Shown here piece by piece: positions 1-64,000 of a stretch of DNA of 64,000 nucleotides. The position numbers and the translations under genes are program-made. The notes under the pieces are model-generated. The model had not been told where the DNA came from, made no database searches, and saw only the letters and a list, made by a program, of their open reading frames with translations. The stretch comes from Cohnella candidum. Lineage in GTDB: Bacteria; Bacillota; Bacilli; Paenibacillales; Paenibacillaceae. The DNA lies in the NCBI RefSeq assembly GCF_003713065.1, contig NZ_CP033433.1, forward strand, positions 310,001 to 374,000, given 5' to 3'. The first letter of the stretch is position 1; each line of letters starts with the position of its first letter.

Positions 1-1
1 A

Positions 2-1183
2 GAATTTGGCTTTTTGATCGTACTCCCGACCTTATTTTTCTTCTATCGATGGATGGTGGAGAAGAAAGAAGCAGATTTTCGGACGGGAGTGGTCGGAGCC
101 GCCGCTGTCGGACTCGTTCATGCCATTGGTTTCGGATTCCTATGGCTCGGTGGGGGAGCGTTGGCTGTCGCTGAATTGTTTCTTCGGCCGAAACCTGGAA
201 TGAAGAGGTTTTTAAAGTGGTTTTTTGCAGGCACGATTTCCGGCGTGATTGCCATTTTGCCTGCTGTCATCGGTTTGGTTGTCGGAAAACATTTTCATGC
301 AAACTCATTGAACTTTACGTTTGAAGAATCACTGGTCGTCCGACCGCCGATCCGAATCATCGATTGGATTGCGCTTTTCTCGGCCGCTTTGTTGTTGGTT
401 TCTTCCTTGAGAGGAAGCTTCGAGAAAAGGTTTGCGGATCTTTTCATTTCGGTTTTCGGTTTCGGTATCTTTATTTTATATGAATTTGTGGGATGGATAA
501 CTCAGAAAGACATGATATCCGCCCGTTCTCCGGATTTATGGGCAATTATGATTCCATTGCTTTGCGGGATGGCAATCGCTCGAATGTTAGGCTGGATCGG
601 AAGTTTTCGTTACAATCAATTCTGCTTCGCAGGGATTTTTTCCCTGGTTTTGATCGCCGGAACCATTGTACATCCACCTAAGCCGATCTTTCCGGATAAA
701 CTGGAAAGCGATGAAGGATTAAATCAATACCTAAGAATTGATCAGTCCTTTACCCCGAAAAGCTGGACTATCGTTTATTCATTCCGCGAAGGAAACAACA
801 TGGTTAGAGGCAGCGGCTATTATATGTATGTGGGGCCCAAAATCGGAGATTTCGACGCACCAACTTATTTTTTAGGAGTTTACGATCCTACAAAACCTGG
901 TCTGACGCGTTATGGCGAAAAAAAGGTAGATACCCGTATCGGGCAAGATGTGTTCATTTTCTACGAGAAGCACGTTTATAAAAACGAAGCGCTTCTGCAA
1001 CTGAAAACGGAAGTCGGAAAGGCCAAAGAGTATAAGACTAGGGAAACTGACATGGTAGAGCTAAAAAAATGGTTGGAACTTTACGAACGGAGCAACGGAA
1101 AGATTGAGGTATACTATGACGGGCCAACTTTAACGGTCTACCACATTCATATTATTGAAAAGTCCAAGCCGGTAAATGAATAG
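2..1183 (+). CDS. Polytopic membrane protein, 5'-truncated by the window edge
   Basis: The frame is open from base 2, with no convincing start or ribosome site, so this is the C-terminal part of a longer protein. The first ~230 residues hold about six to seven hydrophobic segments with short loops. The last ~150 residues are soluble, rich in aromatic and charged residues, and probably lie on one face of the membrane. The layout (multi-TM followed by a soluble tail) resembles GT-C type glycosyltransferases, but I see no diagnostic motif and do not assign a function. It precedes the exopolysaccharide genes in the same orientation, 137 bases from the epimerase, so a role in that pathway is plausible by position only. 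Confidence 0.6.
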   Translation, partial: EFGFLIVLPTLFFFYRWMVEKKEADFRTGVVGAAAVGLVHAIGFGFLWLGGGALAVAELFLRPKPGMKRFLKWFFAGTISGVIAILPAVIGLVVGKHFHANSLNFTFEESLVVRPPIRIIDWIALFSAALLLVSSLRGSFEKRFADLFISVFGFGIFILYEFVGWITQKDMISARSPDLWAIMIPLLCGMAIARMLGWIGSFRYNQFCFAGIFSLVLIAGTIVHPPKPIFPDKLESDEGLNQYLRIDQSFTPKSWTIVYSFREGNNMVRGSGYYMYVGPKIGDFDAPTYFLGVYDPTKPGLTRYGEKKVDTRIGQDVFIFYEKHVYKNEALLQLKTEVGKAKEYKTRETDMVELKKWLELYERSNGKIEVYYDGPTLTVYHIHIIEKSKPVNE

Positions 1184-1320
1184 TCGGGCTTTTCGCACTT
1201 GTGTGCCTAGTATAATGGCGATACAATTTATAGGCATATGGTTCTAGTTCTAATTCTCTAAGTTGGTAACTAAGAACCATTGACGTATTCTATCAATATA
1301 GAGGTTGCGGAGGATGGCTA
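1184..1320 (+). promoter_or_regulatory. Leader of the epimerase gene: -10 candidate and stem-loop
   Basis: A TATAAT box lies at 1211-1216 without a good -35 element. A 12-13 bp stem (ATGGTTCTAGTT at 1238-1249 with AACTAAGAACCAT at 1268-1280, one bulge) follows, with an 18-base loop and no T-run, so it is not an intrinsic terminator. A strong GGAGG at 1309-1313 sets the ATG at 1321. The hairpin could protect or regulate the mRNA; that is inference. Confidence 0.35.
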
Positions 1321-2244
1321 ATGGACATCTTAGTTACCGGCGGGGCAGGATTTATCGGGTCGCATGTGGTTGAGGCGTTGTTGGAAAATGGGCATAACGT
1401 TGCGGTCCTCGACAATTTAAGCAATGGTTTCGCGGATCGTATCCCTTCGGATTCCGTTTTATATGACCTGGACATTTGCGATCCTACAATTTCTCATGTA
1501 TTTCGCCAATTCCGACCCGAAATTGTGGTTCATCTTGCCGCGCAAACAGATGTTGCCGCTTCCGTTGCAAGATTTTCTCTTGATGCTCAGATCAACATCA
1601 TGGGTACGCTGGAGTTATTGCAAAAGTGCGCTGAATTCGGAATACGAAAATTCATCTATGCATCCTCTGCCGCAGTTTACGGGAACCCGAAAAGCTTTTA
1701 CATTTCAGAAGATCACCCGTTACGTCCTATCTCTCCGTACGGCATTTCCAAATATGCCGCCGAGCTCTATGTTCAAAGAGTCGCTGAAGAGCACGGCATC
1801 GACCATACGGTATTACGTTATGCCAATGTGTATGGGGAAAGGCAAGGAGAGAAATCGGAAGGGGGAGTGGTTTCCGGCTTTATTCGGAAGCTGAGAAATC
1901 GTGAAAGGCCGATTATTTTTGGAACCGGTGAGCAAACGAGGGATTTTATATACGTGAAAGACGTAGCAGAAGCGAATGTGGCTGCTTTGACACGGGGATC
2001 GGGAGGGACCTTCAACGTTGGTACAGGGCAACGGACAAGCGTACTCGATCTTCTTCGAAAGTTAGGCGAAGTCACCGGCATCGTTCCCGATCCACTTTAC
2101 GAACCCCCTCGGCTTGGAGACATCCTGCATAACGGTTTGGATATCCGTTTAGCTTCCGAAGAGCTTGGCTGGGCACCTCGGTATTCACTGATTGACGGGT
2201 TGAAACAAACCTATGATCCTTATTTCATCCAATCGCGGATATGA
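1321..2244 (+). CDS. NAD-dependent epimerase/dehydratase (UDP-hexose/HexNAc 4-epimerase type)
   Basis: This 307-residue extended short-chain dehydrogenase begins with the NAD-binding Rossmann motif TGGAGFIGSH and carries SSAAVYG and the catalytic YGISK (Tyr-x-x-x-Lys). The family interconverts nucleotide sugars such as UDP-Glc/UDP-Gal or UDP-GlcNAc/UDP-GalNAc. In pel systems a UDP-GlcNAc C4-epimerase (PelX) supplies GalNAc, so the same job is likely here. The start follows GGAGG by 7 bases; an out-of-frame ATG at 1314 is ignored. Its last 25 bases overlap tail-to-tail with the antisense hydrolase. The exact sugar cannot be read from the sequence. Confidence 0.88.
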   Translation: MDILVTGGAGFIGSHVVEALLENGHNVAVLDNLSNGFADRIPSDSVLYDLDICDPTISHVFRQFRPEIVVHLAAQTDVAASVARFSLDAQINIMGTLELLQKCAEFGIRKFIYASSAAVYGNPKSFYISEDHPLRPISPYGISKYAAELYVQRVAEEHGIDHTVLRYANVYGERQGEKSEGGVVSGFIRKLRNRERPIIFGTGEQTRDFIYVKDVAEANVAALTRGSGGTFNVGTGQRTSVLDLLRKLGEVTGIVPDPLYEPPRLGDILHNGLDIRLASEELGWAPRYSLIDGLKQTYDPYFIQSRI

Positions 2245-3029
2245 TAACTTTCGCTTCGGGTCAAGTGAACGAAGCCAGCATTCTCTGCTTCGGACCTGTG
2301 CTGGCTTAGAGCCGACTCAGAGACGGTGAAAACCGTAATCCCATGATCGATTAGCGACTGTATCTTTTTCATTTGTTTTCGCATCCAAGGGTTTGATTTC
2401 CATTCGCCACTCCAATCTTCCCAGAGAAAGCCGTCCAAAAAGGGTGCGGATTTCGATATGGAACCGAATCCACGATTTTGTATAAGGATTGAAGAGGGCA
2501 AGGCCTCTTTGCACTGGGCCATCCAATGGCCGAATGAGACTACAAGTTCATCGTACAACCCGGCATTGAATGCGAACGTATCGATGTCGTCGACAGTATC
2601 AAGGAAGATGCCATCACAATGTTTGCCATGAATTAGCTCTGCGGCTTCATTCAACAGAACTGAACGGAAATGTGGCTGTCGTATGTCCATGATAAAGGCA
2701 TCCCATTGCTCCAAGTACTGTGATTGTCCGCCGACTTTCATGAAATCTTCGGGTAACAGAAGGTTCCATCGGTCCCGGTTCCATCTGGGACTCTCCATTA
2801 CGCTTAAATAACCGATCACGATAGTTCCATTTTCCTTTAAACCTTGCAGCGCCTCGGGAGCATGGTGATTGGCTTCGACGATGACAAGATCGAAGCTGGA
2901 TAATGCCCGGTAAAGACCTTTATCAGGGGGACCATAGTCGATCATAAACGAATCAACCCTGTTAAGCGGCAGTTTTCGTGGGAACGTCTGACGTCTCCAT
3001 GGCCAAAATCGGAAGCTCATGCGTTTCAT
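2220..3029 (-). CDS. GH114-like hydrolase (endo-alpha-1,4-polygalactosaminidase family)
   Basis: The 269-residue product looks like a TIM-barrel glycosidase of the GH114 / PelA hydrolase type: a GYLSV strand, an acidic DGIFLDTVDD strand end carrying probable catalytic Asp residues, an NRG strand and a DGFLWED segment. PelA hydrolase domains cleave partially deacetylated GalNAc polymers. The start at 3029 is chosen because AAGGTAGG lies directly upstream; the longer frame to 3341 runs into the divergent pelF. No signal peptide or membrane anchor is visible and the PelA deacetylase domain is missing, which is odd for an enzyme expected to act outside the cell. It is transcribed against its neighbours. 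Confidence 0.7.
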   Translation of the reverse strand: MKRMSFRFWPWRRQTFPRKLPLNRVDSFMIDYGPPDKGLYRALSSFDLVIVEANHHAPEALQGLKENGTIVIGYLSVMESPRWNRDRWNLLLPEDFMKVGGQSQYLEQWDAFIMDIRQPHFRSVLLNEAAELIHGKHCDGIFLDTVDDIDTFAFNAGLYDELVVSFGHWMAQCKEALPSSILIQNRGFGSISKSAPFLDGFLWEDWSGEWKSNPWMRKQMKKIQSLIDHGITVFTVSESALSQHRSEAENAGFVHLTRSESYHIRDWMK

Positions 3030-3113
3030 CCTACCTTGTTCGTAACATTTTTGCTGAACTATTATATCATACAAAAATAGTTTGCTTGGAAACTCACGGA
3101 AGCGAAGGTGATA

Positions 3114-4889
3114 ATGGTGCGGAACAATATACGAGTTTTGCTGACTACAGAAGGCACCTATCCTTTCCATCAAGGCGGGGTCAGTACTTGGTGCGACACG
3201 CTGGTGAAAAAGCTTCCTTCCGTTGATTTCATGATATATAGCGTGCTTACGGATCCTTTTGTTACGCAGAAGTATAAACTTCCTAAAAGCAGCGGCTTGA
3301 TCCGAATGCCCCTTTGGGGCACCGAAGAGCCGAGCGAGCATTTAACGGTTCCTTTTGCTCAAGTATACGCAGCAAAACGAAGAACGAATGAGGAAACGGT
3401 TAAAGCACACTTCATTCCACTGTTCATTCAATTAATTCAAGAGATCGTTCGGCCGGACAAGAATCCGCTTCGTTTCTCGGCAACTCTGCTGGATATGTAT
3501 TTGTACTTCCAAGAGTACGAATATAAAAACACATTTAAATCTAAAGCGGTTTGGGATGAGTATAAGGCTTTCATTCTCAATTATTCGGCAGATCCTCGAA
3601 ATCACTTGGCGCAACCTGATGTGTACGGTTTGACCCAAAGTCTCGGGTGGATATATCGATTTTTAAATATCATCAATACGCCGATTCCGAAAGTCGAAGT
3701 CACGCATGCTACGGCAGCTGCTTTTTGCGGAATTCCTTGCGTCATCGCCAAAATGAAGGACAAAACGCCATATCTTCTTACCGAGCATGGTGTTTATTTG
3801 AGGGAACAATATTTATCTTTATCAAAAAGGGAATATTCATCCTTCTTGAACACGATCTTGGTCCGTTTTATCCATAGCATCACCAGCATGAACTATACGA
3901 TGGCTGACCAGGTTTCCCCAGTGTGTGAGTATAACACGCGGTGGGAAAAAACTTTCGGAGTTCCAGACCATCGTCTGAAAGTTATTCACAACGGAGTAGA
4001 TAAGCTGGTGTTTACGGAGGAGGCTCCGCCTCGTAATTCACATCCGACTGTTGTCACTATCGCAAGGATTGATCCGAATAAAGATATCATCAGCTTAATC
4101 CGCTCGGCTTCAGTCGTACGGGAGACGGTGCCGGATGTACGCTTTATAGTCTATGGCTCAATAGCTGTGCCCGAATATTATGAAGAGTGCTTGGAGCTCT
4201 TGAAACGGCTCGGTTTGGAGGAAACTTTCCTCTTTGCTGGACATACGGACAATATGACAGCTGCTTATGCTTCTGCAGATGTGATCGCCCTATCCAGCAC
4301 TTCAGAAGCATTTCCATATTCCGTGGTCGAAGCAATGATGGTCTCCCGTCCAGTCATCGCAACAGACGTCGGAGGCGTCGGGGAGGCATTGGGCGACGCG
4401 GGAATCCTAGTCCCTCCTTGCAATCCGAAGGAGATGGCAAAAGGAATCATCCGCCTTATACAAGATCCGGATCTTCGTTTGGAGATGGGACGGGACGCTA
4501 GACAAAGGGCTTTAAGTTATTTCACGCTGGATAAAGTGCTGGAGTCTTATTTGAAGAGCTATATTATGCTCTCCTTAGGTATCGACTCGGAGCGCCAGGC
4601 GGAAAAAAAAGCTGTGCCGATTCCGCAGAAGCATGTCCCATCGCCTGCTGTCACTCAGCGACTTTATGCAAACCGTGCATACGCCTTAATATCCGTGCAG
4701 CTTGATCGCGAGGCTATTGAACAGTTTCGACTGGCCATACGGGCAAACCCTGCATCACCTTCGGTGCCCGTTCTATATTCGGAAATCGCCGAAGCATATA
4801 ACAGACTGGGCAATCGGGAATTAGCCCTTATTGAATTGGAGAATATGCGCAAGTGGCTGTTCAGAGATAAACGCCATGAGTCCGCATAG
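3114..4889 (+). CDS. pelF: PelF-type GT4 glycosyltransferase with C-terminal TPR-like tail
   Basis: This cytosolic family 4 glycosyltransferase polymerises the exopolysaccharide from UDP-sugars. The N-terminal half has the PelF hallmark TEHGVYLREQ; the donor-binding half has RIDPNKD, then SEAFPYSVVEAM with the E-x7-E type site, and TDVGGVGEA. PelF proteins are usually about 500 residues; this one is 591, the excess being two TPR-like helical pairs in the last ~75 residues. TPR repeats belong to PelE in the classic system, so this may be a PelF-TPR fusion replacing it. GAAGG at 3104-3108 favours the ATG at 3114 over the GTG at 3108. The next gene follows after 17 bases. Confidence 0.88.
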   Translation: MVRNNIRVLLTTEGTYPFHQGGVSTWCDTLVKKLPSVDFMIYSVLTDPFVTQKYKLPKSSGLIRMPLWGTEEPSEHLTVPFAQVYAAKRRTNEETVKAHFIPLFIQLIQEIVRPDKNPLRFSATLLDMYLYFQEYEYKNTFKSKAVWDEYKAFILNYSADPRNHLAQPDVYGLTQSLGWIYRFLNIINTPIPKVEVTHATAAAFCGIPCVIAKMKDKTPYLLTEHGVYLREQYLSLSKREYSSFLNTILVRFIHSITSMNYTMADQVSPVCEYNTRWEKTFGVPDHRLKVIHNGVDKLVFTEEAPPRNSHPTVVTIARIDPNKDIISLIRSASVVRETVPDVRFIVYGSIAVPEYYEECLELLKRLGLEETFLFAGHTDNMTAAYASADVIALSSTSEAFPYSVVEAMMVSRPVIATDVGGVGEALGDAGILVPPCNPKEMAKGIIRLIQDPDLRLEMGRDARQRALSYFTLDKVLESYLKSYIMLSLGIDSERQAEKKAVPIPQKHVPSPAVTQRLYANRAYALISVQLDREAIEQFRLAIRANPASPSVPVLYSEIAEAYNRLGNRELALIELENMRKWLFRDKRHESA

Positions 4890-4906
4890 GAGGGAGGCGA
4901 GGAAAT

Positions 4907-5356
4907 ATGGTGTCCAGACCAATCAGAAGAGGGAGAGGTTTCTGGGGAGACATCGAACGTTACGTGGTTCCTTCCGCATACTCGGATAACCAATATGCGT
5001 ATGTGGCAGCAGACATGGAAACGGTAAAACAACCGCTAAGCAAGTCCGTGATCGCTGAAGCCATTGCTACTCCAGTTATGGCTATCCCGCCTTCGCCGCA
5101 GCCTGTTATCGACGACGATTTGCCTTCGACGGTTTTAAGCGAGGAAAGCGCCGCATTGGCAGAAGATATTCGGCAAATTAAGTATAAGTACATCGTCGGC
5201 AAAATCGCCGGACAGGATTTATCTGGACATGACGGACGCATCCTGGTCCGAAAGAATGAAGTGATTTCAGAAGAACATATAGAACTAGCGGATCGCGAGG
5301 GCAAACTGGCAGACTTAATCGTCTCGATGCGCATCCCGGGGCTGGGCGAGGAGTAA
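4907..5356 (+). CDS. Unknown protein of the exopolysaccharide cluster
   Basis: I do not recognise a family for this 149-residue soluble protein. The first ~30 residues are basic and aromatic, a Pro-rich low-complexity linker follows (about residues 50-75), and the last ~60 residues form a compact module beginning YIVGKIAGQDL and ending in LIVSM, which by eye resembles small barrel or hybrid-motif folds (G-x-aromatic/aliphatic-D-x-x-G pattern). AGGAGGG precedes the ATG. It sits between pelF and the pelG-like gene with only 6 bases before the latter, so it is almost certainly translated with them and may scaffold the synthase complex; that is inference from position. Confidence 0.6.
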   Translation: MVSRPIRRGRGFWGDIERYVVPSAYSDNQYAYVAADMETVKQPLSKSVIAEAIATPVMAIPPSPQPVIDDDLPSTVLSEESAALAEDIRQIKYKYIVGKIAGQDLSGHDGRILVRKNEVISEEHIELADREGKLADLIVSMRIPGLGEE

Positions 5357-5362
5357 GCGCAG

Positions 5363-7009
5363 ATGGTAGTTGCTGAAACGAAATCAGCTGACGGATTCGA
5401 ACAGGAAAAATGGTTGGACGAGTTAATTGAGGAAATTCGTGCTCGTCATTTGCAGCCGGAAGATCGTTATGAAGTGACGGCTATCTTAGAGTCGTTCGGT
5501 TGGAATGATGAAAGGGCGAGGATGGCATTCGGCGTCCAAGATGTCTTCGAATTGGCATCGCTGATATGGGATAAAATGCAGCAAAGTATATTGTTCACTC
5601 CATTTGCACCCATAGAGAAACAAAAATTAGGCCGATTGATCTTTGAAATCATTCAACAATTTTTCCGGGGAATGATCTTTGCTCTGCCGATGGCCGTTTC
5701 TGTTCTTTCGATGCTTACCTTAAAATTTTCGTTATGGTCGTACGAAAATCTCTCAGTTGCCACCGCAACCGCAATCGGCATCGGAACGATCGCCAGCTTT
5801 ATCATTGTCGGTGGATTTACTCAAGCCATCGCGCGGAGGGGTTTTTTCTATATCATGTTGGGCTATTACAATATGGCCCGAAAAATGACTTTTTATTTTA
5901 TCAGATTAGGCTTCCTCGTCTGTATCGGAGTCTGTTTGCTTCTATATGGCGTGAATGTCGTATTTAATTTATTTCCTTATGCAATGATATCGATCGCGAT
6001 ATTATACTTCTTTTTTCTGAACACAATATGGCTATCGGTAACGGTTTACTATATTTTGCGCAAAGAATTGGTTTTTACCTGCTTGATCGTTTTGGGCATA
6101 TTTCTGGTCTGGTTGTTTTTTGACGTATTTAAAATGTCAATTATCGTTTCCCAGCTTATCGCTTTGCTTGTGGTTTCTTTCTTGAGTCTTATGCTCGTTG
6201 CTAAATATTTTAGTGATGCCGAACGGAAAATGGAAAAAGGCATCGCCCCTCAGATGCCTAGAATTTCAATTACTTTATTTTCGACAATGCCCTATTTTAT
6301 TTATGGATTCATATATTTCTCTTTTCTTTTCGTAGACCGCGTGTTCTCTTGGTCTACTCCGGACAGTTTTATCCCGTATATCGTATGGTTTCGCGGTCCC
6401 TATGAAATCGGGCTTGATTTCGCGCTGTTGGTTCTAATCGTTCCGATGGGAATCAGTGAGGTCGTCGTGTCCAAGCTCATCAAAGATATTTATGCGAGCC
6501 AAAAAGGTTATATGGGTACAGAAACAAAGGCAATGAATCAACGTTTTCTCCGAATGTATCTCAAAATGTCCGCCTGGATGGCAGCAATTTCAGTCGTTAG
6601 CGCATTATTATTATACATGACAGCTAAAGCATTTTTCGTTCACCATCCGCAATCGATCGGCTTAACTTTGTTCACGAATCCTACCACGCATTTCGTATTT
6701 CTATGGGGACTGACGGGATACGTGCTTATCGCGTCGGCTCTGCTGAATGCCGTAATATTATTCTCTCTCTCTCAACCAGCATTGGTAGCGAAGGCAATCA
6801 TACCTGCTTTCGGAGTTAACATGATCGTCGGGTTCTTGGCGACGCGATGGGCGCACTTCGGCTTTGGTCACGATATCGGCAATAACCCGGGGTATACGTA
6901 TGCAGTGTTTGGATTGGTTGCAGGAGGAATTTTATTCGTCTGGTTAAGCACGAGAAACGTTTGGAAAGTGCTTAGCGAATTGGATTACTACATGTACGCT
7001 GCGTCATGA
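5363..7009 (+). CDS. pelG: PelG-like polysaccharide export membrane protein
   Basis: The 548-residue protein has a ~95-residue soluble N-terminal region, then about 12 hydrophobic segments, the layout of PelG, a MOP-superfamily flippase-like protein that works with PelF and PelD in the inner membrane. Matches that support this are an FVDRVFSW stretch after the sixth segment and a C-terminal LDYYMY like the LDRLEYE end of PelG. Classical PelG (~455 residues) lacks the long soluble N-terminus. A GAGGAG site at 5348-5353 sets the ATG. It lies immediately after the small unknown gene and 31 bases before the HD-GYP protein. Homology is judged by eye and is moderate. Confidence 0.65.
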   Translation: MVVAETKSADGFEQEKWLDELIEEIRARHLQPEDRYEVTAILESFGWNDERARMAFGVQDVFELASLIWDKMQQSILFTPFAPIEKQKLGRLIFEIIQQFFRGMIFALPMAVSVLSMLTLKFSLWSYENLSVATATAIGIGTIASFIIVGGFTQAIARRGFFYIMLGYYNMARKMTFYFIRLGFLVCIGVCLLLYGVNVVFNLFPYAMISIAILYFFFLNTIWLSVTVYYILRKELVFTCLIVLGIFLVWLFFDVFKMSIIVSQLIALLVVSFLSLMLVAKYFSDAERKMEKGIAPQMPRISITLFSTMPYFIYGFIYFSFLFVDRVFSWSTPDSFIPYIVWFRGPYEIGLDFALLVLIVPMGISEVVVSKLIKDIYASQKGYMGTETKAMNQRFLRMYLKMSAWMAAISVVSALLLYMTAKAFFVHHPQSIGLTLFTNPTTHFVFLWGLTGYVLIASALLNAVILFSLSQPALVAKAIIPAFGVNMIVGFLATRWAHFGFGHDIGNNPGYTYAVFGLVAGGILFVWLSTRNVWKVLSELDYYMYAAS

Positions 7010-7040
7010 ACATTGCAAGAGGCGCAAAGGAGGGATGAGT

Positions 7041-8939
7041 GTGAACATTAGCCGGTTCATCGATCGTGGGGAGCAATGGGCGCTCCAACTTCGGCAGTAT
7101 TTTATGGAACATTTTACACTCGCGGTATTGCTGTTTATCGTGGTTTGCGTGTTATGCCTGGCGGGATTTTGGATAGGAATGACACGCGGAAAACAGTACC
7201 GAAAAGATCTTCAAAAAGTCACAGAATTACTGGGTAACCTGGATGTATCCAAGGGTTTAGAGAAAAACTTGACGATATTTCTTGAAATGGCGTCTGAGTT
7301 TGTTCTTGCCAGAACGTATACATTCTATGTGAAGGACGCCAAAAACGGATGTTACGTCCTGAAAGCGGTTCGCCATCAATCCGTTGATTTTGGAAAGGTC
7401 AAACCGTCTTACAGCGGGTTGACGGGATACCAGAAGGAATCCTATCAACCTCCCGTAACCCTGCCGCTGGATGCATTACCACGCAGGACAGGAATCGTAA
7501 AGGAAGGGGAGGTTCCATTACTTTCTATTCCCCTAAAAAGCGGTACGGGCGTAATACGTATCGCGCCACTCCGATCAGCTTCGGCGAAGGCCAAAAGAGG
7601 GCTCTCCGCTTTTGCGACTTACCTCGAAAAGCTAGTGGACATGCTCATGGAATCGGAAATGCTTAAAATGCAGGCGGAAATCAGCCACCATTCCGTACAG
7701 GCACTAAAAACGATTTCAGATGTGACGTCCGATCATAAAACGACCGTTTCGATCATGCTTGAAACCTTCCTGAGAGCGACCAGTGGAAGATCCGCCGTTT
7801 TCTTGCTGGAAAAACTGGGGTTCCGGCAAGTACAGACCGCTGGGCTCTCCGCCAATGCCGCCATAAAGCTTCAGTCTGTGCTTTCTTACAATGGGTTCGC
7901 ATTGCCAAGAGGGCAAGAAGCAATTGTCGTTTCAAGAGGTGAACCCGATTTTATTCAACTTCCATCCGAATTTACCGAGAATGAGGTCCAATCGGTTGTC
8001 GGAGTTCAGTTGCAAACATCGATTGGAACCGCAATGCTTTTGGTGGGCTACGAGGAGAAAATGAACAAGGAACAGTTAGTCCGCTTCGGCATCGATCAAT
8101 TGATCACGGTCATCAAAAGCATGACCACTGTCCTTGAAAGTCAAGAGCCGCTTCGTCAGCTTTCTTCGGCACATATCCAATTGTTTCACTCCCTCGCGCG
8201 GATGCTGGATGACTCTAGTCCGTATACAGTAGGATATTCGGAGCAAATGAACCGGTATTCCGTTGTTATCGCCCAACAGCTCGGAATGGAGGAAGATGAA
8301 ATTCGAGACGTAGGTTTGGCTGCTTACCTCAGCCATATCGGCGTTATCGGCATCTCCAACGACCTTTATCAAAAAGAGGGCAAATATACGGAGATCGAGT
8401 TTGAAAAGATGAAGTTACATGCTGAAGTAGGAGCCCTAATGGTGGGCGTCACCATTGGTAATCCCCGCGTTGCCGAGTATATTATGCACCATCATGAACG
8501 TATGGACGGCTTCGGTTATCCGAAGGGACTTAAAGGAGAAGAAATCCCTTTGGGTGCCCGGATCATAGCAGTGGTCCAAACATTCCTCGCCAAGATTAAC
8601 GGCCGTAAATCCCGTGATCCTTTACGGTTCGATCAAGCTCTTCACACATTAACGGCGGCAGCGGGGACACAACTCGATCCGCAAGTCGTCACGGCTTTCA
8701 TTCAGTGGTTTAGGGAGAAACAAAAATCGCCGGAAGTCAGGGGACGCTCGTTAGGAACTTGTTGGGAAATGTGCTGTACGCCCGAGAGCATATGTGAAAA
8801 GTGCCCAGCCTATCACGTACCCGAGGTGAATTGCTGGGAAGTCGAAGGTAATCTATGCCGCAATCACGGCAAATCATGTGACACCTGTTTTGTCAAAACG
8901 GAATATTTGACGCGAGAGTATGGAAACAGCGCTTCTTAA
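7041..8939 (+). CDS. Membrane GAF-GAF-degenerate HD-GYP protein with Cys-rich tail (PelD-like position)
   Basis: One transmembrane helix (about residues 27-48) is followed by two GAF-like regions (about 60-205 and 215-370), an HD-GYP domain (380-560) and a tail with nine cysteines including two CWE motifs. HD-GYP enzymes hydrolyse c-di-GMP using a metal centre. Here the ligands are mostly lost: the GHS histidine is Tyr399, the HD pair is Ser431-His432, the following Lys is Val435, and the late Asp is Gln513; only His460 and the H484-H485-E486 / GYP492-494 part remain. It is probably not an enzyme but a nucleotide sensor. PelD also couples GAF with a degenerate signalling domain. The GTG at 7041 lies 7 bases after GGAGG; the ATG at 7035 is too close. 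Confidence 0.8.
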   Translation: MNISRFIDRGEQWALQLRQYFMEHFTLAVLLFIVVCVLCLAGFWIGMTRGKQYRKDLQKVTELLGNLDVSKGLEKNLTIFLEMASEFVLARTYTFYVKDAKNGCYVLKAVRHQSVDFGKVKPSYSGLTGYQKESYQPPVTLPLDALPRRTGIVKEGEVPLLSIPLKSGTGVIRIAPLRSASAKAKRGLSAFATYLEKLVDMLMESEMLKMQAEISHHSVQALKTISDVTSDHKTTVSIMLETFLRATSGRSAVFLLEKLGFRQVQTAGLSANAAIKLQSVLSYNGFALPRGQEAIVVSRGEPDFIQLPSEFTENEVQSVVGVQLQTSIGTAMLLVGYEEKMNKEQLVRFGIDQLITVIKSMTTVLESQEPLRQLSSAHIQLFHSLARMLDDSSPYTVGYSEQMNRYSVVIAQQLGMEEDEIRDVGLAAYLSHIGVIGISNDLYQKEGKYTEIEFEKMKLHAEVGALMVGVTIGNPRVAEYIMHHHERMDGFGYPKGLKGEEIPLGARIIAVVQTFLAKINGRKSRDPLRFDQALHTLTAAAGTQLDPQVVTAFIQWFREKQKSPEVRGRSLGTCWEMCCTPESICEKCPAYHVPEVNCWEVEGNLCRNHGKSCDTCFVKTEYLTREYGNSAS

Positions 8940-8961
8940 TCCACATTTTAGGGGATACCAA

Positions 8962-9684
8962 ATGAAAAAGCTGATTATCATACCCGCCTTTAACGAAGCT
9001 GCGAATATTGGAAAATTGCTAAAGGAACTACGTACCAAGATGAAGGATTTCGACGTAGTAGTCATCAATGACGGATCTATGGACGAGACCTCAGCCGTTT
9101 GCAGAAAGGAACGTACGAAAGTGCTCGATTTGCCCTGCAATCTCGGAATCGGGGGAGCTGTTCAAACCGGTTATCAACATGGGGTTAGCATGGGCTATGA
9201 CGTAATCATCCAAATGGACGGCGACGGTCAACATGACCCTGAATACTTGAAGGCTCTGGTTGCGCCTGTTTTAACCGGAGAAGCCGATATTGTCATTGGA
9301 TCTCGTTTTATGGAGAAGCAGGGTTACCAATCGTCATTTTGGAGAAGGGGAGGCATTCGTTTTTATACCGTGTTGATTCGAATGCTGACTGGGATATCGG
9401 TGTCGGACCCTACTTCGGGTTTTCGCGCCGTGAGTCGAGAAGTAGCAGCATATTTTGCAGTCTCCTACCCCACTGATTATCCTGAACCAGAATCGATTGT
9501 TTCTCTTAACAGGCTTCAATATCGAATCAAGGAAGTTCCAGTGAGAATGAGGGACAGGTCCGGAGGGAAATCGTCGATTCGCGGGGTTAAAACGGTTTAC
9601 TACATGGTCAAAGTTACACTGGCTATCTTAATCGATTTGCTTAAGAGGGAACATGCGGAAAAACGGTATGTTCAGGGGGGGTAA
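8962..9684 (+). CDS. GT2 glycosyltransferase (dolichyl/polyprenyl-phosphate sugar synthase type)
   Basis: The 240-residue protein has the DPM1-like GT-A fold: IIIPAFNEAANIG at the start, VVINDGSMDET, the metal-binding QMDGDGQHDPEY, and DPTSGFRA. Such enzymes transfer a sugar from a nucleotide donor to a polyprenyl phosphate on the cytosolic face. AGGGGA six bases upstream of the ATG at 8962 decides the start. No membrane helix is present; the following DUF2304 protein probably anchors it, a pairing common in bacteria. The three genes from here to 11083 are nearly contiguous and form a cassette appended to the polysaccharide cluster. Confidence 0.88.
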   Translation: MKKLIIIPAFNEAANIGKLLKELRTKMKDFDVVVINDGSMDETSAVCRKERTKVLDLPCNLGIGGAVQTGYQHGVSMGYDVIIQMDGDGQHDPEYLKALVAPVLTGEADIVIGSRFMEKQGYQSSFWRRGGIRFYTVLIRMLTGISVSDPTSGFRAVSREVAAYFAVSYPTDYPEPESIVSLNRLQYRIKEVPVRMRDRSGGKSSIRGVKTVYYMVKVTLAILIDLLKREHAEKRYVQGG

Positions 9685-9689
9685 CCTCG

Positions 9690-10115
9690 ATGGGCCACTT
9701 AAAGCTTCAAATATTTATTTTGATTATATTAGCTGCGAGCAATCTTTATATCGTCAATTCCATTCGTAAAAATATATTGGAATTACGGCATGCGTTGCTG
9801 TGGATTCTCTTAGGCATCACTTTGATCGTTTTCGTGTTTTTTCCGGGAGTGTGGAAGTTTCTTGCCCATTTCTTCGGGATCATCGAACCAGTCAATATGT
9901 TATTCCTGTTTGCCATCTTTATCTTGTTCGCCATTGTTTATGGATTGATGATGGAAACTTCGAAACTTTATAAACGGAATAAAATGATTGCCCAAGAGCT
10001 CGCGAAATTGAAGTATGCCATGGAAAACTGGAATATCGCGGGACAGGAGGCTGCCATTTCGGTGGAGTCCACTCTGGTGAATCACCCGATCTCGCCGGAT
10101 AAGGAGACCCTATGA
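9690..10115 (+). CDS. DUF2304 small membrane protein
   Basis: The 141-residue product has three to four transmembrane segments in its first 90 residues (one N-terminal, one LGITLIVFVFF, one FLFAIFILFAIVYG) and a soluble, helical C-terminal tail starting KLYKRNKMIAQELAKLK. This matches DUF2304, whose members regularly follow a GT2 glycosyltransferase and probably act as its membrane partner. It starts 6 bases after the GT2 stop and its last codons overlap the PAP2 start (ATGA at 10112), so translation of the three genes is coupled. Biochemical function of the family is not established. Confidence 0.8.
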   Translation: MGHLKLQIFILIILAASNLYIVNSIRKNILELRHALLWILLGITLIVFVFFPGVWKFLAHFFGIIEPVNMLFLFAIFILFAIVYGLMMETSKLYKRNKMIAQELAKLKYAMENWNIAGQEAAISVESTLVNHPISPDKETL

Positions 10116-11083
10116 GAAGATTAAAAGCTGTCCTCTTCACTCTTGAATTTCATGAGTGGCTATGTATCCTAATGGTTATGTTTTTGATTGTCCTTTATCA
10201 AACGGGCTTATCGGGATGGGGAATCGGATATTCCATCGCCCATATATGGGAAGAAGGCAGTCCGATCACAAAATTGTTTTTTTTGTTGCTCATTTTGCTC
10301 GGAATCGTGACTCGTTTTCTCACCGCCGGCCCCATCAAAGAATTCGGTTCGTTCCTGTTTCGTATGATGGGAGCGTTCATGGTCATGCTTTTTTGTTTTG
10401 AGTCCGTGATTTACTTCATCGAGGAGCGAAACTTACCTTTACTGGACGTTAGGCTTCTCCAATGGGATGCGTGGTTGTTTGGAGGTAAACAACCTGCTGA
10501 GTGGCTTGAGCCCATTACAACTCCGTTCTTGACTTATATATTGAGCACAGTTTACTTATTGTGGTTTCCCATGGTCTATGGAACCGTTATGTTGATGTAC
10601 ATAAAAGGTAAAAAGGCCGTTGTCGAGTATGTTTGCTTCGCTCTTATGACTTATTATATCGGTTATTTAATTTATTTAATTGTTCCAGGAATCGGTCCCT
10701 TATACGTTTATGATTTTTCCACTCCCATCGGCGGGTTAACCGCGATGATGACCGAAGGCAAGCTGATTCAGCCTGCAGCGGATGTTTTCCCCAGCTTACA
10801 TACGGGAATTTCAGTCGTGATGCTCATTCAAGTTTGGAGAAGATATCGGATTTGGACGTGGGTTTATGGTCCCTTAACAGTATTGATTATTTGCTCAACA
10901 ATATATCTTCGAATTCATTATGCGGTTGATGTATTCGCTGGGATCATTTTATCGATCGCGATTGCCTACCTTTGCCCTTTTGTTTTGCGAAAATGGGAAG
11001 ATGGCAGAAGCAAGATCTCCATGCCAATGAGCACGATTCTTGAATCGGAACATAGCGAGAGATTACAAACGATGGAAGTATAG
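10112..11083 (+). CDS. PAP2-superfamily membrane phosphatase/phosphotransferase
   Basis: The 323-residue polytopic protein shows the PAP2 active-site blocks in its C-terminal third: PSLHTGIS (with the catalytic His) and RIHYAVDVFAG (second His and Asp). The arrangement matches the PAP2_3 / Aur1-like branch, which act on lipid phosphates or transfer phospho-head groups at the membrane. The context, next to a polyprenyl-phosphate sugar synthase, suggests recycling of a lipid carrier or modification of a glycolipid used in polymer assembly. It is the last gene of the AT-rich cluster. Substrate is unknown. Confidence 0.8.
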   Translation: MRRLKAVLFTLEFHEWLCILMVMFLIVLYQTGLSGWGIGYSIAHIWEEGSPITKLFFLLLILLGIVTRFLTAGPIKEFGSFLFRMMGAFMVMLFCFESVIYFIEERNLPLLDVRLLQWDAWLFGGKQPAEWLEPITTPFLTYILSTVYLLWFPMVYGTVMLMYIKGKKAVVEYVCFALMTYYIGYLIYLIVPGIGPLYVYDFSTPIGGLTAMMTEGKLIQPAADVFPSLHTGISVVMLIQVWRRYRIWTWVYGPLTVLIICSTIYLRIHYAVDVFAGIILSIAIAYLCPFVLRKWEDGRSKISMPMSTILESEHSERLQTMEV

Positions 11084-11109
11084 GTATTCGATAAATTTAC
11101 CGCTAAGTA

Positions 11110-11118
11110 TGCTACAAT
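11110..11118 (+). promoter_or_regulatory. Extended -10 promoter candidate of dnaB
   Basis: TGCTACAAT is an extended -10 element 40 bases before dnaB. A matching -35 is not obvious, as is usual for extended -10 promoters. It lies just downstream of the AT-rich island. Confidence 0.4.
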
Positions 11119-11157
11119 AGAGAGACTATCTCAGGGAAAAGGGTTGTCGATTTCCCC

Positions 11158-12645
11158 ATGCGCGTATCGAATATCCTCGAATTTACCGAAAACCATCGGT
11201 ACTTCACCGGGCGACAATTCTCGCTCGGAGGGCTAGACCGGAAGCAATTCGTATTATTTTACCAACCGATGATCGGCGCATTCGCGGCCGGTCTCTATCA
11301 TTTTCTCTACCATTCCGTGAGCGATGACGAGACGGGGTACGGCGGGCTGGAGCCGCAGAGAAAGATGTTTCTCGGACTCGGCTTGGAACCGAACGCTGCC
11401 GGACGGAAAACGCTCATTGAGGCTTCGTCCAAGTTGGAAGCAGTGGGACTGCTTCAAGTGTTCAGGCATGACAATCCGCTGACGGAAGAAACCGTCTATG
11501 AATATTCGCTGCTGCGTCCATTGCCGGCTGCGGAATTTTTTTCGAACTTGCATCTGACCTTGCTGCTTCGCGATAAGATCGGCAAACCCGCTTTGCTGGA
11601 GCTTCGCCAAAATCTGCTGCCGACGCCCCCGGCCGAACTTGCCCGCTTCGTGAACCGGGAGGAAATCACCGTTCCGTTCTACGAGCTGTTCCGCATCGGG
11701 ACGGGCCCCGTCGACCCCGAGCTGGAGTCGGGATGGACCGAAAGCGCGACGGCCCGCGAACCGGCCAAAGCGCCGGACCGGATCCGGCACGCCGACATGC
11801 TGCTGCGTTTCCCGCGCGGTTCCGTCAACCGGATACTGGTGGAACGCTTGGGCCGGGCGCCGGAGTCGATGGCCCAGTTGAATTTTCTGGCGTATAAATA
11901 TGATCTCGAAGTACCGGAAATTTGCCGGCTGTTGGACGAGGACGGCATATTCGCTTCGGACGGAACCCTCAAATGGGAAGAACTGAACCGCCGTGCCCAC
12001 TCGATCTATCGTCAGGACCGCAAACGAGATGAAGAAAGAGAGAGGTTCCTCGCAAGGGGCGAAAGCCGTCTTGAGCTTTCCGACGAGGGCGGGCAGACTG
12101 CGGTTTCCTTGCAATCGACTGCTCAATTGCTGGACGTGCCATCGCGATTTGGTGATATGTTGTCGAAGGAAAGCTACAATGACATGCTCCGGAGGGAGCC
12201 TTACACCCGAATGCTCGAGAGACATTTCCCGGGCGCGGTGCCGGATTCGTTCGTGCGGATTTTCGAGCGAATCGACTTGAATTACAAGCTGCCCGAGCCG
12301 GTGATCAATGTTTTGATCCATTACGTGTTCGGGATGAAGCATACCCAACGGTTAACCCACGCGTTCATCGACTCCATCGCGTCCAACATGCTGGCCAAAG
12401 GTATCCATTCCTACGAGCTTGCCGCCGCTTATATACAAGAGCAGGAGAAACTCAACGCCACGCTCGAGCGCCGGCGCCGCGGGGAAGAGACAAGCAGCTC
12501 CTCCTATGGAAACAGAAGCAAAACGCAGCCTAAGCGGAAGCCGTCGATGCCCGTCGTGGAAGACAAGGAGCCTGCGAAGGAGCTGTCGACGGAGGAACAG
12601 GAACGGCTGCTTGAGTTGGCGAGAAAACTGAAAAGTGACCGTTGA
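11158..12645 (+). CDS. dnaB: DnaB, replication initiation and membrane attachment protein
   Basis: This is the Firmicutes DnaB (not the E. coli helicase of that name), a helicase co-loader that works with DnaD and DnaI to load the replicative helicase at oriC and at stalled forks. The 495-residue length is typical. The N-terminal winged-helix region (FYQPMIGAFAAGLYHFLYHS) and the C-terminal DDBH2 region (ILIHYVFGMKH followed by an Arg/Lys-rich tail) are visible. It is followed 24 bases later by its partner dnaI. In B. subtilis nrdR precedes dnaB; here the exopolysaccharide cluster does, which suggests an insertion or rearrangement. Confidence 0.93.
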   Translation: MRVSNILEFTENHRYFTGRQFSLGGLDRKQFVLFYQPMIGAFAAGLYHFLYHSVSDDETGYGGLEPQRKMFLGLGLEPNAAGRKTLIEASSKLEAVGLLQVFRHDNPLTEETVYEYSLLRPLPAAEFFSNLHLTLLLRDKIGKPALLELRQNLLPTPPAELARFVNREEITVPFYELFRIGTGPVDPELESGWTESATAREPAKAPDRIRHADMLLRFPRGSVNRILVERLGRAPESMAQLNFLAYKYDLEVPEICRLLDEDGIFASDGTLKWEELNRRAHSIYRQDRKRDEERERFLARGESRLELSDEGGQTAVSLQSTAQLLDVPSRFGDMLSKESYNDMLRREPYTRMLERHFPGAVPDSFVRIFERIDLNYKLPEPVINVLIHYVFGMKHTQRLTHAFIDSIASNMLAKGIHSYELAAAYIQEQEKLNATLERRRRGEETSSSSYGNRSKTQPKRKPSMPVVEDKEPAKELSTEEQERLLELARKLKSDR

Positions 12646-12669
12646 GTAGTATAGGGGAGGAGGGGAAAC

Positions 12670-13617
12670 ATGGAATCGCTCGGAGAAGCGCTTCGCGGCT
12701 GGCAAGTACCGGAGTCAAGAGGAAATCCGCGTGAAATCACGCGCCAAGTGCTGAATGACCCGCTGGTCGTGAAATTGCGGGAAAGATATCCGGAAATCGG
12801 CGAGAACGTGCTGCGGCAGAACCTAAACCGGCTTTACCAGATGTCCAAGGAAGCGCGGAATTGCCGGGACTGCCCGGGCTTAGACCTGTGTCCGAACGAC
12901 ATGCAGGGCCATTTTACCCGAATCACGTGTTCGGAAGTGAACGGCCGCTGGCAAGTGTTCGATCACAAGTCGCCTTGCGCGAAATGGACGGCGCACGAGC
13001 AGCAACTGGAATTCCGTCGGAAGATCACGAGCTTTTACGTCGACGAGACCATGTTCGGCGATCGTTTCGACGAAGAGGACATGGTTCGGCAGGACGGCGT
13101 ACGGCAATTAGCCGTGCACCAAATCTTCGATTACGTGGAGACGACGAGATCCGAAGGCTTGCAGAAGAACGGGCTGTTTCTAATGGGGGATTTCGGCACG
13201 GGCAAAACCTATTTGGCCGGTTATTTGCTGCAAAAGTTGGCCAAGGAGGGGTTCACCGGCGTCATCGTATACATGCCCGAATTCGTCGAGGATGCGAAAG
13301 CGCTCATGATGGAGCCCCAAAAGCTGAAGGAAACGATCACGTTAATGAAGGAAACGGATTTGCTCGTGTTCGACGACATCGGAGCGGAAAACTTAAGTCC
13401 GTGGGTGCGGGATCACGTGCTGGGCCCGATTTTGAATTACCGGATGAACCGCAAACCCACTTTTTATACTTCAAACCACGATTTGGCCGCGTTGGAGAAG
13501 CATTTTAGCTTTACCCATAAAGAAGGAGAAGAGCTTCATAAAGGCCAGCGTCTAATGGACAGGATCCGCCCATACGTGGATGTCGTTCATGTACGCGGAC
13601 GCAATCATAGAGGTTAA
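12670..13617 (+). CDS. dnaI: DnaI, helicase loader (primosomal AAA+ ATPase)
   Basis: DnaI delivers the replicative helicase to DNA. The 315-residue protein has the N-terminal zinc-binding region (Cys pairs in CRDCPGLDLC and a later ITC) that contacts helicase, then an AAA+ domain with Walker A GDFGTGKT (about residues 175-182) and Walker B LLVFDDIGAE. The strong GGAGGAGGGG before the ATG indicates efficient translation. It forms an operon with dnaB and is followed by a clear terminator. Confidence 0.95.
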   Translation: MESLGEALRGWQVPESRGNPREITRQVLNDPLVVKLRERYPEIGENVLRQNLNRLYQMSKEARNCRDCPGLDLCPNDMQGHFTRITCSEVNGRWQVFDHKSPCAKWTAHEQQLEFRRKITSFYVDETMFGDRFDEEDMVRQDGVRQLAVHQIFDYVETTRSEGLQKNGLFLMGDFGTGKTYLAGYLLQKLAKEGFTGVIVYMPEFVEDAKALMMEPQKLKETITLMKETDLLVFDDIGAENLSPWVRDHVLGPILNYRMNRKPTFYTSNHDLAALEKHFSFTHKEGEELHKGQRLMDRIRPYVDVVHVRGRNHRG

Positions 13618-13627
13618 AGGCTTGACG

Positions 13628-13654
13628 GCCGCCCGGACGGGCGGCTATTTTTTT
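13628..13654 (+). terminator. Intrinsic terminator of dnaB-dnaI
   Basis: GCCGCCC at 13628-13634 pairs with GGGCGGC at 13639-13645 around a GGAC loop, followed by a T-run to 13654. Confidence 0.9.
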
Positions 13655-13689
13655 ATTCAATCATTTATCAATTATTCTTATTGGATTTA

Positions 13690-13719
13690 TTGACAATAAG
13701 CTGGGCCATCGGTTATGAT
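13690..13719 (+). promoter_or_regulatory. Promoter of the sulfate uptake operon
   Basis: TTGACA at 13690-13695 and TATGAT at 13714-13719 are separated by 18 bases, a good housekeeping-sigma promoter. The transcript would start about 13726, at the edge of the dyad described next. Confidence 0.75.
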
Positions 13720-13726
13720 TGCCACA

Positions 13727-13749
13727 ATACCAACTAAACAGGTAGGAAT
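13727..13749 (+). promoter_or_regulatory. Dyad operator candidate (Rrf2/CymR-like) over the sulfate operon start
   Basis: TACC at 13728-13731 and GGTA at 13741-13744 form a dyad around AACTAAACA at the transcription start. The pattern of ACCAACTAAA with a distal GGTA resembles sites of Rrf2-family regulators, to which the cysteine-metabolism repressor CymR belongs. Repression when cysteine is plentiful would fit, but the regulator is not in this window. Confidence 0.4.
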
Positions 13750-13827
13750 TATCTTGCTTTATCGACCGGACCACCGGAGAGCGAGCGTGAAATCCTTCCC
13801 GACAATTCTCATTGAGGGGTGCTCGAA

Positions 13828-14937
13828 ATGAAATCATGGAAATTGATTCCTACTCTCCTGGCCGTCGCGCTGTTCGTCGTGGTGCTCTCCGCCTGCGGTT
13901 CCAAAAACGACAACGCCTCCGGCTCTTCCGCTTCGGCCAGCGCGTCCTCGGACGCGTCAGCAAGCCCGTCGGCTAAGCCGAGCGCTTCGGGTAAAACGCC
14001 GGATCCGGTCGAACTGCTGAACGTCTCTTACGACCCGACGAGGGAGCTTTACGAGGAATACAACAAAAGCTTTGCCGAATATTGGAAGCAGACAACGGGC
14101 GGCACGGTTACGATCAAGCAATCCCACGGGGGATCGGGCAAACAGAGCCGCGCGGTCATCGACGGCCTCGAAGCAGACGTGGTGACGTTGGCGCTCGCAT
14201 ACGACATCGACGCGATCTCCGCGAAGGGTCTGATCGACAAGGATTGGCAAAAGGAATTCGACCAGAACAGCACGCCTTACACCTCGACGATCGTTTTCCT
14301 CGTCCGCAAAGGCAATCCGAAAGGCATCGAAGATTGGGACGATTTGATCAAGGACGGCGTCCAAGTCATCACCCCGAACCCGAAAACGTCGGGAGGCGCG
14401 CGCTGGAACTACCTCGCCGCATGGGGATACGCCGCCAGCAAGTACAACAACGACGAAACGAAAATCAAAGAGTTCATGACGAAGCTGTTCAAAAACGTAC
14501 CGGTTCTCGACTCCGGCGCACGCGACGCGACGAACACGTTCGTACAGCGCAAGCTGGGAGACGTTCTGCTCGCTTGGGAGAACGAGGCTTACCTGGCGCT
14601 TAAGGAATTCGGCGACGATTATGAAATCGTGACGCCTTCCCTCAGCATCCTGGCGGAACCGCCGGTCGCGATCAACGATAAAGTCGTCGATAAAAAAGGC
14701 ACCCGCGAGGTTGCCGAAGCTTACCTGAAATACCTTTACACCGAGCAAGGCCAGGAAATCGCCGCGAAAAACTTCTATCGCCCGCGCTTGCAATCGGTCG
14801 CCGACAAATACAAAGACCAGTTCCCGCAATTGAACCTGCTGACGATCGATAAGGATTTCGGCGGCTGGCAGGCCGCGCAAAAGAAGCATTTTGCCGACGG
14901 AGGCGTGTTCGACCAAATCTATACGCCGGGGTCCTGA
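13828..14937 (+). CDS. sbp: Sulfate/thiosulfate ABC transporter substrate-binding lipoprotein
   Basis: The 369-residue protein begins with a lipoprotein signal whose lipobox LSAC places the lipidated cysteine at residue 23, then an Ala/Ser-rich linker tethering it to the membrane. The binding domain has the Sbp/CysP family pattern, including [13 protein letters not shown] and [12 protein letters not shown]. It captures sulfate outside the membrane and passes it to CysT-CysW. The ATG at 13828 is preferred over the GTG at 13819 because GAGGGG lies 8 bases before it. It is the first gene of a four-gene operon. Confidence 0.92.
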
Positions 14938-14970
14938 CGACAGGCCCGGCAAGGAGAGATCAACCGGAAT

Positions 14971-15807
14971 ATGGCACAGGCACGCAAGAAAGACCGGCTG
15001 CTGCCGGGTTTCCGCCTCACGACGGGTTTTACGACCCTGTACCTGAGCCTGATCGTGCTCATTCCGCTGGCAGCGCTGGTCGTGAAATCGGCCGGCCTGT
15101 CGCCGGCGGAATGGTGGCATACCGTTATGGCGCCGAGGGTGCTGGCATCCTACAAGGTCAGCTTGATGACTTCTTTTTTCGCCGCGCTGGTCAATTTGGT
15201 GTTCGGACTGCTTCTCGCTTGGGTGCTGGTACGGTACCGGTTCCCCGGCAAACGGATCATTGACGGGCTTGTTGATTTGCCTTTCGCGCTGCCGACGGCC
15301 GTCGCGGGCATCGCGCTGACGACGATTTACGCCCCGAACGGGTGGATCGGCCGGCTGACCGAACCGTTCGGCCTCAAAATCGCCTACACGCCGCTCGGCA
15401 TCACGATCGCGCTCATCTTCATCGGAGTCCCCTTCGTCGTACGGACCGTTCAGCCGGTGCTGCAGGATTTGGCGGCCGAAACGGAGGAAGCGGCCGTCAT
15501 GCTGGGGGCATACCGGTGGAGATCGTTCTTCAAGGTGATCCTGCCGGAGCTGACTCCGGCGCTCATGACGGGCTTCGCCCTTGCGTTCGCCCGGGGAATC
15601 GGGGAGTACGGCTCGGTCGTGTTCATCTCCGGCAACATGCCGATGAGAACGGAAATCACGCCGCTGCTCATCATCACGAAGCTAGAACAGTACGAGTACA
15701 ACCAAGCGGCGGCGATCGCGGTCGTCCTGCTGCTGATCTCCTTCGTCCTTCTCTTGTTGATCAATTTGCTGCAGCGCTGGGCAGGCCGTCGCCTGCACGC
15801 GGCTTAA
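14971..15807 (+). CDS. cysT: Sulfate ABC transporter permease CysT
   Basis: The 278-residue inner-membrane permease has six or so transmembrane helices and the EAA loop (EEAAVMLGA, about residues 170-178) that docks the ATPase. [24 protein letters not shown] is the conserved block of CysT/CysU. It pairs with CysW to form the sulfate channel. AAGGAGAG lies about 13 bases upstream. It follows sbp and is 16 bases from cysW, so these are co-transcribed. Confidence 0.93.
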
Positions 15808-15823
15808 GGGAGGCGGAACCGAC

Positions 15824-16696
15824 ATGGCTGGAATCGTCACGAATCCGCAAGCCGGCCGTACGCGAGCCGCGACGCCGAAGCATTTGACGGAATCGAGAAC
15901 CGTTCGTTATTTGCTTATCGGCCTTGCGCTCCTGTTCGTCGCCGTGATCATCCTCATGCCTCTGGCTACCGTGCTGACGCAAGCCTTCAGCAAAGGATGG
16001 AGCTCCTACACGGAAGCGCTTCGAGACCCGGACGCGATGGCTGCGCTCCGGCTCACGCTGACGACCGCGCTGATCGCGGTGCCGCTCAACTCGCTGTTCG
16101 GAGTCGCGGCCGCTTGGGCCATCACGAAATTCAAGTTTCGCGGCAAAAACCTGCTCATCACGCTGATCGATCTGCCCTTCGCGGTGTCGCCCGTCATCAG
16201 CGGCCTGATCTACGTATTGTTGTTCGGGGCACAGGGGCTGCTCGGTCCGTGGCTGCAGGAACACGATATCCATATCATCTTCGCAACGCCCGGCATCGTG
16301 CTGGCCACGATGTTCGTGACGTTCCCGTTCGTCGCCCGAGAGCTCATTCCGCTCATGGAAGCGCAGGGCGTCCAGGACGAGGAGGCGGCGGTGAGTCTGG
16401 GTGCTCGGGGCTGGCGGGTTTTCCGCAAGGTGACGCTGCCCAACATCAAATGGGGGCTCTTGTACGGGATGATCCTTTGCAACGCCCGCGCGATGGGGGA
16501 ATTCGGCGCCGTGTCGGTCGTTTCCGGCCATATTCGCGGCGAAACGAACACGCTGCCGCTTCACATCGAGATCCTGTACAACGAATACAAATTCACGGCG
16601 GCATTCGCCGTGGCGTCCCTGCTGATGCTGCTGGCGGTCGTGACGCTTGTTGCCAAATCGATACTCGAAAGCCGCATCAGCGGGCACGAGAGATAA
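15824..16696 (+). CDS. cysW: Sulfate ABC transporter permease CysW
   Basis: The 290-residue permease is paralogous to CysT, with a soluble N-terminus of ~30 residues, six hydrophobic helices and an EAA loop (DEEAAVSLGARGW). The block LPFAVSPVISGL is typical of CysW. In the assembled transporter it would pair with CysT and a CysA ATPase. No cysA follows; the next gene is a small YezD-type protein, so the ATPase must come from elsewhere. Confidence 0.93.
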   Translation: MAGIVTNPQAGRTRAATPKHLTESRTVRYLLIGLALLFVAVIILMPLATVLTQAFSKGWSSYTEALRDPDAMAALRLTLTTALIAVPLNSLFGVAAAWAITKFKFRGKNLLITLIDLPFAVSPVISGLIYVLLFGAQGLLGPWLQEHDIHIIFATPGIVLATMFVTFPFVARELIPLMEAQGVQDEEAAVSLGARGWRVFRKVTLPNIKWGLLYGMILCNARAMGEFGAVSVVSGHIRGETNTLPLHIEILYNEYKFTAAFAVASLLMLLAVVTLVAKSILESRISGHER

Positions 16697-16734
16697 CAAA
16701 ACAATAGGTAATCATGACCAGGAGGGATCCCGAA

Positions 16735-16929
16735 ATGGCGAAAACGGTCGAATGGAACGACGAGTGGTTGGCCAGGGTACAGGCGGCGGTAGAGGGACTG
16801 AAATACGGAACGGTGCAAATCGTCGTCCATGACGGGCGGATCGTACAGATCGAGAGGACGGAGCGTTTCCGCTACGAGACTTCGGCCGATTCGCGTCACG
16901 CCGGGCAATCCCAGCAAGCCGCCAAATAA
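16735..16929 (+). CDS. YezD-type small protein (DUF2292)
   Basis: The 64-residue product contains the DUF2292 core (LKYGTVQIVVHDGRIVQIERTER), a short beta-rich unit of unknown biochemical role found next to sulfate and sulfonate uptake genes. The ATG at 16735 is 8 bases after AGGAGGG; the earlier ATG at 16714 lacks a site. It closes the sulfate operon, and its presence supports sulfur limitation as the signal of the operon. Confidence 0.8.
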   Translation: MAKTVEWNDEWLARVQAAVEGLKYGTVQIVVHDGRIVQIERTERFRYETSADSRHAGQSQQAAK

Positions 16930-16941
16930 AAACGCGCAACG

Positions 16942-16985
16942 AAAAAACGCACCCCAATGCCGCTCGGCATGGGGTGCGTTTTCGG
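16942..16985. terminator. Bidirectional terminator between the sulfate operon and yqzM
   Basis: ACGCACCCC plus ATGCCG pairs with CGGCAT plus GGGGTGCGTT (15 bp, one bulge, 2-base loop), with A-rich sequence on the left and T-rich on the right, so it can end both converging transcripts. Confidence 0.9.
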
Positions 16986-16995
16986 TTTGGCGCTT

Positions 16996-17142
16996 TTAAG
17001 AAATAATGGCTTTAATGATGACCGCCGCGGCGAACACGACGAACATAAAGCCGAACATGACGCCGAAGCCGACCGCGGTATCTTGGAAATCGTCGCGGGG
17101 TTCTTCGTTCACGTGCAGGCGCGGATCACGAATGTTTTCCAT
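16996..17142 (-). CDS. yqzM: YqzM-like small membrane protein
   Basis: A 48-residue reading frame starts at ATG 17142 with AGGAGG six bases upstream. The product begins MENIRDPRLHVNEEPRDDF, is polar for 20 residues, then has a Gly/Phe-rich membrane helix (VGFGVMFGFMFVV) and ends AIIS. This is the layout of the YqzM family of Firmicutes, function unknown. It faces the sulfate operon across a bidirectional terminator and is divergent from uvrC. It is short enough to be missed by length cut-offs. Confidence 0.8.
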   Translation of the reverse strand: MENIRDPRLHVNEEPRDDFQDTAVGFGVMFGFMFVVFAAAVIIKAIIS

Positions 17143-17346
17143 GGGAAGCCTCCTGGTCGCACTTCATTACCCCTAGTATACCCAACTTCGCTTTTTGTTG
17201 TAAAGCTTCCGGCCCGTGACAAGTTTGCGACAAAGGTGACTTTTCCAAGCCTCACGGCTTTACTCGTATGTTACAATGGAGGTTGAAAATCGGGCGGTTT
17301 GCCGGTCCCGAAGCAATCATGGTTGAGGAAGGAGGCTTCCTTGCAG

Positions 17347-19215
17347 ATGGACACCGATCAGACGATTTACCGGGACCGGGAGAAAGCGATGGAGAATATC
17401 CGCCATAAGCTGGCGCTGCTTCCGGACCAGCCGGGCTGTTACTTGATGAAAAACAGCGAAGGAACGATCATATACGTCGGCAAGGCCAAAGTGCTGAAAA
17501 ACCGCGTGCGCTCCTATTTCAACGGAAGCCACGACGGCAAAACGCAGAAACTCGTCTCGGAAATCCGGGATTTCGAATATATCGTCACCGCGAGCAACAC
17601 CGAATCGCTCATTTTGGAATGCAACCTGATCAAGCAGCATTATCCCCGATATAACGTGCTGCTCAAGGACGATAAATCGTTTCCTTATTTGAAAATCACG
17701 AACGAGGAGCATCCCCGACTTGAGGTGACGCGGCGGATCGTGAAGGATAAAGCCAAGTATTTCGGCCCCTACCCGAACGCGTTCGCGGCCCAGGAAACGA
17801 AAAAGCTGCTCGACCGCCTGTACCCGCTGCGCAAATGCCGCACGCTGCCGGACAAAGTATGCTTGTACTATCATATGGGCCAATGCCTCGCGCCTTGCGT
17901 GTATCCGGTCGAAAAGCCGGAGTATGAGCGGATGATCGGCGAAATGACGCGTTTTCTGAATGGCGGACACACCGAGATCAAAAAAGAGCTGCAGCGCAAA
18001 ATGGCGGAAGCGGCGGAGGAACTGCAGTTCGAGCGGGCCCGCGAATACCGCGACCAAATCGTTTCGATCGAAGCGCTCATGGAGAAGCAGACGATCAACC
18101 TGCACGACGCGCAGGACCGCGACGTCTTCGGCTATGCCGTGGACAAGGGCTGGATGTGCGTGCAAATCCTCTACATGCGCCAAGGCAAAATGGTGCAGCG
18201 GCACGTTTCGGTGTTTCCCTTCTACGGCGAGGCTTACGACGATTTCCTCAGCTTCGTGACGCAGTATTACAGCGACAACCCGGCGCTGCCGCGCGAGGTG
18301 CTGCTTCCCGCCCGCGACGAGGGCGACGAAGAAGAAGTGGTCGATTCGCTGCACCGCTGGCTGAACATTAAGGTCGCGGTGCCGAAGCGGGGGACGAAAA
18401 AGTCCGTCGTCACGATGGCATGCGACAATGCGCGCGTCGCCCTGGAAGAAAAGTTTAAACTCATCGAACGGGATGAAGAGCGCAGCGTGAAGGCGGCATT
18501 CGGATTGGCGGAGTGGATCGGCATCCCGTCCGCCAGCCGCATCGAGGCGTTCGATAACTCCAACATCCAGGGCACGAATCCCGTGTCGGCGATGGTCGTC
18601 TTCACGGACGGCAAACCCGACAAGAAGGAATACCGGAAGTACAACGTAAAATCGGTGCAGGGACCGGACGACTACGAAACGATGCGCGAAGTCGTGCGGC
18701 GCCGGTACGAGCGGGTGCTGAAGGACGGTCTGGCTTTCCCCGACCTGATCGTAGTCGACGGAGGCCGGGGGCACATCGCGGCGGCGATGGACGTGCTCGT
18801 CAACGAACTGGGCCTCGACATCCCGGTGTGCGGGCTGGCCAAGGACGCCAAGCACCGCACGGCCCAGCTCCTCGTCGGGGATCCGCCCGAAATCGTGCCG
18901 CTTCCGCGGGACAGCCAGGAATTTTACTTGCTTCAGCGGATCCAGGACGAAGTGCACCGTTTCGCGATCACGTTCCACCGCGAGAAACGCGCCAAATCGA
19001 TGATCGCTTCGCGGCTCGACGCGATCCCCGGCATCGGGGAGAAACGGCGCAAACAGCTGCTGCGCCACTTCGGCTCGCTGAAGGCGATCAAGGAAGCCGC
19101 CGTGGAGGATTTTCGCGCGCTCTCTATCGGCGAGGCGCTGGCGCGCCGGATCTTGGACGCGCTGAACGACGACAAACCGGCTGCCGATACGGAATCGGAG
19201 TTTTCACCTTCATAA
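17347..19215 (+). CDS. uvrC: UvrC, excinuclease ABC subunit C
   Basis: UvrC cuts on both sides of a lesion during nucleotide excision repair with UvrA and UvrB. Visible in order: GIY-YIG nuclease ([18 protein letters not shown]), Cys cluster ([21 protein letters not shown]), UVR motif for UvrB contact (about residues 205-240), the RNase H-like second nuclease ([18 protein letters not shown]) and C-terminal helix-hairpin-helix ([18 protein letters not shown]). The length (622) is normal. GGAGG at 17331-17335 allows TTG 17341 or ATG 17347; I chose the ATG. An internal ATG at 17389 is also possible. Confidence 0.96.
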
Positions 19216-19219
19216 GAAG

Positions 19220-19265
19220 AATGGCCTTCGCTTCCCTTAACCGGGAAACGAAGGCCATTTTTTAT
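19220..19265 (+). terminator. Terminator of uvrC
   Basis: AATGGCCTTCG pairs with CGAAGGCCATT (with extra CTTCCC/GGGAA pairing) followed by a T-run to 19263. It lies tail-to-tail with the CPBP gene and may serve both weakly. Confidence 0.88.
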
Positions 19266-20947
19266 TATCCGCTCTTATTCCAACGCCGATGCACCCGGAA
19301 GACCGCGTAAGCGACGGCGGCGGGCAGAATGAAGCCGATCATGCTCGCGGCAGCGTCGCCCGGCAGGCCGTCGAACGCCAGCTGGACGCCCATGAGCACG
19401 GAATCCAGCACGATGTGCGCGAACAGGACGGCGAGGAAGCCGAACCGCAGCAGGAACCATCCGAACAGAAACGCCATGATGATCAACTCGATCAATCGCG
19501 AATAGGCGGGATAGACGGCATAGCCGACATGCCCGAACGCCCAGAACAGCCCCGGAGGGAACATGGCGACCGCCGTCAGTACGGTCGAAGCGCGGGGAGA
19601 CGGCTCACGGCCAAGCAGACGTCTTGCCCCTCCGAGTAGCCAGCTTCGGAAAAGCCCGATGCCGAACAGCCGGCTCTGCAGCTCCTCCGAGATGCCGGCA
19701 CACCACGCCAGAAGGAGCAGAAGCCAGGGGAACGTCATGTTGTAGGAAGATTGGCTGGCGTCGGAAGCCTGGAACATTCCGATTCCGTTCTCCAGCCCGA
19801 CCAGAATGACCGACTGGACTCCGAGCAGGAGGAAGGCGAGCGGATACCCGGTTTTCATCCCGGACATGACCGCTTGGCCGAACCCCGGCTCCCGCCAACG
19901 GGGCCACAGCGGCTTGCCCATCGATCTCCATAGGCCGTCTCCTCCCACGGCGGAAAGGTAAGTAAAGAGTGCCATGCCCGCGAGAACGATGAAATTGGTG
20001 ATGAGGATCGCATGGATCGCCGAGCTGTCCGCATTCTGCCCTTCTTGGAGCAGACCCGCGCGGAAGGCGGGCTGCATGTTCAGATAGAAACTGGTATACA
20101 TCGCCAGAAACGCAACGGCCAAGCCGATGCCGCGCCGGAATGTCGTATATTCCCTTCGGGACGCGGAGTAGATGATCGCCATGATCAGCAAAACCAGTTG
20201 GGGAACGACGAAGCCTAAGGCGTTCAGCTTCACGGCTAATTTCGTCTGCCCGGCCATGTAGTCCGTGAAGCTTTGCGGGATCCGGATCTCGTACGAGACT
20301 TTGCCGTCGCGCCACGGGGGAACGGCTGAGGAAGCGGCGTTGAAGCCGGACGGAGCCGCAACCTTCAGTGCGAGACGGGCATCCGACAAGCCGGCTTTAC
20401 GGGATAGAAAGGTATAGGTACCGGAAACGTCCGCGGGCTCGCCGTTCCATTCCCAATCCCCCGGTTTTTCTCCCCAGAATGCCGCGTAGGCCAAGGCGCG
20501 TTCGGCCCCGGATTTCGGATCCTCGTTCGCGGCGGCCGATGCGGCGGCACGGCTGTCCTGCCACCCGACGAGTTGCCCGGTTTCCATCTGAAGATAAAGC
20601 GTTAATCGTTCCTCTCCATACCGAAGATCGGCCCGATAGACGTCTGTCGGATGCCGGTCGGACCATTCCTTTTTATACTCATCCAGCAGCCCGTATTTCG
20701 AGAAATAGCCGACCGTGTCGCTGTCGGAGAGATGGGTAAGATCCAAGCCCGTCGGTTCTCCGGCGATGCCGAACCGTTCGGCGGCTATTTTCACGGCGGC
20801 TTGCTCGGCCGCCCCGCGGCTTAACGCGTTCCCTGCGTCGCGGTTCCAAAGAAGGGGGAATACTTGAATGAAGAGAAATACGACGAGTCCGATTCCTGCC
20901 GCCCATCCCCATAACGGGTTTGCGGACTTTTGCCCGATTCGGCGCAA
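19265..20947 (-). CDS. CPBP-family intramembrane protease-like protein with extracytoplasmic domain
   Basis: The ~560-residue protein has an N-terminal helix, about 200 soluble residues outside, and seven or more helices. The C-terminal region holds the CPBP (CAAX/Abi) motifs: SEELQSRLFG (Glu-Glu-x3-Arg), FGHVGYAVYP and FAHIVLDSVLMG. The family contains Rce1-type glutamic endopeptidases and membrane proteins of unknown substrate. The GTG at 20953 is only two bases after AAAGGAG, whereas the TTG at 20947 is eight, so I start at 20947. It is transcribed away from the ktr leader. Confidence 0.85.
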   Translation of the reverse strand: MRRIGQKSANPLWGWAAGIGLVVFLFIQVFPLLWNRDAGNALSRGAAEQAAVKIAAERFGIAGEPTGLDLTHLSDSDTVGYFSKYGLLDEYKKEWSDRHPTDVYRADLRYGEERLTLYLQMETGQLVGWQDSRAAASAAANEDPKSGAERALAYAAFWGEKPGDWEWNGEPADVSGTYTFLSRKAGLSDARLALKVAAPSGFNAASSAVPPWRDGKVSYEIRIPQSFTDYMAGQTKLAVKLNALGFVVPQLVLLIMAIIYSASRREYTTFRRGIGLAVAFLAMYTSFYLNMQPAFRAGLLQEGQNADSSAIHAILITNFIVLAGMALFTYLSAVGGDGLWRSMGKPLWPRWREPGFGQAVMSGMKTGYPLAFLLLGVQSVILVGLENGIGMFQASDASQSSYNMTFPWLLLLLAWCAGISEELQSRLFGIGLFRSWLLGGARRLLGREPSPRASTVLTAVAMFPPGLFWAFGHVGYAVYPAYSRLIELIIMAFLFGWFLLRFGFLAVLFAHIVLDSVLMGVQLAFDGLPGDAAASMIGFILPAAVAYAVFRVHRRWNKSG

Positions 20948-21150
20948 AATCACCGCTCCTTTAACGAAAGCCTGTCAAGTAAACGCATACAGCAAGCGTA
21001 GCATATTCGAAACCTTGAATTCCAATGAAAAAGCATCGATTTTCGAAGTGAGACGAAGATAATGGCACGATAATGCATGCGCGCATCTTCTTCATCCGGA
21101 ACGGATTCCGTTTTATCGCTGCATTTGCCCGGATTGGCCGAAATTTGCTG

Positions 21151-21179
21151 TTGTCGCGTTTTGAGGGAAGGACTATAAT
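21151..21179 (+). promoter_or_regulatory. Promoter of the ktrBA riboswitch leader
   Basis: TTGTCG at 21151-21156 and a perfect TATAAT at 21174-21179 are 17 bases apart. Transcription would begin near 21186, giving a leader of about 300 bases. Confidence 0.7.
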
Positions 21180-21227
21180 GCGAAAGTACGCTTGTTAACC
21201 GGATATTTTACAATAAAATAGTCAAAC

Positions 21228-21390
21228 AGCCGAATTTCAATGGATGAAAACGGGGGAACCAACCATGCCGCGGAACGACCCAGCGGCTACCCGGGGTGAA
21301 TTCGACCGCGCCAGCCGCGGAACGATAGGGCAGCCTGTTCGAGCCCGAACCCGTCAGCTAACCTCGCAGGCTGCACGGAACAGGACTCGC
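21228..21390 (+). ncRNA. c-di-AMP riboswitch (ydaO-yuaA family), ktr leader
   Basis: The conserved blocks of the ydaO aptamer occur in order: a small hairpin, CGGGGGAACC, GGGGTGAATTC, ATAGGGCAGCC, CCGAACCCGTCAGC and TAACCTCGCAGGCTG. In B. subtilis the same class controls ktrAB, and c-di-AMP binding turns the gene off. Here it precedes ktrB, and a terminator follows directly, so the same logic applies: high c-di-AMP stops potassium uptake. Confidence 0.92.
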
Positions 21391-21403
21391 ATGCGCGTTA
21401 TGA

Positions 21404-21428
21404 GCATTGGGGTTCCAATGCTTTTTTT
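21404..21428 (+). terminator. Riboswitch expression-platform terminator
   Basis: GCATTGG at 21404-21410 pairs with CCAATGC at 21415-21421 around GGTT, followed by seven Ts. It lies between the aptamer and ktrB, so it must be read through for expression. Confidence 0.88.
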
Positions 21429-21485
21429 GTTGCCCGGAATACCGGCTAAGCAACGATTCAGGACCATCTACCCGAGGTGACTTCT

Positions 21486-22829
21486 TTGTTCAGCAAACTT
21501 TACCGGATGCTCGTCGCGTCGCCGCCGAAGCTGCTCGTGCTCGGCTTCGCTTTGATCATCCTTGTCGGCGCCGAGCTGCTGACGCTGCCGATCGCATCCG
21601 CCGCCGGTCACTCGACCCGTTGGATCGACGCGCTGTTCACGGCGACGTCGGCGACTTGCGTGACCGGCTTGGTCGTCGTCGATACCGGCACTTATTATTC
21701 GACTTTCGGCCAGCTCGTGATTCTCTCGCTCATCCAGATCGGCGGCCTCGGCTTCATGACGATGGCGACCCTGTTCGCGGTTTTCCTGAAACGGCGGATT
21801 TCGCTGAAGGAAAGGCTGGTGCTGCAGGAAGCGCTCAACCAGTCCAGCATCGAAGGCATCGTCCGTCTCGTCCGCAAGGTGCTCTTCTATACCTTATGCA
21901 TCGAAGCGGCGGGAGCAGTATCGTTTACCTTGCGGTTCATGTTTGACATGTCTCCCGGGCGTGCGCTGTACTACGGTATTTTCCATGCGGTCTCCTTTTT
22001 CAACAACGCGGGTTTCGATATCATGGGGCACTTCCGGAGCTTCACGATGTACGTTGGGGACCCGGTGATGAACTTGACGGCCGCTCTGTTGATCTTCCTT
22101 GGCGGTATCGGCTTCGTCGTATTGGCCGACCTGGTGGAATACAGGACGAAGCGAAAGCTGTCGCTGCACTCGAAAGTCGCCCTCAGCATGTCGGGGCTGC
22201 TGATCGCGGCCGGCGCGGTCATCATCTTCATCTTCGAATACACGAACAGCCTGACGATGGGGCCTCTCAGTTTCGGCGAGAAAGTTTTGGCGGCGTTTTT
22301 CCAATCGGTCTCTCCGCGTACGGCGGGCGTCAATACGGTGGATCTCGCTTCTCTCCGGCAGGCGACCCAATTCATCCTGATCGTGCTGATGTTTATCGGA
22401 GCTTCTCCGGGCTCGACGGGCGGCGGGATCAAAACGACGACTTTCGCGGCGCTGATCGGGGCCGTGAACACGATGATCCGGGGCAAGGAAGACGTCGTCA
22501 TGTTCAATTATCGTCTGGCGAAAGAACGCGTCTACAAGGCGCTTACCGTGACGCTGTTCGCTTTGGCGCTCGTCATGGTCGCCACGATGGTGCTGTCCAC
22601 GACGGAAGACCATCAATTCCTGATGATCCTGTTCGAAGTGACGTCGGCGTTCGGCACGGTCGGTCTTACGATGGGGCTGACGCCGGAATTGACGCTGGTC
22701 GGCAAAATCATCATCATCCTCATGATGTTCATCGGCAGGCTGGGGCCGCTGACGCTCTCGTACGCGATCGCGCCGAAGCCCGGCCGCGTGCTCTACCGCA
22801 ATGCCGAAGGCAAAATCATCATCGGTTGA
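21486..22829 (+). CDS. ktrB: KtrB, potassium channel-like uptake subunit
   Basis: The 447-residue membrane protein belongs to the TrkH/KtrB superfamily, with four M1-P-M2 repeats and the selectivity-filter segments SATCVTGL, FFNNAGFD, SPRTAGVN and SAFGTVGLT. The gating loop glycines of the third repeat appear in GASPGSTGGG. It conducts potassium with KtrA as regulator. GAGG at 21474-21477 overlaps the GTG at 21477 and sits 8 bases from TTG 21486, so I prefer the TTG. Expression is under the c-di-AMP riboswitch. The next gene is ktrA. Confidence 0.94.
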   Translation: MFSKLYRMLVASPPKLLVLGFALIILVGAELLTLPIASAAGHSTRWIDALFTATSATCVTGLVVVDTGTYYSTFGQLVILSLIQIGGLGFMTMATLFAVFLKRRISLKERLVLQEALNQSSIEGIVRLVRKVLFYTLCIEAAGAVSFTLRFMFDMSPGRALYYGIFHAVSFFNNAGFDIMGHFRSFTMYVGDPVMNLTAALLIFLGGIGFVVLADLVEYRTKRKLSLHSKVALSMSGLLIAAGAVIIFIFEYTNSLTMGPLSFGEKVLAAFFQSVSPRTAGVNTVDLASLRQATQFILIVLMFIGASPGSTGGGIKTTTFAALIGAVNTMIRGKEDVVMFNYRLAKERVYKALTVTLFALALVMVATMVLSTTEDHQFLMILFEVTSAFGTVGLTMGLTPELTLVGKIIIILMMFIGRLGPLTLSYAIAPKPGRVLYRNAEGKIIIG

Positions 22830-22854
22830 CATTCAAAGGAGAAGAAACGATTCC

Positions 22855-23517
22855 ATGAAATTGAACCAATTCGTCATCATCGGGCTGGGCCGGTTCGGCT
22901 CCAGCTTGGGCCGCGAGCTCGTCCAGCTCGGCTATGAAGTGCTCGGCGTCGACCGGGACGAGGAGAAAGTGGACGAAATGAGCAACGTGCTCACCCATGC
23001 GGTGGTGGCGGACGGTACGGACGAAGAGGTGCTTCGTTCCGTGGGCGTCCGGAACTTCGATTGCGGCGTGGTCGCGATCGGAGACGATATCCAGGCGAGC
23101 ATTCTGGCCGCGATTCTGCTGAAGGACCTGGGCGTCAAAAAAGTCGTCGGGAAAGCGGTGAACGAGCTGCACGGGCGGGTGCTCGAGAAAATCGGCGTCG
23201 ACCGCGTCGTTTACCCGGAGCGGGACATGGGCATTCGCGTCGCGCATCAGCTCGTGTCGCCGAATCTGCTCGATTACATCGAGCTGTCCAAAAACTATAC
23301 GATCGCGGAGCTTGGCGTGCCGAAGTGCCTGTCCGGCAAAAGCCTGTCCGATATCAACCCGCGCGGCCGGTTCGGCTGCAGCGTCGTGGCGATCAACAAG
23401 CCGAAGGGCATGATCATCGCGCCGGTCGCCGACGACATCCTGTCGGAGAACGACGTCATGGTGGTCATCGGCACGAACCGGCAAATCGAAGAGTTCCAGG
23501 ACTCGATCGAGAAATAG
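22855..23517 (+). CDS. ktrA: KtrA, cytosolic regulator of potassium uptake (RCK)
   Basis: The 220-residue protein has an N-terminal RCK_N Rossmann domain (VIIGLGRFGSSLGREL, binding ATP/ADP/NAD) and a C-terminal RCK_C domain (about residues 135-220), which in the family also binds c-di-AMP. An octameric ring of KtrA gates the KtrB dimer. It would therefore be controlled both by transcription through the riboswitch and directly by the same nucleotide. AAAGGAG lies 13 bases before the ATG. Confidence 0.94.
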   Translation: MKLNQFVIIGLGRFGSSLGRELVQLGYEVLGVDRDEEKVDEMSNVLTHAVVADGTDEEVLRSVGVRNFDCGVVAIGDDIQASILAAILLKDLGVKKVVGKAVNELHGRVLEKIGVDRVVYPERDMGIRVAHQLVSPNLLDYIELSKNYTIAELGVPKCLSGKSLSDINPRGRFGCSVVAINKPKGMIIAPVADDILSENDVMVVIGTNRQIEEFQDSIEK

Positions 23518-23532
23518 CGGCGCGGAATTCCG

Positions 23533-23562
23533 TTTACAGAGGTCGGATTCATCCCTTATACT
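23533..23562 (+). promoter_or_regulatory. Promoter upstream of the NhaD/ArsB-type permease
   Basis: TTTACA at 23533-23538 and TATACT at 23557-23562 are 18 bases apart. The predicted start near 23569 is only about 30 bases before a terminator hairpin. Confidence 0.6.
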
Positions 23563-23597
23563 GATGAGGTAACTTCATAAAATCGTTTCAACCGGTG

Positions 23598-23623
23598 GAG
23601 CCTGTCATTGACGGGCTCTTTTT
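23598..23623 (+). terminator. Terminator or attenuator between ktrA and the permease
   Basis: GAGCCTGTC at 23598-23606 pairs with GACGGGCTC at 23610-23618, followed by TTTTT. It can end ktrBA but also lies downstream of the promoter at 23533, so it may act as an attenuator for the permease. Confidence 0.8.
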
Positions 23624-23649
23624 GTCTTTTTCAGGGGAGGAAATCATTC

Positions 23650-24930
23650 ATGGAACAACCCGCAATCATCGCTGTCTGCATTTTTCTCGCCATCTACGCA
23701 CTGATCATTTCGGAGAAAATCCATCGCACGATCGTTGCCATGATCGGCGCGGTGTTGATGGTCGTCCTCGGCATCGTCGACCAGGAAACCGCTTTGCACC
23801 ACATCGATTTCAATACGCTCGGCCTGCTCGTCGGGATGATGGTGATCGTCGCCATAACGGCCGACACGGGCGTGTTTAAATACGTCGCCGTATGGGCCGC
23901 CAAGAAAGCCGGGGGCAAACCCGTCCGGATCCTGATCGCCTTATGCCTGATCACCGCGATCGGTTCCGCCTTCCTCGACAACGTCACGACGATTCTGCTC
24001 ATGGTTCCGGTCACGTTCAGCATGACGAGGCAGCTCCGGGTATCCCCGATGCCGTATCTCATAACCCAAATTCTGGCCTCGAACGTAGGGGGAACGGCTA
24101 CCTTGATCGGAGATCCGCCGAATATCATGATCGGCAGCGAGGTCAAGGAACTTTCTTTCTCGGCCTTCATCGTCAATTTGGCCCCCATCGCGGCGATCAT
24201 CATGCTGGTTTATGTCCCTCTTTTCATTCTGATGTTCCGCAAACGGCTGCAAACACAGCCCGAACATATCCGCAATCTGATGGAGATGGACGAAAAAGAG
24301 CTGATCCGCGATCGCGTCCTGCTGGCGAAAAGCTTGTCCGTGCTCGGCCTCACGATTCTCGGTTTCTTCCTGCACCAAACGTTTCACTTGGAATCCGCCA
24401 CGGTCGCGCTCGCGGGCGCGTTCCTCCTGCTTCTGCTCACCGGGGAGCATGCCATGGAACACGCGCTCGGCAAAGTGGAATGGACGACGATTTTCTTTTT
24501 CGTCGGTTTGTTCGTTTTGGTGTCCGCCTTGGTGGAGACGGGCGTCATCGCCAAACTCGCGGAGCAGGCCGTCGAGTGGACCGGCGGAAATTTGACGGCT
24601 TCATCCATGCTGATCCTATGGCTCAGCGCGATCGCATCGGCTTTCCTGGACAACATTCCGTTCGTGGCCACGATGATTCCGATGATTCAGGAGATGGGGA
24701 ACATGGGGGTCTCCAACCTGGAGCCGCTCTGGTGGAGCCTTGCGCTCGGGGCATGCTTAGGCGGTAACGGAACGCTCGTCGGGGCCAGCGCGAATCTTAT
24801 CGCGGCAGGTCTGTCGGCCAAGGAAGGCCATCCGATCCGGTTCCTCGAATACATGAAAATCGGCTTCCCGCTCATGTTGCTTTCCGTCGTGCTTGCCAGC
24901 GCTTATGTCTATTTGCGTTACCTCGTCTAA
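23650..24930 (+). CDS. ArsB/NhaD-family ion permease (SLC13-like)
   Basis: The 426-residue protein has about 11-12 membrane helices and the ion-transporter superfamily signatures in two halves: GSAFLDNVTTILLMVP and ASAFLDNIPFVATMIP, plus GGTATLIGDPPNIMIGS and GGNGTLVGASANL. This pattern is shared by ArsB-like, NhaD and citrate-type permeases, so the substrate is uncertain; sodium/proton antiport is the likely choice beside ktrBA, since both serve ion and pH balance. GGGGAGG lies 9 bases before the ATG. Confidence 0.85.
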   Translation: MEQPAIIAVCIFLAIYALIISEKIHRTIVAMIGAVLMVVLGIVDQETALHHIDFNTLGLLVGMMVIVAITADTGVFKYVAVWAAKKAGGKPVRILIALCLITAIGSAFLDNVTTILLMVPVTFSMTRQLRVSPMPYLITQILASNVGGTATLIGDPPNIMIGSEVKELSFSAFIVNLAPIAAIIMLVYVPLFILMFRKRLQTQPEHIRNLMEMDEKELIRDRVLLAKSLSVLGLTILGFFLHQTFHLESATVALAGAFLLLLLTGEHAMEHALGKVEWTTIFFFVGLFVLVSALVETGVIAKLAEQAVEWTGGNLTASSMLILWLSAIASAFLDNIPFVATMIPMIQEMGNMGVSNLEPLWWSLALGACLGGNGTLVGASANLIAAGLSAKEGHPIRFLEYMKIGFPLMLLSVVLASAYVYLRYLV

Positions 24931-25016
24931 CAATCTCCCCAGCGGTGAATGATTCTTTTCGTTTCCGCCGACCCTAAGGAAAGAACCGGAAAAGGCGTCG
25001 GAGAGGAGGGCCGCGA

Positions 25017-25808
25017 TTGGATAGGTACCGTTGCATACGGAGGGTGGCGGCGCTTCTCTGCGCGTGCGTGCTTGTTGCGGCGATGGCCCGTTCCGAAGCT
25101 TTCGCCGAGCAGGGAAGCGGGAAGCCGAAAAAAATGCCTTGGGCGGAAATGCAAAAGCGCTACAAAGGCGTGTTCGTGCTGTCCGCTCCCCGCGAAGTTA
25201 GGAAAGTCGCGCTCACGTTTGACGACGTTCCGGATCCCCGTTATACGCCGTACGTGCTGGACGTTTTGAAAAGGAAGGGCGTTCACGCGACTTTCTTCGT
25301 GGTGGGGACAAGAGCGGGCAAACATCCGAACCTCGTGCGGCGGATCCACCGGGAAGGGCACGCCGTCGGCAACCATTCGTATTCTCATCCCGACTTTTCC
25401 AAGACTCCTCTGCTTAAAGCCCAAGAACAGATCCGCAGGACCGAGGATCGCCTGCAGTGGCTGCTCGGCTTCCGGCCGCGGCTGTTCCGTCCGCCGTACG
25501 GGGAAATCCTGCCGAAGCAGTTGGAATGGGCAAAAACCGCCGGCTATACCGTCGTCAACTGGGACGTGGATTCTTCCGATTGGCGCCAGCTCAAGTCGGG
25601 CGAAGTGTTCCGGAACGTGACGACGGCGGTGCGCCCGGGTTCCGTAATCCTGATGCACGCTGGAGGCGGGGAGGGCCAGAACCTCTCGGGCACGGTAGAA
25701 GCGCTTCCGAGGATCATCGATTGGCTGCGGAAGCACGATTACGAACCGGTCACGCTGCCGGAACTGATTGGAGTACCCGAGAAACGCGGAACGATTCCGC
25801 TTCCCTGA
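25017..25808 (+). CDS. Secreted polysaccharide deacetylase (NodB domain, CE4)
   Basis: A TTG start 7 bases after GGAGG begins a signal peptide that ends near AEAFAEQ. The NodB domain follows (about residues 60-250) with the five CE4 motifs: TFDD, HSYSHP (metal-binding histidines), RPPYG, NWDVDSSDW and LMHAG. These enzymes remove acetyl groups from peptidoglycan or chitin-like polymers outside the cell. It is convergent with the LysM-3D gene across a shared terminator. PdaA/PdaB-like roles in spores or walls are possible; substrate is not readable. Confidence 0.9.
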   Translation: MDRYRCIRRVAALLCACVLVAAMARSEAFAEQGSGKPKKMPWAEMQKRYKGVFVLSAPREVRKVALTFDDVPDPRYTPYVLDVLKRKGVHATFFVVGTRAGKHPNLVRRIHREGHAVGNHSYSHPDFSKTPLLKAQEQIRRTEDRLQWLLGFRPRLFRPPYGEILPKQLEWAKTAGYTVVNWDVDSSDWRQLKSGEVFRNVTTAVRPGSVILMHAGGGEGQNLSGTVEALPRIIDWLRKHDYEPVTLPELIGVPEKRGTIPLP

Positions 25809-25813
25809 AACGT

Positions 25814-25842
25814 CGAAAAGCTCCCCTGATGGGGAGCTTTTC
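25814..25842. terminator. Bidirectional terminator between deacetylase and LysM-3D gene
   Basis: GAAAAGCTCCCC pairs with GGGGAGCTTTTC around TGAT; A and T runs flank both sides. Confidence 0.9.
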
Positions 25843-25874
25843 GCGTTTTCGTTCTCGTATTCGGCTCGGTTTCC

Positions 25875-26528
25875 TTACTTCAAAATGTACACTTTCACGC
25901 TCTGGAAACCGAAGCCCGAAACGAACGAGCGGGAGCCCGGAATGAAGATGTCGATCCGTTTCCCTTTGATCGCGCTGCCGGAATCGGTCGCGGTCGCGAT
26001 CAAGCCGCCTTTGGGCAGGCCGTTGAAATCGTAGCCGGTGATGTACACCTTCGTGCCGAAAGGAATGACTTTCGGGTCGACGGCGATCGTGCCGAGCTTC
26101 AGCGGGTTGCCGAAATAGTCGACCGGACCCCAGCCGTTCTCTTCAGGAGCGTCGGAATAAGCCGTCGCTTTGATATCGAGCACCTTGGAGAACTCCAGCG
26201 ATTGCCCGGCCATCGTCGTGACCGTTTTCCCGTCATTCGCGGACGGTTTGGCGGAAGCCGCTTTCGAAGATGCCGCTTTCACGGTTCCCGTAGGAATGTT
26301 CATCTTCAGTCCGTCGTAGATGTTGAGCGGATCCACGTTCGGATTCGCGCTCATCAGCCTCTGCACGGAGATGTCGAATTTCTTGGACAGCAGCCAGAAC
26401 GTGTCCCCGTCGTGCGCCGTGTAAGAAGCGGTGGCCGCGTGGGCCGTCAGCCCGGGGAGAAGCAACGCGCCTCCAAGAAACAATGCGGCGGTACGGATGC
26501 CCGCCTTTTTCCAATGACCATTCAACAA
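25875..26528 (-). CDS. Secreted LysM and 3D-domain cell-wall protein
   Basis: The 217-residue product has a signal peptide (cleavage near AHA-AT at about 32), a LysM peptidoglycan-binding domain (about 36-80: HDGDTFWLLSKKF, NPNVDPLNIYDGLKMNIP), a Lys/Ser/Ala linker, and a C-terminal 3D domain (about 115-217), with IAVDPKVIPFGTKVYI and ATDSGSAIKGKRIDIF carrying its Asp triad, as in YocH- and Rpf/MltA-like hydrolases. The TTG at 26528 is 8 bases after AAGGAGG. A ydaO riboswitch precedes it, linking wall remodelling to c-di-AMP. Confidence 0.92.
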   Translation of the reverse strand: MLNGHWKKAGIRTAALFLGGALLLPGLTAHAATASYTAHDGDTFWLLSKKFDISVQRLMSANPNVDPLNIYDGLKMNIPTGTVKAASSKAASAKPSANDGKTVTTMAGQSLEFSKVLDIKATAYSDAPEENGWGPVDYFGNPLKLGTIAVDPKVIPFGTKVYITGYDFNGLPKGGLIATATDSGSAIKGKRIDIFIPGSRSFVSGFGFQSVKVYILK

Positions 26529-26543
26529 CGGTAAATCCTCCTT

Positions 26544-26705
26544 GTGCGGCCGGCGAGGTTAGCTGTCGGGTTCGGGCTGGGAGTACAACCCTACGCGCGG
26601 TCATGCGCGACTCACCCCAAGCGCGGCGTTGCCGCGCGGTGTTTCATGTCCCCCGCACTCATGATCGGGAGTTTGCGAAGCAAACTCTCCATTCGAGTTT
26701 TGGCC
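26544..26705 (-). ncRNA. c-di-AMP riboswitch (ydaO-yuaA family), LysM-3D leader
   Basis: Read on the minus strand, it has a small hairpin (GAGTTTGC/GCAAACTC at 26671-26689), GCGGGGGACATG, GGGGTGAGTC, GTAGGGTTG, CCGAACCCGACAGC and TAACCTCGCCGGCC, the ydaO core order. Its 3' end is directly followed by the AAGGAGG site of the gene at 26537-26543; no terminator fits between, so control of translation is likely. In B. subtilis the same class controls the wall-hydrolase gene yocH. Confidence 0.92.
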
Positions 26706-26818
26706 TTGTTTTGTTAATCGGCAAGCAGGGTAATGACCTTGCTTCCTTGGCAAAGAGAATACCATATCCCCCCTGCCCGTCCTAGCGGTAGTTGTTCCCA
26801 AAGCGCCGGAAACCCCCG

Positions 26819-27739
26819 TCACGACAGCTCTTTCGGCAGATGGGCGCCGCGCGCAAAAAAAGCAGACGTTTCCTCGATGAGAAAACGGATGGAAGGCGTC
26901 AGCCAGGCCGGATCCCCGTGTACGAGGGAGGTCGTCCGCTTGGTCTGCTCGAGGTTGCGGACCCGCACGACATACAGATCGTTATCCTCCAGCAGCTGCC
27001 TGCGCAGATAGGATTTCGGAAGCAGCGTGCCAGCCCGCGAAGCGGATAGAAGGCGGACGATCGCCTCGAACGAATCGATTTCCATCCGGACGTCCGGCTT
27101 CACGCCGTGGCGGCGGAGCAGCTCGTCCGTCAGCGTCCGATACCAGGTCCCCGGGGCGAAGAGGATCATCGGCAGTCCGTTCAGGTCCGCCATCTCGAGC
27201 TGCGTTTTTTCCAATATAAAATGGGTTCGCGGCAGCACGAGCATGAGATGATCGTCAAATAAGGGTAAACTGGTAATGGCGGGATCGTCGGCGACCGCGG
27301 AAGCGACCAGTCCGAAATCGACCTTGCGTTCCTTAACCAGCGTGGCGATCTCATGGGACTTGCCCGTGACCGCCTTGATTTCCAGACTCGGATGCTTCTC
27401 CGTCATCGCCGTGATGAGGTCGGGCAGCGTCGTTTGCAGGGTGGTGAGACTGGCGCCGATCGTGACGATTTGGGCTTCGTCCGTTTTGAAGGCATTCAGC
27501 TTCTGAAGGTACGAACCGTGAAACCTGCGGAGCTCCAGCGCGAACTCGTAGGTGAGCTGGCCGGCGGCCGTGAGCTCAAGCCTTTTGCCGATCCGGCGGA
27601 ACAGCTCCACACCCAGCTCGGCCTCCAGCCGCGAGATGCGCCGGGACAGGGCGGGCTGAGAGACGTTGAGCCTCTCGGCGGCTTTGTTGAGGCTAGTATG
27701 CTCTACGACGGTGGCAAACAATCGCATATCCTCCAGCAT
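26819..27739 (-). CDS. LysR-family transcriptional regulator divergent from sdhCAB
   Basis: The 306-residue protein has the LysR winged helix-turn-helix (residues 1-62: SLNKAAERLNVSQPALSRRISRLEAELG) and a periplasmic-binding-type effector domain (about 90-300). It is divergent from sdhC with 190 bases between, typical of LysR genes that control their neighbour. Sequence does not match CcpC closely. The effector is unknown; a TCA-related acid is a reasonable guess. GTP-free start choice: the ATG at 27739 gives a complete N-terminal helix; an in-frame ATG at 27727 is too close to GGAGG. Confidence 0.9.
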   Translation of the reverse strand: MLEDMRLFATVVEHTSLNKAAERLNVSQPALSRRISRLEAELGVELFRRIGKRLELTAAGQLTYEFALELRRFHGSYLQKLNAFKTDEAQIVTIGASLTTLQTTLPDLITAMTEKHPSLEIKAVTGKSHEIATLVKERKVDFGLVASAVADDPAITSLPLFDDHLMLVLPRTHFILEKTQLEMADLNGLPMILFAPGTWYRTLTDELLRRHGVKPDVRMEIDSFEAIVRLLSASRAGTLLPKSYLRRQLLEDNDLYVVRVRNLEQTKRTTSLVHGDPAWLTPSIRFLIEETSAFFARGAHLPKELS

Positions 27740-27929
27740 GCGGATCGACCAACCTTTCCTATATGCAATATGGTTATAAGGTTTTATAAAAAATAAGCAG
27801 TTCCATTATAAGCGAAAATAGAGTAACCTTAAATGCGGTGACAACTCGGTGACGGAATTTGGAACGATTTGCGTATGCCCAATATCCGACCTTCAACCGA
27901 ACGGACTCGAAAGGAGATTCAACTACGAC
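27740..27929. promoter_or_regulatory. Divergent LysR/sdhC control region with TTATAA repeats
   Basis: TTATAA, itself a palindrome, occurs at 27774, 27784 and 27806, i.e. on one face of the helix. ATAA and TTAT pairs separated by 9 bases occur too. These could be the LysR operator. AAAGGAG at 27910-27916 sets the sdhC start. Confidence 0.4.
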
Positions 27930-28607
27930 ATGAGTGGAAATTCGTACTTACCCCGTAAGCTGCATTCTTTATTGGGGGTCATTCCGCTGGGACTGTTCTT
28001 TATCGAGCATGCCCTGACGAACTACTCGGCCTTCGAAGGCGGGCAACAGGGATTCAAGGACAGCGTCGATTTCCTGCACAGCATGCCGCTGATCTTTTTC
28101 CTCGAATTGTTCGTCATCTGGCTGCCGATTCTGTTCCACGGCGTATACGGGCTGTATATCGCGTACCAGTCGAACCTCAACACGGGACGTTTCAGCTACG
28201 GCCGCAACTGGGCGTTCGCCCTGCAGCGGATCAGCGGCGTGATCACGTTCATTTTCGTGATCTGGCACGTCTGGGAAACCCGCATCCAAGTGGCGCTGGG
28301 CAATATCACGTACGACGAGCTCGGTACCCATATGCACGATATCGTATCCAATCCGGTTACGTTCGTCATCTACTTCATCGCGGTCGTCGCGGCCGTATTC
28401 CATTTCTCCAACGGCCTGTGGGCGTTCCTGGTCAGCTGGGGAATCACGATCGGACCGCGCGCTCAGCGCGTGTCGTCCAACATTTGCATGGGCATTTTCG
28501 TCATCGTGTCCGTGCTGTTCCTGCTGTCCCTGTTCGCTTTCCGCGGCGCTGAGTTCGCGTCGGCGGCGGCAGCGACGACGGCTATCAGCTCGGTAACGAT
28601 CGGTTAA
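27930..28607 (+). CDS. sdhC: Succinate dehydrogenase cytochrome b558 subunit
   Basis: The 225-residue membrane anchor has five hydrophobic helices with conserved His residues that hold two haem b groups, as in B. subtilis SdhC (motifs KLHSLLGVIPLGLFFIEH and NFHG-like FHGVYGLYI). It anchors SdhAB on the cytosolic face and passes electrons to menaquinone. The start at 27930 fits AAAGGAG and the family N-terminus; an upstream ATG frame at 27849 lacks a site. It is the first gene of sdhCAB. Confidence 0.94.
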   Translation: MSGNSYLPRKLHSLLGVIPLGLFFIEHALTNYSAFEGGQQGFKDSVDFLHSMPLIFFLELFVIWLPILFHGVYGLYIAYQSNLNTGRFSYGRNWAFALQRISGVITFIFVIWHVWETRIQVALGNITYDELGTHMHDIVSNPVTFVIYFIAVVAAVFHFSNGLWAFLVSWGITIGPRAQRVSSNICMGIFVIVSVLFLLSLFAFRGAEFASAAAATTAISSVTIG

Positions 28608-28622
28608 GGGGGAAAACACACC

Positions 28623-30380
28623 ATGGCGAAAAATAAAATCATCATCGTAGGCGGCGGCCTCGCCGGCCTGATGGCCACCGTGAAGGCGGCCGAATCGGGC
28701 ATGCGGGTCGACCTGTTCTCTCTGGTGCCGGTGAAGCGTTCGCACTCCGTGTGCGCGCAGGGCGGAATTAACGGCGCCGTCAATACGAAAGGCGAAGGTG
28801 ACTCCCCTTGGGAGCATTTCGACGATACGGTTTACGGTGGCGACTTCCTGGCGAACCAACCGCCGGTCAAAGCGATGTGCGAAGCCGCGCCGGGCATTAT
28901 TCACCTGATGGACCGGATGGGCGTTATGTTCAACCGGACGCCGGAAGGCCTGCTTGATTTCCGCCGGTTCGGCGGCACGAAGCATCACCGCACGGCGTTC
29001 GCCGGCGCGACGACCGGGCAGCAGCTCCTTTATGCGCTGGACGAGCAAGTCCGCCGCTGGGAAGCGGCCGGACTCGTACAGAAGTTCGAGCACTGGGAAT
29101 TCACGTCGGTCGTCATCGATGACGACGGCGTCTGCCGCGGCATCACGGCGCAAAACCTCCGCTCGATGGAAGTGCAAACGTTCAAATCCGACGCGGTCAT
29201 CCTGGCGACGGGCGGACCGGGCATCATTTTCGGCAAAACGACGAACTCCGTCATCAATACGGGAACCGCGGCCAGCGCGGTGTACCAGCAAGGCGTTTAC
29301 TACGCCAACGGCGAATTCATCCAGATTCACCCGACGGCCATTCCCGGCGACGACAAGCTGCGCCTCATGAGCGAATCCGCCCGCGGCGAAGGCGGCCGGA
29401 TCTGGACGTACAAGGACGGCAAACCGTGGTACTTCCTCGAAGAGAAATATCCGGCGTACGGAAACCTGGTGCCTCGCGACATCGCGACGCGCGAGATTTT
29501 CAGCGTCTGCGTCGACCAGAAGCTCGGCATCAACGGCGAGAACATGGTTTACCTGGACCTGTCGCATAAGGATCCCAAAGAGCTTGACGTTAAGCTCGGC
29601 GGCATCATCGAAATCTACGAGAAGTTCATGGGCGACGATCCGCGGAAAATCCCGATGAAGATTTTCCCGGCGGTCCACTACTCGATGGGCGGCATGTGGG
29701 TCGACTTCAACCAGATGACGAACATCCCCGGTTTGTTCGCTTGCGGCGAATGCGAGTACCAATACCACGGCGCGAACCGCCTTGGCGCGAACTCCCTGCT
29801 GTCCGCGATTTACGGCGGCATGGTCACCGGACCGAAAGCGATCGAGTACATCCGCGGCCTCAAGAAATCGGCCGAAGACGTATCCGAGAGCGTGTTCGAA
29901 CGGGAAGCCCGCAAACAAACGCAGAAATACGAGTCGATCCTCGGCATGGACGGCAACGAGAATGCGTATGTTCTGCATAAAGAGCTCGGCGAATGGATGA
30001 CGAACAACATGACCGTCGTCCGTTTCAACGACAAGCTGCAGCAAACGGTCGACAAAATCAAGGAACTGAAGCAGCGCTACGCCAAGATCAACATCAACGA
30101 CACGGCGCGCTGGAACAATGCCGGCGTCGCCTTTACCCGCCAGCTGTGGAACATGCTGGAGCTGTCCGAAGCGATGACCGTAGGCGCTCTGATGCGGAAC
30201 GAAAGCCGCGGCGCTCACTACAAGCCGGAATTCCCGGACCGCAATGACGAGGAGTTCCTGAAGACGACTAAAGCGAAGTGGACCGCGGAAGGACCGCAAA
30301 TCTCCTACGAGGAAGTCGACGTTTCCCTGATCGCTCCTCGCATCCGCGACTACTCCACGGATAAGAAGAAGGAGGGATAA
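28623..30380 (+). CDS. sdhA: Succinate dehydrogenase flavoprotein subunit
   Basis: The 585-residue FAD protein starts with the dinucleotide fold VGGGLAGLMA, then RSHSVCAQGGINGAV with the His that binds FAD covalently, and catalytic regions around HRTAFAGATTGQ, QIHPTAIPGDD and PGLFACGEC. It oxidises succinate to fumarate. It lies 15 bases from sdhC and 3 bases before sdhB. The length is normal for the Bacillus type enzyme. Confidence 0.97.
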   Translation: MAKNKIIIVGGGLAGLMATVKAAESGMRVDLFSLVPVKRSHSVCAQGGINGAVNTKGEGDSPWEHFDDTVYGGDFLANQPPVKAMCEAAPGIIHLMDRMGVMFNRTPEGLLDFRRFGGTKHHRTAFAGATTGQQLLYALDEQVRRWEAAGLVQKFEHWEFTSVVIDDDGVCRGITAQNLRSMEVQTFKSDAVILATGGPGIIFGKTTNSVINTGTAASAVYQQGVYYANGEFIQIHPTAIPGDDKLRLMSESARGEGGRIWTYKDGKPWYFLEEKYPAYGNLVPRDIATREIFSVCVDQKLGINGENMVYLDLSHKDPKELDVKLGGIIEIYEKFMGDDPRKIPMKIFPAVHYSMGGMWVDFNQMTNIPGLFACGECEYQYHGANRLGANSLLSAIYGGMVTGPKAIEYIRGLKKSAEDVSESVFEREARKQTQKYESILGMDGNENAYVLHKELGEWMTNNMTVVRFNDKLQQTVDKIKELKQRYAKININDTARWNNAGVAFTRQLWNMLELSEAMTVGALMRNESRGAHYKPEFPDRNDEEFLKTTKAKWTAEGPQISYEEVDVSLIAPRIRDYSTDKKKEG

Positions 30381-30383
30381 CCC

Positions 30384-31148
30384 ATGGCGGAAACGGCAAC
30401 CAAACAACGTACCGTTAAATTCATCATCACGCGTCGGGAACGTCCGGAAGCCGCTCCTTACACCGAGGAGTTCGAGGTTCCCTACCGCCCGAACATGAAC
30501 GTCATCAGCGCCTTGATGGAAATCCAGCGCAATCCCGTGAAAGCGGACGGGGGTTCTACTTCCCCGGTATGTTGGGAGTCCAACTGCCTTGAGGAAGTTT
30601 GCGGCGCGTGCTCGATGGTCATCAACGGCAAACCGCGCCAGGCTTGCTCGGCGCTCGTCGATAAGCTGGAACAGCCGATCCGGCTGGAGCCGATGTCGAC
30701 GTTCCCGGTCGTACGCGACCTGGTCATTAACCGCGAGCGCATGTTCCAAGCGTTGAAAAAGGTCAAAGCGTGGATTCCGATCGACGGTACGTACGATCTC
30801 GGACCGGGTCCGCGGATGGCCGAGTCGAAGCGCCAATGGGCGTACGAGTTGTCCAAGTGCATGACGTGCGGCGTCTGCCTCGAAGCTTGCCCGAACGTCA
30901 ACGACCGCAACTCGTTCATCGGGCCGGCTCCGATTTCGCAGGTTCGCCTGTTCAACGCCCATCCGACGGGCGAAATGAACGCTCACGAGCGTCTGGAAGC
31001 CTTGATGGACGACGGCGGCATCGAGGGCTGCGGAAACTCGCAGAACTGCGTCCGCTCCTGCCCGAAAGGCATCCCGCTGACGACGTCGATCGCGGCGATC
31101 AACAAAGACACGACCAAGCATATGTTCAAGAAATGGCTGACCATGTAA
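30384..31148 (+). CDS. sdhB: Succinate dehydrogenase iron-sulfur subunit
   Basis: The 254-residue protein has an N-terminal 2Fe-2S domain (CWESNCLEEVCGACS, with a distal Cys in RQAC) and a C-terminal domain with CMTCGVCLEACP and CGNSQNCVRSCPKG for the 4Fe-4S and 3Fe-4S clusters. It carries electrons from SdhA to the SdhC haems. It ends the sdhCAB operon, followed by a strong terminator. Confidence 0.97.
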   Translation: MAETATKQRTVKFIITRRERPEAAPYTEEFEVPYRPNMNVISALMEIQRNPVKADGGSTSPVCWESNCLEEVCGACSMVINGKPRQACSALVDKLEQPIRLEPMSTFPVVRDLVINRERMFQALKKVKAWIPIDGTYDLGPGPRMAESKRQWAYELSKCMTCGVCLEACPNVNDRNSFIGPAPISQVRLFNAHPTGEMNAHERLEALMDDGGIEGCGNSQNCVRSCPKGIPLTTSIAAINKDTTKHMFKKWLTM

Positions 31149-31157
31149 TCGTACGAA

Positions 31158-31195
31158 GAAGCCTGTTGATTTCAGTCAACAGGCTTTTCTTTTTA
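31158..31195 (+). terminator. Terminator of sdhCAB
   Basis: AAGCCTGTTGA pairs with TCAACAGGCTT around TTTCAG, followed by a T-rich run to 31194. Confidence 0.92.
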
Positions 31196-31224
31196 AAAAG
31201 GCGGTAAAGGGGGGAAATCGGGAG

Positions 31225-32436
31225 ATGAAAGATAACGCGAGGCCCGTGACGCGAGCTCAAGGTGCGACGATCGCCGTCATTTTGATTCTGGGCTCGCTGA
31301 CGGCCTTCGGACCGTTGTCGATCGACATGTACTTGCCGGCTTTTCCCACCATTGAAAGGGAATTGCATACGAGCGCTTCGATGGTGCAACTCAGCTTGAC
31401 TGCTTGCCTGATCGGGCTTGCATTGGGACAGTTGGCGGCGGGGCCGCTCAGCGACCAAAAAGGGCGCAAAGGGCCACTGTTGGTCGGTCTCGCCGTCTAT
31501 GTCGTTTCCTCGCTGCTCTGCGCTTGGCTGCCGTCGATCGGGGCGCTGATCGTCTTCCGGTTCCTGCAGGGCGTATCGGGAGCGGCGGGAATCGTTATTT
31601 CCCGCGCAATATCGCGGGATATGTATTCCGGTGTCGCATTGACTCGTTTCTCCGCGACGCTCATGCTCGTGAACGGAACGGCGCCGATCCTCGCTCCGAT
31701 CGTGGGCGGGCAGCTGCTTCAGATCATGTCCTGGAGAGGGATTTTCGTCTTGCTCGCGGTCATCGGCGCCGTTATGTTTTTCTCGGTTTGGTTCGGTTTG
31801 GGCGAGTCGTTGCCGCCGGAGCGACGTTCAAGCGGAGGGCTCGGCAAATCGCTGTCCGATTTCGGCATGCTGCTCCGCGACCGGAAGTTCGTCGGCTTCG
31901 CGCTTGCGCAGGGGTTCGTGATGGCGTCGATGTTCGCGTACATTTCCGGCTCGCCATTCGTTTTGCAGAACATATACGGGGCTTCTCCCCAAATGTTCAG
32001 CCTGTTCTTCGCCGTGAACGCCATCGGCATCGTCGCCGTCGGCCAATTCACGGGGCGGATGGCGGGGAGAATCCCCGAGCGGCAGCTGTTCGTGACCGGC
32101 ATCTGTCTGGCCGCCTTGGGCGGCACAGGTCTGCTGGCGAGCGTTCTGTCGGGGGCGGGGCTTCCTTTCATTCTGCCGTGCATCTTCGTCGCAGTCGCCA
32201 GCGTCGGGCTCGTGACGACGACAGGATTCTCGCTGGCGATGCAGCGCTATGGCCGGTCCGCGGGAAGCGCAGCGGCGCTGCTCGGCGTGCTGTCGTTCAT
32301 TTTCGGCGGCATTGTCGCTCCGCTGGTGGGCATCGCCGGGACGCAGACGGCCGTGCCGATGGGCATCGTGATGGCGAGCGCCGTATGGCTGTCCGTGCTC
32401 TGCTATGTGGCGCTCGTGCGCGGAAGCAAATCTTGA
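31225..32436 (+). CDS. Bcr/CflA-family drug exporter (MFS)
   Basis: The 403-residue protein has 12 hydrophobic helices with the DHA1 motif between helices 2 and 3 (GPLSDQKGRKGPLLVG) and the Bcr-type first helix (GSLTAFGPLSIDMYLPAFP). Bcr/CflA proteins expel bicyclomycin, sulfonamides or amino-acid-like compounds by proton antiport. It has its own GGGAG ribosome site and no regulator next to it. Confidence 0.88.
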   Translation: MKDNARPVTRAQGATIAVILILGSLTAFGPLSIDMYLPAFPTIERELHTSASMVQLSLTACLIGLALGQLAAGPLSDQKGRKGPLLVGLAVYVVSSLLCAWLPSIGALIVFRFLQGVSGAAGIVISRAISRDMYSGVALTRFSATLMLVNGTAPILAPIVGGQLLQIMSWRGIFVLLAVIGAVMFFSVWFGLGESLPPERRSSGGLGKSLSDFGMLLRDRKFVGFALAQGFVMASMFAYISGSPFVLQNIYGASPQMFSLFFAVNAIGIVAVGQFTGRMAGRIPERQLFVTGICLAALGGTGLLASVLSGAGLPFILPCIFVAVASVGLVTTTGFSLAMQRYGRSAGSAAALLGVLSFIFGGIVAPLVGIAGTQTAVPMGIVMASAVWLSVLCYVALVRGSKS

Positions 32437-32448
32437 TGGTGTGAAAGC

Positions 32449-32495
32449 GGCGGCTTCGGTCCTCCCCTCTCGGGCGGTCGGGGCCGTTTTTTCAT
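32449..32495 (+). terminator. Possible terminator of the Bcr/CflA gene
   Basis: A G/C-rich imperfect inverted repeat followed by TTTTTT ends at 32493. Pairing is imperfect, so confidence is low. Confidence 0.4.
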
Positions 32496-32552
32496 TTTCC
32501 CAAAACCGTTTGGCCGGTTCGGCAGTCTAATGCAGAGAAGAGGGGGGAAAGC

Positions 32553-33060
32553 ATGTCGACCGAGGAGTGGGTACGGGCGGCGCAACGCGGCGATCCGGAG
32601 GCGTTCCATCAGCTCGTGAGCATGGAGCGGACAAAGCTGTATTCGATAGCCTTCGCCTACTTGAAGAATGAGGCGGACGCCTTGGAGGCGATCCAGGAGA
32701 CGACCTGCCGCGCGTTCCTCAAGCTGGGCAAGCTTAAGGAGCCCCGGTACTTCCATACCTGGTTCATCCGCATTCTCATCCATTACTGTATGGACGAGCA
32801 GAAACGCAAACGTAAAATGCTTCCCCTGTTCCAACTTCCCGAGACGCTGGCCGCCGACCTGGCGCTGGACGAGAAGCTGCGCCTGCAGATGGCGATCGAC
32901 AAGCTGACTCCGCGCCTGCGTCACGTCATTATCCTGAAATACTACGAGGATAACTCGGCTGCTGGAGAAACCGGAAGGCACCGTGAAAACGTGGCTGAAC
33001 AAAGCGCTGAACGAGCTCAGGGAGATTTTCCGGAAGGAGGGAGAGCGGGGATATGCCTAA
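32553..33060 (+). pseudogene. ECF sigma factor with frameshift in region 4
   Basis: Residues 1-134 match an ECF sigma factor (regions 2.1-2.4: AFHQLVSMERTKLYSIAFAYLK..ADALEAIQETTCRAF) and reach ILKYYEDN. The expected continuation RLLEKPEGTVKTWLNKALNE is present but in the +1 frame from 32956, ending at TAA 33058-33060, overlapping the next gene by 8 bases as sigma/anti-sigma pairs do. By comparison with family length, about 17 bases are missing between 32952 and 32956, removing the first helix of the region 4 helix-turn-helix. The unshifted frame instead adds a nonsense tail. It is a broken gene or a sequencing error. Confidence 0.8.
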
Positions 33061-34468
33061 TGAAACCGTGCACGAGTCGGATTTGACGGAGAAGATCGAA
33101 GCCGCTATCGCGGAAGGACTCCGCAGGGGCCAGTCGGAGAAATCCCGCCGCCGCACGGCAGTCAAGAGAAGGGCAGGGGGCGCGGCTGCCGCGTGTCTGT
33201 TGTTGGTCGCCTGTCTGTTTACGATCCGCGTGTCCCCGGTTTTCGCCGCTTTCGTCCGGGAAATCCCGGGTTTCGAGAAATTCGTGGACCTGATCGCCAG
33301 CTCTCAAGACAAAGGGATACAGCTTGCCGTGGATAACGATTTCTTGCAGCCGCTAGGCGTCTCCGACGAGCATGACGGCATGAAGTTGACGGTACAGGGC
33401 ATCATCGCGGATGAGTCCCGCATGGTCGTTTTTTACGAAGTTGCGGTCCCCGCTAAACACGAAACAGTGCGGGTCGACACGATTAATGTTTCAGACGTGG
33501 GCGGGACCCCGCTTCCTGCCGGGATCGGATATTCTTATCCGCAAGAGCAGGAGCAAGACGTTCGGGAATCCGGCGTATATCGGGGAACGTTTGACGTGGC
33601 TTTGGCCGATGGTCAGCGGCTGCCGGACAAGGTGATAATTGGGATGAAATTACAAAGAGTCAAACTATCCGACGGAATCGACGGAGCCCCGAAGAGCTCC
33701 GTTGCGGGTTCCGAAGGAGTTCCCGTGAAACATCCCCCTAAAACCGGCATCACCGAGTTCAAAATGACCATTCCGATCGATACCGCCAAGTCCGCGGGAC
33801 TTCGCAAGGAAATCCCGATCGGCCAAACGATCCGGGCCGAAGGCCAGGCCGTGACGTTCACGAAAGCGGTGCTGAGTCCGCTTCGGGTTACCCTGTATCT
33901 GGAGTTCGATTCAAACAATACCAAGCAGATTTTCGGCCCCGGGGATATTCGCCTCGTGGATGACAAAGGTACGGTGTGGAAAAACATATCGGGCAGCGCA
34001 GGAACCGATAAGGATCGTCTCGTCGTGCATTTCGAAAGTCCCTATTTCAACCAGCCGAAATCGTTGACGGTGGAGGGAAGCTGGTTTCGGGCCCTCGACA
34101 AAGACGAAATGATGATTCAAATCGACACCGAACGGAGGCGGCTGCTCACCGCTCCGGACAAGAAGCTGACGCTTCACATGATCGGAGACACGGATCAATA
34201 CGTGCGGCTGGATTTCGAATTGAACGGTGTAAATCCGGACGATAACATGCTGTACACCCTCCTGGAAGGCGAGTTTACCGACGGCAAAGGAATTACTCAC
34301 CGGATGGCCGATTTGAAAGAGGTCGTGTCGGGCTCCAAGGAGGGAGACGGCCCGCAGCACGTTTACTATTACTTGGACAAAGTAAAGTACCCTCAGCCTC
34401 TGACCTTCCGCATATACAACTATCCGGATTACGTCCGGCAGGCTTACCGGATCGAAATCCATCCCTAG
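33053..34468 (+). CDS. DUF4179-family anti-sigma-like membrane protein
   Basis: The 471-residue protein has ~45 cytosolic residues rich in Arg and Lys, one transmembrane helix (about 45-65: AACLLLVACLFTIRVSPVF), and a long extracytoplasmic part with the DUF4179 region after it, then a DUF5643-like C-terminal domain. Such proteins pair with ECF sigma factors and are proposed to hold them at the membrane. The start codon overlaps the shifted sigma frame. If the sigma gene is truly broken, this anti-sigma has no local target. Confidence 0.85.
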   Translation: MPNETVHESDLTEKIEAAIAEGLRRGQSEKSRRRTAVKRRAGGAAAACLLLVACLFTIRVSPVFAAFVREIPGFEKFVDLIASSQDKGIQLAVDNDFLQPLGVSDEHDGMKLTVQGIIADESRMVVFYEVAVPAKHETVRVDTINVSDVGGTPLPAGIGYSYPQEQEQDVRESGVYRGTFDVALADGQRLPDKVIIGMKLQRVKLSDGIDGAPKSSVAGSEGVPVKHPPKTGITEFKMTIPIDTAKSAGLRKEIPIGQTIRAEGQAVTFTKAVLSPLRVTLYLEFDSNNTKQIFGPGDIRLVDDKGTVWKNISGSAGTDKDRLVVHFESPYFNQPKSLTVEGSWFRALDKDEMMIQIDTERRRLLTAPDKKLTLHMIGDTDQYVRLDFELNGVNPDDNMLYTLLEGEFTDGKGITHRMADLKEVVSGSKEGDGPQHVYYYLDKVKYPQPLTFRIYNYPDYVRQAYRIEIHP

Positions 34469-34481
34469 GAATGAACGCAAA

Positions 34482-34516
34482 AAACCGGCTCCCCGCACGG
34501 AGAGCCGGTTTTTTTT
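34482..34516. terminator. Terminator between DUF4179 gene and the antisense membrane gene
   Basis: AACCGGCTC pairs with GAGCCGGTT, flanked by A and T runs. It can serve both convergent transcripts. Confidence 0.9.
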
Positions 34517-34528
34517 GCGCCATTCGCT

Positions 34529-34897
34529 TTACCTCCAAGTCGACCGCCTCTTTGCGGGTTGGAGCTGCGTCCAGATCGCTCCGGCGAGGTCGATCAACCC
34601 GAGCAGCAGGAACGGTTTCGGCACGCTGCCGGAAAACACGAGCAACGCGGAGACGATCGCAACGCCGACACGGGCAAAGACGGTCAGACGGCACAGCGGC
34701 TCATGGTCGTAACGGCCGATAAAGGAGTAGAAGAGGCCGAGGTCGGCGATCAGCAAACCGATGAGCCGCAGCCATCCGCGGTCTTCCGGCCCGACCCCGA
34801 ACAGGGGGCCGAACCATCCCGGGAGCAACAGAAAAACAAGGCCGGCGACGATCAAATACAATCCGTACAAGTAAACGGTTCTGGCTATCGGACTCAT
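34529..34897 (-). CDS. Small four-helix membrane protein
   Basis: The 122-residue product has four hydrophobic segments (YGLYLIVAGLVFLLLPGWFG, LRLIGLLIADLGLFYSFI, RVGVAIVSALLVF and FLLLGLIDLAGAIW). The ATG at 34897 follows GAGGTG; the longer frame to 34945 has no site. I do not recognise a family. It is the last of three minus-strand genes that also include the DUF2935 and VanY-type proteins, though spacing (70 bases) does not prove an operon. Confidence 0.7.
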   Translation of the reverse strand: MSPIARTVYLYGLYLIVAGLVFLLLPGWFGPLFGVGPEDRGWLRLIGLLIADLGLFYSFIGRYDHEPLCRLTVFARVGVAIVSALLVFSGSVPKPFLLLGLIDLAGAIWTQLQPAKRRSTWR

Positions 34898-34967
34898 GGG
34901 GCGCCACCTCGCACGAAGGATGGGAAAAGCCGGTCGTTCGTCCATAGCAGTATTGCCGTTTTGCGCT

Positions 34968-35828
34968 CTAGACTTCCCGGATTCCCGGGTTTTTCACGTT
35001 TAAAGGAGTGAAATGGGGTTTGGTCAAACTGCAGGGAGCAACGGGGACTTCGGGGGCGTAAAGCGTCATTTTCCTCAGGAAGTAACAGGTTTCCGGAAAA
35101 TGGTGCTCGACGAAACGCAGCGTGAATTTATTGCTTACGCGATCTGTGAGATACAAGGCGACCACCTGGCGGACCAATTCCGCGAACCCGTTCACGGCTG
35201 TGATAATTTCGACGGCGAACTGTTTCTCGACGGGGAATCCCGGCTCGACGAAACGCAAGTATCTTTTGATTTGCCGCTGTTTCACCATCAAGGCGGCAAA
35301 GGTTTGCACGTATTCGCGGATTCTCTCGATCCAGCCGACCTCCGCTACGTCGATGTAATTAAGCAGAAGGCTCGCGTGGCCGAGCTGGTCTTCCAGCCAT
35401 AGATCGACCAAATCCGTTTGCGGCAAAGGTTCGGGCTGAACTCCGGCGGCGTAAGAGGCAAGAAGGCGGTCGTACTCGGCGTTTTCGCTGAGGGTTCCAT
35501 TGAGGTAAGTGGGTGACAGGTCGAGGGTAATCCGATTTTGCAGACGAAGGGCTTGCAGCTGGCCTTCGAACCGATAGTAGCCGTTGGAGAGCGGTTGTAC
35601 CGATCTCGCGAAGCGGATCATGTCCGGTTCCGCGGGTCCGAGCTGGGGGTTGAGCCGCTGCAGTTCCTCCAGCTTCGCCCCGAATTCCTGGATGTAGGCG
35701 GCGGCCGCAGCAATCGGCTTCGTGTCGGCTGGCGAAAGCGCTTCGAATACGAAGTAGGCGTGATCCTGAAGCACTTCGATCCAAAAACGGTGTTCTTCCC
35801 AAGGGGATAGCTGATAAAGGGGGTTCAT
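34968..35828 (-). CDS. DUF2935 protein
   Basis: The 286-residue protein contains two related four-helix repeats. The first begins SPWEEHRFWIEVLQDHAYFVFEAL and a partner segment DLWLEDQLGHASLLLNYID lies near residue 150, the mark of DUF2935. The repeated Glu/His pattern is like that of ferritin or haemerythrin-like metal-binding helical bundles. Function unknown. GGGAGGT seven bases upstream of the ATG supports the start. Confidence 0.85.
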   Translation of the reverse strand: MNPLYQLSPWEEHRFWIEVLQDHAYFVFEALSPADTKPIAAAAAYIQEFGAKLEELQRLNPQLGPAEPDMIRFARSVQPLSNGYYRFEGQLQALRLQNRITLDLSPTYLNGTLSENAEYDRLLASYAAGVQPEPLPQTDLVDLWLEDQLGHASLLLNYIDVAEVGWIERIREYVQTFAALMVKQRQIKRYLRFVEPGFPVEKQFAVEIITAVNGFAELVRQVVALYLTDRVSNKFTLRFVEHHFPETCYFLRKMTLYAPEVPVAPCSLTKPHFTPLNVKNPGIREV

Positions 35829-35887
35829 GACCGGACCTCCCGGAACTCATCCTGCTTCATGTCTATGAGTCCGGGACGGCCGACATG

Positions 35888-36742
35888 TTACTTGTTCGCG
35901 GAAACCTCAAGCGCGTCGAAGTATTGCTCCAGCGTCAACTTATTGCGGGCGATTACCGTGGCCGCTTCTTGTCCGACGTACCGGACATGCCACGGTTCGT
36001 AAGAATAACCGGTGATACTTTCTTTGCCTTTGGGATACCGAATGACGAAGCCGTATTCGGCGGCATGGGAGGCCAGCCATTGGCCTTCCTTCGTTTCCCC
36101 GAGCTTTTCGTCCAGCTGGTACTTGACGCTCGGAGCGGAGACGTCCATCGCGAGTCCCGTCTGGTGTTCGCTCTGTCCCGGGTGGGCGCTGTAACGGTTT
36201 GCCGCCGCGATGCCGTCCTTTTTCGCGTAATTATCGAAAAGGGCTTTCTGAGTCACGTAGGAACGATATCCGGACACCGCCTTTAGCGTGATGCCCGCTT
36301 TTTTGGCGCCTGCAAACAGCTTTTCGAGCGCCGCTGCCGCTTCCTTGCGCATCTTCTTCTTCGGGGAATCCCCGGAGAACGAGAACCCCACGTTCGGGGT
36401 GACCAAATCTTGCGGGATATAAGTCGAAGGCAGATTGCGCTTTTTGTTGACCAGCACGTACAAACTCGAAGCGTTCGTAATGACGGCCAGCCCGTCGGCG
36501 TTTTTCCGAATCGTTTTCTCCGGCAGGTTTTCCAAAGCCCATGCGGGCATGTCCGATTCGTTGCCGGCCTTCGGATCCGAAGGCGGTTTCGCCGAAGGAG
36601 CATCGGGTTTCGCCGCAACGACGTCCGCCGACTTGGAAGTCGAGGCTTGTCCGGCCCCGGCGGCATGGACGACCCATCCGCCTGCCAACGCGGCGCCGAC
36701 CAATACGGCCAGCCACTTGACGCGGGTCGATTTCACGTTCAT
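35888..36742 (-). CDS. D-alanyl-D-alanine carboxypeptidase, VanY type (M15B)
   Basis: The 284-residue exported protein has an N-terminal signal or anchor (MNVKSTRVKWLAVLVGAALA), a Pro/Lys-rich linker to about residue 75, and the M15B metallopeptidase domain with SEHQTGLAMD (His and Asp ligands) and EPWHVRYVG (second His). It trims the terminal D-Ala of peptidoglycan stem peptides. GGAGG lies 7 bases before the ATG. It is not accompanied by vanR/S/H/A/X, so glycopeptide resistance is not implied. Confidence 0.92.
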   Translation of the reverse strand: MNVKSTRVKWLAVLVGAALAGGWVVHAAGAGQASTSKSADVVAAKPDAPSAKPPSDPKAGNESDMPAWALENLPEKTIRKNADGLAVITNASSLYVLVNKKRNLPSTYIPQDLVTPNVGFSFSGDSPKKKMRKEAAAALEKLFAGAKKAGITLKAVSGYRSYVTQKALFDNYAKKDGIAAANRYSAHPGQSEHQTGLAMDVSAPSVKYQLDEKLGETKEGQWLASHAAEYGFVIRYPKGKESITGYSYEPWHVRYVGQEAATVIARNKLTLEQYFDALEVSANK

Positions 36743-36874
36743 TTGTATTCCTCCAAAACAGGGATAAGTCCATTATAGCGCACCGGGAAGAAAATTGTCG
36801 GAAGATCGCGGACAGACATCCGGGAAACTTCCCAAACCCGACTTAAGTCGAGCTTGATCCCATTCGCAAGCCGA

Positions 36875-36904
36875 TTCAACGATGCAGGGATGAACCGCTA
36901 CAAT
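36875..36904 (+). promoter_or_regulatory. Promoter candidate of the sensor-domain gene
   Basis: TTCAAC at 36875-36880 and TACAAT at 36899-36904 are 18 bases apart, 35 bases before the gene. The rest of 36743-36874 shows nothing further. Confidence 0.45.
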
Positions 36905-36939
36905 GGATTCATGATAAAGCGAAAGCGTGGTCGAACAAT

Positions 36940-37650
36940 ATGAAAAAGAAAAAACCGAGCGCCCTGCAGGCGTGGAAAATGCTCCTCATGTCGTTACCCA
37001 AAGGAATCGCGGCCTTCGTCACCGTCGTCGCGGGTTTGTCCGTAAGCCTGCCTTTGTCCGTATTCCTGGTAGGGATCCCGCTGCTGGCGGAGACGCTCGT
37101 ATTGTGCGGAAGCATGCTGCAGGCCGAGCGCAGGAAGACGACGGCTTGGAGCGAAGCCGGTGACTTGCGCGAGGCTGAAGCGCCGGCGCCCCGTACTTGG
37201 GGAGGCTGGCGATCACTGCTAGCCGTTCTCGGTCGCGGCCGCTCTTACCGAGGAATCCTGTACGGACTGTTTCAGCTCCCGATCGGGATCGCCGGCTTCA
37301 CGCTCGGCATCGTGCTTCCCGTTACGGCTTGGGCCGTCATGCTGTCTCCACTGGCTTATCTGATCAGCACGAGACTGTTTTCGTTCGAGTTGTTTTCGGA
37401 CCCGGTCGTATGGGACCGGCTGGTACCGACATGGTCGGGAATCGAGCGCTCCTGGCTGGCCGGAGGGATCGGCGCCGTCTTCGTGCTCCTCATGCCGATC
37501 GTGCTGCGCGCGCTGGGCCGTCTGTACGCTGCGTGGATTTCCGCCGCGGCCGGTCCTGTTGCTGCACCTGCGTTAGAGGAAGTTCCAGCCGGTTCCGCCG
37601 TAGAGACGTTCGAGTCCGAGAAACTTCCTGAACCAACGCTATATGCCTAA
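36940..37650 (+). CDS. Stand-alone putative sensor-domain membrane protein
   Basis: The 236-residue protein has four hydrophobic stretches in two hairpins: GIAAFVTVVAGLSVSLPLSVFLVGIPLLAE and LFQLPIGIAGFTLGIVLPVTAWAVML, plus a last helix near residue 190. The pattern matches the 'sensor' membrane domain (PF13796) usually fused to histidine kinases, but here no kinase or output domain follows. It is thus an orphan sensor module or a distinct family member. The ribosome site is weak. Confidence 0.65.
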   Translation: MKKKKPSALQAWKMLLMSLPKGIAAFVTVVAGLSVSLPLSVFLVGIPLLAETLVLCGSMLQAERRKTTAWSEAGDLREAEAPAPRTWGGWRSLLAVLGRGRSYRGILYGLFQLPIGIAGFTLGIVLPVTAWAVMLSPLAYLISTRLFSFELFSDPVVWDRLVPTWSGIERSWLAGGIGAVFVLLMPIVLRALGRLYAAWISAAAGPVAAPALEEVPAGSAVETFESEKLPEPTLYA

Positions 37651-37684
37651 ACCGATTTCACCAAAAATTCCAAGCATAAAACCG

Positions 37685-37713
37685 TTTACATGAAGTAGTG
37701 AATGAGGTATATT
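37685..37713 (+). promoter_or_regulatory. Promoter of gntR
   Basis: TTTACA at 37685-37690 and TATATT at 37708-37713, spacer 17. The predicted start is close to 37720. Confidence 0.65.
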
Positions 37714-37729
37714 GAGTTCACGGCCTGCT

Positions 37730-37743
37730 GACATGTCGACAAC
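37730..37743. promoter_or_regulatory. GntR operator, copy 1
   Basis: GACATGTCGACAAC is the exact reverse complement of the 14-mer at 38501-38514. Its core TGTCGACA is palindromic. It lies just after the predicted start of gntR, so binding would repress gntR (autoregulation). Confidence 0.75.
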
Positions 37744-37763
37744 ATAGGGAGGATATGAGTGAA

Positions 37764-38441
37764 ATGGATTTCCCTTCCTCTTGGTTGCGAGACCCATCGC
37801 TCGGAGAGAAGATCGCTTCCGAAATTCGGCTTCGCATCGTTCGGGGTCAAATCAAGCCCGGTACGACGTTATCCGAAAATCAATTGGCTTCGGAATTCGG
37901 AACGAGCAGGGCGCCGGTTAGGGACGGGCTGAAAGCGTTGTCTATCGAGGGCCTGATTCGGTTGGACCGCAAAGGCGCCTTCGTATTGGGCCTCACTTCC
38001 AAGGACGTCAAGGAACTGTACGACATTCGTTTCCTGATCGAGAATTACACCTTGCAATGTCTGGCCCAAGCCGACAATCGGAAAGTGACGGAGACGCTTC
38101 ACAGAATCGTCGACAAAATGGAGATGGCCGAAAGGCATAACGACGCCGTCGAATTCGCTTATCAGGACTTGACCTTTCACGAGACGATCATCGGAGAAGC
38201 GGACCACACCCGAATCTTCCATCTGTGGAACAGTATCCGCAGCCTTGTGCTTACGGCGCTCCTCGTCGCAACGGAAAAGCGCTTTGCGGATCGCAAGCAT
38301 GAAGTGCCGCAGCTGATCGAGAAGCACCGCTTATTAATTTCCGCCTTGGAGAGCAACGACGGGGATTACATCGAAAAGGTGATCCGAGAGCATTTCGCCG
38401 ATACGCGCGAAACCGTTCAATCGAGCCTGAAACCTTTATAA
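37764..38441 (+). CDS. GntR-family regulator (FadR/FCD subfamily)
   Basis: The 225-residue protein has an N-terminal GntR winged helix (about residues 10-75: LSENQLASEFGTSRAPVRDGLKALSIEGLI) and an all-helical FCD effector domain (about 80-215) with conserved Asp/His metal-binding positions. FCD members respond to sugar acids and other carboxylates. GGAGG at 37748-37752 leaves 2 bases to the ATG at 37755 and 11 to 37764; I chose the latter. It precedes the sugar-acid dehydrogenase operon and shares its operator with it. Confidence 0.9.
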   Translation: MDFPSSWLRDPSLGEKIASEIRLRIVRGQIKPGTTLSENQLASEFGTSRAPVRDGLKALSIEGLIRLDRKGAFVLGLTSKDVKELYDIRFLIENYTLQCLAQADNRKVTETLHRIVDKMEMAERHNDAVEFAYQDLTFHETIIGEADHTRIFHLWNSIRSLVLTALLVATEKRFADRKHEVPQLIEKHRLLISALESNDGDYIEKVIREHFADTRETVQSSLKPL

Positions 38442-38458
38442 CAAACCCTCTGGGGATT

Positions 38459-38493
38459 GGAGCCGAATCTGCTGCGGAAGGCTCCTTGTTTTT
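38459..38493 (+). terminator. Terminator after gntR
   Basis: GGAGCC at 38459-38464 and GGCTCC at 38480-38485 form a short stem followed by TTGTTTTT. It separates gntR from the dehydrogenase genes, which then need their own promoter. Confidence 0.6.
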
Positions 38494-38500
38494 CGCCTAG

Positions 38501-38514
38501 GTTGTCGACATGTC
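38501..38514. promoter_or_regulatory. GntR operator, copy 2
   Basis: GTTGTCGACATGTC, inverted relative to copy 1, followed by AACATG. It sits between gntR and the dehydrogenase operon, 45 bases before the idnD-like start. Confidence 0.75.
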
Positions 38515-38558
38515 AACATGGATTCACACACTACAGCACTTACTTAGGAGGAACGAAA

Positions 38559-39584
38559 ATGACGACGACAATGCGCGCCGGCTTGTTTATCGAAGCCGAA
38601 CAAGTGAAGATGGATCAAATCGCCAAGCCGACCCCGCAGCCGGGCGAAGCGCTGATTAAAGTCTCCTACGCCGGCATTTGCGGTACGGACATGATGATCT
38701 ATGCGGGCAAACATCCGCGGGCGAAAGCTCCTTTGGCGATGGGCCATGAATTCAGCGGCGTGATCGAAGAGATCAATGGCGGGTCCGAATCCTTCTCGGC
38801 GGGCGACCGGGTCGTCATCGAGCCGACGCTTAGCTGCGGAGAATGCGAAGCCTGCCGGGCCGGCGAATATCACGTCTGCCGGACGCTGAAACTGATCGGG
38901 ATCGACAAAAACGGAGGCTTTGCCGAATATGTCGCCGTTCCGCTGAACCGCCTGCACCGAATTCCGGCAGCATTGTCGGATGCGCACGCCGCGCTGACGG
39001 AGCCCGTCGCCGTCGCCGTTCATACGGTACGCCGTTCCAACCTGAAGGTCGGCGACAACGTCGTCATTTTGGGCGCAGGTCCGATCGGCCTGCTGATCGG
39101 AATGGTCGCGAAGCAAGCGGGAGCGGGACAGATCATCATCTCCGACATTAGCCCGTATCGCTTGGGGAAAGCGGCGGAGCTCGGGTTTACTGTCCTGGAC
39201 GCGAAGACCGTGAACGTCACGGAAGAAGCGCGGCGGCTTACCGGCGGCATCGGAGCGGACGTCGTCTTCGAAGTCGCCGGCAACCAAATCACGGCCAAGC
39301 AGATGATCGAAACGGTCAAAATTCAGGGGCAAATCGTCGTGGTCAGCGTTTACAAGCAAGCGCCGGCCGTCGACTTGGCGGCCATGCATTTCCGCGAAAT
39401 TTCGATGACGACGACGCGCTGCTACACTTCCGGCGACTTCGCCAAAGCGATCACGATGATGGAAAGCGGCAGCCTCGACGTATCGAGCCTCATCTCCCAT
39501 GAGCTTCCGCTTGAGCAGATCGCCGAAGGCTTCGAATTCATGCACAATCCGGAAGAGTCTCTGAAAGTCCTGTTTCGTCCTTAA
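38559..39584 (+). CDS. Zinc-dependent medium-chain dehydrogenase (L-idonate 5-dehydrogenase / sorbitol dehydrogenase type)
   Basis: The 341-residue protein has the MDR layout: catalytic zinc ligands in AGICGTD and MGHEF, a structural zinc loop with CGECEACRAGEYHVC, and the NAD(P)-binding fold VVILGAGPIGLLIG. It oxidises a secondary alcohol of a sugar or sugar acid. The neighbour genes (SDR reductase and GntP permease) mirror E. coli idnD-idnO-idnT, so an aldonic acid such as idonate is the likely substrate. AGGAGG precedes the ATG; the longer frame from 38457 would cross the operator. Confidence 0.88.
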   Translation: MTTTMRAGLFIEAEQVKMDQIAKPTPQPGEALIKVSYAGICGTDMMIYAGKHPRAKAPLAMGHEFSGVIEEINGGSESFSAGDRVVIEPTLSCGECEACRAGEYHVCRTLKLIGIDKNGGFAEYVAVPLNRLHRIPAALSDAHAALTEPVAVAVHTVRRSNLKVGDNVVILGAGPIGLLIGMVAKQAGAGQIIISDISPYRLGKAAELGFTVLDAKTVNVTEEARRLTGGIGADVVFEVAGNQITAKQMIETVKIQGQIVVVSVYKQAPAVDLAAMHFREISMTTTRCYTSGDFAKAITMMESGSLDVSSLISHELPLEQIAEGFEFMHNPEESLKVLFRP

Positions 39585-39606
39585 TTCACCGAGGAGGCTG
39601 ACAGCT

Positions 39607-40368
39607 ATGGTACTTCAATCGTTTCGTCTGGACGGCAAAGTCGCCGCCATTTCGGGAGCCACTCGCGGCATCGGCCGCGAGATGGCTTTGGCCCTGGCCG
39701 AAGCCGGTGCGGACGTCGCTCTGCTCCAGCGCTCCGTCACGCAGACGGAGGTCAAAGAAGAGATCGAACGTCTCGGCAGGAAGTGCGTCATCATTCCTTG
39801 CGACATGAACGACATGGAGCAGGTGAAAGCCGCGGTTCCGTCCGTCGTCTCCGAGTTTGGCGCCATCGATATTCTGGTGAACAACGCGGGCATCCAGCGG
39901 CGCTCTCCTTCCGTCGATTTTCCGGAAGCGGATTGGGACGAGGTCATCCAGGTGAACCTGAAAACGGTTTGGATCCTGTGCCAACAAGCGGGGCGTTACA
40001 TGGTTCCGAGAGGAAAAGGGAAGATTATTAACACCGCCTCGCTGCTCTCCTATCAAGGAGGTTTGACGGTTCCCGCGTATGCGGCGGCCAAGGGCGGGGT
40101 GGCGCAGCTGACCAAGGCGCTCTCGAATGAGTGGGCCAAGCACGACGTGAACGTCAATGCGATCGTTCCCGGCTACATCGCCACGGACATGAACACGGCA
40201 TTGATGGAGGACCCGGTCAGAAGCAAGCAAATCCTCGACCGGATTCCGGCCGGGCGCTGGGGCAATCCGGAAGATTTCAAAGGGACGGTCGTCTTCCTGG
40301 CTTCGGACGCGTCCAACTATATTCACGGCCACTTGCTCGCCGTAGACGGCGGCTGGCTGGGCCGATAA
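39607..40368 (+). CDS. SDR oxidoreductase (gluconate 5-dehydrogenase / KduD type)
   Basis: The 253-residue classical short-chain dehydrogenase has SGATRGIG (cofactor), NNAG, catalytic Ser in NTASLLS and YAAAKGG (Tyr and Lys), with SDR C-terminal GHLLAVDGGW. It resembles IdnO and KduD, which interconvert 5-keto-sugar acids and aldonates. It starts 22 bases after the MDR gene with GAGGAGG, so the two would catalyse consecutive redox steps. Confidence 0.9.
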   Translation: MVLQSFRLDGKVAAISGATRGIGREMALALAEAGADVALLQRSVTQTEVKEEIERLGRKCVIIPCDMNDMEQVKAAVPSVVSEFGAIDILVNNAGIQRRSPSVDFPEADWDEVIQVNLKTVWILCQQAGRYMVPRGKGKIINTASLLSYQGGLTVPAYAAAKGGVAQLTKALSNEWAKHDVNVNAIVPGYIATDMNTALMEDPVRSKQILDRIPAGRWGNPEDFKGTVVFLASDASNYIHGHLLAVDGGWLGR

Positions 40369-40415
40369 GGTTCACGCGCAAAACTTACATTGATCAAAGC
40401 AAAGGATAGGTGTAT

Positions 40416-41777
40416 ATGACTAGCTTGTTCGGGCTTAGCCATAATGTCACGCTTCTCGTCTGGGCGCTCGTCGCCATCGTACTGCTCATCGTCTTTATCG
40501 CCAAATTCAAGTGGAATCCGTTCGTCGTTCTGTTGATGACGGCGGTCTTCCTGGGACTGATCGTCGGGATGCAGCCCGCCGACGTGGCCAAGTCCGTTCA
40601 GACCGGATTCGGCAACACGTTGGGCACGATCGCCATCGTTATCGGGCTCGGCACGATACTCGGCAAAATGTTGGCCGAGTCCGGCGGAGCCGAGCAAATC
40701 GCCAACACGATCATCGACAAATTCGGCGAGCGGCGCATTGCCTACTCGATCTTGTTCGTCGCCATCATTATCGGGATTCCGGTCTTCTTCGAAGTCGGCG
40801 TGATCCTGCTGATCCCGATTTTGTATACGCTTGTGAAGAAAACGCGAAAACCGATGCTGGCCATCGGTATCCCGTTGATTACCGGTCTTTCCGTCGCGCA
40901 CGGCCTGATTCCGCCTCATCCGGCGCCGATGATCGCCATCGAGGCGTATCACGCGGACATCGGGAAGACGATTCTGTTGTCGCTGCTGGTGGGCATTCCG
41001 AGCGCCATTCTCGCAGGTCCCTTATTTGCCAAATTCATCAGCAAACGGATTGAAGTCGAACCGCCCGCCGACCTGATGGAGCAATTCGCCACCAAAGACG
41101 TCAAGCGTCCTCCGGGCTTCGGCATTACGCTTCTGACGATTCTGATGCCGGTCATTCTGATGCTCATCGGTTCCGCCGCAAGCATTATCGACCCTGAAGG
41201 CACGAGCGGCTTTACGATGTTCTGCAAGTTTATCGGCAATGAAATCATCGCCTTGCTGATTGCAGCCATTTTCGCGATCTTCTCGCTCGGATTCGCAAGG
41301 GGCTTCAGCAAAGAGCAAGTCAACAAGTTCACGATGGAATGTCTGGCACCGACCGCATCGATCATCCTCATCATCGGCGGCGGCGGCGCGTTCAAAGGCG
41401 TTCTGATCGACAGCGGCGTCGGCAAGGCCATTGCCGCGATCGCAACGAACGCCCATTTGAACCTCATCGTGTTCGCGTTCCTCGTTGCCGCGTTAATCCG
41501 TCTGGCCACCGGCTCTTCAAGCGTCGCGATGACGACGGCCGCGGGTATCGTAACGCCGGTTCTCGCCGTGACGCCGGGAGCCAACGTCGAGTTGGTCGTA
41601 CTGGCCACGGGCGCAGGCTCGCTCATAGCCTCGCACGTCAACGACGCAGGGTTCTGGCTGGTCAAGGAGTTCCTGAACATGTCCGTGCCGCAGACGCTGA
41701 AGTCATGGACGGTTCTGGAGACGATTTTGTCCCTGTCGGCTTTCGTGATCACCCTCGCCTTGAGCTTCGTGCTGTAA
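40416..41777 (+). CDS. GntP-family gluconate/sugar-acid permease
   Basis: The 453-residue protein has about 12-14 hydrophobic helices and GntP motifs: HGLIPPHPAPMIAIEAY, GIPVFFEVGVILLIP, and near the C-terminus ATGSSSVAMTTAAGI and ASHVNDAGFWLVKEF. It imports gluconate-like acids with protons. The ATG at 40416 is 9 bases after AAAGGA; the GTG at 40410 is too close. As the third gene of the operon it supplies substrate to the two dehydrogenases. No sugar-acid kinase is present here. Confidence 0.93.
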   Translation: MTSLFGLSHNVTLLVWALVAIVLLIVFIAKFKWNPFVVLLMTAVFLGLIVGMQPADVAKSVQTGFGNTLGTIAIVIGLGTILGKMLAESGGAEQIANTIIDKFGERRIAYSILFVAIIIGIPVFFEVGVILLIPILYTLVKKTRKPMLAIGIPLITGLSVAHGLIPPHPAPMIAIEAYHADIGKTILLSLLVGIPSAILAGPLFAKFISKRIEVEPPADLMEQFATKDVKRPPGFGITLLTILMPVILMLIGSAASIIDPEGTSGFTMFCKFIGNEIIALLIAAIFAIFSLGFARGFSKEQVNKFTMECLAPTASIILIIGGGGAFKGVLIDSGVGKAIAAIATNAHLNLIVFAFLVAALIRLATGSSSVAMTTAAGIVTPVLAVTPGANVELVVLATGAGSLIASHVNDAGFWLVKEFLNMSVPQTLKSWTVLETILSLSAFVITLALSFVL

Positions 41778-41791
41778 ACGAACAGAAAATC

Positions 41792-41824
41792 AAAAGGGCC
41801 GTTCCCTCGGGAACGGCCCTTTTG
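41792..41824. terminator. Terminator between the sugar-acid operon and the HxlR gene
   Basis: AAAAGGGCCGTTCCC pairs with GGGAACGGCCCTTTT. It is symmetric and can end both converging genes. Confidence 0.93.
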
Positions 41825-41837
41825 TCATCTATGCGGC

Positions 41838-42146
41838 TTACATCCACTTGTCGCCCCAAACCTGAATGGACTCGATGACTTCCTTCATGTCGCGGCCTTT
41901 GTCGGTCAGTTCGTATTCGATACGTACCGGCATCTCGGGATACACGGTTCGCGTCAGGACACCGACGGACTCCAGCTCCTTCATGCGGTCGGTCAACATC
42001 TTGTCGCTCATGTCGGGGATTTGTTCCTTGATATCCTTGAACCGTTTGGGACCTCCCATCAATACCCGGATGATGAGGCCGGTCCAGCGTTTGCAGAGCA
42101 AATCGGCGGCCAATTCGTATTTCGGGCACATTTTGGAGTAATCCAT
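41838..42146 (-). CDS. HxlR-family (DUF24) redox regulator, CatR/YodB-like
   Basis: The 102-residue winged-helix protein matches HxlR/DUF24: CPKYELAADLLCKRWTGLIIRVLM at the N-terminus and LTDRMKELESVGVLTRTVYPEMPVRIEYELT. Cys7 is at the position of the redox-sensing cysteine of B. subtilis YodB and CatR, which sense quinones and diamide. It is divergent from a DoxX gene, as CatR-type regulators control catDE (CatD is a DoxX protein). A dyad TACTT-N6-AAGTA lies between. Probably it represses both genes until electrophile stress modifies Cys7. Confidence 0.88.
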   Translation of the reverse strand: MDYSKMCPKYELAADLLCKRWTGLIIRVLMGGPKRFKDIKEQIPDMSDKMLTDRMKELESVGVLTRTVYPEMPVRIEYELTDKGRDMKEVIESIQVWGDKWM

Positions 42147-42219
42147 ACGGCTTCCCCCCTTTGCGTGGTGGTTCTGCTCCGACTGACATTAACTTCGGTT
42201 ATCTTACATTTTAACATAG

Positions 42220-42292
42220 TACTTCCGGAAAAGTAAGCAGTAACTTCACTAAAGTAAAATGCTTGACAAAAGTAAGTAACATACAATATTAT
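42220..42292. promoter_or_regulatory. HxlR/DoxX control region: dyad and promoter
   Basis: TACTT at 42220-42224 and AAGTA at 42231-42235 form a 5-6-5 dyad. AAGTAA recurs at 42231, 42252 and 42270. TTGACA at 42263-42268 and TATTAT at 42287-42292 (spacer 18) give the DoxX promoter, so a repressor bound to the repeats would cover it. Confidence 0.6.
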
Positions 42293-42334
42293 ATCACCAG
42301 GGCAACATAATATAAAAAGAAGAGGTGCAACAAC

Positions 42335-42733
42335 ATGGAGTGGGGATTGTTGATCATAAGGGTTATTGTCGGATTGTTGTTCGCGGGACACGCGATGCAA
42401 AAGTTGGCAGGCTGGTTCGGCGGGTACGGGATAGCCGGCACGGGTGGATTTTTCGAATCGATCGGCCTGAAGCCGGGACGCGCAATGGCGCTGATGGCGG
42501 GCCTGGCGGAATTGGCCGGCGGACTGCTGTTCGCCTTGGGATTCCTGACGCCGGCCGGGGCTGCGCTGATCGTGCTGACCATGGTGATGGCCATCGTGAA
42601 GGTGCACGGGAAAAACGGGCTTTGGGTGACGCAAAACGGTTACGAGTACAACCTTGTGCTGCTGGCGATCGCCGTTGCGGTGGCGTTGACCGGACCGGGC
42701 GACTTGTCCCTCGACGCGCTGTGGTTGTCTTAA
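42335..42733 (+). CDS. DoxX-family membrane protein, CatD-like
   Basis: The 132-residue protein has four helices and the DoxX signature (LLIIRVIVGLLFAGHAMQKLAGWFGG, GRAMALMAGLAELAGGLLFALGFLTPAGAAL). DoxX proteins are linked with thiol and oxidative stress; CatD in B. subtilis belongs here. It is divergent from the CatR/YodB-like gene. No glyoxalase-type catE follows; a terminator does. Confidence 0.88.
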   Translation: MEWGLLIIRVIVGLLFAGHAMQKLAGWFGGYGIAGTGGFFESIGLKPGRAMALMAGLAELAGGLLFALGFLTPAGAALIVLTMVMAIVKVHGKNGLWVTQNGYEYNLVLLAIAVAVALTGPGDLSLDALWLS

Positions 42734-42741
42734 AATAAAAA

Positions 42742-42788
42742 AATACCGGCTTGTCGGCGGAGATTCCGCGGATAAGCCGGTATTTTGC
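42742..42788. terminator. Terminator between DoxX and the CDF gene
   Basis: AATACCGGCTT (42742-42752) pairs with AAGCCGGTATT (42774-42784) with an internal GGCGG/CCGC stem, flanked by A and T stretches. Confidence 0.85.
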
Positions 42789-42807
42789 TTAATAACCGCC
42801 GCTTGCG

Positions 42808-43770
42808 TTACGTGTGGCGTTCTTCCCGGTGAAGCAGGAACTGCCTGCCGTATTCCCCGTGCGGATGGATGCCGGCATGCTCCATCTGGAGCGTGGAGTG
42901 GGTAATGCCGTATTTCTCCTTGAGCATTTCGTTCGCTGCGAGAATGATGCAGAAGGGCTGAATGTCTTCGCGGATGAACATGTGCGCCGTCAGCGAGTAA
43001 TGGTCGGTGGAGACGGCCCACAGATGCATTTCGTGGACGTCCTCGACGCCTTCCACCTTGCGCAATTCGCCCCGGATCTCCTCGAGGTCGAACTTTTCGG
43101 GCACCGATTCCATCAGAATCCCCGTGGATTCCTTCAGGATTTTGGCGCCGCCGATGAAAATGATTCCCCCGATGACCATGGAGATGAGCGGGTCGAAAAA
43201 GAGCCATCCGGTATAATAGATGATGATCGCGGCCACGATGACGCCTGCCGAGCTGAGCAGGTCGCCGATAAAATGCCAGAGGGCGCTCTGCACGTTCAGG
43301 TTTTCCTCTTCCTTGTGGCTGCGGCTCAGAATGATCGTAAGGACGAGGTTCACGACGAAGCCGATGGAAGCGATCGTGAGCATCAGGCCGAACTCCACGT
43401 CGACCGGATGGATGAGCCGATTGATCCCTTCGACGAAAATCCCGAGCGCGATGACGCACAGCGCGAGTCCGTTCAGGAAGGAAGCGATGATTTCGAAACG
43501 CAGGTACCCGAACGTGAACCTGGAGTTGGGCTTCCGCCGGGCCAGGTAAATCGCCGCCATGCTAAGGCCGAGCGCCACGACGTCGGAAATCATGTGGGCA
43601 GAATCCGACAAGAGGGCGAGGGAGTGGGAGAGGATGCCGCCGACGATTTCGACGATGGTGAAGAACAGGGTGAGCAACAGGACGATCCATAGGGTTTTGC
43701 CGGATTTGGTCTGTTCCTTCACGTGTTCCAAATGGTGAAAGTCGTACGCTTGCTCGAGGTTTTGAGCCAT
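42808..43770 (-). CDS. czcD: CDF cation efflux protein (CzcD/ZitB type)
   Basis: The 320-residue exporter has six membrane helices and the two metal-site motifs, HMISD (helix 2, in LLSDSAHMISDVV) and HFIGD (helix 5, in SALWHFIGDLLSS), then a cytosolic domain ending in His-rich FLLHREERHT. Proteins of this kind pump Zn2+, Co2+ or Cd2+ out in exchange for H+ or K+. The DH preceding it, AYDFHHLEH, is a short His cluster. The gene has its own AAGGGGG site. Confidence 0.93.
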   Translation of the reverse strand: MAQNLEQAYDFHHLEHVKEQTKSGKTLWIVLLLTLFFTIVEIVGGILSHSLALLSDSAHMISDVVALGLSMAAIYLARRKPNSRFTFGYLRFEIIASFLNGLALCVIALGIFVEGINRLIHPVDVEFGLMLTIASIGFVVNLVLTIILSRSHKEEENLNVQSALWHFIGDLLSSAGVIVAAIIIYYTGWLFFDPLISMVIGGIIFIGGAKILKESTGILMESVPEKFDLEEIRGELRKVEGVEDVHEMHLWAVSTDHYSLTAHMFIREDIQPFCIILAANEMLKEKYGITHSTLQMEHAGIHPHGEYGRQFLLHREERHT

Positions 43771-43935
43771 CGTGCCGCCCCCTTTCCATAAATTGTTCTC
43801 ATCTTATCATATTCCGTATCGAAAAGGGCCGAAATGTGTTACCCGCTTTGTTACACAATTGAAACATAGCTGAAACGTGCTTGTCGCAGAGGTCGGCTAC
43901 AATAATAACCAAGACCCCCTTTTTTCATAATATTA
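43771..43935. promoter_or_regulatory. Region upstream of CDF gene with spaced TTAC hexamers and TACAAT box
   Basis: TTACCC at 43839 and TTACAC at 43851 are 12 bases apart, followed by AACAT and TGAAAC at similar spacing, recalling tandem PhoP-type half sites. TACAAT at 43898-43903 could be a -10 for a short + strand RNA ending at 43969. No good -35 is seen. Confidence 0.3.
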
Positions 43936-43969
43936 GAACCTGCCACCGTTTGGCGGGTTCCTTTTTTTT
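43936..43969 (+). terminator. Orphan + strand terminator
   Basis: GAACCTGCCA pairs with TGGCGGGTTC, followed by eight Ts at 43962-43969. No + strand gene ends nearby, because the DoxX gene over 1.2 kb upstream has its own terminator. Confidence 0.8.
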
Positions 43970-43974
43970 GCCTC

Positions 43975-44006
43975 AAAAAATAACGGAACCGGGGCCGGTT
44001 CCGTTA
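43975..44006 (-). terminator. Terminator of the histidinol phosphatase gene
   Basis: TAACGGAACCGG pairs with CCGGTTCCGTTA on the minus strand, followed by TTTTTT. Confidence 0.88.
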
Positions 44007-44023
44007 TGGCGTCGTTCGGCGGT

Positions 44024-44836
44024 TTACAGAGGAACGACGACTTTCTCTTTCTGCCGGTAAAACACCCAGCGCTTGAAGCCGATTTCCTTCAGCCGGGCGG
44101 CCACCAGCTCCCATTCGTCGCCGACGCGGCCCGGTTTGTGCGCGTCCGAGCCGAAGGTGACGTCCGCGCCGAAATGCAGCGCCCGTTCCAGGATCGCGTC
44201 TGCGGGATACCAGCCGCCGCAGTCCTTGGTACTGCCGCTTGTATTGATCTCGAGCGCGATGTCGTTGTCCGCGACGGCCCGCAGCACGTCGTCGATCTCG
44301 GCTTCCGCTCCCCGGATGTCCGAGAACGCGGGGAAATAGCCTTTCATGGCGTCGATGTGCCCGAGGATTTGGAACAGGCCTTCGTTGGCGGAGTCGCGGA
44401 TCATTCGGTAATAGTCTTTCTTGTCCTCGACTTTTTCGCCCTCCGACAGCTTCTTCCACCGGTTTCGGTTGAAAATGCTGACCCCGCGCGTCTGGTGGAC
44501 GGAACCGATGATGTAATCGAACGGATACTTCTCGTATACCGCGCGGTAGTGGGCGATTTCGTTCGGGAAGAAGTCCGATTCGACGCCGAGCAGCACTTCG
44601 ATTTTGCCGGCGTACTTCTCTTTCAGCCGCAGCACTTCGTCCACGTACCGGGCGAATTCGCTCTTGGCCATCGCGATGCCGGGCTGCGGATGATCCTCTT
44701 CCCTCGCGAAATAGGGCGAATGGTCGGAGATGCCGATCGCCGTCAGTCCCGCCTGAATGCCCGCAAGTATATAATCCTCGATCGTCCCGATCGCGTGTCC
44801 GCACCGTTCGTGGTGGGTGTGCAAGTCGAATTTCAT
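44024..44836 (-). CDS. hisJ: Histidinol phosphatase, PHP family
   Basis: The 270-residue protein has the PHP metal sites: FDLHTHHERCGH at the start, GISDHSPY, GVESDFFP, IGSVHQT, GHIDAM and GSDAHKP. It matches HisJ/HisK, which remove phosphate from histidinol phosphate in histidine synthesis. It is not next to other his genes, as in B. subtilis. The strong GGAGGAACC site precedes the ATG. The metal-binding residues all appear intact. Confidence 0.9.
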   Translation of the reverse strand: MKFDLHTHHERCGHAIGTIEDYILAGIQAGLTAIGISDHSPYFAREEDHPQPGIAMAKSEFARYVDEVLRLKEKYAGKIEVLLGVESDFFPNEIAHYRAVYEKYPFDYIIGSVHQTRGVSIFNRNRWKKLSEGEKVEDKKDYYRMIRDSANEGLFQILGHIDAMKGYFPAFSDIRGAEAEIDDVLRAVADNDIALEINTSGSTKDCGGWYPADAILERALHFGADVTFGSDAHKPGRVGDEWELVAARLKEIGFKRWVFYRQKEKVVVPL

Positions 44837-44857
44837 TTTCGGTTCCTCCTCACTCGT

Positions 44858-45760
44858 TCACTCGCTGCCGATGAATTGGTCTTCCGGCATCCCTTTCAAA
44901 TCGCTCAAAAACTGGCGCATCGCGCTGTTCACGTACCGTCCGGACTTCGTGATGACTCCGACCGGATGGCTGGCTTCCAGCTCGCTCACGGGTATCATTT
45001 TTAACGTGCCCCGTTTGAGCTCGCCCGCGATGGACAATTTAGAAACGATGCCCGCGCCCAGGCCCATCTCGGCCATCCGTTTGACTTCCTCGCTGCTGTT
45101 CAGCTCCATGACGATGTTCGGCTGGATTTGATGCTCGCGGAAAATCCGGTCCACGAACCGCCGGCCGAGCGTGTCCGGGGAAAGAAGAATCAGCGGAATG
45201 TCCTTCAACGACCCGATGGTGACGTTTTTCGCGTCGGCCAGGGGGTGGCGAGGGGATACGACCAGCTCGAACGTGTCGTAATACAGCACGGACGTTTCGA
45301 CTTGCGGACTCTTGTCGGACAAATAGCCGATCCCGACGTCCACGCTGCCGTTCTCCACGCTCGCCAACACCTGCGAAGAGGACATGGATTGGATGGACGT
45401 TTTGATGAGCGGAAACTGGTTTTGGAAATACGACAACACCCGAGGCAAAATCTGAATCGCGATCGAGGTCGTCGTTCCGAGCACGATATGGCCTTGCGGA
45501 ATTTGGTTCAGATCCGACAGCTTTTGTTTCAGCTCTTCTACGATACCCAGAATGCGCTCCGCGTGCTCCAGAAATACTTTACCCCGATCCGTGAGCGTGA
45601 CGGGGTGGTTGCGGTCGACCAGCACGGCCTTGAATTCGTCCTCGAGGCTTTTGATCTGGGCGGAAACCGCGGGCTGCGTCAAATTGAGCTGTTCGCCGGC
45701 TTTACGGAAGCTAAGCGTCCGGGATATCGTAAGCAGCGTCTCCAGCTGGCTGATGTTCAA
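44858..45760 (-). CDS. LysR-family regulator (CysL/YwfK-like)
   Basis: The 300-residue protein has the LysR helix-turn-helix (SFRKAGEQLNLTQPAVSAQIKSLEDEF) and an effector domain with GTTTSIAIQILPRVL. The TTG start at 45760 lies 7 bases after GGGAGG. The gene is divergent from the DHA2 exporter, but that exporter has its own PadR regulator, so this LysR may control something else; its effector is unknown. The pattern resembles CysL/CysB-like regulators in overall layout only. Confidence 0.85.
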   Translation of the reverse strand: MNISQLETLLTISRTLSFRKAGEQLNLTQPAVSAQIKSLEDEFKAVLVDRNHPVTLTDRGKVFLEHAERILGIVEELKQKLSDLNQIPQGHIVLGTTTSIAIQILPRVLSYFQNQFPLIKTSIQSMSSSQVLASVENGSVDVGIGYLSDKSPQVETSVLYYDTFELVVSPRHPLADAKNVTIGSLKDIPLILLSPDTLGRRFVDRIFREHQIQPNIVMELNSSEEVKRMAEMGLGAGIVSKLSIAGELKRGTLKMIPVSELEASHPVGVITKSGRYVNSAMRQFLSDLKGMPEDQFIGSE

Positions 45761-45865
45761 ATGATCGCCTCCCGCATTGAAATTATTTATCAGTTCAAGG
45801 AATAAAGATTAAAACCTTTTCTCGTTGTTATTATAGGCTTTTTCCGGCAAGGTAGCAAAAAAAGG

Positions 45866-45919
45866 TTGTGGTTTACTCAAATTTGAGTATAATGGCGATT
45901 GGGTATTCAAATTTGAGTA
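45866..45919. promoter_or_regulatory. Promoter and paired operators of the DHA2 exporter-PadR operon
   Basis: TTGTGG (45866) and TATAAT (45888-45893) form the promoter. TACTCAAATTTGAGTA at 45874-45889 is a perfect 16-bp palindrome covering the spacer and the start of the -10, and TATTCAAATTTGAGTA at 45904-45919 repeats it with one change, centre to centre 30 bp (about three helical turns). The PadR protein encoded downstream is the obvious repressor. Confidence 0.85.
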
Positions 45920-45942
45920 TTTAAGAAAGAAGGATGTTCCGC

Positions 45943-47520
45943 TTGGACACGAAAAAAAGCAATGTCAAGCTGGTCGTCGCGGGGCTGCTTTTAGGCTTGT
46001 TCATGGCCTCGCTTGACCAGACGATCGTATCGACCGCAATGGCGACGATCATCAAGAAGCTCGGCGGCTTGGATAGCTTTATTTGGGTGTATTCGGCTTA
46101 TATGATCGCGATGGTCGTCTCGACGCCGATATTGGGCAAACTGTCCGACATGTACGGACGCAAAAGGTTTTTCCTGTTGGGACTTGTATTGTTCGTGGTC
46201 GGTTCCATTCTGTGCGGCACGGCGACGAACATGGACCAACTCATCATCTACCGGGCGATCCAAGGGGTCGGCGGCGGCGCGCTGATGCCGATCGTGTTCA
46301 CGATCATCTTTGACCTGTTCCCGATGGAGAAGCGCGGCAAAATGATGGGCTTGTTCGGCGCGGTGTTCGGCATTTCGAGCGTGTTCGGTCCGATCCTGGG
46401 CGGCTCGATCTCGGACAATCTCAGCTGGCGGTGGATTTTCTACATTAACGTGCCGATCGGCGTGCTGTCTTTCCTGTTCATTCTGCGGGCGTACCACGAA
46501 TCCAAAAACACGCGCAAGCAAAACATCGATTGGCTCGGCGCGGTCTTGCTGACGGGAGCGATCCTGTGCCTGATGTTCGGCCTGGAACTGGGCGGTACCG
46601 ACGGCTGGGCTTGGAGCTCTTGGAAGACGGTATCGCTGTTCGTCGGATCCGGCGTCCTGCTGATCTTGTTCCTCGTTGCCGAAGTTTACGCCAAAGATCC
46701 GATCGTGAAGCTGGGCTTGTTCAAAAACCGGCTGTTCACGAGCAGCATGATGACCAGCATGCTGTACGGCGGGGCGATGATGGCCGGCGCCACGTACATC
46801 CCGATTTTCATCCAGGGCGTCTTTCATAAGACGGCCACGCAGACGAGTACCGTCTTGATCCCGATGATGCTGGGCGTCGTGCTCAGTTCGCAGATCGGCG
46901 GCAGAGTCGCGGGCAAATTCGTGTTCCGCAACGTCATGATTCTCTCCGCCATTACACTCACCGCCGGACTCGCGCTGCTCGGCTTCGCCTTGGATACGTC
47001 CACGAGCCGCGGTATCATCTCCCTTTACATGGTCGTCGTCGGGCTCGGCATGGGCGTATCCTTCTCCTTGCTGAACATTTCGACGCTGAACGCGGTGCCG
47101 CCGCAATACAAAGGATCCGCTTCTTCCCTGATCGCCTTCTTCCGGACGATCGGTTCCGCGATCGGCGTAACGGTATTCGGTACGCTCCAGAAGCACGATT
47201 TCCAATCGGCCATCCAGGCGCTGCCGAACATGAACCCCCAATTCGCGGCGCAAATCAAAGGCGGCCAGGCGCTGCTCGATCCCGTCGTGCAAGCGAAAAT
47301 CGGATTGTCCGCGGAAGCGGTGAACCTGCTTCTGTCGAAGCTGGCGGATTCGATCATTTACGTGTTCCAATGGTCCGTCATCCTGCCGATCATCGCGTTC
47401 GTCTTCGTGTTGATGATGGGACGGGCGCGGCTCGCGGCTCCTATGCAAGCCGGTCAGCCGGGCGGCCCTCCGCAAGGCGAGCATGCGGGCAAGCCGGAGA
47501 CGTCCATGCACGGAGGTTGA
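45943..47520 (+). CDS. DHA2-family multidrug exporter (EmrB/QacA type)
   Basis: The 525-residue MFS protein has 14 hydrophobic helices, motif A (GKLSDMYGRKRFFLLG), motif C-like GGSISDNLSWRWIFYINVP and the helix 1 block GLLLGLFMASLDQTIVSTAM. Such proteins expel lipophilic drugs. The ATG at 45934 touches AAGAAGG, while the TTG at 45943 is 8 bases away, so I start at the TTG. Its PadR regulator follows 6 bases later, and two palindromic operators sit at the promoter. Confidence 0.92.
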   Translation: MDTKKSNVKLVVAGLLLGLFMASLDQTIVSTAMATIIKKLGGLDSFIWVYSAYMIAMVVSTPILGKLSDMYGRKRFFLLGLVLFVVGSILCGTATNMDQLIIYRAIQGVGGGALMPIVFTIIFDLFPMEKRGKMMGLFGAVFGISSVFGPILGGSISDNLSWRWIFYINVPIGVLSFLFILRAYHESKNTRKQNIDWLGAVLLTGAILCLMFGLELGGTDGWAWSSWKTVSLFVGSGVLLILFLVAEVYAKDPIVKLGLFKNRLFTSSMMTSMLYGGAMMAGATYIPIFIQGVFHKTATQTSTVLIPMMLGVVLSSQIGGRVAGKFVFRNVMILSAITLTAGLALLGFALDTSTSRGIISLYMVVVGLGMGVSFSLLNISTLNAVPPQYKGSASSLIAFFRTIGSAIGVTVFGTLQKHDFQSAIQALPNMNPQFAAQIKGGQALLDPVVQAKIGLSAEAVNLLLSKLADSIIYVFQWSVILPIIAFVFVLMMGRARLAAPMQAGQPGGPPQGEHAGKPETSMHGG

Positions 47521-47526
47521 TTCCGG

Positions 47527-48126
47527 ATGTCGGTAAAGCTGCTGATATTGGGATTGTTGATGGAACAGGACAGACATCCATATGAAATCAGGCAAACCAT
47601 CAAGGACCGGAATTGGCATGTCACGTTCCGGATCCGGGACGGATCCCTTTATTACGCGGTGGACCAACTCCGGGACGACGGACTGATCGAAGCTTCGGAA
47701 ATCGTGCCCGTACCGGGAGAGAATCGTCCCGACAAAACGATCTACCGGATTACCGACAAAGGGAAAAACGAGTTTCTCGGCATGCTGTACGGGCAGATGG
47801 AGGAAAAACAGTTTCCTTACCATCCGCTGTTCCCCACCCTGCCATTCGTGCGGCACGGCGATCCGGAGAAGGTCGCCGAGGCGGCTTCCCGGCAGATTGC
47901 CGCCTGCGAAGCGAGGATCGAGCGGATGAAGGCGGTCATCCAGTTGAAGGAAGAGGCGCTTCCAAGAGGGTCCATACACCTGTTGCGTGGAATCCTCCGG
48001 TTCAGCGAGGCGGAACGCGACTGGCTGAAAGACGTGCTGGCCGACGCCGAATCGGGCGCGCTCAAGGACGCCTGCTGGACGCCGGATCGATTGCTGGAGC
48101 TCATGAATCCGAAGAAAACGACTTGA
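47527..48126 (+). CDS. PadR-family repressor of the upstream exporter
   Basis: The 199-residue protein has the PadR winged helix in its first 80 residues (LLILGLLMEQDRHPYEIRQTIKDR, RDGSLYYAVDQLRDDGLI) and a C-terminal helical dimer domain (PadR C / Vir_act_alpha type). PadR repressors bind palindromic sites and release them when a substrate of the pump binds. It is translated just after the exporter, so it is autoregulated. GGAGG is 9 bases before the ATG. Confidence 0.92.
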   Translation: MSVKLLILGLLMEQDRHPYEIRQTIKDRNWHVTFRIRDGSLYYAVDQLRDDGLIEASEIVPVPGENRPDKTIYRITDKGKNEFLGMLYGQMEEKQFPYHPLFPTLPFVRHGDPEKVAEAASRQIAACEARIERMKAVIQLKEEALPRGSIHLLRGILRFSEAERDWLKDVLADAESGALKDACWTPDRLLELMNPKKTT

Positions 48127-48300
48127 TGTGTGAGAAGCCTTGCCCACCGGCTCGCGCCGGAGGCAAGGCTTCTTCGTTTCCTCGGGCTTGCCGGTTTTTT
48201 CGGCGATCTTATCGACCCCGGAAAGGAAAAGGCCGAGGCTCGTCGAATGTTTCCCACAGGACAGGACAGAGCAGACCAGACCGAAGGGACGAATCCGCGC

Positions 48301-49593
48301 ATGTGGGACGATCGGAAATCCGTACGTTCATGGATCATGTACGACTGGGCCAACTCGGCCTTCGCAACGACAGTAATGGCTGCGGTGATGCCGATTTACT
48401 ATCAGAAAGCGATCGGGGGCACCGACGCCGGATGGGCGTTCACCCAGACCGCGTCCGCCGTCATCATCGCGCTGCTGGCTCCGCTGCTTGGCGCCATGGC
48501 CGACCACTCAGGCAACAAGAAAGCGTTCCTTCGGGTGTTTACGTTTATCGGAGCGGCGGCGAGCCTATGCCTGGCGATTCCCGGGAAAGGCGACGTTCTC
48601 TTTGCTTCGCTGCTCGTCATTCTGGGCATGATCGGCTTCGGCGCCGGCGGAACATTCTACGATGCGCTGCTGAACGACGTGGCTTCGCCCGCCAATCGGG
48701 AGCGGGTCAGCGCCAGGGGTTTCGCGATGGGATACCTGGGCGGCGGAGTGCTGCTCGCCGTCAATCTGCTGCTGATCATGTCGCCGGGCACTTTCGGGTT
48801 GCCGGAAGGCTCGGCGGGTTCGCAAATTTCGTTCGCCATGGTCGGCGTGTGGTGGATTCTATTCTCGATCCCCTTGTTCCGCAACGTGAAGGAAGCTTCC
48901 GTTCGGCCCGACGGCACGCTGGGCAGCCAAGTCCGCGCGGGGATTCTCCGGCTCGGGGAAACGTTCCGGCAAATCCGGCATTATCCGGAGCTGTGGAAGT
49001 TCATGATTGCGTATTGGTTTTTCTTCGACGGGGTCAACACGGTTATCGTCATGGCAACCAGTTACGGTACGACGATCGGGATCAAGGATTCCGATTTGAT
49101 CGCGGCGCTGCTTATTACGCAATTCGTCGGGTTTCCCGCGACGGTGTTGTTCGGGAACATGGCGAGCAGGCTGGGCAGCAAGAACATGCTTTACGGCTCC
49201 ATGGCATTGTACGTCGCGATCGTCATTCTCGGTTTTTTCATGAAAAACGCGCTTCATTTCTATTTGCTCGCGGGCTTGGTCGGCTTGGTGCAGGGCGGTT
49301 CGCAGGCGACCGCGCGGGCGGCGTACAGCCGGCTGATCCCTCCGGCCCGGACGGCGGAGTTCAACGGATTCCTGACGTTTACGAGCCGGTTTTTCTCGTT
49401 CGGCGGACCGCTGGTGTTCGGCTTGGTGAAGGTGTTCACCGATTCCAGCCGTTACGCCATTCTGGCGGTCGCCTTCTTCTTCGTCGCCGCGATGGTGCTG
49501 CTCACGTTCGTCAACATCGCGAAAGGGGAGCGGGAGGCGGAGCGGGCTTTCGACGGCTGGTCGACGGATTCGGGACGGACGGCGTCGATATAA
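48301..49593 (+). CDS. UMF1/Atg22-like MFS protein
   Basis: The 430-residue protein begins SWIMYDWANSAFATTVMAAVMPIYY, the hallmark of the UMF1 (Atg22-like) family, with 12 hydrophobic helices. In yeast Atg22 exports amino acids from the vacuole; the bacterial substrate is unknown. The ATG at 48301 gives the usual family N-terminus; an in-frame ATG at 48248 with GAGG upstream would add 18 residues and cannot be excluded. It lies 174 bases after the padR gene and ends with a strong terminator. Confidence 0.85.
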   Translation: MWDDRKSVRSWIMYDWANSAFATTVMAAVMPIYYQKAIGGTDAGWAFTQTASAVIIALLAPLLGAMADHSGNKKAFLRVFTFIGAAASLCLAIPGKGDVLFASLLVILGMIGFGAGGTFYDALLNDVASPANRERVSARGFAMGYLGGGVLLAVNLLLIMSPGTFGLPEGSAGSQISFAMVGVWWILFSIPLFRNVKEASVRPDGTLGSQVRAGILRLGETFRQIRHYPELWKFMIAYWFFFDGVNTVIVMATSYGTTIGIKDSDLIAALLITQFVGFPATVLFGNMASRLGSKNMLYGSMALYVAIVILGFFMKNALHFYLLAGLVGLVQGGSQATARAAYSRLIPPARTAEFNGFLTFTSRFFSFGGPLVFGLVKVFTDSSRYAILAVAFFFVAAMVLLTFVNIAKGEREAERAFDGWSTDSGRTASI

Positions 49594-49602
49594 GTGGAAT
49601 GG

Positions 49603-49655
49603 AAAAGGGATCCCTTGGCCGCGCGGATTGGCGGCTGGTCGGGATCCCTTTTTTA
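49603..49655 (+). terminator. Terminator of the UMF1-like gene
   Basis: AAAAGGGATCCC pairs with GGGATCCCTTTT, followed by Ts to 49654. Confidence 0.88.
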
Positions 49656-49680
49656 GTTTGGTGCGAAGTCCCTTCCCGAG

Positions 49681-49814
49681 TTATTGCTTTCGGACACTAA
49701 CTGGGCTGCATGAGGCCACGGAGACGGCGTTTTATTGCTTTTGAACACTAGTTCTGCGAGAAATCGGGGGTTGTCGGCGTTTAAGCCGGGAGTTATTGCG
49801 CTTGGACACTAATT
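49681..49814. repeat. Triplet array of 22-base repeat family A
   Basis: Three copies of about 22 bases start at 49681, 49732 and 49793, all with TTATTGC, then a 6-base variable stretch, then ACACTA and a T-rich end (TTCGGACACTAACT, TTTGAACACTAGTT, CTTGGACACTAATT). The starts are 51 and 61 bases apart and the spacers differ. They lie in non-coding sequence. Confidence 0.8.
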
Positions 49815-49872
49815 CGGCGAATGGCATCGACAAACTCTCCATTCCGCTTGACCGCCGAAAACGGGATCTCCG

Positions 49873-49997
49873 TAATACGCAAAATCCGTGTTAAAGTGGG
49901 CGCCGTGGCCGGATTGTCATCATTAATACGCAATACGCGTGTTAAATGGAGGGAATGTGCGGGTTGGCCTCCCGTAATACGCAAATTGCGTGTTAAA
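49873..49997. repeat. Triplet array of 23-base repeat family B
   Basis: Three copies start at 49873, 49924 and 49975, exactly 51 bases apart: TAATACGCAA, four variable bases, then CGTGTTAAA (third copy: ATTG-CGTGTTAAA). Each is nearly self-complementary (TAA-ACGC / GCGT-TTA). Spacers are 28 bases and unrelated. The array abuts the 3' end of the minus-strand phospholipase gene. Confidence 0.85.
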
Positions 49998-50011
49998 TGG
50001 AGCACTTGAAT

Positions 50012-50959
50012 TTACACCGGCACGACCGAGTCCGCGAAGGTGATCGCCGCGGCGCCGCAGGGCCTTCCCGTCTCGTAGGAGACGTCGCCCAGCCGCTCGG
50101 CGAAAACGGCCCGCAACCCGTCGGCGGCAGCACCGCCCCTGGCGGCCCTCAGCCAGGCCAGCACCGCGCCGCCGGTGTCGCGGGCATCCTGCAGCGCCTG
50201 CTCCCACAAGTCGTCGGAGCTCGCCGTGCGGAAAACCGTGCGGTCGCACGGATCGACCCAAGGCCAGCGCGCGTCGTTCAGCACGTCCCAGTCCGGCAAG
50301 TCGCGCGGAGGGGAGAAGGGCGCGATTTGCCCGAACAGCAGCTTGCCTTTCCAACCCGTCGGATCGAAGAACAGCCGCTGGGCTTTGATCATGTCCGCCA
50401 CCGCTGCGTCTAACTGCTCAGACGCGATTTGTTCCGCCAAGACGGGGTAGTGTTCGCGCACGACGTCCAGGAATTCCGCCGCGAAGCCGCCCGGCAGCTT
50501 TCCGTCCGTGTCGATCTCGGGAGCAACCGGCACGGTGCAGGTGTGGATGCCGGCCCTGCGCCGCATGACGACCGCGTCCATCGCCGTCTCGAAGCGCTGG
50601 TGGTGCCACTTGCGAAAGCCCGACCGGCTGAATACGAACGGATGCAAATGGCGGTCGAGAATATGGTGGAGCAGAAAACCGAGGGAGAAGGCGAACGCCG
50701 GGTCGCTTTCCAACCGGCCGGTCATGCGGTCGAACAACGAAAGCAGGAACGGGCCGCAGCGCACGCCGTGCATCTGGCTGCCGAGGCGATTCAGCGGCGT
50801 CTGTGCCTGCCAGGGTAGAAAATGATGATAGAACAGGAAGTCGGGTCCTTGGCAACCCAGTTGGAAGGCACGGCGCCACCCCGGTTCGTCGATAGGAGCC
50901 ATCGACTGCTCGGCGGCGAATTCCCGCCCGAATTGGATATGCGCCCAAATATTCGGCAT
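50012..50959 (-). CDS. Zinc-dependent phospholipase C-like protein
   Basis: The 315-residue protein starts MPNIWAHIQFGREFA, as in the PF00882 zinc-dependent phospholipase C family, with His/Asp ligands in CQGPDFLFYHH, SLGFLLHHILDRHLHPF and WHHQRFETAMDA. These are the metal-site positions of family members that hydrolyse phospholipid head groups or act as uncharacterised hydrolases. No signal peptide is visible, so it may be cytosolic. The B repeat array lies next to its 3' end. Confidence 0.85.
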   Translation of the reverse strand: MPNIWAHIQFGREFAAEQSMAPIDEPGWRRAFQLGCQGPDFLFYHHFLPWQAQTPLNRLGSQMHGVRCGPFLLSLFDRMTGRLESDPAFAFSLGFLLHHILDRHLHPFVFSRSGFRKWHHQRFETAMDAVVMRRRAGIHTCTVPVAPEIDTDGKLPGGFAAEFLDVVREHYPVLAEQIASEQLDAAVADMIKAQRLFFDPTGWKGKLLFGQIAPFSPPRDLPDWDVLNDARWPWVDPCDRTVFRTASSDDLWEQALQDARDTGGAVLAWLRAARGGAAADGLRAVFAERLGDVSYETGRPCGAAAITFADSVVPV

Positions 50960-51152
50960 ATTATTTCACCTTTCAGCTTTATTTTCGTAGCAAAAATACA
51001 GGATGCCGGGACTTTCTGCGCAGGCGCATGGAACTCAAGACCCTCATTTTGCCAAAATGATTGTATACTTGTACCACTATTTTCAGTATAATGAGGGAAA
51101 GCGGTTTCGACCAGTAAGGCGATCTTTGTCGGTGAAAGGGGCTCGCAGACGC

Positions 51153-51602
51153 GTGAAGGCAGAGTATATCAATCCATTTTTGGAGTCCGCCCGCATGGTC
51201 ATCGAACAAATGGTCCAGGTTCGTCCCAGCACCGGCCAGCTGGCTTTGAAGGACATCAAGTTCGCGGACAATCATGTGTGGATCCAGATTGGGCTGACGG
51301 GACAAATGACCGGCGACATCGTTTTCGGGCTCAGCGAGACCGTTGCCCTGCGCATGATCTCGGCGATGATGGGCGGTTTCGTGATGACGGAAATCGACGA
51401 AATCGGCCGAAGCGCCATATCGGAATTGGGCAACATGATCAGCGGCAACGCGAGCACGATGCTGTACAACCAAGGCGTCCACGTCGATATCACTCCTCCC
51501 CGCATGGTCGATTTCAGCCATTTTAACGCCAAACGCGCTTTAACGGTTCCTCTGATTATGGACGGCATCGGAGAAATGGAAATCCAAGTTTTGATCGCTT
51601 AA
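51153..51602 (+). CDS. cheX: CheX chemotaxis phosphatase family
   Basis: The 149-residue protein is a CheC/CheX/FliY type fold with the phosphatase Glu-x-x-Asn (SELGNMISGN), single as in CheX. CheX dephosphorylates CheY-P. The GTG at 51153 follows AAAGGGG by 11 bases, and the family N-terminus KAEYINPFLES supports it. No other chemotaxis gene is next to it, so its response-regulator partner is elsewhere. Confidence 0.9.
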   Translation: MKAEYINPFLESARMVIEQMVQVRPSTGQLALKDIKFADNHVWIQIGLTGQMTGDIVFGLSETVALRMISAMMGGFVMTEIDEIGRSAISELGNMISGNASTMLYNQGVHVDITPPRMVDFSHFNAKRALTVPLIMDGIGEMEIQVLIA

Positions 51603-51620
51603 AATAGAAGAACGGAAATC

Positions 51621-51642
51621 ACGCCCCCGAAGGGGCGTTTTT
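51621..51642 (+). terminator. Terminator of cheX
   Basis: ACGCCCC pairs with GGGGCGT around CGAA, followed by TTTT. Confidence 0.88.
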
Positions 51643-51660
51643 CTTTAGGAGGATGTACGG

Positions 51661-52443
51661 ATGTCAATATCCTTGAAGGACAGGGTGGTTCTGATTACGG
51701 GAGCTTCCAGCGGCATCGGGGCCTTGACGGCCAAGCTGCTGGCGGACAAGGGAGCCATTCCCGTGCTGACCGCCCGCTCGGTCGGCAAGATGGAGGAGCT
51801 GGCACGCGGGATTCGGGGAACCCACGCCATCTATCCGATGGACGTGACCGATACGGCTCAAGTGGAGGAAACGGTCGCCCGCGTGCATGAACGTTTCGGG
51901 AGATTGGACATTTTGCTGAACAATGCCGGGTACGGGGAATTCGTCCCGTTCGGTGAGGCGCCCATCGAGCATTTCCGCGACATGATGGACGTGAACTACC
52001 TGGGGACCGTCCGCTGCACGAAAGCGGTTCTTCCATACATGCAGAAGGCGGGGCAGGGACACATTGTCAATGTCGCCTCTCTCGCGGGCAAAATCGGTAC
52101 GGCCAAATCGACTGCCTATACGGCCACCAAACACGCGGTCGTGGGCTTCACGGAGTCGCTGCGGCTCGAATTGAGCGGAACGGGCATCCTCGTGTCTTCC
52201 GTCAATCCGGGGCCGATCGATACGCCTTTCTTTGACCGCGCCGACCCGGACGGCTCCTATCTTCGCAACGTCGGCTGGATGGTCATGCCGCCGGAGAAGG
52301 TCGCGAAGGCGATCGTCAAGGTAATGGAGCACCGGCTTCCGGAGAAGGACTTGCCTCGGATCGCCGCCGCCGGCGTCCGGATTCGCCGTTTGTTTCCGAG
52401 ATGGACGGATGCCATCGCCGCAAAACTGTTGAATAAAAAATGA
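51661..52443 (+). CDS. Classical short-chain dehydrogenase (YqjQ/DltE-like layout)
   Basis: The 260-residue SDR has TGASSGIG, NNAG, the catalytic Ser in NVASLAG and YTATKHA (Tyr and Lys), and a membrane-proximal C-terminal extension of ~45 residues. Such long-tail SDRs (RdhA/DltE-like) act on lipids or steroids in some cases; here substrate is unknown. AGGAGG precedes the ATG. It ends 16 bases before a DEAD-box helicase gene. Confidence 0.88.
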   Translation: MSISLKDRVVLITGASSGIGALTAKLLADKGAIPVLTARSVGKMEELARGIRGTHAIYPMDVTDTAQVEETVARVHERFGRLDILLNNAGYGEFVPFGEAPIEHFRDMMDVNYLGTVRCTKAVLPYMQKAGQGHIVNVASLAGKIGTAKSTAYTATKHAVVGFTESLRLELSGTGILVSSVNPGPIDTPFFDRADPDGSYLRNVGWMVMPPEKVAKAIVKVMEHRLPEKDLPRIAAAGVRIRRLFPRWTDAIAAKLLNKK

Positions 52444-52459
52444 AACGGGGGAATTCGCG

Positions 52460-53872
52460 TTGACCTCGCAAACTGGGCATACATTCGAAGGATTGGGGCT
52501 GAACCCGCAGCTGTCCGAGCGGTTGGCCGACGCCGGCATCGCCGCGCCGACGCCGGTCCAGATCCAATCGATTCCCGCAATCCTGGAAGGCAAGGACGGC
52601 GTGCTCGTGTCCCCGACAGGCACCGGCAAAACGCTGGCCTACCTTCTTCCGATTCTGCAGCGGCTGGACGGCTCGAAGCGCGAGACGCAAGCGATCGTCC
52701 TGGCTCCTACGCAGGAGCTGGCCATGCAGATCGTGCGGGAAGCCGAAAATTACGGAGCCGCGCTCGGCATTAAAACGGTGGCTTTGATCGGAGGCGCCGC
52801 ATTGTCCCGGCAATTGGAGCGCATGAAGGCGAAACCGGCGCTTGTCGTCGGAACGCCCGGACGGGTGCGCGAGGTCGCATCCCTCCGGAAGCTGACCTTG
52901 CCGGCCGTGAAGCACATCGTCGTGGACGAAACCGACCGCGTGTTTTCGCTGGGCGGCCGGGACGACGTGGAGAAGCTGATCAAGCAATGCTCCAAGGAAC
53001 GCCAGACGGTATTCGTCTCCGCCACGCGTTCGGACGCGATGAAGGAAGCAGAGAAGCTATGGCTGAATCAGCCGTGGGAGTCCGAGCATGCGGTCCAGGG
53101 ACCGGAAGCGGGAAGCGGATTGCCGGATACGATCTCGCATTGGTACTTCGTCTGCGAGAAACGCGAGAAAATCGACCTCGTCCGGCGGCTCATGCGGAAT
53201 ACGAAGGTAAGGCCCGTTCTGCTGTTCTTGAACGATATCGAGAGGATCGCCGAGCTGTCGGCCAAGCTGAAATACGAAGGCTTCATGGTCGACGCTCTGT
53301 ACGGGGACACCTCCGGCAAAGAACGGGGCGAAGCGCTGCGGCGTTTCCGCGGCGGACGGACCGCCTTGCTGATCGCGACGGACTTGGCTGCCCGCGGGCT
53401 GGACGTGCCGGGGCTGCCGCTCGTCATCCAATTCGAACCGGCGCTCGACGCTGATCATTACGTGCACCGGGCCGGACGGACCGGCCGAATGGGCAAAGAA
53501 GGCATCTCTATTACGCTGGTATCGCCGCAGGAGCGGTTCATCATCGATAAGCTCTCCAAGCAGCTGAAGCTCGACATGGCCCAGAAGACGCTGTACGAGG
53601 GCCGAATCGTTTCCCCGGAGGAGGCCGAGTCCGGGCGCCGAAAGTTCAACACCCGGCAAGAAGCGGAAGTAACCAAGGCACCCGCCGAATCGCCGCGCAA
53701 GCCGGCCTCGCCGAGCCAGCCAGCCAAACCGAGGGCTGCGAAGTCAGCGCCTCCGGCTCCTTCCGCTAAAGCGAAAAGCAAGGAAAATCGCGAACGCGAC
53801 CGCAAAAACAAAGGGGCTCCGCGCTGGCTGAAGGAAAAGCGGGAGTCGAGTCCCGGAACCGACCGTCCATAG
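52460..53872 (+). CDS. DEAD-box RNA helicase with variant DETD motif
   Basis: The 470-residue helicase has Q motif and motif I (TPVQIQSIP, SPTGTGKT), motif Ia (APTQELAMQI), motif II as VVDETDRV in place of the usual DEAD, motif III as SATR, and motifs IV-VI (ARGLDVPGL, HRAGRTGRMG). The last ~75 residues are Lys/Ala/Pro/Arg-rich, a likely RNA-binding tail, as in CshA-like proteins. It starts with TTG after GGGGG. Role: RNA unwinding in ribosome assembly or mRNA decay. Confidence 0.9.
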   Translation: MTSQTGHTFEGLGLNPQLSERLADAGIAAPTPVQIQSIPAILEGKDGVLVSPTGTGKTLAYLLPILQRLDGSKRETQAIVLAPTQELAMQIVREAENYGAALGIKTVALIGGAALSRQLERMKAKPALVVGTPGRVREVASLRKLTLPAVKHIVVDETDRVFSLGGRDDVEKLIKQCSKERQTVFVSATRSDAMKEAEKLWLNQPWESEHAVQGPEAGSGLPDTISHWYFVCEKREKIDLVRRLMRNTKVRPVLLFLNDIERIAELSAKLKYEGFMVDALYGDTSGKERGEALRRFRGGRTALLIATDLAARGLDVPGLPLVIQFEPALDADHYVHRAGRTGRMGKEGISITLVSPQERFIIDKLSKQLKLDMAQKTLYEGRIVSPEEAESGRRKFNTRQEAEVTKAPAESPRKPASPSQPAKPRAAKSAPPAPSAKAKSKENRERDRKNKGAPRWLKEKRESSPGTDRP

Positions 53873-53995
53873 ACCTTCCATTTTAGGACAATGGACTCAA
53901 AAAATGCCGGTACCCACCCAAATCAAAAACCGCTCCCGAATCCTTTTAACGTACGGTACAACACCGTGAAATCGGACAAAGGAGTGGTAAATCTT

Positions 53996-55225
53996 ATGCA
54001 ACACAAGGTACAGGCATGGAAGAAAACGGCAGTCGCTACGCTTGCGCTCAGCATGCTGGCCGGCAGCGCAACGGGATTGGTCGCTTCCGCGAAATCGAAA
54101 CACGAGGACAACGACGATCACGGCAATTCGAACAAAGGCAAGATCGAAATCCGATATAACTTTAACTTCAAAGACCTGAGCGAGGATAACTACAAATGGG
54201 CTTACGCCCACATCATCCGCCTCGTTTCCCAAGGCGTATTCAAAGGCTACGACGACGGCAGCTTCAAGCCGAGCAATAAAATCACGCGCGTCGAGACGAT
54301 CGTGGCGGCCGTCCGCCTGCTCGGTCTCGAATCCGAAGCCCAGAAGCCGGAAAACATGAACGCCAAGCTGAACTTCAAGGATTTCGACCAACTGAAGAAG
54401 AAATATCCGCAAGCCGTCGGTTATGTCGCCGTCGCGCTCAAGAACGACCTGTTCAACGAGAACGACTCCGTCATCCAGGCTGAGAAACCGGCTACCCGCT
54501 TGTGGGCATCGGTTCTGCTCGTGAAGAGCATGAAGCTGGAAGCGGAAGCGAGCGCGAAAATGGGCACCGAGCTGTCATTCAGGGACGCCGATGCCATTCC
54601 GGCCGGTTCCGTCGGCTATGTCGCCGTCGCGATCGAAAAAGGACTCGTTTCCGGTTATACGGACAATACGTTCCAGCCGAACAAGCCGATCACCCGCGCC
54701 GAGCTCGCTTCCATCCTCGACCGCCTGGGCGTTCAATTGCCGGACCAAGGCAACCAGAACAACCAAGCCCAAGCGATCACGGGTACGGTTACCGCGAACG
54801 TCTACGGTTCGACTTCGATCACGGTGAAGAAAGCGGACAACACTTCGGTCACCGTGCCGCTTGACGCGAACGTATTCGTATTCCGCAACGGAATCAAATC
54901 TCCGGCATCCGCCATCCTGGCGGGCGACGAAGTTCTCGTGCGCACTTATGAAGGCAAAGCCGTATTCATCGAAGTGACGAAAACGGCACAAGCCGCGGTT
55001 CAATTTACGGACGCCGGCAAAATCAGCTCTTTCACGTTCGATGCTTCCGGCAAGATTGCCACGCTGTCTCTGACCCGCGACGTGAACGGAACGACGTCCA
55101 CGATCGTCTATAACGTGGATCCCAGCGTGAAAATCACGGGAGGAAACGGCGTTTTGGCCGCTAGCCTCGTGGTCATCGTCAAAGGCGAGAATACGCTCGT
55201 CAAAGAAATCCAAATTACGGGCTAA
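53996..55225 (+). CDS. Secreted protein with S-layer homology (SLH) domains
   Basis: The 409-residue protein has a signal peptide (cleavage near VASA-KS), a His/Asp-rich short stretch, and three SLH repeats (about residues 55-255: IIRLVSQGVFKGYDDGSFKPSNKITRVE; a divergent one; and GLVSGYTDNTFQPNKPITRAELASIL), which bind secondary wall polymer. The last ~150 residues are beta-rich with repeated VTV patterns. It anchors to the cell wall; the second half may be a spacer or adhesin. AAAGGAG precedes the ATG at 53996. Confidence 0.9.
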   Translation: MQHKVQAWKKTAVATLALSMLAGSATGLVASAKSKHEDNDDHGNSNKGKIEIRYNFNFKDLSEDNYKWAYAHIIRLVSQGVFKGYDDGSFKPSNKITRVETIVAAVRLLGLESEAQKPENMNAKLNFKDFDQLKKKYPQAVGYVAVALKNDLFNENDSVIQAEKPATRLWASVLLVKSMKLEAEASAKMGTELSFRDADAIPAGSVGYVAVAIEKGLVSGYTDNTFQPNKPITRAELASILDRLGVQLPDQGNQNNQAQAITGTVTANVYGSTSITVKKADNTSVTVPLDANVFVFRNGIKSPASAILAGDEVLVRTYEGKAVFIEVTKTAQAAVQFTDAGKISSFTFDASGKIATLSLTRDVNGTTSTIVYNVDPSVKITGGNGVLAASLVVIVKGENTLVKEIQITG

Positions 55226-55254
55226 TCGTTACGTGATCGGCCTTTCCCCCAGAA

Positions 55255-55287
55255 GCGCGCTCGGCCCGTCGGCCGGGCGCGTTTTTT
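55255..55287 (+). terminator. Terminator of the SLH gene
   Basis: CGCGCTCGGCC pairs with GGCCGGGCGCG (one G-T pair) with a short loop, followed by TTTTTT. Confidence 0.85.
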
Positions 55288-55346
55288 GTGCGTCGTTCCT
55301 CCGGCAAGTTATAATAGGAAGGATAGCTGCGAGAGGAGAGAATTTC

Positions 55347-56135
55347 GTGGTTCGTAACGAGATGGCGGCCGAAGCCTTGCGGGTGTCCGCCTTGACGGGC
55401 GGCTACAGCGCGAAAAGGCCGGTGCTGCACGGTATCACGTTCGAGGTCCGCGCCGGCGAGATCGTCGGGCTGATCGGCTTGAACGGAGCGGGCAAGAGCA
55501 CGGCCATCCGGCATGTTCTCGGCTTGATGACGCCGCAGGCGGGGGAAGTGAAAATCGCGGGGGTCGGATTGGAAGAAGACCGGGCGAAATATCGGCAATC
55601 CTGTGCATATGTGCCGGAACAGCCGATTCTGTTTCCCCATCTGACGGTGAGGGAACATTTGCGTTTTACGGCGATGGCATACGGGCTCGACAAGGAGCAG
55701 GCGGAACGCCGTTCTGCCGAGCTTGCACAAGCATTCCGCATGACGGATGCGCTTGATAACTTGCCCGATACGCTCTCCAAAGGCATGAAGCAGAAAACGA
55801 TGCTGATGAACGCGCTGCTGGTTTCGCCGGCTCTGCTGATCATCGACGAGCCCTTGCTGGGCCTTGATCCGCTGGCGATTCGGGGGCTGCTGTCCGCGCT
55901 TGAGGAAGCGCGCTCCAGCGGTTGCGCGATTCTGCTCAGCTCCCATATCTTGCCCGCGCTGGAGCGGCGGGCGGACCGGCTGGTCGTGCTGCACAGGGGA
56001 AGAATCATCGCCCAGGGAACGCCGTCGGAAGTGAAACGGCAGGCGGGTTTCGCCGGTCCCGACGATTCGCTGGACGACGCGTTCGAGGCGCTGGTGCGGC
56101 AGGCGGACGCGGAAGGGGGAGCCCCGGGTGCCTGA
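55347..56135 (+). CDS. ecsA: ABC transporter ATPase, EcsA-like
   Basis: The 262-residue ATPase has Walker A (GLNGAGKST), a Q loop, the signature LSKGMKQK, Walker B LLIIDEPLLGLDP and an H loop (SSHIL). It matches EcsA, the ATPase of the EcsAB exporter that affects protein secretion and intramembrane proteolysis in Bacillus. The GTG at 55347 is 8 bases after AGGAG. It overlaps the next gene by 8 bases. Confidence 0.85.
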   Translation: MVRNEMAAEALRVSALTGGYSAKRPVLHGITFEVRAGEIVGLIGLNGAGKSTAIRHVLGLMTPQAGEVKIAGVGLEEDRAKYRQSCAYVPEQPILFPHLTVREHLRFTAMAYGLDKEQAERRSAELAQAFRMTDALDNLPDTLSKGMKQKTMLMNALLVSPALLIIDEPLLGLDPLAIRGLLSALEEARSSGCAILLSSHILPALERRADRLVVLHRGRIIAQGTPSEVKRQAGFAGPDDSLDDAFEALVRQADAEGGAPGA

Positions 56136-57387
56136 CGGAAGCGAGGAGCAGCGGCGGTTTTTGCTTTCGCTGAGAGGGAAAAGGGCGGCCGCTTTCCGTT
56201 CTGAGGTTGTTCCGTATTTCCGGTACGTCTTGCAAAGCGGATTCGGGCTGGCGGCGTCCGCGATCCTGTTCGCGGCCGTCATCGGCTATGCGAATCTGCT
56301 GCGCGACATGCCGCCGAACTTGCCCGCCGGGATTATCGGGGCCGCGGCGCTCGCTTTAGCGGCCGTATGGTCGCCGATGCGAACGTATCTGATGCCGGCG
56401 GACCCGGTGTTCCTGCTGCCGATGGAAATGACCGTCCTTCACTCCTACATACGTCCGGCTTTCATGAACGCCGTCCGGACCGGGGTATTCCGGCCGTTGG
56501 CCGTCTATTGTATCTTCGTTCCTTTATACGTCAGGGCGCCGGCCACCGAATCGGAAGCGTCCGGAAGATCTCTTGCGTTGCTGGGACTGATATTCGCGGC
56601 GGTCGGGGCCTGGAATGCCTATGGGGCTTGGCGTGAAAGGCAGACGATCGGCCAGGGCGCCCGGATGCTGCTCCGAGCCGCCCGGTACGCCGCGACGCTG
56701 GCGTCCGTCTGGGCGTTGCTGAACGGAGCGCCGCTGCCGGCGGCAGGCTTGACTGCCGGGCTTCTGCTGCTCCTTGGCTTGGTTTGGAGAATGACGCGGC
56801 AACAGAAGCTGCCGTGGGAGCGGCTCATCCGGGAAGAAGCGGCGGCGAGAAGGCGGTGGTACCGGTTTCTCAGTTGGTTCGTGGACGTGCCTTCCCAGGA
56901 TTCCCGGCCGGCGAAGCGGCGGTGGGCCGCCTGGATTCCCGAGCGGATGGCATGGAATCGCGGGCGCGCCTGGCCGTATCTCTACGGCAAAACGTTTATC
57001 CGCGGGGAGACGTTCGGCGCATGGGCCAGATGGCACGCCGCGGCGTTCCTGGTTATCCTCGCAGCTGACCACGGTGCGGTCAGTTGGGTGGCTTTCGCCC
57101 TCGCAGCTTTCGTTGGCGGCGTGCAGTTGACCGAGCTGGCCGGCTTCAAGCTCGCGCTCTCGGCTGAGTCGCTTCCGCTGGAGCGGGACGAACGGCGCTT
57201 CGCGGCGGCGAAGACGGCGCGTGCGGCCGGAACGGCGGGAACCGTTCTGCTCTGGCTGGCCGCGGCGGTTCCACAAGGGGCGTACAGGGAAACGACCGGA
57301 ATCGCCTTGCTGGCCGCGGGCATTCTATGGAGCGTTTGGGTGATCCCCAGAAGGCTCGCCAAGCCGCGGGAAGACGAAGACGACTGA
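56128..57387 (+). CDS. ecsB: ABC transporter membrane protein, EcsB-like
   Basis: The 419-residue membrane protein starts with a GTG inside the end of ecsA. It has about 8-10 hydrophobic segments and the EcsB order, beginning RGKRAAAFRSEVVPYFRYVLQSGF and MPADPVFLLPMEM. Together with EcsA it forms an exporter whose substrate is not settled. No ecsC follows, unlike B. subtilis; an aminopeptidase gene does, 19 bases later. Confidence 0.85.
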   Translation: MPDGSEEQRRFLLSLRGKRAAAFRSEVVPYFRYVLQSGFGLAASAILFAAVIGYANLLRDMPPNLPAGIIGAAALALAAVWSPMRTYLMPADPVFLLPMEMTVLHSYIRPAFMNAVRTGVFRPLAVYCIFVPLYVRAPATESEASGRSLALLGLIFAAVGAWNAYGAWRERQTIGQGARMLLRAARYAATLASVWALLNGAPLPAAGLTAGLLLLLGLVWRMTRQQKLPWERLIREEAAARRRWYRFLSWFVDVPSQDSRPAKRRWAAWIPERMAWNRGRAWPYLYGKTFIRGETFGAWARWHAAAFLVILAADHGAVSWVAFALAAFVGGVQLTELAGFKLALSAESLPLERDERRFAAAKTARAAGTAGTVLLWLAAAVPQGAYRETTGIALLAAGILWSVWVIPRRLAKPREDEDD

Positions 57388-57406
57388 ATAAAGGAGACAT
57401 CACGAA

Positions 57407-58483
57407 ATGGCGGATCCGAGAGTTGTCCAATTGGCGGACATCCTGATACATCATTCGCTTCGGGTGCAGCCGGGCGATAAAGTGCTGATCGCGGGCTATG
57501 CGGCGGCCGAGCCGCTCATCCGGGAGACGTACCGGAAGGTGCTGCAGGCGGGAGGCATCCCGATCACGCAGGTGAATCTGCCGGAGCTGGAGCGCATCTA
57601 TTTCGAGGAATCGAACGAGCAGCAACTGGCTTATACCGAACATCTGGATTGGCTTTATCATCATGCCGATTGCTACCTCCGGATTTTAGGAGGAGACAAT
57701 CCGAAGGAACTGACCGGCATCGAGGGCGCGAAACAGTCCGCCCGCAGCCGGGCAAGGGCGCCGCTGTCCCAGTACTTGATGTCCGGCAAGGTTCGCTGGG
57801 TGCTGACGATGTTCCCGACGATGTCGCATGCCCAGGAAGCGGACATGTCACTCGAAGAGTACGAGGATTTCGTCTACGGGGCGGTCATTGCCGACTACGG
57901 GAAAATGGAGCGCGAGATGCGCGGCATCGCGGATCTGTTCGACGCGGGGGCCGAAGTGAGGATCGTCGGCAAGGAAACCGACCTCACGGTGAACATTGAA
58001 GGGCGTAAGGCCGTACTGTGCCATGGCCGCCGCAACGTGCCGGACGGGGAATTCTACTATACGCCCAACCTGGGATTGACGGAGGGCCATATTTATTACG
58101 AGTGGCCGACGTTGTATCAGGGGAAGGAAGTGTCCGGCATTCGCCTGACGTTCCGCGAAGGTCGCATCGTCGATTATTCGGCGGAGAAAGGCGGCGACGC
58201 GCTGGAGCAGGCGCTCAATACGGACGAGGGGTCCCGTTCTTTGGGCGAGCTCGGCATCGGCGTGAATTTCGGCATCGCCGGTCCGACGAAGAACATCCTG
58301 TTCGACGAGAAAATCGGAGGTTCCGTGCATTTGGCCGTCGGACGGGCCTATGAGGCGGGCGGCCCGGGAGGCAACGTATCCGCCATCCATTGGGACATGG
58401 TCAAAAGCCTGAAGGACGGCGGGGAACTGTACCTCGACGGGAAGCTGATGCAGCGGAACGGGGTTTGGTTGATCGGAAGCTGA
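57407..58483 (+). CDS. M29-family metallo-aminopeptidase
   Basis: The 358-residue protein resembles AmpS/PepS of family M29: DPRVVQLADILIHHSLRVQPGDKVLI at the start, NVPDGEFYYTP, ELGIGVNFGI, GGSVHLAVGRAYE and IHWDMVKSL, which hold Glu, His and Asp ligands for two metals. It is shorter than the usual ~410 residues. It releases N-terminal amino acids in the cytosol. It follows ecsAB closely, perhaps co-transcribed, and faces a DUF1259 gene. Confidence 0.88.
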   Translation: MADPRVVQLADILIHHSLRVQPGDKVLIAGYAAAEPLIRETYRKVLQAGGIPITQVNLPELERIYFEESNEQQLAYTEHLDWLYHHADCYLRILGGDNPKELTGIEGAKQSARSRARAPLSQYLMSGKVRWVLTMFPTMSHAQEADMSLEEYEDFVYGAVIADYGKMEREMRGIADLFDAGAEVRIVGKETDLTVNIEGRKAVLCHGRRNVPDGEFYYTPNLGLTEGHIYYEWPTLYQGKEVSGIRLTFREGRIVDYSAEKGGDALEQALNTDEGSRSLGELGIGVNFGIAGPTKNILFDEKIGGSVHLAVGRAYEAGGPGGNVSAIHWDMVKSLKDGGELYLDGKLMQRNGVWLIGS

Positions 58484-58505
58484 CCGCGCTGCACTTCACC
58501 CCTCC

Positions 58506-58901
58506 TCACCGCAGGTGATACGAGGCTTCCCGAACCTTGAGCGCGAAGTCGAGCGGACGGTCGATCGCGGCGAAGTGCAGATAATAGAGCTTCGGCTGGT
58601 CATAAAGCCAATGGTTATGGAGCGCGGTTACCGGGATCCGGTATCGGGCCAATACCGAAATGAACGGGTTGACCTCTTCCTGAAGAAGGGCGACTTCGCC
58701 CAAACATAAGGCCAAGCCGTCGGCGTCGGGGGCTTCGTACGCGAACTCCAGCATCGCCGTCGACGGGGCGGGGCGGCCTAATACCTTGACCGGAAGGCTG
58801 CGGGGAATGCCCACCGAGCAGCCGGTACCTCTCGGTTCGGGATGTCCGCCGAGCAGGTCGGCGAAACGCCGGCACAATCCAGGGTCCATCTGGTTCTCCA
58901 T
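58506..58901 (-). CDS. DUF1259-type protein (LppY/LpqO-like)
   Basis: The 131-residue product carries the DUF1259 core with VTALHNHWLYDQPKLYYLHFAAI in its C-terminal half, where the two His residues near Asn are the conserved feature. Function unknown. The N-terminal half is short, as in single-domain members. The ATG at 58901 is 9 bases after GGGAG; the first ATG at 58907 is too close. It is convergent with the aminopeptidase gene. Confidence 0.75.
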   Translation of the reverse strand: MENQMDPGLCRRFADLLGGHPEPRGTGCSVGIPRSLPVKVLGRPAPSTAMLEFAYEAPDADGLALCLGEVALLQEEVNPFISVLARYRIPVTALHNHWLYDQPKLYYLHFAAIDRPLDFALKVREASYHLR

Positions 58902-58965
58902 GGTCATCCACTCCCTTCAAGCCATACTATGCACGGGCCCAATCAGGGTTCGCATCGCGCGAACG

Positions 58966-59012
58966 CAAAAAACGCCGCCTGCCGCGTCCAATGACGCGCA
59001 GGCGGCGTTTTA
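58966..59012 (-). terminator. Terminator of the aminotransferase gene
   Basis: On the minus strand, AACGCCGCCTGC pairs with GCAGGCGGCGTT, followed by TTTT. The loop carries an additional GCGT stem. Confidence 0.88.
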
Positions 59013-59026
59013 TAAAGTTTACCGTT

Positions 59027-60325
59027 TTACTTACCGTTTCTAACGTCCTGCACGGCCGAATGGATCCGGTGGAACAGATCCTCAAGCTGCGGCTCTTCGA
59101 TACACGAGAACGCAACGCGCAGGTCGGTCCCGCCGAGGGCGATCGTGCCGACTCCGTATTCGTTCAGAAGGCGCTGCCGCACGGCTTCGGCGTCGACGTC
59201 GAGCTTCAGGCACATGAAGTAGCCGGAGTTGAACGGGTAGTATTGCAGATCACCGCCGTACTTGCCGCCGTCCAGCAGCTGCTTCACGCGGTTGGCGCGG
59301 CCTTTCATGATCGCGTATTTCTGCGCTTTCTGTTCGGCGAAATCCGGAGATTTCAAGGCTTTCAGCACGAACGTCTGCGAAGGATGGGGTCCGCTCGAGA
59401 TGGTCGCCCGGATGATGCCCAGCGTCTTCTGCTCCAATGCCGCCAGGCAAGCTTCGGATTGGCCGCCGTAGGTGATGAAGCCGACGCGGAAGCCCCACAC
59501 GTACTCTTCCTTCGTGGCTCCGTCGATTTTGATCGGCAGCACCCGCTCATGCAGGCCGCACAGCCGGCCGAACAGGGACTCGTGCAGGGAATTTTCGAAA
59601 AACAGCGCGAAGTACGCGTCGTCCGTCACCGTGACGACGTTGATGCCGGCTTCCGCCGCTTCGCGGATCGCTTCGACGATCGCGCTGCCTTCTTCCGCGC
59701 CGGGCGTGTAGCCAGTCGGGTTGTTGGGGAAGTTCAGCAGCACGATCGCTTTGCCGCGGCCTTTCTGGGACAGCAGCGCGTCGCGAAGGCCTGCGGCGTT
59801 GAATTTATCGTCGGCGTCATACAGCGGATATTCGACCATGACGGCGCCGCGGCGCACGCCGAACGTAAGCTCGTAATTTTCCCAATTTTTGTCCGGAAGG
59901 ATAACGGCATCTCCCTCGTCGACGAACAAGTCCGCCACGATGCTGAGGCCATGGGTCAAAGCGTTCGTGACGACGGGCAGGCTGAACGTTTTGCCGGCCA
60001 GGGACGGGTTCTCCTCCAGCATCTTGTCGCGCCAGACGGTACGCAGTTCGGGCTTGCCCGCAGGCGGCGCGTATTCATATATGTCCTTCGGGTCGTATGC
60101 GGACAGCGTCTCCTGGATCACTTGCAGATGCATCGGCTTCCCGTTCTCGGTGGCAATGCCGATCGTGGCGTTATAGACGCCTGCTTTCTGCTTCGCGTCC
60201 GCGGATTGGCTGAGGATGCCGACCTTCGGGAAATAAACGGCTTTGCCGAGTTTCGAAACCATTTCGAAAACGCGGGGCTGCTCCTTGGCGATCGTCTCGT
60301 TGAGCTGCTGTGCGAGGGGATTCAT
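59027..60325 (-). CDS. Class I/II PLP-dependent aminotransferase
   Basis: The 432-residue protein has the fold type I pattern: NATIGIATENGKPMHL near the start, YAPPAGKPELR, VTNALTHGLSIV, NFPNNPTGY, VTDDAYF, and the PLP lysine in DGATKEEYVWGFR. It transfers an amino group between amino and keto acids; the substrate cannot be read. The ATG at 60325 is 7-8 bases after GGAAGG; the longer frame to 60349 has no site. Confidence 0.88.
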   Translation of the reverse strand: MNPLAQQLNETIAKEQPRVFEMVSKLGKAVYFPKVGILSQSADAKQKAGVYNATIGIATENGKPMHLQVIQETLSAYDPKDIYEYAPPAGKPELRTVWRDKMLEENPSLAGKTFSLPVVTNALTHGLSIVADLFVDEGDAVILPDKNWENYELTFGVRRGAVMVEYPLYDADDKFNAAGLRDALLSQKGRGKAIVLLNFPNNPTGYTPGAEEGSAIVEAIREAAEAGINVVTVTDDAYFALFFENSLHESLFGRLCGLHERVLPIKIDGATKEEYVWGFRVGFITYGGQSEACLAALEQKTLGIIRATISSGPHPSQTFVLKALKSPDFAEQKAQKYAIMKGRANRVKQLLDGGKYGGDLQYYPFNSGYFMCLKLDVDAEAVRQRLLNEYGVGTIALGGTDLRVAFSCIEEPQLEDLFHRIHSAVQDVRNGK

Positions 60326-60425
60326 GTTTTCATCCTTCCACGTAATCATTTCTCGGTAAACGATTGGTCATTGGTATTATACACGAACGGACCCGGAGCG
60401 TCATTCCTTGATCGCGCTGAAGCGC

Positions 60426-60459
60426 AAAAAAGCCGATAACCGGTTTCCGGTCATCGGCC
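60426..60459 (-). terminator. Terminator of the His/Asp-rich gene
   Basis: GCCGATGACCGG pairs with CCGGTTATCGGC (minus strand) followed by TTTTTT at 60431-60426. Confidence 0.85.
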
Positions 60460-60466
60460 GTCGTCC

Positions 60467-61204
60467 TTAATCGTCGTCGCCCTCATCTTCGTCATGGCCG
60501 TGGTCGCCATGGTCGTGATCCTTCTCATGGTCTTTATCGTCATGGCCGTGATCGTCGTCGTCGTCGTTTTCGTCTTCATCGTCATTGCCGTCATTTTTCT
60601 TTTTCGCCTTATAAGCCGCATTGTTTTTGCTCTTTTTGTCTTCTTTCACTTTGGCTTTGATCATGACTTTGTTTTTATTCTGTTTGATCGAGATTTCAAC
60701 TTGGGCCGCAGCGGGAGCTTTGACGGCGGGTGCTTTCTCGACCGATGCTTCCACTGCGGGAGTAGTTGCGGCAGGTTGTGCCGTCGTTTGACTGACTTCC
60801 GCCGCAGGTTCGAATTTAACCGGTTTGGCAGCGTCCTCCGTCTTGGCGGGTTGATCGTCCCCGGTGACGGCCGGCTCGGCGTCATGCGTGTAGAGAACCA
60901 GAATGATTTTGAAGATGGCGTGCCAGCCTTTCGATGCCTTAGCGTCCTCGTCGTCCGATGCGGCATCCTCCGAAACATTCGTAGAAGAGGCTTCGGCGCC
61001 GAGGCGTAAAATCTCTTCAATTAAATTTTTCAGTTCCGTTTGTTTGGCATCGAGCGTCACGCTGTTTTGACCGGTAACGGCCGGCGTGATGACCGCTGCA
61101 GGCTGGGAACTCGATTCAGCTGCATGGATGAAAGCGGAAGAGTGGAAAAACATGACGGCGGCCGTTAAGCCAAAGACGGATTTTCGGATAAACGATTTTT
61201 TCAT
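60467..61204 (-). CDS. Secreted protein with His/Asp-rich metal-binding tail
   Basis: The 245-residue protein has a signal peptide (ends near AFIHAAES), a mixed helical region to about residue 70, a Pro/Ala/Thr/Lys-rich region, a Lys-rich strand, then about 35 residues made almost only of Asp, His, Glu and Lys with repeated DHGHD-like units. The tail probably binds divalent metals outside the cell. I do not recognise the rest. The ATG at 61204 follows GGGGGAAAG; the frame further upstream to 61435 is not supported. Confidence 0.8.
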   Translation of the reverse strand: MKKSFIRKSVFGLTAAVMFFHSSAFIHAAESSSQPAAVITPAVTGQNSVTLDAKQTELKNLIEEILRLGAEASSTNVSEDAASDDEDAKASKGWHAIFKIILVLYTHDAEPAVTGDDQPAKTEDAAKPVKFEPAAEVSQTTAQPAATTPAVEASVEKAPAVKAPAAAQVEISIKQNKNKVMIKAKVKEDKKSKNNAAYKAKKKNDGNDDEDENDDDDDHGHDDKDHEKDHDHGDHGHDEDEGDDD

Positions 61205-61385
61205 TTGCGGCTTTCCCCCAGTTTGACTGATATGGTAAGTAACTCGCCTAATATACAGATTCGGAGGGCCAAGCCGTTTTGGGGGCGTGGTGCGTGATTT
61301 TTTGCGGCTTCCAATATTTATGGCCGGAACACAATGCTGTACAATAGAAAAGGCAAGTTGGAATTTGTCGAGGAGGAAGTCTCCG

Positions 61386-62171
61386 ATGCTCAACGCCGCG
61401 CCGTCTTCGTTCGTGCTGCTGCCCTCGTTCGCCAAGATCTCCTGTGAACCGGGCTGGAAGTGGCAGAAACGCGAAAAACCGATGGCGAATTACGATTTGT
61501 TTTACGTCTGGAGCGGGGAAGGGGAAGTCACGCTGAATGGGAAGGTCTATCCGGTGGGCGCAGGAAGCTGCTTCCTGTTTCGGCCGGGCGACCATCCGAC
61601 GGCGACGCATAACCCCCAGAAGCCCCTTGTCTTAACCTATATCCATTTTGACGTCTCGGAGCCCGTGACCGAAGTTCCGGAGCATTACCGGGTTCTCAAG
61701 GATCCGATCGATTTCGAGTTTCTCCTGTCCCGTTACGTACGACTGTTCCTCGTGGAGACCTTCGCGGCGGCGGAGGAAGCCCGGCTGATCCTGAAACAGC
61801 TGATGATCCACCTGCTGCGCCATGACCGGGAAGAGCCGGTGGAGCGCAAGGCCAGCAACCAGCTGACGGAGAGCATCCACGAGGTGGCCAACTACATCCG
61901 CCAGCATCCCGGTACCGCCCATCGGGTGGACGACCTGGCGGCAAGGGCGGGATTGTCGCCGCGGTACTTCTCCATCAAGTTCAAGGAGATGATCGGCATG
62001 TCCGTGCAGACGTACATGATCCGGACCCGGATCGAGCGGGCGCAGCATCTGCTGGTCCACGCGGGAATGAACGTCACGGAAGTCGCCGACGCCCTCGGTT
62101 ATCGGGACATTTTCTTTTTCAGCCGGCAATTCAAGCAGTACACGGGCAAAAGCCCGTCGGAAATCCGTTGA
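61386..62171 (+). CDS. AraC-family transcriptional regulator
   Basis: The 261-residue protein has an N-terminal cupin sensor domain (residues 30-100: WSGEGEVTLNGKVYPVGAGSC) and a C-terminal pair of helix-turn-helices (about 165-260: VDDLAARAGLSPRYFSIKFKEMIG and VTEVADALGYRDIFFFSRQFKQYTGKSPSE). It likely binds a sugar or related ligand. GGAGG precedes the ATG at 61386. No transporter or metabolic genes of a target operon are next to it. Confidence 0.9.
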   Translation: MLNAAPSSFVLLPSFAKISCEPGWKWQKREKPMANYDLFYVWSGEGEVTLNGKVYPVGAGSCFLFRPGDHPTATHNPQKPLVLTYIHFDVSEPVTEVPEHYRVLKDPIDFEFLLSRYVRLFLVETFAAAEEARLILKQLMIHLLRHDREEPVERKASNQLTESIHEVANYIRQHPGTAHRVDDLAARAGLSPRYFSIKFKEMIGMSVQTYMIRTRIERAQHLLVHAGMNVTEVADALGYRDIFFFSRQFKQYTGKSPSEIR

Positions 62172-62179
62172 CCCACGGC

Positions 62180-62216
62180 AAAGGCCCGCAATCCTCCAGA
62201 GGATTACGGGCCTTTT
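62180..62216 (+). terminator. Terminator of the AraC gene
   Basis: AAAGGCCCGCAATCCTC pairs with GAGGATTACGGGCCTTTT (one G-T pair), followed by a short T-run. Confidence 0.88.
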
Positions 62217-62244
62217 CTGCTTTTCTGTATTTCATCTGCGAGTA

Positions 62245-62435
62245 AAAATAGCGGGAAAACCTGGTATTGTTTTTCGAGGAATTCGAGATATTCACGCTTT
62301 ATTAGGAAAAACTCCCACTATTCACTTGGAAAAACGCGAAACCCCAGGCAATCTCAAAATTTAGTGGGAGCTTTTCCTACTATTTTTGAATTTACTCCGA
62401 TGGGGTCAAAAATAGTGGGAACTTTTCCCGCTATT
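62245..62435. repeat. Cluster of inverted repeats, family C
   Basis: Four related units occur in 62245-62435: AAAATAGCGGGAAAA at 62245, TAGGAAAAACTCCCACTATT at 62302, TAGTGGGAGCTTTTCCTACT at 62362, and AATAGTGGGAACTTTTCCCG continuing CTATT at 62411. Each pairs with itself or its neighbour (AATAGTGGGA with TCCCACTATT). Centres are about 50-61 bases apart, like families A and B. Confidence 0.8.
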
Positions 62436-62467
62436 CATGTCACCATGTTGCGCGACCCGACTATGGG

Positions 62468-63259
62468 TTACGATTTCGGAATCAGCGTGCCGAGGCGTTC
62501 GCCCATGCGAACCTTGTCTCCGGTGCGCAAATCCGTACGCGGATCGAGCGTGCCGTCCTCGGTGAGCAAGACGACCGTGGAGCCGAATTCGAAGTAGGCG
62601 AGCTCGCCGCCGCGTTCCAGCGTTTTGGGCAGCGGTTCCACGTAGCGGATGCTGCTCACATTGAGGGCGCCGACCTTTACGACGGCCACCTCGCCTTCGC
62701 CGTGCCGCACGTACGTGACCAATCTTTCGTTGCGGGAGAGTACCCTGCGCATGAACGTCAGGCCGAAATCGTTCACCGGATAGACCCGGCCGGGCACGTG
62801 CTCCGTTTCCACGATCTCACCTTCGCAAGGAGAATGGATGCGGTGGTAGTCGGTCGGACTCAAATAGAGCACCCAGTAATAACCGTTTCGGTATTGCGGG
62901 ATGCGCGGTGAGCCGTTCAGCAGCTCATCCAGCGTATAGTCCTGCCCTTTGATTTGAAGAAGAAGTCCGTCGCGGATCGGGCCGCAGCCGGTGATCAAGG
63001 CGTCAACCGGGCTGACCAGCGCATCGGCGGCCGAATCGACCGTCCGGCTGCCCGGCTTCAGCCTCCGCGTGAAAAATTCGTTCAGCGAGCGGTAGTCCTC
63101 CAGCTTCTTCTCCGCTTCTTCCACGGAGATGCGGTACGTTTCGGCGAAACGGCGGATGAAGCGGCGGCTGAACGCCGATTTGGCGAAAGCGCCGGTCATC
63201 CTCGAAACGAATTTGCGGGAGCTGAGCTCCGTCATCGCACGCAGCAGTCGGCGATTCAT
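62468..63259 (-). CDS. psd: Phosphatidylserine decarboxylase
   Basis: The 263-residue proenzyme has an N-terminal membrane-facing part and the conserved blocks YRSLNEFFTRRLKPGSR, VSPVDALI, GYYWVLYLSPTDYHRIHSPCEGEI and, near the C-terminus, FEFGSTVVLL, where the GST serine becomes the pyruvoyl group on self-cleavage. It makes phosphatidylethanolamine. The GTG at 63271 overlaps AAAGGAG, so the ATG at 63259 (11-12 bases away) is chosen. No pssA is adjacent. Confidence 0.94.
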   Translation of the reverse strand: MNRRLLRAMTELSSRKFVSRMTGAFAKSAFSRRFIRRFAETYRISVEEAEKKLEDYRSLNEFFTRRLKPGSRTVDSAADALVSPVDALITGCGPIRDGLLLQIKGQDYTLDELLNGSPRIPQYRNGYYWVLYLSPTDYHRIHSPCEGEIVETEHVPGRVYPVNDFGLTFMRRVLSRNERLVTYVRHGEGEVAVVKVGALNVSSIRYVEPLPKTLERGGELAYFEFGSTVVLLTEDGTLDPRTDLRTGDKVRMGERLGTLIPKS

Positions 63260-63412
63260 GAGGCCGGCCACTCCTTTATTCCCGTCATATTTTGCATCTG
63301 CTTAGTGTGCCACAAGACCGGACAAAGCGCAAGAGAAGCGCCCATCCTCGTGACGTGCCCATAGGTGAATGCATATGATACTCCAGACTCGATTACGGGG
63401 AAGGAGAGGGAC

Positions 63413-64000
63413 ATGAGAAAGGACAAACCGAAAGGGCCGCCCAAAAGCCGCAAACCGCTATTCTACGTCGATAATCCGAACAAACTCGAGCTTGAATGGC
63501 TGGACGATATAAACAAGGCCGATGAAAAATCGGTAGCGGTGACCGGCGCGGCCGCGGAAGCGGCAGTCTCGGATCCGCCGGGGAAATCCGCAGCCGCGAA
63601 GCCTGCGGATGCGAAAAAGAAACGGGTTGCCGGCAAAGCCGGCGCCAAATCGGGCGCCGGTGTCTGGAGATCGGCGACGCCGCCGGCCGCGCCGAAGTCG
63701 GAATCGGAGCCCAAATCCGTCCGTCGGACGAAACAGACGGCGCCAGTCTCGGATGAGGAAGGCCGGACGCAGAAACTCGAATCCGTATCGGCCGACGAGG
63801 CCGCCCGGGTCGAAACGGAATCATCCGCCGAGGTTCATGCGGTGGAGGAGGCGTGGGAAGAGGTTCCGTTCTCCATGGAGCCGGATCCGGACGAAGACCA
63901 TGAGCTGTTTAACGCAGAGGAGAGGCACGCCAAGCTGGAGGAAAAACGGCTGCCCGCCAAACCGGCGCCTATCGTGTACACCGACGACCTGGCGGACGGT
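63413..64000 (+). CDS. Ala/Lys/Glu-rich protein, truncated at the window end
   Basis: An ATG at 63413, after AAGGAGAGGG, opens a frame of 196 codons to the window edge without a stop. The product starts MRKDKPKGPPKSRKPLFYVD, then is low-complexity, rich in Ala, Lys, Glu, Pro and Ser (about residues 40-150), ending in an acidic helical stretch. No domain is recognised in this part. It may carry a folded domain beyond the window. It could be missed because no stop is seen. Confidence 0.6.
   Translation, partial: MRKDKPKGPPKSRKPLFYVDNPNKLELEWLDDINKADEKSVAVTGAAAEAAVSDPPGKSAAAKPADAKKKRVAGKAGAKSGAGVWRSATPPAAPKSESEPKSVRRTKQTAPVSDEEGRTQKLESVSADEAARVETESSAEVHAVEEAWEEVPFSMEPDPDEDHELFNAEERHAKLEEKRLPAKPAPIVYTDDLADG

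Follow-up and report, generated by a model that had tools for sequence, protein, structure and literature searches.

We analysed a 64,000-nucleotide stretch of the Cohnella candidum genome (the window), which carries a Pel-like gene cluster with the gene for a degenerate HD-GYP protein downstream of pelG (Table 1). The PelF-like gene is the sole place in the genome above the NF038011 cut-off. The window's PelG-like protein gives no match to the PelG profile PF16933, which 10 of the 16 aligned members match (best E 6.9e-8); judged by these scores, the PelG of this cluster type is divergent. Between the two genes lies a small protein with a conserved C-terminal stretch and longer relatives, which has no Pfam match above cut-off and for which SBHM, a fold name, served as our working label. 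Pfam likewise gives no match for the full 687-aa protein at the left edge. Relatives of the GH114-like reading frame match from about residue 120, so its true start may be internal. Among the ten cluster ORFs scanned with Pfam and NCBIfam, none was recognised as PelD, PelE or a deacetylase; PF16963 has no match in the genome, and the control for that profile was likewise silent in every genome. The cluster of one relative, L061, additionally holds a PF01522 polysaccharide deacetylase, a MurJ-like protein and an ATP-grasp protein, and that of another, L073, an ATP-grasp protein. Three loci (L051, L052 and L053) carry the candidate regulator as two paralogous copies in one cluster.

Table 1 Features of the Pel-like cluster, in window positions; the four domain rows lie within the main CDS
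Feature	Position	Strand	Basis and remarks
C-terminal part of 687-aa protein	14..1183	+	begins beyond the window edge; sister clusters have relatives (L055 5120-7183)
GalE-like sugar epimerase	1321..2244	+	PF01370 3.5e-68; TIGR01179 200.3 bits, under cut-off 262.3
GH114-like glycoside hydrolase	2220..3341	-	PF03537 2.1e-11
PelF-like GT4 glycosyltransferase	3108..4889	+	NF038011 PelF 166.2 bits, cut-off 100
Small conserved protein	4907..5356	+	relative just upstream of pelG in 16/16 regions of the first set
PelG-like membrane protein	5363..7009	+	PF16933 in aligned relatives
Main CDS	7041..8939	+	632 aa from GTG 7041; 634 aa if from ATG 7035
GAF-like domain 1	7257..7574	+	about residues 75-180; model secondary structure, Foldseek to GAF/phytochrome folds
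GAF-like domain 2	7734..8069	+	about residues 234-345; model and Foldseek
Degenerate HD-GYP domain	8166..8729	+	about residues 378-565; Pfam, alignment, Foldseek
Cys-rich tail	8742..8936	+	Cys motif in aligned sequences
GT2 glycosyltransferase	8920..9684	+	PF00535 6.7e-27; true start may be further in
DUF2304 membrane protein	9690..10115	+	PF10066 1.5e-23
PAP2-type membrane protein	10112..11083	+	PF14378 8.5e-16

The window cluster resembles the Gram-positive pelDEA(DA)FG operon (PMC7112168) in its PelF and PelG-like cores and in having galE and a polymer hydrolase nearby, and differs from it in that no PelD, PelE or deacetylase was recognised and in its GT2, DUF2304 and PAP2 accessories. A first-pass annotation of this DNA had put the HD-GYP gene in the PelD position. 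This cannot be taken literally: the gene is placed after pelG, whereas in the Bacillus cereus order pelD-E-A(DA)-F-G it is pelD that comes first (PMC7112168). The likeness to PelD of Pseudomonas aeruginosa and B. cereus (PMC7112168) is one of function: a predicted membrane segment and a GAF-type domain would be joined to a c-di-GMP-turnover domain that has gone dead, in a protein whose gene accompanies those of PelF and PelG. PelD uses the I-site (RxxD) of a degenerate GGDEF domain, whereas neither GGDEF nor PelD_GGDEF is matched by Pfam within the window protein.

The main reading frame is intact. By its Shine-Dalgarno spacing, AAAGGAGGG at 7026-7034 favours GTG 7041 over the upstream ATG 7035, so numbering from GTG = 1 is the likelier one and is used for all residues below; the GAF-like and HD-GYP boundaries in Table 1 are in ATG numbering (+2). 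Pfam recognises HD_5 (E 7.7e-35) and HD (E 4.5e-06) in the protein. An AlphaFold model computed from 15 aligned sequences (mean pLDDT 80.1, pTM 0.69) shows, in order, an N-terminal membrane-type helix, a first GAF-like domain, a long helix, a second GAF-like domain, the HD-GYP domain and the Cys-rich tail. Foldseek matched the front part of the model to GAF folds, and Pfam GAF_3 appears weakly in 4 of 15 members (best E 0.034). For the HD-GYP part, PmGH (4mcw) was the best match by E-value, with TM scores by target of 0.76-0.77 for DvhD (9rbz, 0.77) and 0.71-0.73 for PA4781. PmGH and other active HD-GYP phosphodiesterases (PMC4159591) have the same GAF-helix-HD-GYP layout. That a complete catalytic HD-GYP might sit in another part of the protein was rejected, as Pfam gives a single HD_5 match region.

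Eight residues, E185, H189, H221, D222, H250, H276, H277 and D305, are given as the metal ligands of PmGH (PMC4159591). Aligned to them, the window protein has, in the same order, Y395, Y399, S431, H432, H460, H484, H485 and Q513. Five of the eight ligands are thus replaced, and what is kept are three His (H460 at the H250 position, H484 and H485). Elsewhere in the site, S393 stands at D183, V435 at K225 and L516 at D308, so that, unlike PmGH, the window protein has lost most of the metal site together with the catalytic Lys. The HHE-x2-DG-x-GYP motif is intact (residues 484-494, with Y493 as the GYP Tyr), and the substrate-loop Arg are retained as R522 (R314 of PmGH) and R525 (at the K317 position). 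The first-pass annotation had read Tyr399, Ser431-His432, Val435 and Gln513 in place of the GHS, HD, K and late Asp ligands, next to an intact HHE-GYP part, and alignment to PmGH, where these positions are H189, H221-D222, K225 and D305, gives the same picture. Its residues were right; its list of metal ligands was not, in that K225 of PmGH is a second-shell catalytic residue outside the eight (PMC4159591).

The consequences of these replacements can be gauged from the PmGH mutants (PMC4159591). Apart from those at E185 and D305, every alanine change of a ligand essentially abolishes activity, and D183A, K225A and D308A act similarly, with activity abolished or nearly so. Because H189, H221, D222, K225 and D308, each needed in PmGH, are all changed here, loss of catalysis in the window protein is strongly supported by the alignment, more broadly than had first been noted, and c-di-GMP hydrolysis by it appears very unlikely. 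Alanine at R314, K317 or Y285 does not much lower catalysis in PmGH (PMC4159591), and conservation of these residues is therefore no proof of nucleotide binding. Tyr at the E185 position is described as common across the HD-GYP family and occurs in 7 of the 15 other HD-GYP rows of this genome; taken by itself, its presence carries little weight. At these 15 places (one row incomplete), H221 is kept in 13, D222 in 14, D305 in 13 and H189 in 12, and K225 in only 9. Among the HD-GYPs of this genome, Lys loss is not rare and HD loss is. That HD loss might simply be usual in this genome could be ruled out on the same counts for H221 and D222.

To place the window protein in its family, we aligned 48 sequences from Bacillota, the window's included. 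Identical duplicates were removed, near-identical pairs were counted separately, the L040 row lacks its first residue, the ortholog in genome G085 was left out, and the counts exclude one fragment truncated at the end of its locus. HD is lost in 38 of the 48, with the metal site recoded in much the same way: the H221 position is Ser in 33, Ala in 4 and Asn in 1; D222 is Asn (34) or His (4); K225 is Val (23), Met (4) or another residue (11); D305 is Gln (36) or Glu (2); D308 is Leu (36), Ile (1) or Met (1); and at H189 Tyr stands in 31, with His retained in 3. A recoding shared by 38 of 48 sequences is more than chance. In the remaining ten, H189 and HD are retained and the D305 position holds D (6) or E (4); all of them carry Met at K225 and Asn or Val at D308. 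H250, H276 and H277 are invariant in all 48, as is Arg at the R314 and K317 positions, and the GYP Tyr is present in 47. The invariant His trio, and the ten relatives that keep H189 and HD with Met at K225, could be taken to mean that the protein is still an enzyme, whose trio holds one metal and supports slow hydrolysis. Against this stand the five changed positions at which alanine all but removes PmGH activity (PMC4159591), and we regard residual catalysis as highly improbable.

Phylogenetic analysis recovered all 48 sequences as one clade relative to 13 other rows (support 100/99) and the 38 recoded sequences as one clade nested within the ten (support 100/99). When the eight recoded columns were masked, the single-loss clade was still in the best tree, with support of 73/91 and presence in 70% of bootstrap trees; neither tree includes 4r8z or five paralog rows of the own genome, four of them long-branched and one incomplete, while an earlier tree was built without 4r8z and a single paralog. 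Read from the tree, the order of steps would begin with Lys to Met, with the caveat that Lys is also missing in several other HD-GYPs of the own genome. In four pairs of relatives, the window gene not being among them, dN/dS of the HD domain was 0.014, 0.162, 0.038 and 0.181, below the full-length value in each. Such values indicate that the recoding is maintained and is not decay.

The gene is rare and closely tied to pelG. Its N-terminal part was found in 1 of 37 genomes of the genus, the window's own, and in 14 of 392 genomes of the order, and all 18 gene copies from those 14 genomes lie within <=20 kb of pelG. A search of the genus found neither the N-terminal part nor pelG in any of its 36 other genomes, and GC content is about 45% over the cluster (1-11100) versus about 57% downstream; on these two grounds the cluster was probably acquired by horizontal transfer. 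Foreign origin might also mean that the gene has been decaying since its transfer and is functionless in this strain, and the deacetylase, MurJ-like and ATP-grasp genes of L061 and L073 are indeed not seen in the window cluster. The intact reading frame, the recoding shared by 38 sequences and the low dN/dS in the four relative pairs speak against decay, which we consider very improbable.

We extended the linkage analysis by scanning genome contigs for PelG; a related-locus search with a single PelG sequence had returned nothing. Of the 42 loci obtained, 26 had the HD-GYP protein within the stretch extracted around PelG, and in two of these it runs off the stretch end. Genome-wide searches for 14 loci (the two cut ones and twelve without) found it for nine and not for five at E 1e-45, giving an HD-GYP protein in 33 of the 42 PelG loci. 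Four of these nine finds share an extracted stretch with pelG. The other five are each next to DUF2304 in stretches that lack pelG, four of which are short contigs taken whole and one the first 10 kb of a long contig. Among the nine remaining loci, L070, L073, L077 and L080 have the GAF1 part fused to GH114 and L085 has no match, and the short contigs L064, L088, L096 and L097 lack the protein in the stretch extracted. In an even draw of 398 Bacillota genomes at E 1e-12, the N-terminal part occurred in 5 and this pelG type in 8. All five are among the eight and have both genes on one and the same contig; in the four besides the window genome, the distance between the two starts is 6.8 to 13.5 kb; the other three of the eight pelG genomes gave no N-terminal-part match at this threshold. 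By hand arithmetic, with the window genome excluded and under an assumption of independence that is not quite true, the chance of four out of four falling within 7 of 397 genomes is about 3e-8.

A close precedent is DvhD of Desulfovibrio vulgaris (PDB 9RBZ, 9RC0), which has SQ in place of HD. Its PAS/HD-GYP fragment binds c-di-GMP at ~99 nM but does not hydrolyse it, and no metal was seen in it (PMC13090378, 2026). Both proteins have an HD-GYP fold without the HD dyad (SQ in DvhD, SH in the window protein, SN in most relatives) and keep the GYP Tyr and the Arg of the R-x-x-R loop, and both appear to be biofilm-related membrane proteins with a cytosolic sensor domain ahead of HD-GYP. They differ in the His pair, which is lost in DvhD (Met-Asn) and kept here, and in the H189 and K225 equivalents, which are kept in DvhD and lost here. 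DvhD moreover has dCache and PAS domains where the window protein has GAFs, and it controls an adhesin protease, not a polymer. Mapping the nucleotide contacts by our own indexing of the 491-701 construct of DvhD, with E668 outside the mapping, we found Y523, Y621, R650 and R653 matched in the window protein, and L577 replaced by Tyr, K582 by Phe, M646 by Lys and Y652 by Ser524 (Tyr in 37 of 48). DvhD falls outside the 48-sequence clade on a long branch, and its HD loss looks separate from that of this family. A dead HD-GYP receptor as a kind is known, published in 2026 (PMC13090378). The first-pass annotation had proposed that the window protein realises the PelD principle with the other c-di-GMP domain family; the functional idea is sound, but gene order and the GGDEF domain differ from PelD, and the idea is already in print for adhesin control.

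An Rfam scan of 40 loci yielded a c-di-GMP riboswitch in four. The L061 element (3977-4061) is of class I and precedes galE by ~320 bases and pelF by 2.5 kb. That of L073 (6608-6691; Priestia abyssalis) is of class II, 53 bases before pelF, and the sole class II match in its genome. The L086 element (3244-3327), also of class II, is more loosely linked, ~4.4 kb before pelF with other genes between, and the fourth, in L094, is situated past the genes of the cluster. For the window's own cluster (L055), the scan of the surrounding 20 kb gave no Rfam riboswitch. The genome of the window has 25 GGDEF matches and 7 c-di-GMP-I riboswitches. We considered that a riboswitch might replace the receptor, which fits L073, where the family has no match at E 1e-45 and a class II element precedes pelF. 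This was set aside: L070, L077 and L080 have neither receptor nor riboswitch, and the L061 and L086 genomes have both.

The same data bear on the identity of the ligand. DvhD also takes 3'3'-cGAMP, at ~501 nM (PMC13090378), and several of its contacts differ here, so the pocket might accept another dinucleotide, 3'3'-cGAMP or pGpG, in place of c-di-GMP. The 25 GGDEF matches, if specific for c-di-GMP, the 7 c-di-GMP-I riboswitches and the riboswitches of the sister clusters argue for c-di-GMP, and we consider a different ligand decidedly unlikely.

In the tail, a strict Cys motif was present in 27 of 35 sequences and then in 8 of 13 later ones, with a looser motif in all 13 of the later set; the tail is absent from several complete relatives (L043, L067, L076 and the group L091/L092/L094). 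The Cys-rich tail is possibly a metal, Fe-S or redox site. That the tail is a known 'two-CW' motif was considered and set aside, with no such NCBIfam match, no PDB match and none found in the literature. L053 (5201-7768) carries a fusion of the GH114-like and HD-GYP proteins. In the Bacillaceae-type loci L070, L073, L077 and L080, the N-terminal helix and GAF1 stand ahead of GH114 and HD-GYP is replaced (L073 fusion at 18153-19556), and these four genomes have no match of the HD-GYP family at E 1e-45. Because it is fused to GAF, the GH114-like enzyme would be cytosolic, provided that the GAF domain is. The ortholog in G085 (L104 643-2289) has lost the HHE-GYP stretch, gives no GAF1 match and retains the Cys tail.

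Together, the G085 ortholog and the four GH114 genomes imply that the pocket is not needed everywhere, which makes a tail- or GAF-led role a live rival. The dead HD-GYP would then bind no nucleotide and serve for dimerisation or for docking of, say, PelF/PelG or a GGDEF partner, with sensing left to the GAF domains and the Cys tail. Such a role would suit the retention of the tail where HHE-GYP is lost, the four relatives that drop HD-GYP entirely and the wide spread of the Cys motif, as well as the best NCBIfam match of the protein, which is to the NosR family (124.8 bits, under the cut-off of 400). It also has parallels in RpfG, whose GYP motif serves complex formation (PMC4159591), and in degenerate HD-GYP proteins said to work via other c-di-GMP enzymes (PMC12570481). 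Against it stand the pocket residues (three His, the Tyr and two Arg), which hardly vary or do not vary at all across the 48 sequences, and the c-di-GMP riboswitches ahead of three sister clusters. On balance we hold a role without nucleotide to be unlikely, though well worth keeping in mind.

Our preferred reading, to which we assign a probability of about 0.62, is that the window protein is a dead HD-GYP repurposed as a membrane-anchored c-di-GMP receptor that acts on PelF-PelG of a Pel-like polymer. The N-terminal helix would anchor the protein in the membrane, and c-di-GMP would sit in the pocket, where the two Arg of the loop and the Tyr of GYP would grip it. Filling of the pocket would rearrange the HD-GYP dimer and the long helices toward the GAF domains, which in turn would switch polymer synthesis or export, most likely through the PelF-PelG machinery of a Pel-like (galactosamine-type) polymer. 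The sequences themselves establish the loss of the site, its conserved state, the linkage and the ancestry. Binding without hydrolysis, the first-pass interpretation, is plausible and in part supported, being suggested here by the analogy with DvhD and by residue conservation; membrane topology, direction of control, partner and polymer identity are likewise what we infer. We favour the receptor reading on account of the loss of five of eight ligands and the Lys, the conserved pocket, the low dN/dS, the pelG linkage, the riboswitches, the GGDEF count and the DvhD precedent. Counted against it are the differing DvhD contacts, the loss in G085, the four GH114 genomes, the missing riboswitch at the window cluster, the mild PmGH mutants and the 3 of 8 pelG genomes without the N-terminal part.

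A bolder proposal, which we offer tentatively and would not expect to hold in full, is a Bacillota-wide two-input switch. One membrane protein might combine two inputs, the dead c-di-GMP pocket and the Cys-rich tail as a metal, Fe-S or redox site, and steer both PelF-PelG synthesis and a cytosolic GH114-like trimming enzyme, the passage from enzyme to receptor being traceable within one family (Lys to Met, then loss of HD, H189 and D305).

The literature listings and text passages searched contained no description of an HD-GYP protein in a Pel locus. As far as searched, the lineage appears to be new, and so do its setting in a polymer locus, its Cys tail and the gradation of forms between metal-bearing and recoded sites; from DvhD the lineage is set apart by its locus, the residues kept, the tail and its ties to a GH114-like hydrolase. 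Control of Pel by c-di-GMP is known through the dead GGDEF domain of PelD. If our reading is correct, a second c-di-GMP domain would have been disarmed to serve this purpose in polymer loci of Gram-positive bacteria, in an event apparently independent of that in DvhD. The family would also offer naturally occurring HD-GYPs ranging from metal-bearing to recoded, on which the order of steps is testable. The Cys-rich tail and the probably cytosolic polymer hydrolase would then be unexplored parts of polymer control.
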